Positions 1 to 48,730 of a stretch of DNA of 48,730 nt are shown piece by piece (position 1 is the first letter of the stretch; each line of letters begins with the position of its first letter). This DNA comes from Rubritepida sp. (lineage in GTDB: Bacteria; Pseudomonadota; Alphaproteobacteria; Acetobacterales; Acetobacteraceae): positions 1 through 48,730 of the forward strand of contig JAQGHY010000032.1 in NCBI GenBank assembly GCA_028291455.1, in the 5' to 3' direction. Position numbers and translations under genes: made by a program. A model generated the notes under the pieces. It was not told where the DNA came from. It saw nothing but the letters and a program-made list of their open reading frames with translations, and ran no database searches.

Positions 1-1016
<1,016 letters not shown>

Positions 1017-1757
1017 GTGTTGAAGATTGAAGGCCTGACGGCGGAAATCGAGGGCAAGCAGATCCTGAAGGGGATCGACCTCGAAGTTCCGACGGGCGAA
1101 ATCCACGCCATCATGGGTCCGAACGGGTCGGGCAAGTCCACGCTCTCCTACGTGCTGAGCGGACGCGAGGGCTATGAGATCACCGGCGGTTCCGCGACCT
1201 TCAACGGCGTGGACCTGCTGTCCATGGAGCCGGAGGAGCGTGCGGCCTCCGGCCTGTTCCTCGCCTTCCAGTATCCGGTTGAGCTTCCCGGCGTAGGCAA
1301 TGCCAATTTCCTCCGCACGGCGCTGAACGCCATCCGGAAGTCCAAGGGCGAGCCGGAAATCGACGCGATGCAGTTCCTGAAGCTCGCCCGCACCAAGCTG
1401 AAGACGCTGCAGATGGCCGACGACATGCTGAAGCGCAACGTCAATGTCGGCTTCTCCGGCGGCGAGAAGAAGCGCAACGAGGTGCTGCAGATGGCACTGC
1501 TGGAGCCTTCGCTCGCCATCCTGGACGAGACGGATTCCGGTCTGGACATCGACGCGCTGAAGATCGTAGCCGATGGCGTGAACGCCATGCGCGGCCCGGG
1601 TTTTTCCGCCCTCGTCATCACCCATTACCAGCGCCTGCTGGACTACATCGTGCCCGACCGCGTGCATGTTCTAATCGGTGGCCGCATCGTGAAGTCCGGC
1701 GGCAAGGAGCTCGCCCTGGAGCTGGAGGCGGAGGGCTACGCGAAGGTGGCGGCATGA
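1017..1757 (+). CDS. sufC: SufC, Fe-S assembly ATPase
   Basis: SufC is the ABC-type ATPase that drives conformational change in the SufBC2D scaffold. The 246-residue protein has Walker A GPNGSGKS at residues 34-41, Q-loop Gln in FQYP near 85, signature SGGEKKR near 147-153, Walker B LAILDE at 166-171 followed by TDSGLD, and the H-loop His in ITHYQRLL at about 203. The signature SGGEKKR rather than LSGGQ is characteristic of SufC. It starts with GTG directly after the sufB stop; GGGAG about ten bases upstream serves as ribosome-binding site. Its stop overlaps the sufD ATG by four bases (ATGA), which suggests translational coupling. Confidence 0.97.
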   Translation: MLKIEGLTAEIEGKQILKGIDLEVPTGEIHAIMGPNGSGKSTLSYVLSGREGYEITGGSATFNGVDLLSMEPEERAASGLFLAFQYPVELPGVGNANFLRTALNAIRKSKGEPEIDAMQFLKLARTKLKTLQMADDMLKRNVNVGFSGGEKKRNEVLQMALLEPSLAILDETDSGLDIDALKIVADGVNAMRGPGFSALVITHYQRLLDYIVPDRVHVLIGGRIVKSGGKELALELEAEGYAKVAA

Positions 1758-3034
1758 GCGCGCAACCCTCTGGCGCCACCGCCTTCCTCGCGCGCTTCGA
1801 CGGGCTGCGCGATCACCTCCCTGGCGGCCGTCTGCCCTGGGTGGCGAAGCTGCGTGCCGACGCCGCCGAAGCCTTCCGGGCGGCTGGCCTGCCCGGCCGC
1901 CGCGTCGAGGCGTGGCGCTACACCGATCTCGCGCCCATCGCGCAGGCGGGCTTCACCGAGGCGCTGACCTTCGTGGACGAGGCCCCTGCCCTGCCGCCGA
2001 TGCGCGCGCCGTATCGCGCTGTCTTCGTGGATGGCCGTTTCGCCGAAAGCCTGTCCGTCATGCCAGCCGGCTATCGCTGCGGCTCGCTCGCGGCCGGGTT
2101 GGACGGCGCTGAATTCCTGCTGGGAACGTTGGCGCAGCCGCTGCCGCTGGTAGCGCTGAACACCATGCTGTTCGAGGACGGCCTGCTGCTCGACCTCCCC
2201 GCCGGCCAGGATGGCGGCGTGCTGGAACTGCTCAGCATCGCCAGCCACACCGGCCGGCCGATCGCCTTCCATCCGCGCCACCTGATCCGGCTCGGCGCGG
2301 GCGCTTCGCTCACGTTGATCGAGACCAGCCTCGGCCCCGCCGAGGCCGCCTATCTGCACAATCCAGTCTACGAGATCGGCATCGGCGCCGATGCGAAGCT
2401 CTCCCATGTGCGTATCCAGCGCGAGGGACGTTCTGGCTTCCAGCTCGCCACAGTCCTCGCGGCGGTTCAGGCGGGCGGCGTCTACGACAACTTCACGCTG
2501 AACGCCGGCGCTCGCCTGGTTCGCAACGAAATCCACACGGCGCTGCTCGGGCCCAAGGCCGCCTGCCACATGAATGGAGCGCAGCTCGCGGGCGACGGCC
2601 AGCACGCGGATACGACCACCTTCCTCGACCACGCCGCCCCCGATTGCGCCAGCCGCCAGACCTACAAGACGGTCCTCGCCGGCAAGTCGCGCGGCGTCTT
2701 CCAGGGCAAGATCCTGGTGCGCCAGGCGGCGCAACGTACCGACGGCTACCAGATGAACCAGGCGCTGCTGCTCTCGGACGATGCCGAGATCGATGCCAAG
2801 CCGCAGCTGGAAATCTACGCCGACGACGTGAAGTGCAGCCACGGCGCCACCGTCGGTGCGCTGGACGAAGCGCAGCTCTTCTATCTCCGCGCCCGCGGCA
2901 TCCCCGCCGAGCAGGCGCGCGCCATGCTGGTCCAGGCCTTCCTGGTCGAGGCCATCGAAGGCGTGACGGACCCGATCGCCCAGGCGGCACTTGCCGAGGC
3001 GACGGATGGCTGGTGGGAACGCGAGGCGGCCTGA
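1754..3034 (+). CDS. sufD: SufD, Fe-S scaffold partner of SufB
   Basis: SufD pairs with SufB in the SufBC2D scaffold and helps iron acquisition. The 426-residue protein has the N-terminal helical segment with the RRVEAWRYTDLAPI motif around residues 40-55, a typical SufD signature, and the C-terminal SufBD beta-helix fold ending in CSHGATVGALDEAQLFYLRARGI, which parallels the SufB C-terminus. The HADTTTFLDH segment around residue 285 is also conserved. It overlaps sufC by ATGA, and the next gene sufS starts three bases after its stop. Length is normal for the family. Confidence 0.96.
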   Translation: MSAQPSGATAFLARFDGLRDHLPGGRLPWVAKLRADAAEAFRAAGLPGRRVEAWRYTDLAPIAQAGFTEALTFVDEAPALPPMRAPYRAVFVDGRFAESLSVMPAGYRCGSLAAGLDGAEFLLGTLAQPLPLVALNTMLFEDGLLLDLPAGQDGGVLELLSIASHTGRPIAFHPRHLIRLGAGASLTLIETSLGPAEAAYLHNPVYEIGIGADAKLSHVRIQREGRSGFQLATVLAAVQAGGVYDNFTLNAGARLVRNEIHTALLGPKAACHMNGAQLAGDGQHADTTTFLDHAAPDCASRQTYKTVLAGKSRGVFQGKILVRQAAQRTDGYQMNQALLLSDDAEIDAKPQLEIYADDVKCSHGATVGALDEAQLFYLRARGIPAEQARAMLVQAFLVEAIEGVTDPIAQAALAEATDGWWEREAA

Positions 3035-3036
3035 TC

Positions 3037-4284
3037 ATGGACACGAACATCGCCCGGACTTTCGACGTGAAGCGCCTGCGTCAGGATTTCCCGATCCTGG
3101 CCACGACGGTCCGCGGCAAACCGCTCACTTTCCTCGACAGCGGCGCCTCCGCACAGAAGCCGCGCCAGGTGATCGAGGCGATGACGCGCTGCATGGAGAC
3201 GGCCTATGCCAACGTCCATCGTGGCGCCTACCACCTGAGCGAAGCCGCGACCGAGAGCTATGAGGCCGCGCGCGTGGCCGTGCAGAACTTCATCGGCGCG
3301 GCCGAGCCGGAGGAGATCGTCTTCACCTCCAACAGCACCATGGCCATTAATCTGGTCGCGCACAGCTTCGGCCGGGGCATCCTAAAGCCCGGGCAATTCG
3401 TGCTGACCAGCGAGATGGAGCACCACGCCAACCTCGTGCCGTGGCAGATGCTGCGCGACGCCGGGCTCGGCATCGGCCTGCGCTATGTTCGGGTGACCGA
3501 AGGCGGCGAGCTCGACATGAACGACCTCGCGGCGAAGCTCGCCGACGGCAAGGTCGGCCTTGTCGCCATCACGCATATGTCCAACGTGCTGGGCACCGTC
3601 ACCCCCGCCGCGCGCATCGTGAAGATGGCGCATGAGGCCGGTGCGAAGGTGCTCTTCGACGGCAGCCAGGCCGTGGTTCACCGTCATGTCGACGTCGCTG
3701 CGCTGGATGCCGATTTCTACGTCTTCACCGGTCATAAGCTCTACGGCCCCACCGGGATCGGCGTGCTCTACGGCAAGCGCAAGCTGCTCGATGCCATGCC
3801 GCCCTTCCTCGGCGGCGGCGACATGATCGAGAGCGTGACGCTGGAACGCACCACCTACGCCGCGGCACCCGCGCGCTTCGAGGCTGGAACGCCGGCGATC
3901 ATCGAGGCCGTCGGCCTGCACGCCGCCATAGACTACGTCACCGCCATCGGCATGGACGCGATCGAGGCGCATGAGCGCGCGCTGGTGGAGCATGCCATGC
4001 GCGTCCTCCCTGGGGTCGAGGGGCTGCGGCTGCTCGGCGCGGCGCAGGATCGCGGCGGCGTCTTCTCCTTCGCGCTGGAGGGCGTGCACCCGCACGATCT
4101 CTCCACCTATCTCGACCGCTCGGGCATCTGCGTCCGGGCCGGGCGCCATTGCGCCGAGCCGCTGCATGCGCGCTTCGCCGTCGATGGCGGCACGACGCGG
4201 GCCTCCTTCGGCCTCTACACGACGCCTGAGGAAATCGACCTGCTGGCGGAGAAGCTGGTGGATGCGCGGAGGTTCTTCGCGTGA
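3037..4284 (+). CDS. sufS: SufS, group II cysteine desulfurase
   Basis: SufS is a PLP-dependent cysteine desulfurase that supplies persulfide sulfur to SufU and the scaffold. I place the start at ATG 3037, three bases after the sufD stop, giving 415 residues; the frame is open far upstream but that part is out of frame with sufD and has no homology. The PLP lysine is K234 in TGHKLYGPTG, the PLP-stacking His is H130 in EMEHHANLVPW, and the catalytic Cys is C372 in RAGRHCAEPLH. The surroundings of C372 and the RAGRHC motif place it in the SufS/CsdA group rather than the IscS group. It overlaps sufU by GTGA. Confidence 0.97.
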   Translation: MDTNIARTFDVKRLRQDFPILATTVRGKPLTFLDSGASAQKPRQVIEAMTRCMETAYANVHRGAYHLSEAATESYEAARVAVQNFIGAAEPEEIVFTSNSTMAINLVAHSFGRGILKPGQFVLTSEMEHHANLVPWQMLRDAGLGIGLRYVRVTEGGELDMNDLAAKLADGKVGLVAITHMSNVLGTVTPAARIVKMAHEAGAKVLFDGSQAVVHRHVDVAALDADFYVFTGHKLYGPTGIGVLYGKRKLLDAMPPFLGGGDMIESVTLERTTYAAAPARFEAGTPAIIEAVGLHAAIDYVTAIGMDAIEAHERALVEHAMRVLPGVEGLRLLGAAQDRGGVFSFALEGVHPHDLSTYLDRSGICVRAGRHCAEPLHARFAVDGGTTRASFGLYTTPEEIDLLAEKLVDARRFFA

Positions 4285-4739
4285 GCTCAGGGGCGGAGGA
4301 CATCCAGGACCTCTACTCCACCACGCTGCGAGATCTCGCCCGCAACCCCGCCCACCGCGGCAAGCTGGACAATGCCGCCGCGACGGCGCGGGGCGACAAT
4401 CCGATGTGCGGCGATCGCGTCGACATCTTCTTGAACTTCGACGGGCCGCGCATAGGTGAGACACGCTTCGTCGCCCGAGGCTGCGAGATCTGCCAGGCCA
4501 GCGCAGCGATGCTGGCCGAAATGGTCCCAGGCAAGTCGCCCGACGAGGCGCGAGCCCTGGGCGAGGGCGTGAAGACCATGGCCAGGACCGGCCAGACGAA
4601 TGACAGCACCGGTGAAATGGCACGACTCTCCATCTTCGCGGTGGTGCATAAATTCCCGAGCCGCGTGAAATGCGCCACCTTGGCGTGGAGCGCACTCGAT
4701 GCCGCACTATCCGGCGTGAGGGAGACGAGCAGTGAGTGA
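4281..4739 (+). CDS. sufU: SufU-type sulfur acceptor (NifU-like N-terminal family)
   Basis: SufU accepts sulfur from SufS; in Bacillus subtilis it binds zinc through three Cys and one Asp and does so by metal-ligand swapping. This 152-residue protein shows C43-G-D45, C68 in RGCEICQAS, and C131 in RVKCATLAW, which match the known ligands, plus a spare Cys at 71. The long segment between the second and third ligands (about residues 85-125) is the SufU-specific insertion that separates it from IscU scaffolds. Start is GTG 4281, overlapping the sufS stop. No SufE is seen in the window, so SufU is probably the sulfur relay here. Its stop lies inside the start of sufT (8-base overlap). Confidence 0.92.
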   Translation: MSSGAEDIQDLYSTTLRDLARNPAHRGKLDNAAATARGDNPMCGDRVDIFLNFDGPRIGETRFVARGCEICQASAAMLAEMVPGKSPDEARALGEGVKTMARTGQTNDSTGEMARLSIFAVVHKFPSRVKCATLAWSALDAALSGVRETSSE

Positions 4740-5088
4740 CAATGCCACCCATGGTAGCTGGACGCCCGAGGGCGAAGCGCTGCCGCCGGTCACCGAGGAA
4801 GGCGTCATCGCCGCCCTCAAGACCGTCTTCGATCCGGAGATTCCGGTGGATATCTACGAGCTCGGCCTGATCTACGCGATCGAGCACGGCGACGACGGCA
4901 AGGTGAAGGTGGAAATGACGCTCACCACGCCCTCCTGCCCCTCCGCGCAGGAACTGCCGAGCATGGCCGAGGAGGCCATCCGCCAGGTGCCGGGCGTTAC
5001 GGAATGCACCGTCGAAATCGTCTGGGATCCGCCCTGGGACCAGTCGCGCATGAGCGAAGACGCTCGCCTCGCGCTCAACATGTACTGA
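4732..5088 (+). CDS. sufT: SufT, MIP18/DUF59-family Fe-S assembly factor
   Basis: SufT proteins are small DUF59 (MIP18) family auxiliary factors that help mature Fe-S proteins under high demand. The 118-residue sequence has the family motif DPEIPVDIYELGLIY at residues 34-48 and the conserved Cys in TTPSCPSAQ at residue 69, followed by VEIVWDPPWDQSRMSEDAR, typical of the SUF-associated subgroup. Start is GTG 4732, overlapping sufU by eight bases; no other start fits the conserved region as well. The next gene sufA follows after 12 bases. Confidence 0.94.
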   Translation: MSDNATHGSWTPEGEALPPVTEEGVIAALKTVFDPEIPVDIYELGLIYAIEHGDDGKVKVEMTLTTPSCPSAQELPSMAEEAIRQVPGVTECTVEIVWDPPWDQSRMSEDARLALNMY

Positions 5089-5100
5089 AGGAGACACGCG

Positions 5101-5469
5101 ATGAGCACCACCACCGCCGCCCCGCGCGTCAAGCGCGAATTGCCGCCGCTGATGAGCCTCTCCGAGAGCGCGGCGGAGCGCCTGCGCGCGCTTTACGCCA
5201 AGGCCGAGGAAGGCAAGCTCCTGCACATCGGCGTGAAGACCAAGGGCTGCTCCGGCATGGCCTATGACCTCGATTTCGTGGATCAGGCCGGTCCCGGCGA
5301 CGAGCGGGTTACAGACAAAGGCATCACGATCCTGGTGGACCGCAAGGCCAGCCTCTACCTCATCGGGACGATGATGGATTACGAGGTTAAGGCCATGAGC
5401 GCGGGCTTCGTCTTCGTGAATCCGAACGAAAAGGGCCGGTGCGGCTGCGGTGAATCGTTCCATGTGTGA
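5101..5469 (+). CDS. sufA: SufA/IscA-type A-type Fe-S carrier
   Basis: A-type carriers receive Fe-S clusters from the scaffold and pass them to target proteins. The 122-residue protein carries the three ligand cysteines at C50 (KGCSGM), C114 and C116 (GRCGCGESF), in the spacing of the HesB/IscA family. ATG 5101 is preceded by AAGGAGA, a strong ribosome-binding site. It is the last gene of the SUF operon; its stop codon forms part of a perfect 9-bp hairpin. Whether it should be called SufA or ErpA/IscA cannot be settled by sequence alone, but operon position favours SufA. Confidence 0.93.
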   Translation: MSTTTAAPRVKRELPPLMSLSESAAERLRALYAKAEEGKLLHIGVKTKGCSGMAYDLDFVDQAGPGDERVTDKGITILVDRKASLYLIGTMMDYEVKAMSAGFVFVNPNEKGRCGCGESFHV

Positions 5470-5488
5470 TCCTCGCTAAAGCGAGGAT
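5469..5488 (+). terminator. Hairpin at the end of the SUF operon
   Basis: ATCCTCGCT and AGCGAGGAT form a perfect 9-bp inverted repeat with a two-base centre; the left arm begins on the last base of the sufA stop codon. There is no run of T after it, so it may be a weak intrinsic terminator or an mRNA 3'-end stabiliser for the suf transcript. Confidence 0.55.
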
Positions 5489-5535
5489 TCCGCCGCCCTA
5501 CCTTCACGCATCGCCCGGCCCGTTCTAGCCTCCCG

Positions 5536-5549
5536 ACCGACCAATCGGT
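5536..5549. promoter_or_regulatory. Palindromic operator candidate upstream of the SDR/acyl-CoA operon
   Basis: ACCGA-CCAA-TCGGT is a perfect 5-bp inverted repeat ending 18 bases before the ATG at 5568 and just ahead of the GAGGAGGA ribosome-binding site. TetR-family repressors of acyl-CoA and fatty-acid genes often bind palindromes of this general ACCGACC type. That assignment is inference; no regulator gene is in the window. Confidence 0.4.
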
Positions 5550-5567
5550 AGAGGAGGAATCGCCGCA

Positions 5568-6476
5568 ATGATGCTCAAGGACAAAGTCGCCATCGTCACC
5601 GGAGCCGGTGGCGGAATCGGGCGCGAAATCGCACTTGCCATGGCCGACGCCGGCGCCAAGGTCGTCATCAACGATATCGGCGCTTCGCTTGGCGGAGAGG
5701 GCTTTTCGACCTCCCCGGCCGAGCAGACCAAGGCCATCATCGAGCAGAAGGGCGGCCAGGCCGCCATCAGCACCGAGAGCGTGGCCGATTGGGATAGTGC
5801 CAGGAAGATCGTGCAGACCGCGATCGACGCCTTCGGCCGCGTGGATATCGTGGTCAACAATGCGGGCATCCTGCGCGACCAGATCTTCCATCGCATGTCG
5901 GCGGACGAGTGGCTCTCCGTTATCAACGTCCACTTGAACGGCAGCTTCTTCGTGAGCCGCGCAGCGGCCGAGCATTTCCGCAAGCAGGAAAGCGGCAGCT
6001 ACGTCCACATCACCAGCACGAGCGGCCTCATCGGCAACTTCGGGCAGGCGAATTATTCCGCGGCCAAGCTCGGCATCGTCGCGCTGTCCAAGTCCATTGC
6101 GCTCGATATGAAGCGCTACAACGTGCGCTCCAACTGCCTCGCGCCTTTTGCCTGGTCGCGCATGACGAGCTCCATCCCGGCCGAGACGCCGGAGCAGAAG
6201 GCTCGCGTCGAGCGGCTGATGAAGATGGGCCCGGAGAAGAACGCGCCGCTGGCCGTCTTCCTCGCCTCGGATGCCGCAAAGGAAGTGTCGGGCCAGATCT
6301 TCGCGCCCCGCATGCATGAGCTGTTCCTGTTCAGCCAAAACCGCCCGATCAAATCCGTGCACAGCGAGCTGGGCTGGACGCCGGAGAAGATCGCCGAGAT
6401 CGCGCTGCCCGCCTTTCGTTCGAGCTTCGTGCCCGAGGAACGCTCGGGCGACGTGTTCAGCTGGGATCCCGTCTGA
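5568..6476 (+). CDS. SDR-family dehydrogenase, MFE-2/HSD17B4-like
   Basis: This is a 302-residue short-chain dehydrogenase/reductase. The cofactor motif TGAGGGIG is near residue 11-18, NNAG near 98-101, and the catalytic residues are intact: Ser in HITSTSGL, Tyr and Lys in YSAAK. The C-terminal extension of about 60 residues after the Rossmann core, ending SGDVFSWDPV, resembles the 3-hydroxyacyl-CoA dehydrogenase part of multifunctional enzyme type 2, so a 3-hydroxyacyl-CoA or related substrate is likely. A strong GAGGAGGA site precedes the ATG; a second in-frame ATG follows immediately at 5571. The next gene, an acyl-CoA dehydrogenase, starts two bases after its stop, consistent with a beta-oxidation-like pathway. 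Confidence 0.88.
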   Translation: MMLKDKVAIVTGAGGGIGREIALAMADAGAKVVINDIGASLGGEGFSTSPAEQTKAIIEQKGGQAAISTESVADWDSARKIVQTAIDAFGRVDIVVNNAGILRDQIFHRMSADEWLSVINVHLNGSFFVSRAAAEHFRKQESGSYVHITSTSGLIGNFGQANYSAAKLGIVALSKSIALDMKRYNVRSNCLAPFAWSRMTSSIPAETPEQKARVERLMKMGPEKNAPLAVFLASDAAKEVSGQIFAPRMHELFLFSQNRPIKSVHSELGWTPEKIAEIALPAFRSSFVPEERSGDVFSWDPV

Positions 6477-6478
6477 CC

Positions 6479-7630
6479 GTGGATTTCCGTCTCGACGAGG
6501 AACAGTCAGCTTTCCAATCGGTGGTGCGCGGCTTTGCCGAGCGCCACCTGGCGGAGGGTGCTGTCGAACGCGCGCATACCGTGGGCTTCCCGTGGGATGT
6601 GGCGAAGCGGATGGCCGACCAGGGCCTCTTCGGGATCATGCTGCCGGAAGAGGATGGCGGCGCCGGCGGCACGGTGTTCGATGCCGTGCTGGCGATGGAG
6701 CAGATCGCCCAGGTCTGCCCGCGCAGCGCCGATGTCCTGCAGGCCGGGAACTTCGGCGCCTTCCGGACCTTTGCGGAATATGCATCGCCTTATCAGAAGG
6801 AGCGGTTCTTCAAGCCGCTCCTGGCCGGCGAGGCGGTAGCCGCCGTCGGCATGACGGAGCCGGATGCGGGCTCCGCCCTCACGGATCTCAAGACGAACTG
6901 CACGCCCGACGGCGATGGCTGGCGGCTGAACGGCCAGAAGGTCTTCACCACCAATAGCTCAGAGGCGAGTGTCTTCGTCATCTACTGCCGCTTCGGGCCC
7001 GGTGTCGGCGGCATCGGCTCGGTGCTGGTGGAGCGCGGGATGGAGGGTTTTCGCCTCGGCAAACCCAGCCTCTACATGAATGACGAGGAGTGGTGCGCCC
7101 TCTACTTCGACGACGTCTATATCTCGCCCGAGATGGTGCTGCTCGGCCCCGGCGGCTTCAAGAAGCAGATCGGCGGCTTCAATGTCGAGCGCGTGGGCAA
7201 TACCACGCGGGCGCTGGCGCTGGGCGAATACTGCTTCTCGGCAGCGCGCGAGCACGCGATGACGCGCACGCAGTTCGGCCGCAAGCTCATGGAGTCCCAA
7301 GGCCTGCAGTGGAAGTTCGCGGAGATGCGGGTGGCGCTGGATAGCGCGCGGCTGCTGCTCTATCGCGCAGCAGTGAATGCCGGGCGCGGATTGCCGGATG
7401 CCCAGGAGGTCGCGCTCGCCAAATATGCCTGCAACCAGGCGGGTTGGATGGCTTCGAACGAGTCCATGCAGGTGATGGGCGGCATGGGCTATTCGAAGGA
7501 CCTCCTGATCGAATACTGCGTCCGCCGCACGCGCGGCTGGATGATCGCGGGCGGCAGCCTGGAGGTGTTGAAGAACCGCATCGCGGAGGGGGTCTTTGGG
7601 CAGAGCTTTTCACAGAGGCCGCCGAAATGA
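6479..7630 (+). CDS. Acyl-CoA dehydrogenase family protein
   Basis: An FAD-dependent acyl-CoA dehydrogenase of 383 residues that would introduce the alpha-beta double bond into an acyl-CoA. Family blocks are present: helical N-terminal domain, FAD-binding GMTEPDAGSAL near residue 124-134, KVFTTNSSEAS near 154-164, the RTQFGRKL segment near 263-270 and MQVMGGMGYSKD near 330-341. The usual catalytic Glu in the C-terminal IYEGT motif is replaced: the segment reads IAGGS (residues 356-360, Gly at 358). A Glu is present at residue 237 in GFNVER, the position used by isovaleryl- and long-chain acyl-CoA dehydrogenases. Start is GTG 6479; the stop overlaps the next gene by ATGA. Confidence 0.9.
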   Translation: MDFRLDEEQSAFQSVVRGFAERHLAEGAVERAHTVGFPWDVAKRMADQGLFGIMLPEEDGGAGGTVFDAVLAMEQIAQVCPRSADVLQAGNFGAFRTFAEYASPYQKERFFKPLLAGEAVAAVGMTEPDAGSALTDLKTNCTPDGDGWRLNGQKVFTTNSSEASVFVIYCRFGPGVGGIGSVLVERGMEGFRLGKPSLYMNDEEWCALYFDDVYISPEMVLLGPGGFKKQIGGFNVERVGNTTRALALGEYCFSAAREHAMTRTQFGRKLMESQGLQWKFAEMRVALDSARLLLYRAAVNAGRGLPDAQEVALAKYACNQAGWMASNESMQVMGGMGYSKDLLIEYCVRRTRGWMIAGGSLEVLKNRIAEGVFGQSFSQRPPK

Positions 7631-9663
7631 AGGCGCTCCTGGCACCGGCCAGCATCGCGCTGATCGGTGCCTCTGGCGACCCCGCACGGCTTACGGCGCG
7701 GGCGCAGATCTACTTGCGCAAGCATGGCTATGCGGGCGCACTTTACCCGGTGAATCCGCGCTCGGCCGAGGTGCTGGGCGAGAAGGCCTATGCCCGCGTC
7801 GAGGACATCCCGGCCGAGATCGACTTCGCCTACATCCTGCTCGGCACGGAGCAGGTGGAATCGCAGATCGCCGCCGTAGCAGCCAAAGGCGCGAAGGTGG
7901 CCTGCATCCTTGCCGATGGCTTTGCCGAGGCGGGGCCGGCCGGCCTTGCCCTGCAGGAGCGTTGCCTGGCAGCGGCCAAGGCCGCCGGGCTGCGGCTGCT
8001 CGGCCCCAATTCCATGGGCATCATCAACATCCCCGCGAAGATCGCAGCCAGCGTGAACGCGGCGCTGGAGGCGGAGACGCTGCCCCTCGGGCGGCTCGCG
8101 CTGGTCAGCCAGTCCGGCTCCATGCTTGGCGCCATCATGAGCCGTGGGGCCGCGCGCGGCCTCGGCTTTAGCCATATGATCGCCACGGGCAACGAGGCCG
8201 ACCTGACCGCGGGCGAGATCGCCGCCATGCTGGTCGAAGACCCCGGCGTGGATGCGGTGATGCTGTTCCTGGAGGCGATCCGCGCGCCGGAGCAGTTCGC
8301 ACGCGCCGCCGCGCTTGCGCATCGCGCGGGCAAGCCGCTGATTGCCTACAAGCTCGGCCGCTCCTCCTTCGGTGCCGAGCTGGCCACCAGCCACACCGGC
8401 GCACTTGCCGGCAGCGATGCCGCCGCCGAGGCGTTCTTCCGCGCCCACGGCATCCTGCGCGCGACCATGCTGGAAAGCTTTCTGGAGCTCCCCGCCCTGG
8501 TTCTCGGCCGTAAGCCGCTGGTGAACGCGCATCGTGCCGTCTCGGTGCTGACGACCACGGGCGGTGGCGGCGCGATGGTGGTGGATGCGCTTGGCGTCGC
8601 GGGCATCGAGGCGCGCGCACCGGATGCGGCCGCCGCCGAAAAGCTGCATGCCGTCGGCATGCAGGCCCATGGCCGCCTCCTCGACATGACGCTCGCCGGC
8701 ACCAAGCCGGAGCGGATCGAGGCCGCGATCACCGCACTTGCCACCGCACAAGACACGGACGCGGTGATCCCCGTCATCGGTTCCTCCGCACAGTTCCGCC
8801 CCGCCGATGCCGTCGCTGGGATCCTGCGCGGGCGTGATGCGGCGGGCGGCGGCAAGCCCATCGCGGCTTTCCTTGTGCCGCAGGCCGATGCCTCGCTGGA
8901 CCTGCTCGCGGAGGCGGGCATTCCCGCCTTTCGCACGCCCGAAAGCCTGGCCGACGCCATGCGCGCCTATCTCAACTGGCAGGGCCCCAATCCGCCGGCA
9001 TCCCTGCCCGCGCCAGAGATTACGCTGCCAGAGGCGCCCGATGAGGCGGATGCGCGCGATCTCTTCGCCGCCCTCGGCCTCGCCACCCCCTTTGCGCGCA
9101 TGCGGACCCCGGCGGATATCCCGGACGACATGCGCTACCCGGTTGCGCTGAAAATCCTCTCGCCGGACATCGCGCATAAAACAGAGATGGGCGGTGTCGC
9201 GCTCAACATCCCCGACGCGGATGCGCTGCGTGAGGCCGCGACGAAGATGGGCGCGACCGTAGCCGTTGCCGCGCTGGATGCGCGCCTCACCGGCTTCCTC
9301 GTCCAGCCCATGGCGCGCGGCCTCGCCGAGGTCATCCTCGGCTTCCGGCGCGATCCCGAGGTCGGCCCCGTCGTGCTGCTCGGCGCCGGCGGCGTGCTGG
9401 CGGAGCTGCATCGCGACGTGACGCTCCGCCTCGCCCCAGTCGACGAGGCCGGTGCGCGATCGATGATCGCGGACGTCCGTGCCCTTCGCGTCATCGAGGG
9501 CTGGCGCGGCCTGCCGCGCGGTGATGTGGAGGCGCTGGTCCGGGCCATCGTCGCCGTCTCGCGGCTCGCCGCCCTGCCGGAAATCCGCGAGGCGGAGATC
9601 AATCCGCTGATGATTCACGAGAGCGGCGTCACCGTCGCCGATGCCTGGGTGGTGCGCCAATGA
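7627..9663 (+). CDS. Acyl-CoA synthetase (NDP-forming), fused alpha-beta
   Basis: A 678-residue single-chain acid-CoA ligase of the ADP-forming acetyl-CoA synthetase family, which interconverts acid + CoA + ATP and acyl-CoA + ADP + phosphate through a phosphohistidine. Order of domains: CoA-binding Rossmann (about 1-130, IALIGASGDP), succinyl-CoA-ligase-like (about 150-300) and a C-terminal ATP-grasp domain (about 480-678, with PVALKILSPDIAHKTEMGG). The catalytic His is H256 in SHTGALAGSDAA. ATG 7627 overlaps the acyl-CoA dehydrogenase stop, which fixes the start although the frame stays open upstream. Together with the two preceding genes it suggests activation and oxidation of an organic acid; the substrate cannot be told from sequence. 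Confidence 0.93.
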   Translation: MKALLAPASIALIGASGDPARLTARAQIYLRKHGYAGALYPVNPRSAEVLGEKAYARVEDIPAEIDFAYILLGTEQVESQIAAVAAKGAKVACILADGFAEAGPAGLALQERCLAAAKAAGLRLLGPNSMGIINIPAKIAASVNAALEAETLPLGRLALVSQSGSMLGAIMSRGAARGLGFSHMIATGNEADLTAGEIAAMLVEDPGVDAVMLFLEAIRAPEQFARAAALAHRAGKPLIAYKLGRSSFGAELATSHTGALAGSDAAAEAFFRAHGILRATMLESFLELPALVLGRKPLVNAHRAVSVLTTTGGGGAMVVDALGVAGIEARAPDAAAAEKLHAVGMQAHGRLLDMTLAGTKPERIEAAITALATAQDTDAVIPVIGSSAQFRPADAVAGILRGRDAAGGGKPIAAFLVPQADASLDLLAEAGIPAFRTPESLADAMRAYLNWQGPNPPASLPAPEITLPEAPDEADARDLFAALGLATPFARMRTPADIPDDMRYPVALKILSPDIAHKTEMGGVALNIPDADALREAATKMGATVAVAALDARLTGFLVQPMARGLAEVILGFRRDPEVGPVVLLGAGGVLAELHRDVTLRLAPVDEAGARSMIADVRALRVIEGWRGLPRGDVEALVRAIVAVSRLAALPEIREAEINPLMIHESGVTVADAWVVRQ

Positions 9664-10475
9664 CCGATCCTCGTCCGCTTATCGAGGCCCGCTTCGGCCA
9701 TATGCCCTTCCAACCGCCGCCGGAGGTGTCCGAAGGGCTCGCCGCCCTGCTCGATCGCCGCGTAACGCGCCGCTACAAGCCCGACGCCATTCCCGAACCT
9801 CTGCTCGCCACCGTTCTGGCCGCCGCACAATCGGCGCCGAGCAAAAGCGACATGCAGCAATTCTCCATCGTCGTGCTGGAGGATCCGAAGCGCATCGCTG
9901 CCATCGCCGATTGGATCGGCACCATGCCCTGGATCAAGGACGCGCCCGTCCTGCTGATCTTCTGCGCCGATGTCCGCCGCAACCGCGACATCTGCGCCCG
10001 CGCCGGCCGCGAACATGCGAACGACAATCTCGACACCATCCTGAACGCGACGGTGGATTCCGCGCTGGCCATGGGTATGACCATCGCGGCGGCCGATGCG
10101 GCGGGTCTCGGCACCTGTCCCATCAGCTATGTGCGCAACCACATGGAGAAGGTGGCGCCGCTGCTCTCGCTGCCCAAGGGCGTCTTCCCGATCGCGGGGC
10201 TGACGCTCGGCTGGCCTTCCGCGCGCAATGAGCCGAGCGCGCGGCTGCCTCCGTCGGTGGTGATCCATCGCGACCGCTATTCCACGGAAGGCGAGGAACT
10301 GGCGCTCGCCGCCTACGACGCCCGCCGCGAGAAGGCCAAGCCGCGCTATCCGGAAATCCATGGCCCCGCCCCCGAGGGCTGCAGCTGGACGGAAAATGTC
10401 GCGCGCCAGCTCTCCGTGCCCGAGCGCTTTGGTTTCCGCGCTTGGCTCCGTTCGCGCGGCTTCTCGCTTGACTAA
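9660..10475 (+). CDS. Nitroreductase family protein (FMN)
   Basis: An FMN-dependent NAD(P)H oxidoreductase of the nitroreductase superfamily, 271 residues. The N-terminal RRVTRRYKPDAIPEPLL segment (about residues 33-49), SAPSKSDMQQFSIVVL (about 58-73) with its FMN-contacting SAPS motif, and GLGTCPISYVRN with the downstream IAGLTLGWP are diagnostic. The C-terminal 70-residue tail resembles NfsA-like nitroreductases. It overlaps the synthetase gene by ATGA, so it is probably cotranscribed, but whether it acts in the same pathway is unknown. Confidence 0.9.
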   Translation: MTDPRPLIEARFGHMPFQPPPEVSEGLAALLDRRVTRRYKPDAIPEPLLATVLAAAQSAPSKSDMQQFSIVVLEDPKRIAAIADWIGTMPWIKDAPVLLIFCADVRRNRDICARAGREHANDNLDTILNATVDSALAMGMTIAAADAAGLGTCPISYVRNHMEKVAPLLSLPKGVFPIAGLTLGWPSARNEPSARLPPSVVIHRDRYSTEGEELALAAYDARREKAKPRYPEIHGPAPEGCSWTENVARQLSVPERFGFRAWLRSRGFSLD

Positions 10476-11154
10476 GGGCGACGATAATCCCGGCGGCGCC
10501 GATGCCGGTGGGCCGCCGCCCAAGCGCGCCGTCATCCCCAAGGATGCTGCCAGCATCATCCTCTGGCGTAAGGGCGCGCGCGGCACCGAAATCCTGATGG
10601 GCCGCCGCCACCGCGACATGCGGTTCATGCCGGGCGTGCTGGTCTTCCCGGGCGGCCGAGTGGATCTTGAGGACCGTCACACGCGCAGCACCAGCGACCT
10701 GGGGCCTGAGGCCCAACGGATGCTGGAACTCAGCGCGACGCCCAGTCGTGCCAGGGCACTCGCCGTCTGCGCTTTGCGCGAAATGCATGAGGAAACCGGC
10801 TTGGTCATGGGCAGGATCGACGAAGGGTCCGGCCGCCTCTGTCCCGACCTCGCCCCGGTCGGCTACCTGACCCGCGCCATTACCCCGGCCGACAGACCCA
10901 TGCGCTTCCACGCGCGCTTCCTCATCGCCGAGGCGAAGCACGCCACCGGGGAGATCCAAGGCTCCGGTGAGCTGGAGGAAGTGCGCTTCTTCGCACTGGA
11001 CGAGCTGCACGCGCAGCCCGTCGCGAAGATCACCGCCCTGGTCCTCGAAGAGTTCGAGGCTTGGCTGGCCATGACCCCGGTGCAGCGGGCGAAGCGGGAG
11101 CTCGTCCGCATCCAGGGCAAGGACAACCGCGTAGTCGAAAAGCGGCGCGGTTAA
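10468..11154 (+). CDS. Nudix hydrolase
   Basis: A 228-residue Nudix hydrolase. FPGGRVDLED (near residues 56-65) and ALREMHEETGL (near 105-115) form the two halves of the Nudix box, separated by a longer insert than in the minimal motif, as in NUDT7/NUDT19-like proteins that act on CoA derivatives. The first 20 residues are low-complexity (GG, PPP). No ATG or GTG lies between the nitroreductase stop and the conserved region; TTG 10468, which overlaps the nitroreductase end by eight bases (TTGACTAA), is the best start. It ends convergent with hyuB, with a four-base overlap of stop codons. A CoA-derivative substrate would fit the operon, but that is inference. Confidence 0.87.
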   Translation: MTKGDDNPGGADAGGPPPKRAVIPKDAASIILWRKGARGTEILMGRRHRDMRFMPGVLVFPGGRVDLEDRHTRSTSDLGPEAQRMLELSATPSRARALAVCALREMHEETGLVMGRIDEGSGRLCPDLAPVGYLTRAITPADRPMRFHARFLIAEAKHATGEIQGSGELEEVRFFALDELHAQPVAKITALVLEEFEAWLAMTPVQRAKRELVRIQGKDNRVVEKRRG

Positions 11155-12821
11155 ACCCCGTAGAGCCGCTTGGCCTCGCTTTCGCTGACCAGCCCATCCG
11201 CCACATCCTGCGCCACCAGCGCCGGATCACGCTCCTTCGGATCGCCCATGCCGCCGCCGCCCGGCAGCAGCAGCACGAGATGCCGACCCTTGGGGATCAC
11301 CTGGAACCCCTTGGTCCGCAGCACGGTGTCATTGGCGTCGTCCAGCCCCACCCAACCGGCCGCGCCCAGGCCGCCGCCGAAACGGCCCTTGGGCGGATTG
11401 GCCACCCGGTCGAAGACGGCATTTACCGCGAATTCTGCATCCTTCTTCGCGCCGATCTCCATGATCTGGCCGAAGCCGCCGCGCGTGCGGCCGGCGCCGG
11501 CGCTGTCGGGCCGCAGTTCCTTCCGCCAGAAGATCACCGGCGCCACGTTTTCCGTGGCTTCCACCGGCATGGTCCGGACGCCCGACGGGAAGGCAATGCC
11601 GTCCAGCCCGTCCTTCGTCGGCCGCGCGCCGGTGCCGCCGGAATTGAAGGTGATGATCTCGAAATCATCGACCTCGGCATCCTGACCGGAGACCTGCGAT
11701 CCCCCGCGCAAAGGCGGGTTCCACAGCGCCGAGCTGCCCTCGGCATTCACGCGATCCGGCAGGGCCTGTGAAAGGCAGCCCATCATGAGGTCGGGGAGCA
11801 GTTGCCCAACAACGTGCCGCACGCTGACAGGATAAGGCCGCGGCGCATTGAGAATGCAGCCCTCCGGGATCTTCATGACGAAGGGCGAGAGGCTCGCCCA
11901 GTTGTTCGGAATCTCCGGCGCGACGACGCATTTGATTCCGAAGCAGGCATAGGCGCGGCAATAGGCCGGCGGCACGTTGATGCCGCGCGTCGAAAGCCCC
12001 GTGGTGCCGGTGTAGTCGACAATGATCTCGCCATCCTCGGCGCGCATCGCCGCATGCAGCGTGACCGGCGCCTCATAGCCATCCGAGCGGATTTCGGAGT
12101 GCCAGACCGTGCCCTGCGGCAGCTTGGCGATCTCGGCGCGGGTGGCGGAAAGGCTGCTCTCGAAGATGAAGCCGGCCAGATCCTCCAGCCCCTCCATCCG
12201 GTACTCGTCCATCATTTCGACGAGGCGCTTGGCGCCGGCATCGTTGCAGGCGCAGAGCGAATAGACGTCACCTTCCAGCTCCACCGGCGTGCGGCTACCT
12301 ACGCGGATGAAGTCGAAGAAGGTCTCGTTCGGCATGCCGCGGTCGAAGCACTTCACGATGGGGATATAGAGCCCCTCCTCGAAGACCGAGCGCCCTTCAG
12401 GCCCCATGCCGAGGCCGCCGATGTCGATGATATGCGCGGTGTTGGCGAAGAGCCCGATGATCTTGCCCTTGCGGAAGGCAGGGCTGACGACGGTGAGGTC
12501 GTGCAGGTGTCCCGTCGCGAGCCAGGGATCGTTGGTGATGTAGTGATCGCCCGGCTGCATCGTCGCGGCCGGGAACTTCTTCAGGAAGTGCCCGACCGCC
12601 TCGGCCATCGAATTCACATGGCCCGGCGTGCCGGTAACGGCCTGCGCCATCATGCGACCTTCGAGGTCGAAAATGCCGGCCGAGAGATCACCCGCCTCGC
12701 GCACCGTGGTGCTGAAGGCGGTGCGGATCATGGTCTGGGCCTGCTCCTCCACCACCGCGATCAGGCGGTTCCATTGGATCTGGCGCTGGATTTTTTCGAG
12801 GGCTGACTTTTCCTGAATCAT
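11151..12821 (-). CDS. hyuB: HyuB: hydantoinase B / oxoprolinase-family subunit
   Basis: The 556-residue protein belongs to the HyuB/5-oxoprolinase C-half family, the partner of HyuA in ATP-dependent hydrolysis of cyclic amides or carboxylation of ketones. Conserved blocks include WNRLIAVVEEQAQTMIRTAFS near the N-terminus, SAGIFDLEGRM, PGDHYITNDPWLATGHLHD around residue 100, and the C-terminal LLLPGGGGMGDP. ATG 12821 (minus strand) has an AGGTG ribosome-binding site; the frame extends 13 codons upstream but enters AT-rich DNA without homology. Normally hyuB lies directly after hyuA; here an opposite-strand gene of about 0.6 kb separates them. Substrate unknown. Confidence 0.92.
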   Translation of the reverse strand: MIQEKSALEKIQRQIQWNRLIAVVEEQAQTMIRTAFSTTVREAGDLSAGIFDLEGRMMAQAVTGTPGHVNSMAEAVGHFLKKFPAATMQPGDHYITNDPWLATGHLHDLTVVSPAFRKGKIIGLFANTAHIIDIGGLGMGPEGRSVFEEGLYIPIVKCFDRGMPNETFFDFIRVGSRTPVELEGDVYSLCACNDAGAKRLVEMMDEYRMEGLEDLAGFIFESSLSATRAEIAKLPQGTVWHSEIRSDGYEAPVTLHAAMRAEDGEIIVDYTGTTGLSTRGINVPPAYCRAYACFGIKCVVAPEIPNNWASLSPFVMKIPEGCILNAPRPYPVSVRHVVGQLLPDLMMGCLSQALPDRVNAEGSSALWNPPLRGGSQVSGQDAEVDDFEIITFNSGGTGARPTKDGLDGIAFPSGVRTMPVEATENVAPVIFWRKELRPDSAGAGRTRGGFGQIMEIGAKKDAEFAVNAVFDRVANPPKGRFGGGLGAAGWVGLDDANDTVLRTKGFQVIPKGRHLVLLLPGGGGMGDPKERDPALVAQDVADGLVSESEAKRLYGV

Positions 12822-12858
12822 GGGTACACCTATTTCAGCTGTAATTTGGAGGAAATGC

Positions 12859-13434
12859 ATGAGTATCGATACGAAAGCTTCAGAGCGAAATCAAAAATGG
12901 GATAGACGTTATTTAGAACTGGGGAAATTTATTAGCGAATGGTCCAAATATCCAAATGCTAAGGTTGGCGCCGTAATAGTAAATCAGACTTACGGCAGAT
13001 TAATATCAACAGGATTTAACGGATTTCCCTCTAACGTCGAAGACAAAGTAGAGCGACTCAGTTCTCAGGAAATAAAATTATCAATGACTATTCACGCGGA
13101 GCAAAATGCGCTTCTGTTCGCCGGGCGCGAATCAAGAGGCTGCGATATATTCGTTATTGGGAAGCCAGTTTGCAGTATGTGCGCAACAATGATAATTCAA
13201 TCAGGAATAAAACGCGTGAAGGCCACTCGACCTGATTCGAATAGTGATTCAAAATGGGATAAAATCGGGCTTCGTGCAGTCTCGATGCTGCAAGAGGCAG
13301 GGATTGCATTTGAAGACATAACAGAAGAAGAGATTAGTGCTCTTCATATAGAAAATAGAAAGCCACGTGAATCTCTTCCTTATTCTGGCGCCTTTCTGGA
13401 TAGCCAAACAGACCTGTTTGACCAAGGCGGTTGA
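12859..13434 (+). CDS. dCMP-deaminase-like zinc-dependent nucleotide deaminase (AT-rich, acquired)
   Basis: A 191-residue protein of the cytidine/deoxycytidylate deaminase family. The zinc ligands are H79 in IHAEQNALLF, C105 and C108 in KPVCSMC, with E81 as proton shuttle; the N-terminal half (KWDRRYLELGKFISEWSK, KVGAVIV, ISTGFNGFPSNVED) is like phage and bacterial dCMP deaminases. The last 45 residues extend beyond the minimal domain. ATG 12859 has a perfect GGAGG six bases upstream. The DNA is strikingly AT-rich (21 G+C in the 60 bases from 12901, against 44 of 60 in hyuA from 13501), so it is probably a recent import. It lies between hyuB and hyuA on the opposite strand, with only 37 and 7 bases separating it from them. 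Deaminases can serve nucleotide metabolism of phages or nucleotide depletion in antiphage defence; the role here is not shown by sequence. Confidence 0.88.
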   Translation: MSIDTKASERNQKWDRRYLELGKFISEWSKYPNAKVGAVIVNQTYGRLISTGFNGFPSNVEDKVERLSSQEIKLSMTIHAEQNALLFAGRESRGCDIFVIGKPVCSMCATMIIQSGIKRVKATRPDSNSDSKWDKIGLRAVSMLQEAGIAFEDITEEEISALHIENRKPRESLPYSGAFLDSQTDLFDQGG

Positions 13435-13441
13435 TTTGCGT

Positions 13442-15526
13442 CTATCGCGTCATTTCGAGATAGCCGAGGCCATCCATCCGGCAGGTCCAACCCGGGCCCA
13501 CCAGCGTGCTCGTCTCGTCCTCGGCCACGATGCACGGTCCCGGCACTGTCGCGCCCGGGTTCATCTGCGTGCGGTCGTAGACCTGCCAGGTGGCGACCTC
13601 ACCAGTCGAGGTGTCGCGCACTTCCTGCGAGCGTATCGGCTCAGGCGCCGGCGCGTCGGCAACCTCGGCCACCGGCTTCACCGCATCCACTTGCGTGGCG
13701 ACGGTGACGGCGAAGCTCAGCACCTCGACATCGGAGCCCGGCACCGGGCGATCGTAGAAGCGGGTGTATTCGGCATCGTAGGCTGCGCGGATTGCCGCGA
13801 CATCCGCCTCCACCAGCGGCCGAACCGGCAGGGCGACGGCGATCTCATGCCCCTGCCCCACATAGCGCATGTAGCCGATGCGGTGCTCCACGGTTGGTGC
13901 GCCGAAGCTGCCCTCGGCAACGACCTTCGACGCTTCCGCACTCATCGAGGCCAGCAGTACGTTCACGCCGTCCACGTTGAAGTTCGCGAAGCGCGTGTAG
14001 AGGCTTTTCACCACCTCGTACCCGACCGGTGCGCGAAGGAAACCGATAGCTGAGCCCACGCCGGCGCCGCTCGGCACCAGCATCCGCTTCACGCCGATCT
14101 TCTCCGCCACGCGATAGCCATGCACGGGTCCGCCGCCGCCGAAAGCGATGATCGCGCGGCCCTCGTATGATTTGGCGCTCTCGATGGCATGGACGCGCGC
14201 CGCATTGGCCATGTTCTCATCCACCATCTCGACCACGCCTAGCGCCGCCATTCCGGCATCTAGCCCGAGGCCGTTGCCGACATGCTCGACAAGCGCCGCC
14301 TCAGCGGGCGCCCTCTTCAGCGGGAAGTTGCCGCCGGCGAAGGCGACCGGGTCGTATCGGCCCAGTGCCAAGTTGGCATCTGTCACGGCAGGCTTCGTGC
14401 CGCCGCGCCCATAGCAGGCCGGCCCCGGATCGGCGCCCGCGCTTTCCGGCCCGACCTGTATGCGGCCCAGGCTGTCCAGATGCGCCAGCGATCCGCCGCC
14501 GGCACCAATCTCTACCATCTCGATCACAGGAATTCGCAGCGGCAGGCCCGAGCCCTTGCGGAACCGCCCCACGCGGGCGACCTCGAAGGTCCGGCTGGCC
14601 TGGGGCGCGAAATCGTCGATGAGGCAAACCTTGGCCGTGGTGCCGCCCATGTCGAAGCTCAGCACCTTCGACCAGCCGCGCTGCTTGGCCACATGCGCCG
14701 AGAAGATTGCGCCGCCCGCAGGGCCGCTTTCCACCAGCCGGATCGGGAAGCGCGAGGCCGTCTCGATCGTGGTAAGCCCGCCGCCGGAGAGCATGAGGAA
14801 CAGCGGGCACATCACGCCACCCTCCCGCAGGCCGGCCTCGAGCCGCGCCAGGTAGCTCGCCATCATCGGCTGCACATAGGCATTGGCGGCGGTGGTGCTG
14901 AAGCGCTCCCACTCGCGCATTTCCGGGCTGACTTCGGAGCTCAGCGAGATCGGCAGATCCGCCCATTCCGCGCGGATGATCTCCGCCGTCCGCTGCTCAT
15001 GCGCCGGGTTCACGAAGCCGTGCAGATAGCCGATCGCAAGGCTCTCGATTCCCTCGGATATCAGGAAGGGGATCAGCGCCCGCACCGCTCCCTCGTCCAG
15101 CGGCTTGAGCACCTTGCCCGTATTGTCCAGCCGCTCGGGCACCGGCAGGCGCCAGCGCCGCGGCACCAGCGGCTTCGGTAGCTGGATATTGAGGTCGTAC
15201 TGGTCGTACCTGCTCTCATTGCCCAGCGCGAGAACGTCGCGGAAGCCTTCGGTGGTGATCAGCGCCGTCCGCGCGCCCTTGCGCTCGATCAGCGCATTGG
15301 TCGCCAAGGTCGTGCCATGGATCAGCAGCGTGACATCGCCGGCCGCCATGTCCGCGCGGGCCAGCACGGCCCGTACGCCGTCCAGCACGCCGAGTTCCGG
15401 GGCGTGCGGCGTGGTCAGGACCTTGACGGTCCACCGCTGGATCTGGTCCTCGGCGGTGATGGCCTCGATGGCGACGTCGGTGAAGGTGCCGCCGATATCG
15501 ACGGCGAGCCGCGCGTTGCTCACCAT
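13442..15526 (-). CDS. hyuA: HyuA: hydantoinase A / oxoprolinase-family ATPase subunit
   Basis: The 694-residue protein is the ATP-binding HyuA partner. It has an ASKHA-type phosphate-binding motif AVDIGGTFTDVAIE at the N-terminus, HGTTLATNALIERKG near residue 100, ESGPAGGAIFSAH and SFDMGGTTAKVCLID around 280-320, and ACYGRGGTKPAVTDANLALG near 400, all typical of the hydantoinase A/oxoprolinase domain. The start ATG 15526 overlaps the upstream SDR stop by seven bases, indicating an SDR-hyuA-hyuB operon. The gene ends only seven bases from the stop of the opposite-strand deaminase gene that separates it from hyuB. Confidence 0.93.
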   Translation of the reverse strand: MVSNARLAVDIGGTFTDVAIEAITAEDQIQRWTVKVLTTPHAPELGVLDGVRAVLARADMAAGDVTLLIHGTTLATNALIERKGARTALITTEGFRDVLALGNESRYDQYDLNIQLPKPLVPRRWRLPVPERLDNTGKVLKPLDEGAVRALIPFLISEGIESLAIGYLHGFVNPAHEQRTAEIIRAEWADLPISLSSEVSPEMREWERFSTTAANAYVQPMMASYLARLEAGLREGGVMCPLFLMLSGGGLTTIETASRFPIRLVESGPAGGAIFSAHVAKQRGWSKVLSFDMGGTTAKVCLIDDFAPQASRTFEVARVGRFRKGSGLPLRIPVIEMVEIGAGGGSLAHLDSLGRIQVGPESAGADPGPACYGRGGTKPAVTDANLALGRYDPVAFAGGNFPLKRAPAEAALVEHVGNGLGLDAGMAALGVVEMVDENMANAARVHAIESAKSYEGRAIIAFGGGGPVHGYRVAEKIGVKRMLVPSGAGVGSAIGFLRAPVGYEVVKSLYTRFANFNVDGVNVLLASMSAEASKVVAEGSFGAPTVEHRIGYMRYVGQGHEIAVALPVRPLVEADVAAIRAAYDAEYTRFYDRPVPGSDVEVLSFAVTVATQVDAVKPVAEVADAPAPEPIRSQEVRDTSTGEVATWQVYDRTQMNPGATVPGPCIVAEDETSTLVGPGWTCRMDGLGYLEMTR

Positions 15527-16308
15527 CCCCGGACCATGCCCCCGTCCGTCCGCATGATGCTGCCGGTGATATAGGCCGCCTGCTCGCTGCACAGGAACGC
15601 CACCAGCGGGCCGTATTCGCCCGGCAGGCCGTAGCGGCCGGCGGGAATGGTCTTGCTGCGCTCGGCCATCACCTCGTCGACCGACTTACCCTGCCGCTTG
15701 GCCAGCCCTTCCGCCGTCTCCAGGCTGCGATCGGTGCGGATCGCGCCGGGTGCGACGATGTTGCAGGTGATGCCCTCATGCGCCACCTCGGCCGAAAGCG
15801 TCTTGAGCCAGCCCATCACGCTGGCGCGCAATGCATTGCTCAGCACTAGGTTCGGGATCGGCTGCAGCATGCCCGAGCTGCCGACATTGATGATGCGCCC
15901 GAACTTCTGCGCCCGCATGCCCGGCAGCAGCTTGTTCGTCACGCGCATCGGCGAGAGCACGATGCGCTGGAACCAGGTGATCATCGCCTCCTCGGTCACA
16001 TCCAGCGCCGGACCCGGCGGCGGGCCGCCATGGTTCAGAATGACGATGTCCACGCCGCCCAACGCCTTCGTGGCGCCATCGGCCAGGATGTCCATCTGCG
16101 CGCTCTCGGCCACATCCGCCGGAATGCCGACGCAGGAGGCCGCGCCGAGCGACACCAGCTCGCGGCACGCCACGTCGAGGCTCGCCTGGCTGCGGCCGCT
16201 GATGACCAGCGCCGCGCCCTCCGCCGCCAGCGCGTCGGCGATCGAACGGCCGAGGCCTTTGGAAGCCCCCATTACCAGCGCGCGCTTGCCCTTGAGCCCC
16301 AGATCCAT
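15520..16308 (-). CDS. SDR-family protein lacking the catalytic Tyr and Lys (BKR-like)
   Basis: A 262-residue Rossmann protein of the short-chain dehydrogenase family. The cofactor loop is GASKGLG (residues 14-20), but NNAG is replaced by NHGGPPPG (92-99), and after the Ser pair at 144-145 the expected YxxxK is LSNAL, with Leu at 156 and 160. This combination fits the known BKR-like SDR-like subgroup, whose members lack the normal catalytic tetrad. It may bind NAD(P) without classic oxidoreductase chemistry or use other residues. First gene of the SDR-hyuA-hyuB operon. ATG 16308 is chosen because the Rossmann fold begins six residues later; the frame continues upstream without homology. Confidence 0.85.
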   Translation of the reverse strand: MDLGLKGKRALVMGASKGLGRSIADALAAEGAALVISGRSQASLDVACRELVSLGAASCVGIPADVAESAQMDILADGATKALGGVDIVILNHGGPPPGPALDVTEEAMITWFQRIVLSPMRVTNKLLPGMRAQKFGRIINVGSSGMLQPIPNLVLSNALRASVMGWLKTLSAEVAHEGITCNIVAPGAIRTDRSLETAEGLAKRQGKSVDEVMAERSKTIPAGRYGLPGEYGPLVAFLCSEQAAYITGSIMRTDGGMVRGW

Positions 16309-16422
16309 GGTCGAAATCCCTCGAAGAAATATGACCGGACCCTGCCGCGACGCGCCCCCTCTGGCAAGTCGGCCAAGCCTCGTTATGTTGCCCGCAAGAT
16401 TGGAAACGACCAGGAATTCGCC

Positions 16423-17400
16423 ATGACCAAGCCCGTTCTGCTCATCACCCGCAAACTGCCGGCAGCGATCGAGGCGCGCGCGCAGCGCGACTACGACGCG
16501 CGGCTGAACCCTATGGACGAACCCTGGTTCCGCAGCGGCGCCGAGATCGCCAGGCGTGCGACCGAGGCCAAGGCCGACGGCATCCTCATCGCCGCCGGCG
16601 ATCCGCTGAACGCCGAGACCATTGCGGCTTTGCCGGCCTCGGTGAAGGGCATCGCCACCTTCAGCGTCGGCTACGACCATATCGACGTGAAGGCCGCCAA
16701 GGCGCGCGGCATCACCATCATGAACACGCCCGAGGTGCTGAGCTTCGCCACCGCCGAGACCGCGATGACGCTGATGCTCATGGCCGCGCGCCGTGCCGGC
16801 GAAGGCGAGCGCATGGTCCGCGCCGGCAAGTGGGAAGGCTGGGCGCCGACGCAGCTCATGGGCGTGACGCTGGAGGGCAAGAAGCTCGGCATCCTCGGCA
16901 TGGGGCGCATCGGGCGCGAGCTGGCCAATATGGCACGCGGCTTTCGGATGGAAATCCACTACCGCGACATCAACCGCCTGCCGCCGGAAGCGGAACTCGG
17001 CGCGACCTACTACGGCGACGACGACAGCTTCCTGGCCGCCATCGACGTCATCTCCATGCACGTCCCCGGCGGCGACGCCACCCGCAAGTGGCTGAATGCC
17101 GAGCGCCTTGCCAAGATGAAGAAGGGCAGCCTCGTGGTGAATTCCGGACGCGGCGGCAGCGTCGACGATGCAGCGCTGGTCAATGCCCTGAGCTCTGGCC
17201 ATATCCGCGCGGCCGGCCTCGATGTCTATGACGGCGAGCCGGTGGTCTTCCCGGGCTACTTCGGGCTGGAAAACGTGGCCCTGCTGCCGCATCTCGGCAG
17301 CGCCACCATCGAAGTCCGCGACGCCATGGGCAACCGCGCGTTGGAAAACCTGGACGCGCTGCTGGTGCATGGAAAGGCGCCGCCGCACGCCGTTGGATGA
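16423..17400 (+). CDS. D-2-hydroxyacid dehydrogenase (glyoxylate/hydroxypyruvate reductase type)
   Basis: A 325-residue NAD(P)-dependent D-isomer specific 2-hydroxyacid dehydrogenase. The cofactor motif GMGRIG is at 159-164, and the catalytic triad is complete: R243 in NSGRGG, E272 in DVYDGEP, H290 in PHLGSAT. GVYD-like SVGYDHID near 81-88 is also conserved. The gene is divergent from the SDR-hyuAB operon across 114 bp and convergent with the chemoreceptor. AGGA eleven bases upstream of ATG 16423 is the ribosome-binding site. Glyoxylate or hydroxypyruvate reduction is the most likely reaction. Confidence 0.9.
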   Translation: MTKPVLLITRKLPAAIEARAQRDYDARLNPMDEPWFRSGAEIARRATEAKADGILIAAGDPLNAETIAALPASVKGIATFSVGYDHIDVKAAKARGITIMNTPEVLSFATAETAMTLMLMAARRAGEGERMVRAGKWEGWAPTQLMGVTLEGKKLGILGMGRIGRELANMARGFRMEIHYRDINRLPPEAELGATYYGDDDSFLAAIDVISMHVPGGDATRKWLNAERLAKMKKGSLVVNSGRGGSVDDAALVNALSSGHIRAAGLDVYDGEPVVFPGYFGLENVALLPHLGSATIEVRDAMGNRALENLDALLVHGKAPPHAVG

Positions 17401-17408
17401 TGCCGGTT

Positions 17409-17433
17409 GCGCGAGGGTGAACCCCCCTCGCGC
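17409..17433. terminator. Hairpin between convergent genes
   Basis: GCGCGAGGG (17409-17417) and CCCTCGCGC (17425-17433) form a perfect 9-bp stem with a seven-base loop. It begins eight bases after the dehydrogenase stop and ends 14 bases before the end of the convergent chemoreceptor gene, so it could stop transcription from both sides. No T run is present on either strand. Confidence 0.6.
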
Positions 17434-17447
17434 GTCCTGCAGCCGCG

Positions 17448-19763
17448 CTACTGCGCGCGCACCTGCTTCAGAAAGCCGCCGGCTTTCTCACGCAGGACGC
17501 CGGCCTGCAGTGCCAGGTCGTTCGAAGCCACCAGCACTTCTCCGGCTGAGCGGCCAGTTTCGCCTGAAGCATTGCGGACATCGTTGATCCGGCGCGTCAC
17601 AGCGCCCGTGCCCTCGGCCACCAGGGCCGCGCTTCGGGCGATCTCGCGCGTCGCCGCGCCCTGCTGCTCGACCGCCGCGGCGATGGCGGTCGTCACTTCG
17701 TTCATCCGCTCGATGGTGACGCTGATGGAACGCAGCGCCGTCACGGCCTGCTCGGTGGTGCCCTGGATACCGCCGATCTGCGCGGCAATCTCCTCGGTCG
17801 CCCGCGCGGTCTGCGCCGCCAGGTTCTTCACCTCGCTCGCCACCACGGCAAAGCCTTTGCCCGCCTCGCCGGCTCGCGCCGCCTCGATCGTGGCATTGAG
17901 CGCCAGCAGATTGGTCTGGCCCGCAATGTCGCTGATAAGCCGGACCACATCGCCGATCTTGGTCGCGGCCTGGGCGAGGCCCTGCACGGTGCCATCCGTC
18001 GCGCGCGCCTCGTCGGCCGCGGCGCGTGCCACCTGCGCCCCTTCGGCCACCTGACGGGTGATCTCGGCGACGCTGGCCGCGAGTTCCTCCGCGCTGGCCG
18101 CCACGGCCTGCACATCCGCCTCGGCCCGGCCCGAAGCTTCGGCCACCGCTTCGGCCTCCCGGCCAGACGTCGCCGCGGAGTCCGACAGCACATTAGCCGA
18201 ATGCTGCATCTGCCCGGCCGCGGTTGCGACCGCATCCACCACGCCGCCGATCTCATGCTCGAAGTTGTCCGCGAGTTGAGACTGCGCGGTCGCGAGGTTC
18301 CACACCAGCATCGGCGCCACGTATTCGCCGGCGCGATCGCGAATGGCGGTGACGCTCAGGTCCAGCACCTCGCCGCCCATGGTGAAGCGGGTGCGGTGCG
18401 GCAGGCGGGAGGCATCCGCCAGGATTTCGCGCTGCTCCGCGGGCTTGGCGTAGAAGATGTCGACGCTCTGTCCGAGAACCTCCTCCGCCTTCACGGGCAG
18501 CCCGGCTTCGATGAGCTTCATGAGCCGTGCCGTCTCCGGATTCATGTACCTGATCCGGAAGTCGTCCTTCGGATCGGCCATCATGACGCCGAGCGGCATC
18601 TGCTCCAGCATCTGCTGCTGGGCAAAGGCCTTCTCGACCCCGCCACGCAGATCCTCCAGCGCGCTCGCGATCTGTCCGATCTCATCGCGGCGGTTGCGGT
18701 CGGGCACCGGCTCGGCGGTTTCGCCGCCGGCAATGCGACGAACCGCTGCCGCGATCCTGCGCAGCGGCGTGCCGATGGCGCGCGCCGTGACCCAGCCCGA
18801 GAGGATCTGGATCAACCCCACGACGCCGCCGATGATCCATACGCTACGTTCCAGCGCTCGCATGGCCGCGGTGGCGGATTGAGCGCTGGCCCGGGCATCG
18901 GCCTCCAGCGCTGTGCTGGCGGCACCGAGCGCGACCGCGATCCGGTCGCGGATCGGCGTGATGCGAGTGGTGCGAATGTCCTGGATTCGTCCGCCGATCG
19001 TCATCAGCGCCTCGGCCTCCTCGGCGAGCTTTTGGCCGGCCGCACCCAGGCGCGTCATATCCTGCCGCACCTCCTCCGAAGAGGCGGCGATCAGCCGGCG
19101 CGCATGCACCCTGCCTTGAGCCGCCGCACGGCGTACGCGGGCGGCGGCAGCCGCATCGTCCGTCGCGAGGAAGCGCTGGATGCCGAGCCGCACCTCGTTC
19201 ACCGAGGAGACGTAGGTGTTCATCACGTCGCGCAACTCGTCGCGGGCATCGCCGCTCATGCCGAATTGCAGGTTGGCGGTCGAGGCTTCCAAGGCCTGGT
19301 CGAATTCGGAGAAGCGCGGAAAGAAGTCGCGGTCACGCTTCACGATCAGCTCCGAACGCCCGGTTGCGGCATCTGTCAGGGCGGCGCGAAAGGCCGAGAG
19401 CTCGCCCTCCACGGCTTGCAGCGGCGCAATCGCCGCGGCGGCGCTGGTATTGCGGCGCGCCACAGCCAACATGCCGACGGCCTGAGTCAGCCGGTCTCGC
19501 ATAATCTCCACCTCGCGCTGAAGCACCGCGTCGTCGTTGGAAAGGAGTATGCCTTGCAAGGCGTTGTTCGCCTCGATGACGTCGCGGGCGGTCTCGCTGG
19601 CGGCGCGGCGCGACGTGACGGCAGCACGTTCGGCGGCCTGTTCATGGTCCACCTGGGCACCTTCGCGCGTCACCAGCAGGACGAGCATGCACAGCAACAA
19701 CAGGGCAACGCCTGCACTCGCGGCCAGCTTTCGGCCGACCGATAGATCGCGGAAGAAACGCAT
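17448..19763 (-). CDS. Methyl-accepting chemotaxis protein with HAMP and PAS
   Basis: A 771-residue transmembrane chemoreceptor. TM1 spans about residues 13-32, a four-helix-bundle-like periplasmic region about 33-305, TM2 about 307-327, HAMP about 328-380, a cytoplasmic PAS-like domain about 385-495 ([26 protein letters not shown]), and the MCP signalling domain about 530-770 with the hairpin-tip region [16 protein letters not shown]. There is no CheR-docking pentapeptide at the C-terminus. ATG 19763 has AGGAG upstream. No che genes are in the window, so it is an orphan receptor; ligand unknown. An alternative view is a PAS-sensing energy taxis receptor. Confidence 0.92.
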
Positions 19764-19891
19764 GGGGGCTGATCTCCTTTTCCGGATCAGTCCTAGGCGG
19801 GAGTCCGTTAAGACCGGGTGAACACGCGGCGCCTCTCGACAGCGCGCGGTGCGGCGGCCAATTTCCGCCGGCAACCCGCGAGGCCCCGCCC

Positions 19892-20527
19892 ATGTTCTTC
19901 GATTTCGAGACCCTCCCCGCCGCCGACCGCTATAAGCTCGTCGTCTCGACCATCGTGCCACGCCCGATCGCCTGGGTGGTGAGCCAGGATGTGAACGGCG
20001 TGGTGAACGCCGCGCCCTACTCCTTCTTCAATGTCTTCACCGACAGCCCCGTCGTCATCGGGATCGGCTGCGGCAACAGCCCGGCCGGCGGCGCCAAGGA
20101 CACGCTGAACAACATCAAGGCGCTGGGCCAGTTCGTGGTGAACCTCGTGCCGCATACCTACATCCAGCAGATGAACGTCACCGCCGCGGATTTCGACCCT
20201 GAAGTGGATGAGCTGGACGAGGCTAAGCTCACCAAGATCCCCTCTACCAAGATCAAGGTGCCGCGCATCGGCGAGAGCCCCGTTGCCCTCGAATGCGAGA
20301 CGTTCCAGCTCATCCCCGTCGGGCATCACACCATCGTGCTCGGCAAGGTGGTCGCGATGCATGTGCATGACGACGCCGTGATGGACGCGGAGAAGAAGTA
20401 CATCGACACGCCCAAGCTCGACCTCGTCGGCCGCATGCACGGCCGTGGCTGGTACGCCCGCACGACCGAACGCGTGGAGGTGCCGCGCATCAGCGTCGCG
20501 GATTGGAACGCTTCCAAGAAGGGCTGA
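19892..20527 (+). CDS. Flavin reductase family protein (FMN-binding split barrel)
   Basis: A 211-residue protein of the flavin reductase-like split-barrel family. Family features are [15 protein letters not shown] near residues 19-33, [21 protein letters not shown] near 39-59, and [18 protein letters not shown] near 70-87. Such proteins reduce free flavins or bind FMN as oxidoreductases. It sits 58 bp upstream of an iron-type ABC permease on the same strand; a role in ferric reduction is possible but only inferred from position. Confidence 0.88.
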
Positions 20528-20585
20528 CCGTCCACCGCGCATCGTGTAGGGCTGCGCGTTGAATGAGAACGCGTCGCAGCCCGCC

Positions 20586-22223
20586 ATGAGCGCCACGAAC
20601 CCCGCCGCGCCATTCTGGGCGCGGCTGACGCTGCTGGTGGTGGCCCTCATCGCGCTGCCCATCGCCGCCGTGCTGGCCGCCGCGATCACGCCGGCGGGCG
20701 CGGCCTGGCTGCATATCTGGCGAACCTCGCTGCCCGAACTTCTCGGCACCACCGCCGCCCTGGCCGTGCTGGTGGCGCTGATGGCGGGCAGCACCGGCGC
20801 GGTGACGGCCTGGCTCGTGACCACCTGCCGATTCCCCGGGCGCGACGCCCTGCAACTGGCCTTGCTGCTCCCGCTTGCCATGCCCGCCTACGTCGCGGGT
20901 TATGCCTGGACCTGGCTGATGGACGTGGCGGGCCCCGTGCAGGGCGCGCTGCGCGGCGCGACCGGCTGGCGCTACGGCGACTACTGGTTTCCCGAAATTC
21001 GCAGCCTGCCCGGCGCCGCCGTGGTGCTCGCCATGGTGCTCTACCCCTACGTCTACCTGCTGTGCCGCGCGGCCTTCCTCGCGCAGTCCACCTGCCTGGT
21101 CGAGGTCTCGCGCACGCTCGGACACACGCTTTCGCGCGTCTTCTGGCATGTCGCATTGCCGCTGGCCCGCCCCGCGCTGGTGGCCGGCATCTCGCTCGTG
21201 CTGATGGAGGTGCTGGCGGATTTCGGCACGGTTCAGCATTTCGGCCTGCGCACCTTCACGACCGGCATCTACGAGGCCTGGTTCGGCATGGCCGATCGCG
21301 GCGCGGCCAGCCAGTTGGCGGCGGCCCTCATCCTGTGCGTGGCGATACTGATCGGGCTGGAGCAGGCCTCCCGCGGCGGCCGCCGCTTCCATCCGATGAC
21401 CACGCGCAGTCCGCCGTTCCGGCCCGTCGCGTTGACGGGATGGCGATCCGCGCTGGCGGTGCTGGCTTGCGGCGCGCCCTTGCTCCTCGGCTTCGCGATC
21501 CCGGCGGGCGTGCTGCTGGCCCTGACGATCCGGGCCGGCGACCCGCTCTCGCCGGACCGCTTCCTGCCCTTCCTCACTAATTCGCTGACGCTGGCGGCCA
21601 TTACGGCCACGCTGGCCGTGTTCCTTGCCGCCTGGCTTGCCTGGGCCGCGCGCCTCTACCCGAGCGTGAGCCGACGGTTCGCTAATCGCGTCGCGGGCCT
21701 CGGCTATGCCATTCCCGGCTCGGTGATCGCGGTCGGGACGCTGGTGCCTTTCGGCCTCTTCGACAATGCGCTGGATGCCTGGATGCGGGCCCATCTGGGC
21801 ATCGGGACCGGGCTGCTGCTGTCCGGCACGATCGCGGCCCTGGTCTTCGCCTATCTGGTGCGGTTCCTGGGCGTGGCGCTTTCCTCAGTGGACAGCGGGC
21901 TTGCGCGGCTAAAGCCCTCGCTCCACGCCGCCGCGCGCTCCCTGGGATGCGGCTCGGCCGAGGCGGTGCTCCGCGTGGAACTGCCGCTCTCGCGCGGCGC
22001 CCTGCTCACCGCGGGCATCCTGGTCTTCGTGGATACGATGAAGGAGCTGCCGGCGACGCTCATCGTCCGGCCTTTCGACTTCGATACGCTGGCGGTGCGC
22101 GTCTACAACCTCGCCGCCGACGAGCGGCTGTCGGAGGCCGGCACCTCGGCCCTGCTCATCGTGATCGCGGGCCTGCTGCCGGTCTTTGCCCTTGCCCGAG
22201 CGATGAAGCAGGGCAGGGGCTGA
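20586..22223 (+). CDS. ABC transporter permease, iron(III) FbpB type (two fused permease domains)
   Basis: A 545-residue inner-membrane protein with about twelve hydrophobic segments in two halves. Each half has the cytoplasmic EAA loop that docks the ATPase: VSRTLGHTLSRVFWHVALP in the first, AARSLGCGSAEAVLRVELP in the second. This two-domain layout is typical of FbpB-like iron(III) and ThiP-like permeases. The FbpA-like binding protein, bacterioferritin and Bfd lie within 2 kb, which supports iron. ATG 20586 is chosen; an in-frame TTG at 20559 would add nine residues. No ATPase gene is present in the window, so the third component must be elsewhere. Confidence 0.88.
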   Translation: MSATNPAAPFWARLTLLVVALIALPIAAVLAAAITPAGAAWLHIWRTSLPELLGTTAALAVLVALMAGSTGAVTAWLVTTCRFPGRDALQLALLLPLAMPAYVAGYAWTWLMDVAGPVQGALRGATGWRYGDYWFPEIRSLPGAAVVLAMVLYPYVYLLCRAAFLAQSTCLVEVSRTLGHTLSRVFWHVALPLARPALVAGISLVLMEVLADFGTVQHFGLRTFTTGIYEAWFGMADRGAASQLAAALILCVAILIGLEQASRGGRRFHPMTTRSPPFRPVALTGWRSALAVLACGAPLLLGFAIPAGVLLALTIRAGDPLSPDRFLPFLTNSLTLAAITATLAVFLAAWLAWAARLYPSVSRRFANRVAGLGYAIPGSVIAVGTLVPFGLFDNALDAWMRAHLGIGTGLLLSGTIAALVFAYLVRFLGVALSSVDSGLARLKPSLHAAARSLGCGSAEAVLRVELPLSRGALLTAGILVFVDTMKELPATLIVRPFDFDTLAVRVYNLAADERLSEAGTSALLIVIAGLLPVFALARAMKQGRG

Positions 22224-22232
22224 GCGAGAAGA

Positions 22233-22727
22233 CTATTCCTTGTGCTGATCCGGCGCTGCCGCGCTGTTGAGCTGGATGTAGTTCTCGATGCCCATCTGCT
22301 TGATCATGTCGAACTGCGTCTCAAGGAAATCCTGATGCTCTTCCTCGTTCGCGAGGATCGACTTCAGCAGGTCGCGGCTCACATAGTCGCGCACGCCCTC
22401 GGAATAGGCGATGCCCTCGCGTAGATCGCCGATCGCCTTGACCTCGAGCTTGAGGTCGCAATCCAGGACCTCGGCGACATTCTGCCCGATGAGGATGGGG
22501 TTCAGCCGCTGCACATTGGGTAGGCCGTTGAGGTAGAGGATGCGCTTGATGAGCTCGTCCGCATGCTTCATCTCCTCGATGCTCTCGGCCATTTCGTGCT
22601 TGGCGAGCTTCGTCACGCCCCAGTCGTCCAGCATGCGCGAATGCAGGAAATACTGGTTGATGGCCGTCAGCTCATTGGTGAGCTGGACGTTCAGGTGCTC
22701 GATGACCTTGGGGTCGCCTTTAGGCAT
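22233..22727 (-). CDS. bfr: Bacterioferritin
   Basis: A 164-residue heme-containing ferritin that oxidises Fe(II) and stores iron in a 24-mer. Ferroxidase residues are conserved: E19, E52, H55, E95, E128, H131. The heme-ligand Met is M53 in EEMKHADE, so it is a true heme bacterioferritin. The N-terminus GDPKVIEHLN and NELTAINQYFLHSRM match the family closely. The start codon has GGAG upstream. It lies on the minus strand downstream of bfd, with 154 bp between them that contain candidate iron-responsive sites. Confidence 0.97.
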   Translation of the reverse strand: MPKGDPKVIEHLNVQLTNELTAINQYFLHSRMLDDWGVTKLAKHEMAESIEEMKHADELIKRILYLNGLPNVQRLNPILIGQNVAEVLDCDLKLEVKAIGDLREGIAYSEGVRDYVSRDLLKSILANEEEHQDFLETQFDMIKQMGIENYIQLNSAAAPDQHKE

Positions 22728-22821
22728 GGGGGGTCGCTCCGACTTTGTGCCGGAAGAAATGTCACAAGAAGCGGGGTGAAATCAAGCCTCGCTTTGGCCA
22801 ATACTCAACCGCGAATTAGAG

Positions 22822-22836
22822 TGAAAATCGTTCGCA
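22822..22836. promoter_or_regulatory. Candidate Fur-type box upstream of bfr
   Basis: TGAAAATCGTTCGCA reads as an imperfect 7-1-7 inverted repeat resembling the TGCGAAT-N-ATTCGCA arrangement expected for an alphaproteobacterial Fur-like box (12 of 15 positions). It lies about 95 bp upstream of the bfr start codon. The consensus is from memory of the family and needs a matrix search. Confidence 0.35.
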
Positions 22837-22857
22837 AGTGGCTATCGGTTCCGAGCC

Positions 22858-22874
22858 CGCAAGTTTTACTTGCG
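22858..22874. terminator. Perfect 7-bp hairpin just after bfd
   Basis: CGCAAGT-TTT-ACTTGCG is a perfect 7-3-7 inverted repeat starting eight bases after the bfd stop on the minus strand. It may be a weak terminator of fbpA-bfd. Because it shares the CGCAA/TTGCG words of the upstream operator sites, it could also be a protein-binding site. No T run follows on the minus strand. Confidence 0.45.
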
Positions 22875-22881
22875 AGGTACT

Positions 22882-23061
22882 TCAGGCCTGCGCCTTCTCC
22901 CCCGGCATTTCCCGCAGGATGTGCAGGATCGTGGCCGTGCAGCCGCCGCATTGGGCGCGGCCGCCGCAGCAGTCGTAAACTTCCTTGGGGCGCGTCGCGC
23001 CGTTGGCGGCGGCGGTGCGGACGTCGCCGTCGCTCATCCCGTTGCAGAGGCAGATGACCAT
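22882..23061 (-). CDS. bfd: Bacterioferritin-associated ferredoxin
   Basis: A 59-residue [2Fe-2S] ferredoxin that reduces ferric iron in bacterioferritin to release it. The four cluster cysteines C4, C6 (CLCNGMSDGD), C38 and C41 (QCGGC) are at exactly the positions found in E. coli Bfd. Extra cysteines C31 and C32 lie nearby. ATG 23061 is chosen because the conserved MVICLCNG begins there; the frame runs on upstream into fbpA without homology. It starts 13 bases after the FbpA-like gene, so the two are probably cotranscribed under the same iron control. Confidence 0.94.
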   Translation of the reverse strand: MVICLCNGMSDGDVRTAAANGATRPKEVYDCCGGRAQCGGCTATILHILREMPGEKAQA

Positions 23062-23074
23062 CTCTCCGCCCCCC

Positions 23075-24097
23075 CTAGCGCCAGCCGCCGCGCTGCATGA
23101 GCCGCAGCGCTTCGGGAGCATTCGCCAACATCTTCGGCCCGTCGGGCGGCTCGGGCTTGAAGCTGCCGAGTGCGAGGAGGAACGGATGCACCTCGGCCTC
23201 CGGCACCGCCGGGAATTCCATGTTGCCCAGGGCGAAGACACGCTGCGCCGCGGGAGTCGTCAGATATTCCAGGAAAGCCTTGGCCGAATCCCGGTTCGGT
23301 GAGGTCTTCACCATGGCCGCGCCGGAGACGTTCACATGCGTGCCGCGATCGCCCTGGTTGGGGAAGATGACGCCGACGCGCGGCGCCATCTCGCGCTCCT
23401 CTGCCTGCTGGGAGATGGACATCAGCCCGAGGTAGTAGGTGTTGGAGACGGCGATGCTGCCCTGCCCGGCCATCATCGCGCGGATCTGGTCACGATCACC
23501 GCCCGACGGCGGACGGGACAGGTTGCCCGCGATGCCGCGCGCCCAGCTCTCGGTGGCCTCGGCACCATTGGCTGAGAGGTAGCTGGAGGCCAGCGCCACG
23601 TTGTAGCCATTGCCGGAGGAACGCACCGCAACCTGCCCGTGGAACTTCGGATCGGCGAGATCCTCATAGCGCGCCAGGCCGGCCGGCACGCCCTTGGCCT
23701 TGTCGTACATGAAGACGCGCGCCCGCGTCGAAGCGGCGAACCAATGCCCGGCGGGGTCGCGCAGCGCTTCGGGGATGCGGCCGTCGATGACGGCGGAGGC
23801 ATAGGGCTGGGTCAGCCCCAGCTCGGCGGCGCGGGCCAGCCGGCTCGCATCCACGGTCAGGAAGACGTCGGCGGGGCTGTTGGCGCCCTCGGCGCGGATG
23901 CGCTCGATGAGCTGGTCGGCGTTGGCCTCGATGACGCGGACGCGGATGCCCGAGGCCTGGGTGAAGGCCTCATGGATCTGCTTGTCGGCATCGTAGTGAC
24001 GCGAGGAATAGAGGCTGACGACGCGTTCCTGCGCATGCAGCAGGGCCGGGGCGAAAAGCCCCGCGGAGGTGGCGGCAAGGAAGACCCGGCGCTGCAT
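23075..24097 (-). CDS. Iron(III) ABC transporter substrate-binding protein, FbpA-like
   Basis: A 340-residue periplasmic binding protein. The N-terminus MQRRVFLAATSAG...LHAQ is a signal peptide with an RR pair. The mature part begins ERVVSLYSSRHYDADKQI, the FbpA-type iron-binding entry, and the paired tyrosines in SNTYYLGLM correspond to the FbpA ferric ligands. ATG 24097 fits the signal peptide; the open frame continues 22 codons upstream into the operator region. Its partner permease is at 20586-22223 on the other strand; no ATPase gene is seen. Upstream lies an array of TTGCGA/TCGCAA sites. Confidence 0.92.
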   Translation of the reverse strand: MQRRVFLAATSAGLFAPALLHAQERVVSLYSSRHYDADKQIHEAFTQASGIRVRVIEANADQLIERIRAEGANSPADVFLTVDASRLARAAELGLTQPYASAVIDGRIPEALRDPAGHWFAASTRARVFMYDKAKGVPAGLARYEDLADPKFHGQVAVRSSGNGYNVALASSYLSANGAEATESWARGIAGNLSRPPSGGDRDQIRAMMAGQGSIAVSNTYYLGLMSISQQAEEREMAPRVGVIFPNQGDRGTHVNVSGAAMVKTSPNRDSAKAFLEYLTTPAAQRVFALGNMEFPAVPEAEVHPFLLALGSFKPEPPDGPKMLANAPEALRLMQRGGWR

Positions 24098-24134
24098 TCG
24101 AAACCCTCGGATATCTGGCGTCGGCGAAGCAGTA

Positions 24135-24180
24135 TCGCAATTGCGAGGCGCTCGCAAGAGCAACTGCGAATGCCTCGCAA
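24135..24180. promoter_or_regulatory. Tandem palindromic operator array upstream of the iron-binding protein
   Basis: The 46 bases hold TCGCAATTGCGA (24135-24146), the perfect 7-3-7 palindrome TTGCGAG-GCG-CTCGCAA (24141-24157) and CTGCGA-ATGCC-TCGCAA (24164-24180). The last two share the TTGCGA-N5-TCGCAA pattern, with centres 23 bp apart. They lie 38-83 bp upstream of the fbpA-like start codon, where a promoter is expected. A Fur-family repressor is the natural candidate; this is inference from gene context. Confidence 0.6.
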
Positions 24181-24199
24181 TCCTACCAGATCCGGAAAG

Positions 24200-24988
24200 T
24201 TAGCCCCCGTGCAGTCCGCGCAGGAACTTCGACCGCGCGGAGGCGCCGGCCATCACGAAGACATGGTCCGAGCCGCCCAGCACGAAGCGCGCCCCCATCG
24301 CGATGTAGTCCCGTGCCACGACCTCGTCGTAGACGCCGCCCATGCCCATCACCTTGCCGTGCTTTTTGCAGGCGGCCGCCACCTTCTCATAGGCGGCCCG
24401 AACGCGCGGATGGCCGATCTGCCCGGCGATGCCCATGGTCGCCGTGAGATCGCTGGTGCCGAACATCAGCACGTCCACGCCCTCGACGGCGGCGATGGCC
24501 TCGGCATTCTCCACCGCCTCCTCCGTCTCGATCATGCAGGCGATCAGGACCTCGTCGTTGGTTTCCTTCTGGGCCGTTGCGGCGTCGGGCGCCTTGAAGC
24601 CGTACTGGATCGGCGGGCCGCCCCAGCTGCGCATGCCCAGCGGCGGGAAGCGGTAGGCGTTCACCACCTCCTTCGCCTCTTCCGCCGTGTCGATATGCGG
24701 CACCACCACGCCCATGGCGCCGTTGTCGAGGCAGCGCGTGCCCTCGTAGAGCGCGTCCTTGCAGCAGCGCACGATCGGCGTGCAGCCCTGGGTGAGTGCG
24801 GCCATGGCGATGCGCGTGGCGTCGTCGACGCTCATCGCGCCGTGCTCCATGTCGATGAAGAGCCAGTCGAAACCCGTGGCCGCGCCGAGCGCGCCGACAG
24901 CGGAGCCGCGCAGATGATGCACGCCGAAGCCGAGCGACAGCTTTCCCTCGAACAGGCGCTGTTTGGCCAGGTTCTTTACGATGGACAT
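24200..24988 (-). CDS. HpcH/HpaI family aldolase
   Basis: A 262-residue class II (metal-dependent) pyruvate aldolase of the HpcH/HpaI family, which cleaves 4-hydroxy-2-oxoacids to pyruvate and an aldehyde. FIDMEHGAMSVDD near residue 43-55, PIVR, GVVVPHIDTAEEA near 92-104, MIETEEAVENAE and FGTSDLTATMG near 180 contain the metal-binding Glu/Asp and substrate residues of the family. GGGAGG precedes ATG 24988. It is divergent from pxpA across 151 bp and lies upstream of, and codirectional with, the iron-binding protein gene. Substrate cannot be set from sequence. Confidence 0.9.
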   Translation of the reverse strand: MSIVKNLAKQRLFEGKLSLGFGVHHLRGSAVGALGAATGFDWLFIDMEHGAMSVDDATRIAMAALTQGCTPIVRCCKDALYEGTRCLDNGAMGVVVPHIDTAEEAKEVVNAYRFPPLGMRSWGGPPIQYGFKAPDAATAQKETNDEVLIACMIETEEAVENAEAIAAVEGVDVLMFGTSDLTATMGIAGQIGHPRVRAAYEKVAAACKKHGKVMGMGGVYDEVVARDYIAMGARFVLGGSDHVFVMAGASARSKFLRGLHGG

Positions 24989-25139
24989 ATGTGGATTCCT
25001 CCCTCTGATTCCGCCCAGCGCATCACGCGGCCGGCCGCCGGTCAATCCGCGCCCTACCCGGACCGTGAAGCACGCGGCATGATGCGGACCGGACTGCAGC
25101 CCGGCGCCGCGCTGCCATGTCCTCATAAGGAGAGCCGAC

Positions 25140-25910
25140 TTGCCTGCAGTGAACATCAACGCCGACATCGGCGAGAGCTTCGGCGCCTGGCATAAGGGCG
25201 ACGACCCCGCGGTGATGGCCCTGATCAACAGCGCCAACATCGCCTGCGGCATGAGTGCCGGCGACCCCACCGTGATGCACGAAACCGTCGCGCTGGCGCT
25301 GAAGAACGGCGTCTCGATCGGCGCGCACCCCGGCTACAACGACATCTGGGGCTTCGGCCGCCGCGCGATGAAGATGAACCCGCGCGATATCGAATACATG
25401 GTCGCCTACCAGATCGGCGCGCTGATGGGCATCGCGGCCATGCACGACGCCAAGGTGACCCACGTGAAGCCGCACGGTGCCCTGCACAATGTCGGCATCG
25501 TCGACCCAGATGTGGCGGATGCGATGGCGCGGGGCGTGAAGGGTGTGGATCGGAACCTGATCTATGTCGGCCTCGCGCATTCGCATATCGAGAAGGCGGC
25601 GCATGCCCATGGGCTGCGCTTCGCGGTCGAGGGCTATATCGACCGTATGTACGACGACGACGGCAACATCACCTCGCGCTTCAACGCGGATGCCGTGCAC
25701 AAGGATCCCGCCATCGCCGCCCGTCAGGCGGTTGCGATGGTGGTGGACAAGGTGATCCTCACCCGCGGCGGCAAGCGCATTCCGGTCGAGGTGCATTCGC
25801 TCTGCCTGCATGGCGACGAGCCTACTGCCCAGGCCGTGGGAAGCGTGGTCCGCCAGGCGCTGCTGGATGCGGGCGTCGAGCTGAAGACGCTGCCGGAGAT
25901 GGGGCTATGA
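25140..25910 (+). CDS. pxpA: PxpA, LamB/YcsF family 5-oxoprolinase subunit A
   Basis: A 256-residue member of the LamB/YcsF family; PxpA with PxpB and PxpC converts 5-oxoproline to glutamate using ATP. NINADIGESFGAW at the N-terminus, SANIACGMSAGDP, IGAHPGYND and VKPHGALHN are the signature blocks. The start is TTG 25140, with AGGAG upstream; no ATG or GTG fits. PxpB/PxpC genes are not adjacent or elsewhere in the window, which is unusual for this family. It overlaps the YjdM-like gene by ATGA. Confidence 0.9.
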   Translation: MPAVNINADIGESFGAWHKGDDPAVMALINSANIACGMSAGDPTVMHETVALALKNGVSIGAHPGYNDIWGFGRRAMKMNPRDIEYMVAYQIGALMGIAAMHDAKVTHVKPHGALHNVGIVDPDVADAMARGVKGVDRNLIYVGLAHSHIEKAAHAHGLRFAVEGYIDRMYDDDGNITSRFNADAVHKDPAIAARQAVAMVVDKVILTRGGKRIPVEVHSLCLHGDEPTAQAVGSVVRQALLDAGVELKTLPEMGL

Positions 25911-26212
25911 CCGCCGCGGCAGACGACGACTACGTGTACGACGAGGCGACGGGGGAATGGCGTCCGGCGGGAGAAGTCGTTGCCGCCGCTGCGCCCGCTT
26001 TCGAGGTCCGTGACTCCGCCGGCAATCTCCTCGCCGATGGCGACGCGGTCACCCTCATCAAGGACCTGAAGGTGAAGGGTGCGAACCAGACCCTGAAGCA
26101 GGGCACGATCATCCGGTCGATCCGGCTCACGGACAACGACCAGGAGATCGACTGCCGCCACGACAGCATCAAGGGCCTCGTCCTGCGCACGGAATTCGTG
26201 CGCAAGCGGTGA
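25907..26212 (+). CDS. YjdM/PhnA-family protein without the zinc ribbon
   Basis: A 101-residue protein whose C-terminal 70 residues match the PhnA/YjdM domain: VRDSAGNLLADGDAVTLIKDLKVKG, then LKQGTIIRSIRL and DCRHDSIKGLVL. The family normally starts with a zinc ribbon of two Cys pairs; here the N-terminus is YVYDEATGEWRPAGE and has no cysteine at all. The only Cys is in the DCRHD segment. Function of the family is unclear despite the phosphonate name. Overlaps pxpA by four bases and is probably cotranscribed. Confidence 0.88.
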   Translation: MTAAADDDYVYDEATGEWRPAGEVVAAAAPAFEVRDSAGNLLADGDAVTLIKDLKVKGANQTLKQGTIIRSIRLTDNDQEIDCRHDSIKGLVLRTEFVRKR

Positions 26213-26315
26213 CGGGTAGCACCGGCCCTTTGCTGCACCGCTGCTGGGGTGGCATGTTGTGCGGGAGGAATGCCGGCGAACACGGTCGTAAAGACCGCAT
26301 GAGGATACCGCCGAG

Positions 26316-27323
26316 ATGATGAACCCCACCCGCCGCGCGCTTCTGAGCGCCCTGCCCCTCGCTGCGCCGGCGCTGCTGGCCGCCTCTGCCTGGGCCGCCT
26401 TCCCCGAGCGCGTCGTCACCATTGTGAACGGGTTCGCCGCCGGCGGCTCGTCGGACATCGCGGCGCGGATCGCCTCACCCAGGATTTCCACGGCGTTGGG
26501 CCAGACGGTCGTGGTCGAGAACCGGCCCGGCGCGGGCGGGGCGTTGGCGCTGGCCTGGATCCGCCGCCAGGCGCCGGACGGGCACACGGTCATCATCGCC
26601 GATCCCTCCTCGCTGGTGATCGCGCCGCTGGTGCAGCCGGACAACGTGACCTACCGCCCCACGCAGGATTTCACGCCGCTCTCCATCTGGGGCACCACGC
26701 CGATGGTGCTGGTGGTAGCGCCCGACCATCCCGCGCAGGACGTAGCGGGACTGGTGGCCTGGCTGCGGGCGCAGCAGGGCCGCGCGGCCTATGCCTCCTC
26801 GGGCATCGGCTCCACGCCGCAGCTGGCCTCGGAGCTGTTCCTGCAGCGAGCGCAGGCCGCTGATGGCGGCGACCTCGCAGTGACGCATGTGCCCTACCGC
26901 AGCGGCGGGCAGATGCTGGAGGCTGTGCTGAAGAACGAGTGCGGCTTCGGCTTCTCCGTGCTCAGCAGCGCAGCCGGACACCTGCGCGGGGGCACGTTGC
27001 GGGCGCTGGCGCTGAGCGGCCCGGTCCGCTCGACGAGCCTGCCCGCCATCCCCACCATGGCGGAATCGGGCTTCCCTGATTTCGATCTGATCACCTGGTA
27101 CATGCTGCTGGGACCGCCCGGCATGTCCGCGGAGGTACAGGCCGCGTGGTCGGCCGCGATGGCGACGACGCTGCGGGATCCGGCCACGGTGGAGCGGCTG
27201 GTGCAGTCCGGCCTCGACCCCGCCCAGCCCTCGCCGCCCGCGGCCGCGGCGGCCTATCTCGCCGATGAGACGGCGCGCTACGGCGCCATCGTGGCGGCGG
27301 CGGGAGCACGGCTCAGGAGCTGA
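26316..27323 (+). CDS. Bug/TctC-family extracellular solute-binding receptor
   Basis: A 335-residue periplasmic binding protein of the tripartite tricarboxylate transporter (Bug) family. The signal peptide has an RR pair (MMNPTRRALLSALPL...) and ends near SAWAA. Typical blocks follow: FPERVVTIVNGFAAGGSSDIAAR, VVVENRPGAGGALAL, THVPYRSGGQMLEAVL and PAIPTMAESGFPDFD. No TctA/TctB membrane genes are near, as is common for this expanded family in Acetobacteraceae and Burkholderiales. Ligand is probably a carboxylate or similar small molecule; unknown. Confidence 0.93.
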   Translation: MMNPTRRALLSALPLAAPALLAASAWAAFPERVVTIVNGFAAGGSSDIAARIASPRISTALGQTVVVENRPGAGGALALAWIRRQAPDGHTVIIADPSSLVIAPLVQPDNVTYRPTQDFTPLSIWGTTPMVLVVAPDHPAQDVAGLVAWLRAQQGRAAYASSGIGSTPQLASELFLQRAQAADGGDLAVTHVPYRSGGQMLEAVLKNECGFGFSVLSSAAGHLRGGTLRALALSGPVRSTSLPAIPTMAESGFPDFDLITWYMLLGPPGMSAEVQAAWSAAMATTLRDPATVERLVQSGLDPAQPSPPAAAAAYLADETARYGAIVAAAGARLRS

Positions 27324-27338
27324 GGGCGCGCGCCCTTT
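27323..27338 (+). terminator. Palindrome after the Bug receptor gene
   Basis: AGGGCGCGCGCCCT is a perfect 14-base palindrome beginning on the last base of the stop codon and followed by TT. It can form a short GC-rich hairpin and may act as a weak terminator. Confidence 0.4.
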
Positions 27339-27412
27339 CAAGGAAGGCCGCCGCATTCCTGCCGGGAATTTGGGATGATCTGCGCGGAATCTTCGCAAGG
27401 ACGCCGATCGCC

Positions 27413-29434
27413 ATGGCCCCCCGCCTCTCTCTCGCGCTACTTCTCCTAGGCTCGACTGCCTTATCCGCCGCCGAGCTGCCGGTGCGCGGCGTCACCCTCT
27501 CCTCGGCGGGCCTCGCGCAGATCGAGCGCGCCGGACCGGTCGCGGCGGCCGACGCCGCCATCACCTTCCGCGTCCCCCTCGATGATGTGGACGACATCCT
27601 GCGCTCACTCATCGTCGCCGATCCCGCTGGCCGGGTGGAGGGCCTGCGCCTGCCTGCCCAGGACCTCGCGGCAGAGGCCTTTCGTGGCCTGCCCGTCCGG
27701 CCCGAGGATTTCGAGAATCGCGCCACCCTCCTCAATGCGCTGCGTGGCGAGCGCATTGCGGTCGGCGGCGTCGAGGGCCGTATCGCGGAGGCCGCGGAAA
27801 CGCCCACTGCCATCCGCGTCACCCTGCTCACGGCGACCGGGCTGCGAAGCGTGATCCTTACCGACCTGGAGGAGCTGCGCTTCCTCGATCCCGAGCTCAC
27901 CGCGCGCCTCGCCCGCGCCGTGACGGCTGTGGCCGAGGCGCGTTCCGCCGATACGCGGCAGGTCGCCGTGGCGCTCCGGCCCGGCGCCACCGCCGAGCGC
28001 GAGATCGCGCTGACCTATGTGGCCGGCGCGCCCTTGTGGAAACCGTCCTGGCGCCTGACCGTCCCCGCGTTCGGCGTCACCGGCGAGGCGGCGCGGCTGA
28101 TGGGCTGGGCCGTGGTGGAGAACCGCAGCGGCGCGGACTGGTCCGGCATCCGCCTCTCGCTCGTCTCCGGCGAGGCCGCCGCATTCCGGCAGCGGCTCTA
28201 CTCCCCGGTGATCCTGCCGCGACGTGAATTGCCGATCGAGGGCAGCGGCCAGGTGGATGTGCGCCCGGACACCGGCGGCCAGCCCGTCCCGCCGCCGCCG
28301 CCGGTTTCGCGGCCCGCCACCATGATGATGGCGCCCGCCGGGGCAGTCATGCGCGGGGCCCCTGCTCCCGTCATGGCCGAGGCGCCGCCTCCGGTTGCGG
28401 AGGCCGTCGCGGAAGCGTCGCTCGGCCGGGTCGCCTTCGCCCTGGCCGATCCCGTCACCATCCGTGCCGGCGAGACGGCGAACGTCCCGTTTCTCGACAT
28501 CCGTCTTGCGGCCGAGCGCGTCTGGTGGGCTCAGGGCCTTACCGGGCGGAGCCCGCTCCAGGCCGTGCGGCTGCGCAACGAGACGCAGCACGCCCTGCCG
28601 GGTGGTCTCGCCACCGTCTATGGCAGCAGCGGCGCCGAAGCTGGCGGTTTCCTGGGCGACGCGCAGATCCTCGGCATGCCCGCGGGCGAGACCCGGCTGC
28701 TCGCCTTCGCGCGCGACCAGGGCGTGCGGTACACCGTCGCCCAGCGTTCCGAGACCACGCCGATCCGCGTCGAGTTGCGCCGCGCCGCCGTGCAGGTGAG
28801 CCTTCGCTCGATCCACACCGTCACCTTCGCCATCGACAGCCATGGCGCACGGGGCCGCTTCGTCGCTGACCTTCCCATCCGCCGCGGCGAGACACCCCGC
28901 TTCACCCCCACCGCCGAGGGCGATTTCGGCCTGCGCGTGGAGACTGTCCTGGAAGGGCCGCCGGTCAATCTCGACTGGACCTGGGAGCGCCCGCAAACCC
29001 AGCAAATCGCCCTGTGGGATGCCGCCCTGCCCGACCCGCTCCCGCCCGTCTGGCGCGACCTGAACATGGAGCGCGACGTGGCGCGCCTACCCGGAGGCGG
29101 TGACCGGCTGGAAGCCTTGCGCGAGGTATTGGCCCGCCTGCCCGCCGACGCGCCCGGCCGCGCCGACCTCACCGCGCTGGTGGCGGAGTTCGACACGGCA
29201 CGGCAGCTGATGGACAGCTTCCGGACGGCCGCCCGTGCCCACGCGGCCGCCGAGGCTACGCTGGCCCGAGCGCGCCGCGCTATCGATGATCGGACGGGCG
29301 CCGAGAAGGAAGGCGCGCGCGCCGCGCTCAATGCCGCTTCGATCGCGGCGAGCCAGGCAGGCACGGCTGCTGACAATGCCTGGACTGCTTGGCGTACGGC
29401 CGCGCAACGGGTGGTGACGCGCAGCGGAAGCTAA
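27413..29434 (+). CDS. Secreted DUF4139 domain protein
   Basis: A 673-residue protein with an N-terminal signal peptide (MAPRLSLALLLLGSTALSAAE). The middle and C-terminal parts match the DUF4139/mucoidy-inhibitor-like family: AEREIALTYVAGAPLWKPSWRL around residue 195-215, VVENRSGADWSGIRLSLVSG around 235-254. A proline- and alanine-rich linker (PVPPPPPVSRP) lies around residues 290-330. The C-terminal 100 residues are alanine-rich helix. Biochemical role unknown; an envelope function is likely from the signal peptide. The 3' end overlaps the convergent cardiolipin synthase gene by four bases. Confidence 0.85.
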   Translation: MAPRLSLALLLLGSTALSAAELPVRGVTLSSAGLAQIERAGPVAAADAAITFRVPLDDVDDILRSLIVADPAGRVEGLRLPAQDLAAEAFRGLPVRPEDFENRATLLNALRGERIAVGGVEGRIAEAAETPTAIRVTLLTATGLRSVILTDLEELRFLDPELTARLARAVTAVAEARSADTRQVAVALRPGATAEREIALTYVAGAPLWKPSWRLTVPAFGVTGEAARLMGWAVVENRSGADWSGIRLSLVSGEAAAFRQRLYSPVILPRRELPIEGSGQVDVRPDTGGQPVPPPPPVSRPATMMMAPAGAVMRGAPAPVMAEAPPPVAEAVAEASLGRVAFALADPVTIRAGETANVPFLDIRLAAERVWWAQGLTGRSPLQAVRLRNETQHALPGGLATVYGSSGAEAGGFLGDAQILGMPAGETRLLAFARDQGVRYTVAQRSETTPIRVELRRAAVQVSLRSIHTVTFAIDSHGARGRFVADLPIRRGETPRFTPTAEGDFGLRVETVLEGPPVNLDWTWERPQTQQIALWDAALPDPLPPVWRDLNMERDVARLPGGGDRLEALREVLARLPADAPGRADLTALVAEFDTARQLMDSFRTAARAHAAAEATLARARRAIDDRTGAEKEGARAALNAASIAASQAGTAADNAWTAWRTAAQRVVTRSGS

Positions 29435-30858
29435 AGCACGGGGCTGAACACCGCCGCGGCATTGTGCCAGAGCCGGCGTTGCCAGGGCCATGCCAGCACC
29501 TCGTCGAGGCCCACCGGCCGGCTCCGCGCGATGTAGCTGTCCTGCCGCGCGCGCACTGTCCCCGTGACCTCGGGGTCGAAGAGCAGGATGTTGTTCTCGT
29601 AATTCAGGTCGAAGCTGCGACGGTCCATATTGGCCGAGCCGATCAGCGTGACCTCGCCATCGACGGTCACCGTTTTCGCGTGGAGCAGCCCGTCCTGGTA
29701 CTCGAAGATCCGCACGCCCGCGGCCAGCAGCTCCGCGTAGTAGCTCCGGCTCGCGGCCGCCACGGCCCAGTTGTCGTTGCGGGCCGGTAGGATGAGGGTT
29801 GTCGGCACGCCTCGATTGGCCGCCGCGCAGAGCGCCGCCTGCAGCGGCGCGTCCGGCACGTAGTAGGGCGTGGTGACGAACAGTTCCTCCCGCGCGCCGT
29901 AGACCAGGGTCTGGAACATCTCCGGCATGGCCGAGTGGCGCACGGTAGGGCCGCTGGCGATCACCTGCGCGGCGAAGCCGGGCGCTGTCGCTTCCACCGG
30001 GCGGAGCAACAGATCGCGAATATCCTCCTCGGTGGAGCTCATCCAATCGCTGGCGAAGAGGTGCTGGTTCTGCCGCGCGATTGGCCCCTCGAAGCGCATT
30101 AGCACATCCACCCAGGGCGCGAATTTCGCCTTCGGCAGGAACTCCGGATCGGCGCAATTCTGGCTGCCGCAATAGGTGATGCGATCGTCGATCACGACGA
30201 GCTTGCGGTGGTCTCGCAGGTCGATCCGCCCGTGCAGCGGCCGGAAGATCAGGATGCCGACCCGCAAGGCCCGCGCCAGATGAACGCCGGCCTGGCGCAT
30301 CGCCGCCCAATGCGCGCTGCGGATCAGCGGGCGCGAACCGATATCGTCCACCAGCGCGCGGCAGGCAACGCCGCGGGCGGCGGCACGGCACAGCGCCTCG
30401 ACGACTTTGCGGCCGTTGTTGTCCGGCAGCCAGATATAGAAGAGCAGATGGACATGGTCCGTCGCGGCATCGATATCCGCCACCAGCTCCGTGACGGCGG
30501 CGTTCGAATCCGCCATCAGTCGCGCCTGGTTGCCGCCAATGGGGGCATAGCCGCTGATCGACTGACCGACCCGGAACAGCGGCCGGTACCGCGGCGGGAT
30601 CTCCGGGACCGGCGCCTGGTCATAGCCGGGGGCGGCGGCGGGGTCCGGGAGTTCCTCCAGCGTCTTGCGCATGCGTGCGACACGCCCGCGGCCGATGCTC
30701 GTCTCGCCCAGTAGCAGGTAGCCCAGCATGCCGATGATGGGCACGGCCAGGATCACGACGATCCAGGAAAGGCGCGAGGCGGGGTCGCGATAGGGGCGCA
30801 GCAGGACCCGGATGCTGACGGCGATCTGGGCCAGGATGTGCAGGATGGCGAGGAGCAT
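29431..30858 (-). CDS. cls: Cardiolipin synthase-type phospholipase D protein
   Basis: A 475-residue membrane enzyme of the PLD superfamily that condenses phosphatidylglycerol to cardiolipin. Two N-terminal hydrophobic segments (LLAILHILAQIAVSI and LSWIVVILAVPIIGMLGYLLL) are followed by two HKD motifs: DHRKLVVIDDRITYCGSQN and LLHAKTVTVDGEVTLIGSAN. ATG 30858 is taken as start because the first TM begins there; a GTG at 30903 would overlap the ligase stop (GTGA) and add 15 residues. Either way it lies directly downstream of the DNA ligase gene on the same strand. Confidence 0.92.
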   Translation of the reverse strand: MLLAILHILAQIAVSIRVLLRPYRDPASRLSWIVVILAVPIIGMLGYLLLGETSIGRGRVARMRKTLEELPDPAAAPGYDQAPVPEIPPRYRPLFRVGQSISGYAPIGGNQARLMADSNAAVTELVADIDAATDHVHLLFYIWLPDNNGRKVVEALCRAAARGVACRALVDDIGSRPLIRSAHWAAMRQAGVHLARALRVGILIFRPLHGRIDLRDHRKLVVIDDRITYCGSQNCADPEFLPKAKFAPWVDVLMRFEGPIARQNQHLFASDWMSSTEEDIRDLLLRPVEATAPGFAAQVIASGPTVRHSAMPEMFQTLVYGAREELFVTTPYYVPDAPLQAALCAAANRGVPTTLILPARNDNWAVAAASRSYYAELLAAGVRIFEYQDGLLHAKTVTVDGEVTLIGSANMDRRSFDLNYENNILLFDPEVTGTVRARQDSYIARSRPVGLDEVLAWPWQRRLWHNAAAVFSPVL

Positions 30859-30899
30859 GGCGCGATCCTGGACCGAAACTGATAAAGCCGCGAATGGGC

Positions 30900-32513
30900 T
30901 CACTCGCTTGGAGTGTCCTCAGCCGGCACGGCAATGCGGGATTCGATCAGCGCCTCCAGCGTTTCCAACCGGTCCGCCTCCTCCACGGGCTTGTCGCGCC
31001 GAAGCCGGGAGATGCGCGGGAAGCGCAATGCCACGCCGGATTTGTGCCGCGTCGAATACTGCGCGGCGTCGAAGGCCACCTCCAGCACCAGCCCGCGCTC
31101 CACCTCCCGCACCGGCCCGAATCGATTGATGGTGTGGTTGCGGATCCATTTGTCGAGCCAGAGGAGTTCGACGTCGGAATATCCGGAATAGGCCTTGCCG
31201 ACCGGCACCAGCTCCTCGCCGCGCCAGAGGCCGAAGGTGTAGTCCGAATAGAAGCTGCTGCGCCGCCCGTGGCCGCGCTGAGCGTACATCAGCACGGCGT
31301 CGATGCTGAGAGGGTCGCGCTTCCACTTCCACCAGGGCCCGCGGATTCGGCCGGGCGTATAGGGGCTATCGCCGCGCTTGAGCATCAGCCCCTCGATCGA
31401 GGCCGCGCGGGTACCGGCACGGATTTCGGCCAGTTCCGCCATGCTGGTAAAAGGAATAAGCGGCGAGAGGTCCATGCGCTGCGGATGCTCCCGCGCGTAC
31501 CAGGCTTCCAGCCGCGCCCGGCGCTCGTCGAAGGGCAGCGCGCGCAGATCCTCCTCGCCGTCAAAGAGCAGGTCGTAGAGGCGCACCGCGGCGGGGAATT
31601 CGCGCAGCATCTTCGCCGTCACGACCTTGCGGTTCAGCCGCTGCTGAAGATCGGCGAAGGGCGCGACTTCGCCGTCGCGCAGGACCAGAAGCTCGCCATC
31701 GGCGACGCCGTGGAAGGTCATGGCATCGAGGATCTCGGGAAAGCCCCCGGAGATGTCCTCGCCCGAGCGCGACCATAGCCGCGCACCTCCGGGCCCGGCG
31801 GTAAGCTGTACGCGGATGCCGTCCCACTTCCACTCCGCCCGCCAATCCGGCGCGTTGAGCGCGGCCAGGTCCCGCGCCTCAAGCGGATGGGCGAGCATCA
31901 GCGGGCGGAAGACGGGCGCGCCATTCGGGTCGGGGCGCGGCCCCTGCCCCTCCAGCCAGGCGAAGAGCGAGCGGTAGGGCGGCGCCACGCCGTGCCAGAC
32001 CTCCTCGATCTCGCCGACATCCACCTTGGCCCACTCGGCCAGCGCCGTCTTCGCCAGCCGGGCCGAGGCGCCCACGCGCAGGCCGCCCGTGACCAGCTTG
32101 ATCAGCGCCAGCCGCGACCCCGCATCCAGCGAGTTGAGCCAGGAGGTGAGGATTTGCGGCAGCTCGGCCTTCGGCGCCGTCTCCAGCGTCTCTACCACTT
32201 CGGTGAGGCTCAACGGGGGCAGGTTGCTGCCGGCATCCGGCGGCCACAGCAGGGCGATGGTCTCCGCGAGGTCGCCGACATAGTCGTAGCTGAGGGCAAA
32301 AAGCGTCGGGTCCGTGCGCTGGGCGATGAGGTCCCGCAGCAGCGCCGGCTTGGCGGTGCGGAAGACCAGTTCACCCGCCAGCGCGGCGAGGCCGATGCCG
32401 CGATCCGGATCGCCCTGGGTGGCGAACCAGTTCTGCATCAGGGCCAGCTTGCCGAGGCGGCCGGGCGTGAAGGTCAGGCGTTCCAACAGCTCTGCGAAGG
32501 CGGAAACGCTCAT
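30900..32513 (-). CDS. ATP-dependent DNA ligase of the lhr-lig-exo-pde repair cluster
   Basis: A 537-residue ATP-dependent DNA ligase of the type annotated as cisplatin damage response ligase. The helical DNA-binding domain (about 1-195) precedes the adenylation domain; the nucleotidyl-accepting Lys is K229 in EWKWDGIR. The other nucleotidyltransferase motifs are visible: DGELLVLRDGE, EGLMLKRGDSPYTPGR and WWKWKRDP, followed by an OB domain. It overlaps the exonuclease gene by ATGA. Together with exonuclease, Lhr helicase and PdeM it forms a known four-gene DNA-repair module. Confidence 0.95.
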   Translation of the reverse strand: MSVSAFAELLERLTFTPGRLGKLALMQNWFATQGDPDRGIGLAALAGELVFRTAKPALLRDLIAQRTDPTLFALSYDYVGDLAETIALLWPPDAGSNLPPLSLTEVVETLETAPKAELPQILTSWLNSLDAGSRLALIKLVTGGLRVGASARLAKTALAEWAKVDVGEIEEVWHGVAPPYRSLFAWLEGQGPRPDPNGAPVFRPLMLAHPLEARDLAALNAPDWRAEWKWDGIRVQLTAGPGGARLWSRSGEDISGGFPEILDAMTFHGVADGELLVLRDGEVAPFADLQQRLNRKVVTAKMLREFPAAVRLYDLLFDGEEDLRALPFDERRARLEAWYAREHPQRMDLSPLIPFTSMAELAEIRAGTRAASIEGLMLKRGDSPYTPGRIRGPWWKWKRDPLSIDAVLMYAQRGHGRRSSFYSDYTFGLWRGEELVPVGKAYSGYSDVELLWLDKWIRNHTINRFGPVREVERGLVLEVAFDAAQYSTRHKSGVALRFPRISRLRRDKPVEEADRLETLEALIESRIAVPAEDTPSE

Positions 32514-33529
32514 TCGTCTTCCTCCTCCTCACCCAATCCTACCAGATGCAGGGCGCGGCCGCGGACGCCGCGCAGCCCGAGCGCGTGGATCAACGCCTCC
32601 TCACGCCCATGGGTTACCCAGACCTCACCAGCTTCGACTTCCGCGCAGGTGGCGAGGAGTTCGGGCCAGTCCGCGTGGTCGCTGATGACCATGGGCAGTT
32701 CGACGCCCCCCTGCTTCGCGCGCTGCCGCACTTGCATCCAGCCCGAGGCGAGGCAGGGCAGGGGATCGTCGAGCCGCCGCGCCCAGCGATCGGCGATGGC
32801 CGAGGGCGGGGCCAGCACGATGGCGCCGGCCAGCTTTTGCTTGCCCTGCACCGTCGCCGGCACCAGCTCGCCCAGCGGCACGCCCAACTCCTCGTAGAGC
32901 CGGCAGATCCGCATGAGCGCCCCATGCAGCGGGATCGGCGCGTCCCAGCCGGCCTGCCGCAGCAGCGCGATCAGCCGCTGCGCCTTGCCCAGCGCGTAGC
33001 AGCCGATGACATGGGTGCGCTCGGGAAACAGCTCCACGCTGCGCAGCAGACGCGCGATCTCGTGATCTGCCGGAGGATGGATGAAGACCGGCAGCGCGAA
33101 GGTCGCCTCGGTGACGAAGACGTCGCAGCGCTCGGGCTCGAAGGGCGCGCAGGTCGGGTCGGGGCGGCGCTTGTAGTCGCCGCTCACCACGACGCGCGAG
33201 CCCTGCCACTCCAGGCAGACCTGCGCGCTTCCCAGCACATGCCCCGCCGGGCGCAGCCACAGTCGCACGCCATTGATGTCCAGGACCTGGCCGTAGCCCA
33301 GGGGTTGCTGGGTGACGCCCGCGCGGTCCTCGCCCATCCGCTCGCGCATGACGGCCAGGGTCTCCGCCGTCGCCAGCACATGCGTATGCCCCGGACGCGC
33401 GTGGTCGCTGTGGCCGTGGGTGACCACGGCGCGGTCCACGCCACGCTGGGGGTCGATGTAGAATCCGCCGGGCTCGCAGAAGAGCCCCGACGGCGTCACG
33501 CGCAGCCAGGTTTCGGGATGGGGGGGCAT
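32510..33529 (-). CDS. Ligase-associated DNA exonuclease (metallo-beta-lactamase fold)
   Basis: A 339-residue metallo-beta-lactamase/beta-CASP nuclease of the ligase-associated exonuclease family. The metal motif THGHSDH is at residues 37-43, PAGHVLGSAQ near 96-105, SGDYKRRPDP near 119-128 and ISDHADWPE near 285-293 supply further metal ligands. ATG 33529 with GGAG upstream is chosen; an ATG 18 codons further up (33583) lies too close to the divergent gene. Divergent from the lhr gene across 56 bp, so the two halves of the cluster probably share a promoter region. Confidence 0.93.
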   Translation of the reverse strand: MPPHPETWLRVTPSGLFCEPGGFYIDPQRGVDRAVVTHGHSDHARPGHTHVLATAETLAVMRERMGEDRAGVTQQPLGYGQVLDINGVRLWLRPAGHVLGSAQVCLEWQGSRVVVSGDYKRRPDPTCAPFEPERCDVFVTEATFALPVFIHPPADHEIARLLRSVELFPERTHVIGCYALGKAQRLIALLRQAGWDAPIPLHGALMRICRLYEELGVPLGELVPATVQGKQKLAGAIVLAPPSAIADRWARRLDDPLPCLASGWMQVRQRAKQGGVELPMVISDHADWPELLATCAEVEAGEVWVTHGREEALIHALGLRGVRGRALHLVGLGEEEEDE

Positions 33530-33585
33530 GATCTCCGACGGGGCTCCTTCACGCGACCGATGACGTCGCCTATATCTGGGCATGG

Positions 33586-36114
33586 ATGAGAACATTGCCA
33601 GAACTTTTTACCCGTTGGTTCGCCGCGCGGGGCTGGATGCCGCGCGCACATCAGCTGGACATGCTGGAGGCGGCACGGGCCGCACGTTCGGCCCTGCTGA
33701 TCGCGCCGACGGGCGGCGGCAAGACGCTGGCGGGCTTCCTGCCCTCCCTCATCGATCTCTACGAGAATCCGCGGAAGGGACTGCATACGCTCTATATCTC
33801 GCCACTGAAGGCGCTGGCGGTGGACATCGCCCGCAACCTGGAAGCGCCGATCGCAGAGATGGAGCTCGACATCCGCGTCGAGACCCGCACCGGCGACACC
33901 CCCGCCAATCGCCGCGCCCGCCAGCGCGAGACGCCGCCCAATATCCTGCTGACGACGCCGGAGAGCCTGACCCTGCTGCTCTCCCTGCCCGATGCCGACA
34001 AGATGTTCGGCGGGCTGCACACCATCGTTGTCGACGAGGCACATGCCCTGGCGGGAACGAAGCGCGGCGACCAGCTTTCGCTCTGCCTCTCCCGGCTGTC
34101 GGTGCTGGCTCCGGGCTCCCGCCGCGTCGGCCTCTCGGCCACCGTGAACCATCCCGAGGCCCTCTGCGCCTGGCTTTCTCCCACGGCGCGCGCGGAGGAT
34201 GTGACGCTGATCCGCGCCGAGCCCGGCGCCCCGCCCGTCATCGGCGTGCTGCTGCCCCAGGGGCGCCTGCCCTGGGGCGGCCATATGGGCATCGCCTCCG
34301 CGCCCGAGATCATGGAGCGCATCGCCGCCTCGCGCGTCACCATCGTCTTCGTCAACACCCGCGCCCAGGCCGAGCTGATCTTCGCCGCACTGTGGAAGCT
34401 CAATGAGGACGCGCTGCCGATTGGCCTGCACCACGGCAGCCTCACCATCGAGCAGCGCCGCAAGGTCGAGGCGGCCATGGCCGATGGGCGGCTGCGCGGC
34501 GTCGTCGCCACCTCCTCGCTCGATCTCGGCATTGACTGGGGCGGCGTGGACCAGGTGATCCAGGTCGCGGCACCCAAGGGCGTCTCGCGCCTGCTGCAAC
34601 GTGTCGGCCGCGCCAATCACCGCATGGACGAGGCGAGCGCCGCGCTCCTCGTCCCCGCTAACCGCTTCGAGGTGATCGAATGCGCCGCCGCCATCCAAAG
34701 CGTCGAGGCCGGCGAGCTGGATGGCGAGCCGCCACGGCCGGGCGGGCTCGACGTGCTGGCGCAGCACATCCTCGCCATGGCTTGCCACGCGCCCTTCCTG
34801 CCCGACGATCTCTACGCCGAGATCATCCGCGCCGGCGCCTATGCCGATCTCTCCCGCCGCGACTTCGACGATACTCTGCGCTTCGTCGAGGATGGCGGCT
34901 ACGCGCTGGCCTCCTACGAGCGGTACCGCAAGCTGTTCCGCGATTCCGAGGGCTTCGTCCATGTCCGCGGCACCGCCGTCACGCGGCAGCTCCGCCTCAA
35001 CCTCGGCACCATCGTCGAGGCGCCGCTGCTCAAGGTGAAGCTGCGCGGCGGCCCGATGCTGGGCGAGGTCGAGGAATGGTTCATCTCCACCCTCACCGCC
35101 GGGGACTGCTTCATGTTCGCCGGCCAGATCCTGCGCTACGAGGGCATGTCCGGCGTCACGGCCGAGGTCACGCGCGGTGGCGAGGGCGACCCGCGCGTGC
35201 CCGCCTATGCCGGCAGCCGCATGCCGCTTTCGACGCATCTGGCCGAGCGCGTCCGCGGCATCCTCTCCGACCCCGCCCATTGGGAATTGCTGCCCGAGAG
35301 CGTGCGGGAATGGCTGGAGATGCAGACCTTCCGCAGCGAATTGCCGAGCGCGACGGGCTTGCTGGTCGAGACCTTTCCCCGTGGCGGCCGCTGGTTCCTG
35401 GTCGCCTATTGCTTTGAGGGGCGTCTCGCCCATCAGACGCTGGGCATGCTCGCCACCCGGCGGATGGAGCGGCTCGGCTGGGGCCCACTGGGCTTTGTCG
35501 CGACGGACTACGTCCTCTCCATTTGGTCGGCCTTCGAGCCCAGCGATCCCGACGCGCTGTTCACGGAGGATCTGCTGGGCGAGGAGCTGGAGGAATGGAT
35601 CGCGGACAGCTCCATGCTCCGCCGCACCTTCCGCAGCATCGCCACCATCGCCGGCCTGATCGAGAAGAATCACCCCAGTGTCGAAAAGTCCCGGAAGCAG
35701 ATGAGCGTGAATTCCGACCTGATCTACAATGTGCTGCGCCGCCATGAACCCGACCACATCCTGCTCCGCGCCACTCGCGCGGAGGCCGCCTTCGGCCTGA
35801 CCGACGTGCGCCGTCTCGCGACCTTGCTGGCGCGCTCGAAGGGACATATCCGGCATCGGCGGCTTGATCACGTCTCGCCTCTGGCCGTACCGGCGCTGAT
35901 CGAGATCGGCCACGAATGGGTGTCGGGCAATGCCGAGGACGCTGTGTTGGCCGAGGCCATCGCGCTGGTGGACGAGGCTACGGAGGGTGCCCAGGCCTTC
36001 ACCGGCAACCTCTCCATCTCCGACGCGGTCGAGGAAAGGCCGAGGCCGGCCGGTGCCGCACGGCCGCGAAGGTCGCGCTTCATCCGGCATGCGCCCAAGG
36101 GCACCGTCCGATGA
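33586..36114 (+). CDS. lhr: Lhr-type ligase-associated DEXH-box DNA helicase
   Basis: An 842-residue superfamily 2 DNA helicase of the Lhr-Core type. Walker A APTGGGKT at 40-47, DEAH at 150-153, SAT-like LSATVNH near 185, and motif VI QRVGRANH near 341-348 are intact; the winged-helix and Lhr-specific C-terminal domains fill the remainder. Lhr-Core proteins translocate 3' to 5' on single-stranded DNA and unwind DNA or RNA-DNA duplexes. It overlaps pdeM by ATGA. Length is normal for the ligase-associated subgroup, shorter than full-length Lhr. Confidence 0.95.
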   Translation: MRTLPELFTRWFAARGWMPRAHQLDMLEAARAARSALLIAPTGGGKTLAGFLPSLIDLYENPRKGLHTLYISPLKALAVDIARNLEAPIAEMELDIRVETRTGDTPANRRARQRETPPNILLTTPESLTLLLSLPDADKMFGGLHTIVVDEAHALAGTKRGDQLSLCLSRLSVLAPGSRRVGLSATVNHPEALCAWLSPTARAEDVTLIRAEPGAPPVIGVLLPQGRLPWGGHMGIASAPEIMERIAASRVTIVFVNTRAQAELIFAALWKLNEDALPIGLHHGSLTIEQRRKVEAAMADGRLRGVVATSSLDLGIDWGGVDQVIQVAAPKGVSRLLQRVGRANHRMDEASAALLVPANRFEVIECAAAIQSVEAGELDGEPPRPGGLDVLAQHILAMACHAPFLPDDLYAEIIRAGAYADLSRRDFDDTLRFVEDGGYALASYERYRKLFRDSEGFVHVRGTAVTRQLRLNLGTIVEAPLLKVKLRGGPMLGEVEEWFISTLTAGDCFMFAGQILRYEGMSGVTAEVTRGGEGDPRVPAYAGSRMPLSTHLAERVRGILSDPAHWELLPESVREWLEMQTFRSELPSATGLLVETFPRGGRWFLVAYCFEGRLAHQTLGMLATRRMERLGWGPLGFVATDYVLSIWSAFEPSDPDALFTEDLLGEELEEWIADSSMLRRTFRSIATIAGLIEKNHPSVEKSRKQMSVNSDLIYNVLRRHEPDHILLRATRAEAAFGLTDVRRLATLLARSKGHIRHRRLDHVSPLAVPALIEIGHEWVSGNAEDAVLAEAIALVDEATEGAQAFTGNLSISDAVEERPRPAGAARPRRSRFIRHAPKGTVR

Positions 36115-36836
36115 TCGGGGCCCCGCTCCATCTCGGCGGCGAGCGCATCATGCTCTGTCCCAGCGGCGTCGCCATCTGGCCGGCCGCGCATACGCTGATC
36201 GTAGCCGACCTGCATTTTGAAAAGGGCAGTTCCTTCGCCGCGCGCGGAATGCACGTACCGCCCTACGACACGCGCGAGACCATGATCCGCCTGGCCTTCG
36301 CCCTGCGCCGGCACGCGCCGCGCCGCCTTCTCGTTCTCGGGGACGCGCTGCACGACGACCGGGCCATGTCCCGCATGGCATCGGCCGACCTGGCATCGCT
36401 GCGGCGGCTGCTTTCCACGCTGGAGGTCATCTGGGTCGCCGGCAATCACGATCCCTCGCCGCAAACGGAATTGCCCGGCATCTCCGTGCCGGAATGGCGC
36501 GAGGGCCGGCTGCATTTCAGGCATATCGGCGGTGTCTCGCCCCTGGCTCGGCATGAGGCAGAATTCAGCGGCCATTATCATCCCAAGGCGACGGTGCCGA
36601 CGCGAATCGGCGGGATCACGCGGCCATGCTTTCTCGCAACCGGCCAGCGGCTCGTCCTGCCTGCCTTCGGCGCCTTCACCGGCGGCCTGGACGTTCAGGA
36701 TCCCGCGATGTCCGCCTTCGCTCGTGGCGCACAGCGCGTGTTCCTGCTCGGCCGAGAGCGGCTGCACAGCGCCTCATTCGAAGCGCTGCGCCAGCCGCGT
36801 GCCCCTATTGGATCATCGGAACCGAGATCGGCATAA
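36111..36836 (+). CDS. pdeM: PdeM, ligase-associated metallophosphoesterase/endonuclease
   Basis: A 241-residue calcineurin-like phosphoesterase of the ligase-associated PdeM family. Metal-binding motifs are D33-L-H35, GD at 77-78, GNHD at 111-114 and GHYHP near 157. ATG 36111 overlaps the lhr stop, which sets the start. Its last 32 bases overlap the convergent fasciclin-domain gene. In the repair module it is thought to act as phosphodiesterase/endonuclease; substrate in this organism is not known. Confidence 0.93.
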   Translation: MIGAPLHLGGERIMLCPSGVAIWPAAHTLIVADLHFEKGSSFAARGMHVPPYDTRETMIRLAFALRRHAPRRLLVLGDALHDDRAMSRMASADLASLRRLLSTLEVIWVAGNHDPSPQTELPGISVPEWREGRLHFRHIGGVSPLARHEAEFSGHYHPKATVPTRIGGITRPCFLATGQRLVLPAFGAFTGGLDVQDPAMSAFARGAQRVFLLGRERLHSASFEALRQPRAPIGSSEPRSA

Positions 36837-37410
36837 CCACGCCGTTGGAACAGATGATCTGCGGAAGCTCCAGGACGGTCGGCCGGAACATCACGTTCAC
36901 GCCGCCTGCGCCGAAGCCGTTGTCGCCAACGATCTTCGCGGTGGGCTGCATGCCGGGCTGGGTCTCGATCTCGAGCATATTGCCGTTGCGCGTGCGCAGC
37001 GTAAGGGTACGGCCGGCGAAGTCATCGCGAGTGTAGCGGCCCTCGACGATATGCATGTTCACGAAAGCCATGAGCCGGAGCATGTCGGGATCCTGGCGAT
37101 TGTTGGGATTGCCGCCGCCGGTCGGGTTCAGCATTTCGCGCAGCGAGTTCGGCAGGCTGTTCATGGCCGAGTCGTTCGGCGCGAACAGGGTGAACGGGCC
37201 TGCGCCGCGCAGCAATTCCACCGCACCGGCTACGCGCGCCAGCTCGATGAAGCTGTTGAAGCTGGAGGCGCCGGCCAGCGCATCAATCACGTTCGTCTGC
37301 GGCATGGTCGTGCCGCTGCCCGTGACCATGGGGGCGTTGCTCTGCGCGAGCAGGGGAAGCGGCAGCACTGCGGCGCAAGCGCCGAGGAGGAATACGCGAC
37401 GGTTTGTCAT
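36805..37410 (-). CDS. Secreted fasciclin (FAS1) domain protein
   Basis: A 201-residue exported protein with one FAS1 domain. The signal peptide MTNRRVFLLGACAAVLPLPLLAQ has an RR pair. The domain shows NVIDALAGASSFNSFIELARVAG, the highly conserved GPFTLFAPNDSAMNSLP, and the FVNMHIVEGRYT and TVLELPQIICSNGVV blocks. FAS1 proteins are adhesion or surface proteins of uncertain function in bacteria. ATG 37410 has GAGG upstream. The 3' end overlaps pdeM by 32 bases, tail to tail. Confidence 0.92.
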   Translation of the reverse strand: MTNRRVFLLGACAAVLPLPLLAQSNAPMVTGSGTTMPQTNVIDALAGASSFNSFIELARVAGAVELLRGAGPFTLFAPNDSAMNSLPNSLREMLNPTGGGNPNNRQDPDMLRLMAFVNMHIVEGRYTRDDFAGRTLTLRTRNGNMLEIETQPGMQPTAKIVGDNGFGAGGVNVMFRPTVLELPQIICSNGVVMPISVPMIQ

Positions 37411-37444
37411 TTGATGGGCCTCGATCTGGGGTGAACCGCGCGGA

Positions 37445-37471
37445 GCGGCGGTGCGTTCGGAACGCCGCCGC
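37445..37471. repeat. Bulged inverted repeat between divergent fasciclin and photolyase genes
   Basis: GCGGCG (37445-37450) and GCGTT (37453-37457) pair with AACGC and CGCCGC (37461-37471) around a three-base centre, giving an 11-bp stem with a two-base bulge. It lies 59 bp before the photolyase start and 34 bp before the fasciclin start. Role unknown. Confidence 0.35.
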
Positions 37472-37530
37472 TTGGATCGCGGTTGCATGGGCGGGTTTGC
37501 GCTGGCGCAACAAGGCCCCACATTGCATGG

Positions 37531-38958
37531 ATGCCCCATCCCGCCCTGTTCTGGTTCCGCCAGGATCTCCGTCTCGCCGACAATCCAGGCCTCTGCGAAC
37601 TCGGCGATCGGCCGGGGCTGCTGGTCTATGTGCTGGACGACGCGGCGGCGGGGGCATGGGCAGCCGGGGGAGCGCATCGCTGGTGGCTGCACCATTCGCT
37701 CGCGGCCCTCGAGGCCAGCCTGCGCGAGCGCGGCCAGACCCTGTACCTGGCGCGCGGCGACGCCGCCGAAATCATCCCTGCCCTTGCCGCGCGCATCGGC
37801 GCGAGGGAGGTCCTCGCCGGGCGCCTCTACGAACCCTGGGCGCGCAGGCGCGACGAGGCGATCACGGAAAGACTCGCGCTGGAGGGGCGAAGCCTCACCC
37901 TGCATACGTCGTCGCTGTTGCAGGAACCGCATCGTATCCGCACCGGCAACGGCAAACCCTATTCCGTCTACACGCCCTTCTCACGCGCCATCTTCGCACT
38001 CGGCGAACCGCATTCGCCCTTGCCCGCGCCCGAGCGGCTGGAGCCTGTCGCCGATGCGCCGGCGGGTCTGAGCCTCGACGCCCTGGCGCTCCTGCCGCGG
38101 CCCGACTGGTGGCGCGAATTCCCCGCGCACTGGACGCCCGGCGAGGCCGGCGCGGCGGCGCGCGTCGCCGAGTACGGCGAGCTCGCCATCGGCCACTACG
38201 CCGGGGCACGCGACACGCCCGGCACCGACGGCACCTCCCGCCTCAGCCCGCATCTGCATTTCGGCGAGGTAAGCCCGCGCCAGCTTTGGCATGCCGCGCG
38301 CGAATTCGGCGTCGCGGGCGAGGCCACCTTCCTCAAGGAAGTTCTTTGGCGGGAGTTTTTCTACCACCTGCTCTGGCACCGCCCCGAGATGCCCGAGTCT
38401 CCGCTGCAGGCCGAGTTCGCGCGCTTTCCCTGGCAGCCCGATGCCGAGGCCCTGCACGCCTGGCAGCGGGGCATGACCGGCTATCCCATCGTCGATGCCG
38501 GCATGCGGCAGCTTTGGCGGATGGGATGGATGCACAATCGCGTCCGGATGATCGCGGCCTCCTTCCTCATCAAGCATCTGCTGCAGCCCTGGCAGGACGG
38601 CGCCGCCTGGTTCTGGGACACGCTGGTGGATGCCGACCTCGCTTCGAACTCCGCCTCCTGGCAATGGGTGGCGGGTTCCGGCGCGGATGCTTCCCCGTAT
38701 TTTCGCATCTTCTCCCCCATCCTGCAGGGCGAGAAGTTCGATGCCCACGGCGCCTATGTCCGCGCATGGGTGCCCGAACTCGCGAAGCTTCCGGACAAGT
38801 ACCTGCACAAGCCCTGGGAGGCGCCCGAGCCCGTGCTGCGCGCCGCCGGGATCGTCCTCGGCACCCACTATCCCCGCCCCATCATCGCGCATGCGCAAGG
38901 CCGCGCCCGCGCGCTCGCCGCCTATGCCGCCATGCGCGAAGGGAGCGCCACGGCTTGA
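37531..38958 (+). CDS. phrB: Deoxyribodipyrimidine photolyase
   Basis: A 475-residue class I CPD photolyase that uses light to split cyclobutane pyrimidine dimers. The N-terminal antenna-chromophore domain starts PALFWFRQDLRLADNP. The C-terminal FAD domain has WREFFYHLLWHRPEM, GYPIVDAGMRQLWRMGWMHNRVRM, and the WQWVAGSGADASPYFRIFSP block with the FAD and electron-transfer Trp residues. ATG 37531 is placed where the Rossmann domain begins; the upstream part has no homology. Overlaps the next gene by TTGA. Confidence 0.95.
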   Translation: MPHPALFWFRQDLRLADNPGLCELGDRPGLLVYVLDDAAAGAWAAGGAHRWWLHHSLAALEASLRERGQTLYLARGDAAEIIPALAARIGAREVLAGRLYEPWARRRDEAITERLALEGRSLTLHTSSLLQEPHRIRTGNGKPYSVYTPFSRAIFALGEPHSPLPAPERLEPVADAPAGLSLDALALLPRPDWWREFPAHWTPGEAGAAARVAEYGELAIGHYAGARDTPGTDGTSRLSPHLHFGEVSPRQLWHAAREFGVAGEATFLKEVLWREFFYHLLWHRPEMPESPLQAEFARFPWQPDAEALHAWQRGMTGYPIVDAGMRQLWRMGWMHNRVRMIAASFLIKHLLQPWQDGAAWFWDTLVDADLASNSASWQWVAGSGADASPYFRIFSPILQGEKFDAHGAYVRAWVPELAKLPDKYLHKPWEAPEPVLRAAGIVLGTHYPRPIIAHAQGRARALAAYAAMREGSATA

Positions 38959-39686
38959 TCCCCGATGCTGCCGAACTTCGAAACCGCGGGTTCCGCGGCC
39001 TTCGCGTGGTGGGCGACGTGCATGGTGAGCCCGCGGCCCTCGAAGCCGCGCTCATCGGCGCCAGCGATGCGGACCTCTTCCTCCTCCAGCTTGGCGACCT
39101 CACCGATTACGGTCCGGATTCGCCCGGGGTCCTCCGCCACGTCTTCGCCATGCTGGACGCTCAGGCCGGCCTCTTCCTGCTCGGCAACCACGACCACAAG
39201 CTGCGCCGGGCGCTGACCGGCGCCCGCGTCCGCAGCCCCGCCGAGGCCACGCCGCGCACCCTCGAACAGCTCCACGCCGCCCCGGACGGCGACGTGCTGG
39301 CCAGCCGGGCCGTGGAGGCGATCGGCGCCGCGCCTGCGTGGTGGCGGCTGGGCCCGTGGCTCTTCGTGCACGCAGCGTTCCACCCGGGCATGCTGCTGGA
39401 AGCCGCCCCCGACGAGGCCGGTGCCCGCAAGCCCGACAGCATCACCTCGCGCGCGCTATATGGGCAGGTGACCGGGCGCACCTCCGGCGACGGCTATCCC
39501 GAGCGCGTGCTGCATTGGGTGGACTCGATCCCCGCCGGCCTGACCGTCTATTGCGGCCACGACCAGCGCTCGCGCGACGGGCGGCCATGGACGATGCACG
39601 GCCGGGCGGGAGGCTCGGCGATCTTCATGGACACGGGGTCTGGAAAGGGCGGGCACCTGTCCTGGGTGGACTTGCCGCTGCCGTAG
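38955..39686 (+). CDS. Calcineurin-like metallophosphoesterase
   Basis: A 243-residue phosphoesterase. The metal-binding motifs are VVGDVHGEP near residue 18-26, LQLGDLTDYGPDS near 49-61, LGNHDHK near 81-87 and YCGHDQRS near 200-207, in the order of the calcineurin-like family (PrpE/ApaH-like). No ATG or GTG fits the start; TTG 38955 overlaps the photolyase stop (TTGA) and gives the full domain. Substrate unknown. It ends six bases from the convergent creatininase-family gene. Confidence 0.87.
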   Translation: MIPDAAELRNRGFRGLRVVGDVHGEPAALEAALIGASDADLFLLQLGDLTDYGPDSPGVLRHVFAMLDAQAGLFLLGNHDHKLRRALTGARVRSPAEATPRTLEQLHAAPDGDVLASRAVEAIGAAPAWWRLGPWLFVHAAFHPGMLLEAAPDEAGARKPDSITSRALYGQVTGRTSGDGYPERVLHWVDSIPAGLTVYCGHDQRSRDGRPWTMHGRAGGSAIFMDTGSGKGGHLSWVDLPLP

Positions 39687-39692
39687 CGCTTG

Positions 39693-40463
39693 TCAGCGCG
39701 TCGTCCAGAGCTCCGGGTTCCGCAGCAGTTCCGCGCACTTCTGCGTGATGGCGGCCAGGAGCTTCTCGCCCTTCTCGGCCGAGGCGGTCCGCGCATCGCC
39801 CACCACACCGCTCTCCGTCACTTCCCGGAACGAGCGCCGCATCAGCAGCCCCGCCGGCTGTCCCGGCACGCGGGAGGAGGCCGGGCCATGCGCCTCTGCC
39901 AGACGCTCCGGCCGCACGCTGTCGGGTGCGAGATGCATCATCATGGAGGTCTCGGCCTCGCAGGCATGCATCAGCGTCGGCTGCCGATCGAGCAGCGGCG
40001 CGATCACCTCGGGCACCATGTGCCAATAGGTGCCGCCGCCCACGCGGATGCCGAATTCCACCGCGAGGTCGGTCGCGGCCGTGCCGATCGCCTCGGCATT
40101 GCCGCCATGGCCGTTCATCAGGAAGACGCGCTTGAAGCCGTGCCGTGACGCCGACTTCACGACGCCGCGCAGGATCGCCTGGAAGGTCGCGCTATCGAGG
40201 GTGACGGTGCCGCCGAAGGCCATGTGGTGCTCGGCGAGCCCGGTCCAGACCACCGGGGTCACCACCGTGCGGTGCCCGGACTCCACCAGCAGCCGCGCGG
40301 TTTCCAGAGCAACGGTGCCGCCCAGAACCGTGTCCACGCCAGTGGCAAGATGCGGGCCGTGCTGTTCCATCGACGCGACGGGTACGATGAGCAGCGCATC
40401 GGCCGCGGCCTCGGCCTGGACCTCCGACGCTGTCAGCTTCAACCATTCGAGACTGCGTGCCAT
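39693..40463 (-). CDS. Creatininase family amidohydrolase
   Basis: A 256-residue metal-dependent amidohydrolase of the creatininase/MftE family. VASMEQHGPHLATGVDT near residues 29-45, NGHGGN near 115-120 and HACEAETSMM near 165-174 contain the metal-binding Glu, His and Asp residues. It follows two Bug receptors on the same strand, five bases downstream of the nearer one, so it may process the imported compound. Actual substrate not determinable. Confidence 0.9.
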   Translation of the reverse strand: MARSLEWLKLTASEVQAEAAADALLIVPVASMEQHGPHLATGVDTVLGGTVALETARLLVESGHRTVVTPVVWTGLAEHHMAFGGTVTLDSATFQAILRGVVKSASRHGFKRVFLMNGHGGNAEAIGTAATDLAVEFGIRVGGGTYWHMVPEVIAPLLDRQPTLMHACEAETSMMMHLAPDSVRPERLAEAHGPASSRVPGQPAGLLMRRSFREVTESGVVGDARTASAEKGEKLLAAITQKCAELLRNPELWTTR

Positions 40464-40468
40464 GTCTT

Positions 40469-41482
40469 CTACTCCAACCTCGCCCCTGAAACTTCGACGA
40501 GCCGCTGCCGCACCGGCAGATCTTCATCCCAGAACGCGCCGAAATCATCCGGCGCCGGATCGGGATAGGGCAATATCCCCTGCTCCGACATGGCCGCGCG
40601 AACCGCCGGCACTTCCAAGGCCACGCCAAGCGCGTCGTTCACAGCGGCCAGGACCGGCTCGGGCGTGCCGGCCCGCGCGACCAGGCCCCACCAGTCGCTC
40701 ACATCCATCGCCATGTCGGGATAGGCCTCGTCGATGGAGGGCACCAGGAACAGCTCCGGCGTCCAGACGGCGCGGTATTTACCAGTCGTGGCCAGTGCGC
40801 GGACGGTCCCGGCGCGCAGCAGCGGCAGGAGGCCAGGCGCGGCGGCAATGGCGATGTCGACGTCGCCAGCCACCAGCGCGGCGGCCTGCAGGCTGCCGCC
40901 CTCGTCGTAGTGCACCAGCTCCACCGCGCCGGCGAGGCCGAGCCCCTCGGTGATCTGGGCGATCAGCATATGGCCGATGGAGCCGACGCCGCTGGTGGCG
41001 GCCTTTAGCTGACCCGGCTGCGCGCGGATCGCGGCGACCACGTCCTCGATCGTCTGCCAGGGACGCGAGGCCGCGACGGCCACAAGCACGCTTGTGGTGC
41101 CGACGCGGCTGATCGGCGCGAAGGCCGTGCGCGGCACATAGGGCAGCCGGTTGCCGAAGAGGAAGGTATGCGCCGTGAACAGGCTCGATGACCCCAGCAG
41201 CAGCGTCTGCCCATCGGCCGGAGCTTCGAGCACCGCCGAGGCGCCGATGATGCCGCTATTGCCGGGGATCCAGGCCAGCTCGACCGGCTGGCCCAAAGCC
41301 GCCTGCATGGCAGGTTGAATCAGCGCCGCGAGGCCGCCGGTCGAACCGCCCTGGCTGTAGGGGACGACGAGGCGGATCGGACCCGTGGGCTTCCAGGCCT
41401 GGGCCGATGCCGGCCGAGCCGCGAGGGCCGCAGATGCGCCACCCGCAGCGAGCCCCGTCGTGAATATCCGTCGCGTGATCAC
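40469..41482 (-). CDS. Bug/TctC-family solute-binding receptor with hairpin-buried RBS
   Basis: A 337-residue Bug-family periplasmic receptor. Its signal peptide is VITRRIFTTGLAAGG...SAQA with an RR pair. Typical motifs are IRLVVPYSQGGSTGGLA, LAWIPGNSGIIGASAV, and ATSGVGSIGHMLIAQ. The ENRPGAGG motif of the family is altered to WIPGNSGII. I place the start at GTG 41482, eight bases after GGAGG; that GGAGG is the 3' arm of a perfect 9-bp hairpin. An in-frame TTG at 41539 would extend the protein through the hairpin, but the signal peptide supports GTG 41482. Likely cotranscribed with the creatininase-family gene. Confidence 0.88.
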   Translation of the reverse strand: MITRRIFTTGLAAGGASAALAARPASAQAWKPTGPIRLVVPYSQGGSTGGLAALIQPAMQAALGQPVELAWIPGNSGIIGASAVLEAPADGQTLLLGSSSLFTAHTFLFGNRLPYVPRTAFAPISRVGTTSVLVAVAASRPWQTIEDVVAAIRAQPGQLKAATSGVGSIGHMLIAQITEGLGLAGAVELVHYDEGGSLQAAALVAGDVDIAIAAAPGLLPLLRAGTVRALATTGKYRAVWTPELFLVPSIDEAYPDMAMDVSDWWGLVARAGTPEPVLAAVNDALGVALEVPAVRAAMSEQGILPYPDPAPDDFGAFWDEDLPVRQRLVEVSGARLE

Positions 41483-41490
41483 CGTGAAAG

Positions 41491-41512
41491 CCTCCGCACC
41501 TGCGTGCGGAGG
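41491..41512 (-). promoter_or_regulatory. Hairpin sequestering the ribosome-binding site
   Basis: On the plus strand CCTCCGCAC (41491-41499) and GTGCGGAGG (41504-41512) are perfect inverted repeats around CTGC. In the minus-strand mRNA the 5' arm CCUCCGCAC pairs with GUGCGGAGG, whose GGAGG is the ribosome-binding site of the Bug gene starting at 41482. It may be a translational control element such as an RNA thermometer or attenuator. Confidence 0.6.
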
Positions 41513-41551
41513 ATCATCCACCCAGTATGGGAAGGTCAATGGTACCGGACG

Positions 41552-42553
41552 TTATTCCGCCGTGGCACCAGAAGCCGTGACCAGCTCCTGCCAGACTGGA
41601 ATCTGGGCGCGCCAGAATTCCGCGAAGGCGGCGGGAGTGGGGTCCGAGGTCGGCAGCACGGTCAGGCCGAGCAGGCGTTGGCGCACCTCCTCCTGCGCCA
41701 GCACGCGCAGGATGGCGGAATGCATGGTGTCGATGGCGGCGGCCGGCGTGCCGGTGGCGGCCACGACGCTCCACCAGTTCAGGGCATCGACGCCCTTGCC
41801 GGGCAGCAGTTCGTTCATGCCGGGCACGTTCGAGAGCTCGGGCACATAGCCGATGCGGTCCGCCGAGCCGACGGCCAGCGCACGGAAACGGCCCTCGCGC
41901 ACATGCGGCAGCAGGGCTGGGATCACGTCAAACATCATGTCGATATTGCCGGCGATCAGGTCCTGGATGGCAGGGCCGCCGCCGCGATAGGGCACATGCG
42001 TCATGTCGGTGCCGGTCTCGCGCTTCACCTTCTCGAAATAGAGGTGGCTGATGGTGCCGGTGCCGCTGCTGCCCATGGTCACGCGGCCGGGATCGGCGCG
42101 GGCGAAGGCGATCTGTTCCTGGAAGCTCTGCCAGGGGCGCTGGGCGTTCACCACCCAGAGCAGCGTGCCGACGCCCACGCGGGTGACGGGCGCGAAATCG
42201 CGCAGCGGCACGAAGGGCATGCGGGCGCCGTAGAGGAAGGTGTTGGCCGTCAGCACATTGGCCGAGGTCAGCATCCAGGTATGGCCGTCCTTCTCGGTCG
42301 TCAGGAGGGACTGCGCGCCAATATTGCCCCCGGCGCCGGGCCGGTTCTCCACGACCACCGGCTGCCCCAGGATCGGCGAAAGCCGCTCGGCCACGAGGCG
42401 GGCGACGATGTCATTGGCGCCGCCGGGTGCGATCGGCACCACGATCCGGATGCTGCGCGTGGGGGCCCAAGGTGCCTGGGCGATGGCGGGGGCCGCCAGC
42501 AGGGGCGCCGCCAGGCCCCCGAGGAGCAGGCTTCGTCGGGAAGTGGTGATCAT
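41552..42553 (-). CDS. Bug/TctC-family solute-binding receptor
   Basis: A 333-residue Bug-family periplasmic receptor, more canonical than its neighbour. Signal peptide MITTSRRSLLLGGLAAPLLAAPAIAQ has an SRRSLL Tat-like core. Then follow IRIVVPIAPGGANDIVARL, VVVENRPGAGGNIGAQ, MGSSGTGTISHLY and THVPYRGGGPAIQDL. ATG 42553 fits the signal peptide; an ATG ten codons upstream (42583) is possible. It lies 69 bp upstream of the second Bug gene, same strand. No TctAB genes are nearby. Confidence 0.92.
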   Translation of the reverse strand: MITTSRRSLLLGGLAAPLLAAPAIAQAPWAPTRSIRIVVPIAPGGANDIVARLVAERLSPILGQPVVVENRPGAGGNIGAQSLLTTEKDGHTWMLTSANVLTANTFLYGARMPFVPLRDFAPVTRVGVGTLLWVVNAQRPWQSFQEQIAFARADPGRVTMGSSGTGTISHLYFEKVKRETGTDMTHVPYRGGGPAIQDLIAGNIDMMFDVIPALLPHVREGRFRALAVGSADRIGYVPELSNVPGMNELLPGKGVDALNWWSVVAATGTPAAAIDTMHSAILRVLAQEEVRQRLLGLTVLPTSDPTPAAFAEFWRAQIPVWQELVTASGATAE

Positions 42554-42659
42554 CGCGCAGGTCCTGGGTGTGGGATTTCTCATGGAGAAGATGACATGGA
42601 ACCTCTCCGTCCGGCAGCCTCTTGGCCGCTTTATCCCATGCCAGGGATCACGAAATTTT

Positions 42660-43304
42660 TCACGCGGCGGCCTCATAGCTCACGGTGCTGCCGTCGTCGC
42701 CCTTGACCTGATAGGCGGTCCACAGCCCCCGCACCGAGAATTCCAGCACCGCCTCCAGCTCGCCCGTCGTGCTCCAGCGCGTGCCTCCATCCGGCAGAGC
42801 GGCGTGAGCCCAGCGCAGGTCCATCGGCTTGCCCGTGGTGGTGCCGAAGAGCGGCGTCCCTCCGCCGAAGCGCTGTGGCTCCCACCAGGAAAGCGGCGCG
42901 GCATCGGCGGGCAGTCGCAGCGCGCCCTCCGGCCCCCGCAGCGTCACGGCTTCGGCCCCGGCCTCCGCCTCGACCTCGACGATCCGGCCGTTGCGGTTCA
43001 GGCGTGAACGCACCGAAACGAAGTGGCCCCCACGCGTTACCTCGGTGTAGCGATGCTCATAGCGGTACACGACGATGCCCAGGACCGCCGGCACGATCAG
43101 GATTTCGGACTGCGCCAGCCGCTCCTCGCCACGCTGCGTGAAGGTGACGTTGTGGGTGCCGATTTCGGTGCCGTTGCGCATCACGTGCCAATGGTAGTTG
43201 GCTCGACCGCCGCCTCCGCTCTGCGCCAGGGCCTTAGTAGTCAGGGCCGGGGTTGCCAGGAGCAGAGGGAGAACGCGGCGCGGGAGCTTCATCATCTTCC
43301 CCAT
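42660..43304 (-). CDS. DUF6134-type exported protein
   Basis: A 214-residue protein with a signal peptide (MGKMMKLPRRVLPLLLATPALTTKALAQ). The mature part has HWHVMRNGTEIGTHNVTFTQRGEERLA, then VYRYEHRYTEVTRGGHFVSVRSRLNRNG, and ends LWTAYQVKGDDGSTVSYEA, the pattern of the DUF6134 family. It probably forms a beta-rich periplasmic domain. Function unknown. Starts at 43304; downstream ATGs at 43295 and 43292 are alternatives. Divergent from sixA across 132 bp in which I see no clear promoter. Confidence 0.8.
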   Translation of the reverse strand: MGKMMKLPRRVLPLLLATPALTTKALAQSGGGGRANYHWHVMRNGTEIGTHNVTFTQRGEERLAQSEILIVPAVLGIVVYRYEHRYTEVTRGGHFVSVRSRLNRNGRIVEVEAEAGAEAVTLRGPEGALRLPADAAPLSWWEPQRFGGGTPLFGTTTGKPMDLRWAHAALPDGGTRWSTTGELEAVLEFSVRGLWTAYQVKGDDGSTVSYEAAA

Positions 43305-43436
43305 ATTGTCATCCGATGCATCGTCCAGAATGAACCTACATCGCCCCGATGCGCCGCCGTCGCAACGGGGGACGTGACATGGGGCCGCAACAGGGGGGCG
43401 GGACAGCCGCCGCTGGCCGTGCCATGATAAGCGCCG

Positions 43437-43970
43437 ATGCGCCAGCTCCTGCTGCTCCGCCACGCCAAATCCTCCTGGGATGAGGCGATGCTCTCCGATC
43501 ACGCACGGCCGCTGAACACGCGCGGCCAAGTGGCGGCTGCTGTCATGGCCGACCAGATGCGCGAACTCGGCCTCGTTCCCGACGTGGTCCTGGTCTCCTC
43601 CTCCCGCCGCACCCTCCAGACGCTGGAGGCGCTGCAACCGATCGAGGGCCCGCCGATCGTCGAGGTGATGGACGCGCTCTACCTCGCCCCTTGGCCCCGG
43701 CTGATGGAGGCGGTGCGCGCCGTCCCGCAAACGGCGCGCTCGGTGCTGGTGATCGGCCACAATCCCGGGCTGCACGAGTTCGGCCTGGCCCTGATGGGTC
43801 CGGCCGGCGCGGCAATGGGCGGCTTGCATGCCCGTCGTCTCGCGGAAGGCTATCCGACCGGCGCCCTGGCCGAATTCACCGTTGCGGCCTCCTGGGAACT
43901 CATCACGGAAGGCGGCGGTCGTCTTGTGCGCTTCCTCGCGCCGCGTGATCTGCCGGAGGTGGCGTCCTGA
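43437..43970 (+). CDS. sixA: SixA-type histidine phosphatase
   Basis: A 177-residue histidine phosphatase of the SixA family. The catalytic RHG-type motif is LLLLRHAKSSWD at the N-terminus, followed by DHARPLNTRGQ, SSSRRTLQTLEAL and the second catalytic His in VIGHNPGLHEF. SixA acts on phosphohistidine of phosphotransfer proteins or on other phosphate substrates. Its stop overlaps the probable CTG start of the downstream CYTH-CHAD gene. SixA/CHAD pairing suggests a role in phosphate or polyphosphate metabolism, which is inference. Confidence 0.92.
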   Translation: MRQLLLLRHAKSSWDEAMLSDHARPLNTRGQVAAAVMADQMRELGLVPDVVLVSSSRRTLQTLEALQPIEGPPIVEVMDALYLAPWPRLMEAVRAVPQTARSVLVIGHNPGLHEFGLALMGPAGAAMGGLHARRLAEGYPTGALAEFTVAASWELITEGGGRLVRFLAPRDLPEVAS

Positions 43971-45346
43971 TCTTCGAACTGGCGCTCGCGCCCCCGCTGA
44001 TCCGGTGCCCGCGCCATCCGCTCCTCGAAGCCGCCCCGGTTTGGCAGGCCGAGACCGTGACCTGGCTGCGTGCCGAGGCCGAGGGCGCTCCGCTCCTGCA
44101 ACGCCGCCTGCGAGTCTGGGAGGTCGTGCACCCGCTCCCGCCCGAGGACGCCCTGCACTGGCCCGGAACCCTGCCCGCGCCCGAGCCGGCCGAGCCCGAT
44201 CTGACGGCCCTCCCGCTCGCGCGCTTCGTCGGCCGCCGCACGCGGCTGGCCGAGGGCGTGACCTGGATCGAGGGCCGCATCGAGGCCGGGGGCCAGCGCC
44301 GCCGCGTGGCCCGCATGATCCTGGACGGTGAGGCCGCGCCCATGCTGCAGCTGGCCGCCGAGCTGGCCGCGACGCTGCCTCTGCTGCCCAGCTGCACCTC
44401 GCTGGCCGAGGAGGCCTTGGCCCTGGCCGAGGCGCGCGCGCCCCGCCAGCGGCGCAGCGGCCCGCCCAGCCTGGCTGGCGCCGAGGCGGTGGAACACGCC
44501 TTCCTGGCCGCCCTCGCCCATCTCCAGGACGTGCTGCTGTGCGAAACGCCGACCTGCCGGCTCGAACTGGGCCCGCGCGGCGTGCACCAGTCGCGCGTCG
44601 CGATCCGGCGGCTGCGCTCCATCCTCAAACTCTTCCGCCCCGTGGTGGACGGACCCGACTGGCGTGCCTGGGACGGCCAGCTGCGTGACCTGGCCCAGGC
44701 GCTCGGTGCCGCGCGCGACTGGGACGTGTTCCTGGGCGGCATCGGCCCCGGCACGCTCGCCGCGCTGGACAACGACCCGCGCCTGCGCCGCCTGCTGCGT
44801 GCCGCCGCCCGCGAGCGCGATGCCGCCTATGCGGAGCTCGCCGCCATTCTGGCCGGCGAGGGCTTCCGCCGGACCGTCTGGCTCGGCCTCCAGCTCGCGT
44901 TGATCCGGCCCGAGGGGCTGCCGGAGCAGCCGCTCGCTCCCTTCGCCGCGCAATTGCTTCGCAAGCGGTGGCGGCGCCTGAAGCGCGTCGGCGACGCCAT
45001 GGCCGACCTCGATGCCACGGCGCTGCACGAGATGCGCCTGGACGCCAAGCGGCTGCGCTATGCCGCCGAACCCTTCTCCTCCATCTGGCCCGGCCGTTCG
45101 ACCAGGCGGTTCACCCGGCGCCTCGCGGATCTGCAGGAAGCGCTGGGCCTTGCGAACGATGCGACGGTGGCCCGGCATCTGGCCTCGCGCCTCGCCGGCC
45201 GCGGCGCGGGCGACTTCGCCATCGGTACGGTGGCCGGCTTTGCGGCTGGCCGGGCGGAAGGCAGCCGGCTGGCCTCGATCGGCGCCTGGAAAGCCCTGCG
45301 GAAGGTTGGACCTTTCTGGAAAATAGACGTTCTGGCAGAAACGTAA
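43967..45346 (+). CDS. CHAD domain protein with degenerate CYTH-like N-terminus, probable CTG start
   Basis: A CHAD protein; CHAD domains bind polyphosphate through conserved His and basic residues. The CHAD region starts near residue 170 and includes the VHQSRVAIRRLRSILKLF helix and the second copy HEMRLDAKRLRYAAEPF. The N-terminal 170 residues look like a CYTH domain (WLRAEAEG, LQRRLRVWEV), but the ExExK signature is degraded to FELAL. The first ATG/GTG/TTG is GTG 44057, which would cut the CYTH strand. CTG 43967 overlaps the sixA stop (CTGA), has GGAGG seven bases upstream and restores the N-terminal strand (LIFELALAPP), giving 459 residues. I favour CTG 43967, with GTG 44057 as the conventional alternative. 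Confidence 0.78.
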   Translation: MIFELALAPPLIRCPRHPLLEAAPVWQAETVTWLRAEAEGAPLLQRRLRVWEVVHPLPPEDALHWPGTLPAPEPAEPDLTALPLARFVGRRTRLAEGVTWIEGRIEAGGQRRRVARMILDGEAAPMLQLAAELAATLPLLPSCTSLAEEALALAEARAPRQRRSGPPSLAGAEAVEHAFLAALAHLQDVLLCETPTCRLELGPRGVHQSRVAIRRLRSILKLFRPVVDGPDWRAWDGQLRDLAQALGAARDWDVFLGGIGPGTLAALDNDPRLRRLLRAAARERDAAYAELAAILAGEGFRRTVWLGLQLALIRPEGLPEQPLAPFAAQLLRKRWRRLKRVGDAMADLDATALHEMRLDAKRLRYAAEPFSSIWPGRSTRRFTRRLADLQEALGLANDATVARHLASRLAGRGAGDFAIGTVAGFAAGRAEGSRLASIGAWKALRKVGPFWKIDVLAET

Positions 45347-45402
45347 CATCCGGAAACAACCGGGTTGCCATCTGCCTCCGGCCTGGGTTAACCATCGCTC
45401 CC

Positions 45403-45966
45403 ATGCGACGCCGCCGCCTCTTCAAGCCCGTCCGGGCGCCCCATCGCTGGGGGCGCGCCTTCGTCGTCACGAGCACCGCCCTGCTTGGCGGCGCGCTGGT
45501 GGTGCTCGGGCTGCCCTCGGACCTCCTGGGTTCCGCGCCCCGCAATCAGGACTGGTCCTCGCCCTTCGCGGCGATCCGTATCGTGGACGGCGACACGTTG
45601 CGCCTGGGCGACCGCACGCTCCGCCTCTTCGGCGTCGATGCGCCCGAACGCGGCCAATTCTGCACCAATGACGCCGGCCAGCTCTACGATTGCGGCACCG
45701 CCGCCGCGGCCGAGCTGGCGCGGCTGGTCGGCGAGCGCGGCGTCCAGTGCCGGGTGCATGGGCGCGACCGCTTCGGCCGCGCGCTCGGGGTCTGCCAGGC
45801 CGGCGGGGTGGAGCTGAACGCCTCGCTCGTCGCCGCCGGATGGGCCCTGGCCGATGGCGGTTCCATGCCGGAGCTCGTGCCGGTCGAGACCGCCGCGCGC
45901 ACGGCCCAGCGCGGCCTCTGGGTGGGCGGGTTCGAACCGCCGGCACATTGGCGCCGGGGTTACTGA
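45403..45966 (+). CDS. Membrane-anchored thermonuclease (SNase) family protein
   Basis: A 187-residue protein with an N-terminal basic stretch, one hydrophobic segment (about residues 20-40, [17 protein letters not shown]) and a staphylococcal nuclease-like domain. The domain has [25 protein letters not shown] near 60-83 and [12 protein letters not shown] near 120-131, with the calcium-binding Asp and catalytic Arg/Glu positions of SNase. Likely anchored in the membrane with the domain outside. ATG 45403 chosen by the basic N-terminus. Followed by a short inverted repeat. Confidence 0.9.
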
Positions 45967-45969
45967 ACG

Positions 45970-45991
45970 AACTCGCGCATTGCGGCGAGTT
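45970..45991 (+). terminator. Inverted repeat after the thermonuclease gene
   Basis: AACTCGC and GCGAGTT form a 7-bp stem around an eight-base loop, starting four bases after the stop codon. No T run follows; may be a weak terminator. Confidence 0.35.
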
Positions 45992-46031
45992 GATGATCAC
46001 CCCGATAGACAAGCCTGCCGATGCGCCTATT

Positions 46032-46042
46032 CTGCAATGCAG
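46032..46042. promoter_or_regulatory. Palindrome upstream of gltA
   Basis: CTGCA-A-TGCAG is a perfect 5-1-5 palindrome 57 bp upstream of the gltA start codon. It is a plausible operator site for citrate synthase control; no regulator is known from the window. Confidence 0.3.
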
Positions 46043-46099
46043 CATAAGTGCTCAAGCTTCGAAACGGGCACACGAATCACGCGAGGGAAGGCTGCTAGC

Positions 46100-47401
46100 A
46101 TGAGCAAGAATGGCTCCATCACCATCACGGTAGAGGGCAGCAACGAAAGCGTCTCCCTGCCCTTAATCGGCGGAACTCTGGGTCCGCAGGTTGCGGATAT
46201 CCGCAAGCTCTATTCGACCCTGGGGATCTTCACCTACGACCCCGGCTACGGCGAGACGGCGAGCTGCGAGAGCAAGATCACCTATATCGACGGCGACGAG
46301 GGCGTGTTGCTGTACCGCGGCTATCCGATCGCCCAGCTGGCCGAGCAGAGCGACTTCATCGAGGTCTGCTACCTGCTGATGCACGGCGAGCTGCCGACCG
46401 CCGCCGAACTCGACAAGTACCGCAGCGACGTGACCCATCACACGATGCTGCACGAGCAGATCCGCCGCTTTTTCGACGGTTTCCGCCGCGACGCACATCC
46501 GATGGCGATCATGTGCGGCGTGGTCGGCGCCCTGGCCGCCTTCTACCACGACAACCTCGACATCAACGATCCGCGGCAGCGCGAAGTCGCGGCCTTCCGC
46601 CTCATCGCCAAGATGCCGACCATCGCCGCGATGGCGTACAAGTACGCGCTGGGCCAGCCCTTCGTGTATCCGCGCAACGACCTCAGCTATGCCGCGAATT
46701 TCCTCTACATGCTGAACTCGGTGCCGGCCGAGCCCTACGAGGTCTCGCCCATCATTGCCCGCGCCATGGATCTCATCCTGATCCTGCACGCGGACCATGA
46801 GCAGAACGCCTCGACCTCGACGGTCCGGCTTGCCGGCTCTACCGGCGCGAACCCATTCGCCTGTATCGCCGCCGGCATCGCGGCGCTGTGGGGCCCCGCG
46901 CATGGCGGCGCCAACGAGGCGGTGCTGAAGATGCTGGGAGAGATCGGCACGCCCGATAAGATCCCGGCCTTTATCGAGCAGGTGAAGGACAAGAACAGCA
47001 ACGTGAAGCTCATGGGCTTCGGCCACCGGGTCTACAAGAACTTCGACCCGCGCGCGAAGATCATGAAGGACACCTGCCACGAGGTTCTGGCCGAGCTCGG
47101 CATCAAGGACGAGCCGCTGCTGGATATGGCCATGGAGATGGAGCGGATCGCGCTGACGGACGAGTATTTCATCTCGCGCAAGCTCTATCCGAACGTCGAT
47201 TTCTATTCGGGCATCATCCTGAAGGCGATGGGCATCCCGACCTCGATGTTCACCGTCATCTTCGCCGTCGCCCGCACCGTGGGTTGGGTGAGCCAGTGGA
47301 AGGAAATGATCGAGGATCCGAGCCAGCGCATCGGCCGTCCCCGCCAGATCTACACGGGCGCCGACCTGCGCGACTACGCCCCGGTCGACAAGCGCGGCTG
47401 A
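46100..47401 (+). CDS. gltA: Citrate synthase, type II
   Basis: A 433-residue hexameric (type II) citrate synthase, the entry enzyme of the TCA cycle. The catalytic residues are H268 in GPAHGGAN, H309 in GFGHRVYK and D367 in VDFYSG. The N-terminal [18 protein letters not shown] and [16 protein letters not shown] blocks are the family norm, and length is normal. ATG 46100 has GAGGGAAGG about 10 bases upstream. It is transcribed alone, as a strong terminator follows 27 bp after the stop. Confidence 0.98.
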
Positions 47402-47428
47402 GCCTGAAGATTATCTCGCGGCAATTGG

Positions 47429-47458
47429 CCCGGCTTCCGCAAGGAAGCCGGGTTTTTT
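47429..47458 (+). terminator. Rho-independent terminator of gltA
   Basis: CCCGGCTTCC and GGAAGCCGGG form a perfect 10-bp stem with a GCAA tetraloop, followed by six T residues (47453-47458). It is the clearest intrinsic terminator in the window. Confidence 0.95.
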
Positions 47459-47629
47459 GTAGACTTGACCGTACAAACCAAAGCGGTTGACCGCCGAATA
47501 GGCACTTGCTCGGATAATGTGCCCGGGGGCGTATCGATCCGTGTTTGCGAGAGGCAAATTCCTCCTCGCCTCCATGGCGGCGGCAATTCCCACTCTCGTA
47601 TCCTTCCGGCGTAAATCCCGGAGGATGCC

Positions 47630-48730
47630 ATGAGCAAAAACCTGCCCCCCATTTCGCGCCGAGCCCTGCTCGCCACTCCGCTGGTGGGTGCGCTGGCCGC
47701 CCCCGCCCTCGCCCAGACGGGCCCCATCAAGGTTGGCGTGCTGCATTCGCTCTCCGGCACGATGGCCATCAGCGAGACGGCCCTGCGCGACACCGCGCTC
47801 ATGATGATCCAGTGGCAGAACGCCCGTGGTGGCCTGCTAGGCCGTCAGCTCGAGGCCGTGGTCGTCGATCCCGCCTCCAACTGGCCGCTCTTCGCCGAGA
47901 AGGCGCGCGAGCTGCTCGCCGTCTCCAAAGTGGACGTAACCTTCGGCTGCTGGACCTCGGTGTCCCGCAAGTCGGTCCTGCCGGTTTTCGAGGAGCTGAA
48001 CGGCCTGCTTTTCTATCCCGTTCAGTACGAGGGCGAGGAGCAGAGCCGGAACATCTTCTACACCGGCGCCGCGCCGAACCAGCAGGCGATCCCTGCCGTG
48101 GAATACCTGCTCGGGCCGGATGGTGGCACGGCCAAGCGCATCGCGCTGCTCGGCACCGACTATGTCTATCCGCGCACGACCAACCGCATCCTGCGCGGTT
48201 ACCTCAACTCCAAGGGCATTGCCGATGCCGACATCATGGAGGAGTACACGCCCTTCGGTCACAGTGACTGGCAGGGCATCGTCAGCCGCGTGAAGGCCTT
48301 CGCCGGCCAGGGCAAGAAGACCGCCATCGTCTCCACCATCAACGGCGACGCGAACGTCCCCTTCTACCGTGAGCTCGGCAACCAGGGCATCAAGGCCGAG
48401 GACATCCCCTCCGTCGCCTTCTCGGTGGGCGAGGAAGAGTTGGCCGGCATCGATGCGCGACCGCTGGTCGGCCACCTCGCCGCCTGGAACTACTTTATGT
48501 CGGTGCCTGGCCCGGCGAATGCCGAGTTCCTGGCGCTCTGGCGCGGCTATATCAACAACCCCCGCCGCGTGACCAACGACCCGATGGAAGCCACCGTCAC
48601 CGGCTTCAAGATGTGGGCACAGGCCGTCGCCGCCGCGGGCAGCACGGGCGTCGATGCGGTGCGCGAGAAGATGTACGGCCAGAAGGTCATGGCCGCCTGC
48701 GGCTATGAGGAGGAGATGCACCGCAACCAT
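47630..48730 (+). CDS. urtA: UrtA, urea ABC transporter substrate-binding protein (3' end outside window)
   Basis: At least 367 residues of a periplasmic binding protein of the urea/short-chain amide ABC transporter. The signal peptide is MSKNLPPISRRALLATPL... with an SRRALL Tat-like core. The mature part has IKVGVLHSLSGTMAISETALRD, FGCWTSVSRKSVLPVFEE, LLFYPVQYEGEEQSRN and FFSHSDWQ-like FGHSDWQGIVSR, all UrtA signatures. ATG 47630 has GGAGG six bases upstream. The gene runs off the right edge; urtBCDE and urease genes would be expected beyond. The 47459-47629 leader has a GATAAT at 47513 but no well-spaced -35. Confidence 0.94.
   Translation, partial: MSKNLPPISRRALLATPLVGALAAPALAQTGPIKVGVLHSLSGTMAISETALRDTALMMIQWQNARGGLLGRQLEAVVVDPASNWPLFAEKARELLAVSKVDVTFGCWTSVSRKSVLPVFEELNGLLFYPVQYEGEEQSRNIFYTGAAPNQQAIPAVEYLLGPDGGTAKRIALLGTDYVYPRTTNRILRGYLNSKGIADADIMEEYTPFGHSDWQGIVSRVKAFAGQGKKTAIVSTINGDANVPFYRELGNQGIKAEDIPSVAFSVGEEELAGIDARPLVGHLAAWNYFMSVPGPANAEFLALWRGYINNPRRVTNDPMEATVTGFKMWAQAVAAAGSTGVDAVREKMYGQKVMAACGYEEEMHRNH

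Follow-up and report, generated by a model that had tools for sequence, protein, structure and literature searches.

An AT-rich gene for a probable dCMP deaminase lies antisense between hyuA and hyuB in Rubritepida sp.

Enzymes of the dCMP deaminase class are represented by the profile PF00383, by PHROG 174, and by the structures 2w4l, 7fh4, 1vq2, and 4p9c. The protein described here is like them in its zinc-binding and catalytic residues and in its fold; unlike them, it has a C-terminus modeled with low confidence, and its gene stands alone as a foreign-looking gene in a hydantoinase-type operon. In Gram-negative bacteria, dCTP deaminase lies on the route to dTTP (PMC10733785). AvcD and the anti-phage dCTP deaminases (NF041025) are like the present protein in the deaminase motif region. 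The type III toxin–antitoxin system AvcID is defined by an adjacent antitoxin RNA, and AvcI-type RNAs measure about 171 nt or more (PMC10511110).

With respect to genomic location, the described counterparts are defense hotspots in core genomes. Those of E. coli, as presented in PMC10121019, hold variable cargo between conserved genes and are mostly empty (median occupancy of 8% per hotspot), and the defense systems of this species are carried almost always by mobile elements. The hyuA–hyuB junction examined here likewise holds variable cargo between conserved genes and is mostly empty. The core genomes of P. aeruginosa have reportedly also been studied for defense integration hotspots, as a like system. 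Unlike the hotspots of either species, the hyuA–hyuB junction receives single small genes, without mobile machinery, in a tight operon junction, and, unlike defense hotspots, its insert rate is not above that of neighboring junctions.

The window, by which we mean the whole stretch of 48,730 nucleotides that was analyzed (contig JAQGHY010000032.1), carries an insert of this kind. The enzyme is of a known kind; what is unusual is its address and a geometry common to two genera. With the terms that we used, no description of hyu-junction inserts or of a lone dCMP deaminase insert was found in the open-licence literature. The explanation that we consider likely is that a lone foreign gene for a bacterial-type, accessory dCMP deaminase was inserted between hyuA and hyuB, and that a related gene arrived separately in Roseomonas nepalensis, a member of the same family but of another genus.

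The insert and the empty sites

The features of the locus are collected in Table 1, where hyuA and hyuB are names carried over from the preliminary description and presumed to fit; SDR and, below, M20 are the names that we presume for neighboring genes of the operon. The preliminary description had reported a 191-codon gene with intact zinc-deaminase residues and its own GGAGG site, placed antisense between the two hyu genes. Each element was verified, including spacers of exactly 37 bp on the hyuB side and 7 bp on the hyuA side. The protein matches the Pfam profile PF00383 at 61.8 bits against a 25-bit cutoff, and an alignment of 23 rows shows no variation at H79, E81, C105, or C108.

Table 1. 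Features of the hyuA–hyuB junction in the window
Feature	Position	Strand	Basis or remark
Insert, approximate extent	12804..13444		Empty-site homology ends at 12803 and restarts at 13445
Deaminase CDS, 191 aa, dCMP-deaminase type (P0001)	12859..13434	+	Open reading frame list, profile and structure matches; ATG at 12859, stop ends at 13434
GGAGG ribosome-binding site of deaminase	12848..12852	+	6 bp 5' of the ATG
Spacer, 37 bp, between the divergent start codons of deaminase and hyuB	12822..12858		Contains a minus-strand AGGTG, SD-like for hyuB (by eye)
Spacer, 7 bp, deaminase stop to hyuA stop	13435..13441
hyuB-like gene	11151..12821	-	Start codon at 12821; N-terminus unlike that at empty sites
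hyuA-like gene, intact	13442..15529	-	Stop codon at insert edge (13442); start codon approximate
SDR-like gene upstream of hyuA	15520..16308	-	Used for control junctions

The genome that holds the window has been assembled as a draft of 356 contigs, with a completeness of 89.8%. It encodes two further PF00383 proteins elsewhere, and the insert is internal to one contig. A chimeric assembly is unlikely because the genome of R. nepalensis S9.3B shows the same arrangement. Over 188 aligned codons, the deaminase of that genome is 59.6% identical to the one in the window, with 59, 43, and 112 differences at the first, second, and third codon positions, respectively, and a dN of 0.33 (dS is not computable). 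This third-position bias suggests purifying selection. A chance open reading frame can be ruled out because the profile match is nearly full-length and because the divergence from the R. nepalensis copy is concentrated at third positions.

The G+C content had been put at about 35% inside the gene and 73% in hyuA. The contrast is real, but its size was somewhat overstated: over whole genes, the deaminase has 42.4% GC (about 33–55% in 60-bp bins) against 67.9% in hyuA, and its GC3 is 0.35 against 0.85 in both hyuA and hyuB. By its composition, the AT-rich gene looks foreign to its GC-rich host.

The hyu-junction DNA was searched in relatives, and 17 of 20 same-genus genomes were measurable (L019–L034 and L037); those left out are G013, in which hyuA and hyuB lie on different contigs, G019, whose contig ends near the junction, and G017, which is 57% complete and has a partial hyuB match that falls short of the junction. 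At 15 of the 17 junctions there is no insert of at least 300 bp. Thirteen junctions are tight, at −16 to −10 bp, with overlapping stop and start codons, and two have spacers of 43 and 52 bp (L021 and L022, from G006 and G010). At the remaining two the cargo is different: G005 (L019) has a DUF4062 protein there, and G020 (L020) has VapBC. The empty sites L024 and L037 have 17 bp where the window has about 640 bp. Ten paralogous hyu pairs are also without an insert to within about 40 bp, as judged by spacing in the junction search, and the deaminase was detected at E ≤ 1e-12 in 1 of 14 same-genus genomes drawn, which is the window's own. These empty sites, found by the comparison that the preliminary description had proposed, support its claim of a gained single-gene cargo lying antisense in a metabolic operon. 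It had itself named a pattern that would speak against this reading, in which relatives throughout the family carry the gene at this position with normal GC; we observed no such pattern. A single-gene gain is well supported.

Two side observations concern this junction in the same genus. The spacers of L021 and L022 have partly inverted ends (CCGAT...ATCGG), perhaps those of a small repeat element, and in G013 (L313 and L314) a gene that by eye resembles those for TRAP-transporter binding proteins adjoins hyuB.

One gene fills the insert, in which no integrase, transposase, or target-site duplication was seen by eye. With about 17 bp replaced, a single gene, and no duplication, the insert is unlike a mobile element or an integrative island. 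The absence of mobile genes is worth noting because E. coli defense systems are almost always mobile-borne (PMC10121019). Under the explanation that we favor, the foreign gene would have entered between hyuA and hyuB without an integrase or transposase of its own and would have replaced the approximately 17 bp holding the hyuA tail and the hyuB start. hyuA would have received a new stop codon and hyuB a new SD-like sequence and start, leaving both readable with their overlap lost. In both species an SD-like sequence for hyuB can be read by eye in the adjoining spacer (AGGTG in the window, GGAAGGA in R. nepalensis), together with the hyuB start, which would keep hyuB translatable after loss of the overlap with hyuA. 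Transcription from hyuA to hyuB would run antisense through the deaminase gene. A search for a promoter or terminator of the deaminase gave nothing above chance; the lone promoter-like match is internal to the gene and at chance level.

Protein class and likely role

The protein matches phrog_174 (dCMP deaminase) with E = 3.1e-35, and a profile search of the PDB places 7fh4 (PBCV-1 dCMP/dCTP deaminase), 2w4l (human dCMP deaminase), and 1vq2 (T4 dCMP deaminase) at the top. The AlphaFold model has a mean pLDDT of 83.4, with low values from residue 167 onward. When it was compared with known structures by Foldseek, ranks 1–13 were all dCMP or dCMP/dCTP deaminases, with TM-scores of 0.55–0.63 by query and 0.65–0.84 by target; RibD, TadA, and cytosine deaminases ranked lower. 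These last three are related deaminases with the same fold, which counts against the dCMP assignment. The match to the ComEB-type model TIGR02571 reaches 41.4 bits, below its equivalog cutoff of 219.45. We take H79, C105, and C108 to bind the zinc and E81 to act as catalytic acid/base, in a reaction that would most likely convert dCMP to dUMP.

A gap in the dUMP pathway that this enzyme would fill was ruled out, as dCTP deaminase (Dcd) scored above its cutoff in all seven genomes tested, including those of the window and of R. nepalensis. An accessory role is probable because the host dCTP deaminase is present in all seven. Judged from sequence and model, the protein is probably a stand-alone accessory dCMP-to-dUMP enzyme. 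The dUMP made would feed thymidylate synthesis, or dCMP would be drained, alongside the host dCTP deaminase.

Kinship with defense-type dCTP deaminases, which had been raised as a possibility, was not supported: the anti-phage model NF041025 scores 36.1 bits against a cutoff of 400 and covers residues 75–120 only (46 residues matched of a 437-position model), and the PADLOC dCTPase model scores 37 bits with a best stretch of 49 residues. These scores also weigh against the gene being a stand-alone anti-phage gene in a small defense site that drains dCMP or dCTP on infection, like AvcD and the anti-phage dCTP deaminases. Such a gene would encode a deaminase without an AvcD-type regulatory domain or RNA antitoxin. 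The two spacers, at 37 and 7 bp, are too short to hold an AvcI-like RNA outside the coding sequence, so the adjacent RNA that defines AvcID has no place there. Further evidence on this reading comes from the other cargo of the junction, as discussed below.

Roseomonas nepalensis and the origin of the gene

A family scan with the deaminase protein (E ≤ 1e-12), covering 397 genomes drawn evenly from the larger group, gave matches in 35. In one of these, R. nepalensis S9.3B (contig NZ_RCZP01000012.1), a related deaminase occupies the same hyuA–hyuB junction in the same orientation, with spacers of 39 and 7 bp versus 37 and 7 bp in the window. This junction copy has a GC content of 50% and a GC3 of 0.46, and the genome also has a second deaminase, of native GC and Roseomonas type. 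In the genus of R. nepalensis, 12 of the 14 measured junctions are empty, one holds this deaminase, and one holds a DUF4357 protein.

When hyuA sequences were placed in a tree (139 rows), that of the window fell among 18 rows from its genus (support 95) and that of R. nepalensis among 10 rows from the Roseomonas genus (support 100). The hyu genes track the genera imperfectly because 3 of the 14 Roseomonas-genus hyuA rows (L128, L129, and L131) stand apart from the rest. Over the last 100 nt of hyuA, identity to the window is 85% for R. nepalensis and 76–84% for ten other Roseomonas genomes; over the first stretch of hyuB, the values are 93% and 92–96%, respectively. Between the window and its congeners, identity changes without a sharp step toward the junction, except at the variable hyuB start. 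Given the hyuA tree and these junction-near identities, there is no sign of long hyu flanks traveling with the insert. Recombination between the genera that would have brought hyu flanks along was considered and found unsupported by the same data. The near-identical geometry could reflect one old insertion that was lost many times or a transfer with very short flanks.

The first of these options is an insertion that is not recent: it would have entered the hyu operon in an ancestor shared by the two genera and been mostly lost later. It would account for the shared orientation and spacers, and a tree in which both junction deaminases are constrained to one clade fits marginally better than the unconstrained one (lnL +3.6, p-AU 0.61). 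It would, however, require clean loss many times over, restoring tight or overlapping junctions in 13 of 17 and 12 of 14 cases, and genes of such age would be expected to have drifted in composition, whereas theirs is 42% and 50% GC with flanks at 65–73%. We regard it as distinctly unlikely. In the explanation that we favor, the related deaminase would have reached the same junction in R. nepalensis on its own.

The deaminase tree was built by a quick method from 57 sequences and has moderate support (the distant rows L217–L219 were dropped, L220–L253 were not entered, and L255 was represented by its 190 C-terminal residues). In this tree, the two hyu-junction deaminases branch off one after the other below the native-GC Roseomonas and Pseudoroseomonas deaminases, with SH-aLRT values of 87, 85, and 99 at the forks that place the junction deaminase outside these relatives. 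After R. nepalensis, these chromosomal proteins (26 tree rows: L177–L199, L212, L215, and L216) are the nearest, at 48–57% identity; unlike the AT-rich junction copies, their genes have native GC (63–74%). Their neighbors are largely common within each genus (18 loci), none of the 18 loci clusters with the hyu flanks, and at two loci inspected by eye the neighbors appear to be of housekeeping type, with a release-factor-3-like gene in L178 and a diaminopimelate-epimerase-like gene in L193. Native GC and largely common neighbors make these relatives look vertically inherited. A tree placing the gene among vertically inherited housekeeping deaminases had been named beforehand as evidence against a gain; the junction gene does adjoin such deaminases but branches outside them. 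No donor of the AT-rich copies was found among the sequences compared, of which the nearest to the window deaminase is 58–60% identical (R. nepalensis).

A phage-derived nucleotide enzyme, left as a phage remnant, had also been suggested. Relatives of the deaminase do occur in 1505 of 50,697 phage records, the match to phrog_174 is in keeping with such a source, and one phage row (L258) lies on the side of the bacterial sequences in the tree, at the end of a very long branch. The best identity to any phage or viral contig is, however, 43–44%, well short of that to R. nepalensis, and the insert is without any phage gene. Grouping the junction deaminases with 11 phage rows was rejected by the AU test (p-AU 5.4e-5), for which the phage sample was small (7 of the 1505 phage records and 4 viral contigs, with L258 left out). 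On this small sample phage origin is disfavored, and it is the reading to which we give the least credence.

Plasmid relatives were found in 36 of 72,556 records, the best being on a conjugative Shewanella baltica plasmid (50.7%). On the Rhizobium sp. CB3090 plasmid pCB3090_3 (L175, approximately 7154–7678), a relative at 33% identity, for which the incomplete PLSDB table lists no gene, adjoins NUDIX and HAD genes in a TniB/TniQ (Tn7-like) setting. On the conjugative Vibrio campbellii plasmid pLMB143 (L174), a relative lies near a HEPN-domain gene and a Tn3 transposase.

Cargo at the junction across the family

We collected 150 junction loci, each from a different genome. Most were top-scoring rows among the matches listed in a scan in which 231 of 397 genomes matched, a sample biased to closer relatives; 143 were measurable, and an insert was defined as at least 300 bp. 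Inserts are present at 20 of the 143 hyuA–hyuB junctions, or 21 of 144 when the window is counted. The control junctions gave 11 of 66 (M20-hydrolase-like gene to hyuA), 3 of 52 (SDR to M20), and 0 of 14 (SDR to hyuA). The insert rate at hyuA–hyuB is not elevated, because Fisher tests give p = 0.68 against the M20–hyuA control and p = 0.37 against all controls (14 of 132). A hotspot defined by insert rate, which initial control counts of 4 of 47, 0 of 40, and 0 of 11 had suggested, was accordingly dropped when the larger sample gave these values. The composition of the inserts does differ. AT-rich inserts (GC < 0.56) occur at 7 of 144 hyuA–hyuB junctions and at 0 of 132 controls (p = 0.015), and they make up 7 of 21 inserts versus 0 of 14 (p = 0.027), with a threshold that was in both comparisons chosen after the data had been seen.

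For clustering of the cargo, only tblastx links below 1e-30 were used, as a threshold of 1e-6 falsely joins GC-rich inserts. Visual inspection covered 8 of the 14 control inserts. VapC-type PIN genes occur in three genera (L020, L098, and L274; VapB was confirmed in L020 only), and DUF4357 proteins occur in three (L098, L129, and L166; the Pfam score is above the cutoff in L166 and below it in L098 and L129). The deaminase is found in two genera, other PIN genes in one further genus (L123 and L299), DUF3574 in two (Pfam was run on L108 only), and a small protein with a weak, below-cutoff ABM match in three (L124, L154, and L171), in addition to six singles. Three cargo proteins were given to PADLOC: the DUF4357 protein of L129 was returned as candidate PDC-S14 (E = 1.6e-57), and the DUF4062 protein and that of L168 had no match.

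Several details of the cargo were recorded alongside. The VapC-like PIN genes of L020, L098, and L274 are about 65–70% alike in their best tblastx pieces, and in L098 the DUF4357 gene lies beside the PIN gene, as if cargo stacks. By eye, the three DUF4357 proteins have a GIY-YIG-like look, and Pfam reports DUF4357 alone. The DUF4062 protein of G005 (L019:1268-2407, 379 aa) is encoded on the operon's strand in an insert of 41% GC. Related small genes lie between the M20-type hydrolase gene and hyuA in L262, L268, and L310, from two genera; we presume a DUF29-like character for them.

This company bears on the anti-phage reading introduced above. The VapC-type PIN genes, the DUF4357 protein matching PDC-S14, the DUF4062 protein, and the PIN/Phd genes at the same junction would fit a small defense site, as would the AT-rich share of the inserts (7 of 21 against 0 of 14 at controls). 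Against it, two of the three cargo proteins given to PADLOC matched nothing, other junction cargo looks metabolic, secreted, or unknown, and the two native-GC relatives inspected by eye adjoin housekeeping-like genes. Taken with the profile scores and the short spacers, this leaves the reading unlikely, and a defense role, as judged from sequence, is unproven.

A bolder conjecture, which we consider very improbable, is that the hyuA–hyuB junction serves as an integrase-free docking site for AT-rich one-gene defense or toxin–antitoxin modules, with the deaminase silenced by antisense transcription from the hyu operon until phage infection. If it were true, modules would arrive independently at nearly the same base in Roseomonas-like bacteria, and the deaminase would be a minimal nucleotide-draining defense gene, freed when a phage stops host transcription.

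Our findings support a lone foreign gene as the likely explanation and provide a clean, checkable one-gene insertion into a tight operon junction that has left both neighbors intact. The same place and geometry recur in two genera without sign that the hyu flanks traveled along. Surveys that locate genomic islands by integrases or tRNA genes would miss small cargo of this sort if it reaches such junctions with no mobile machinery.
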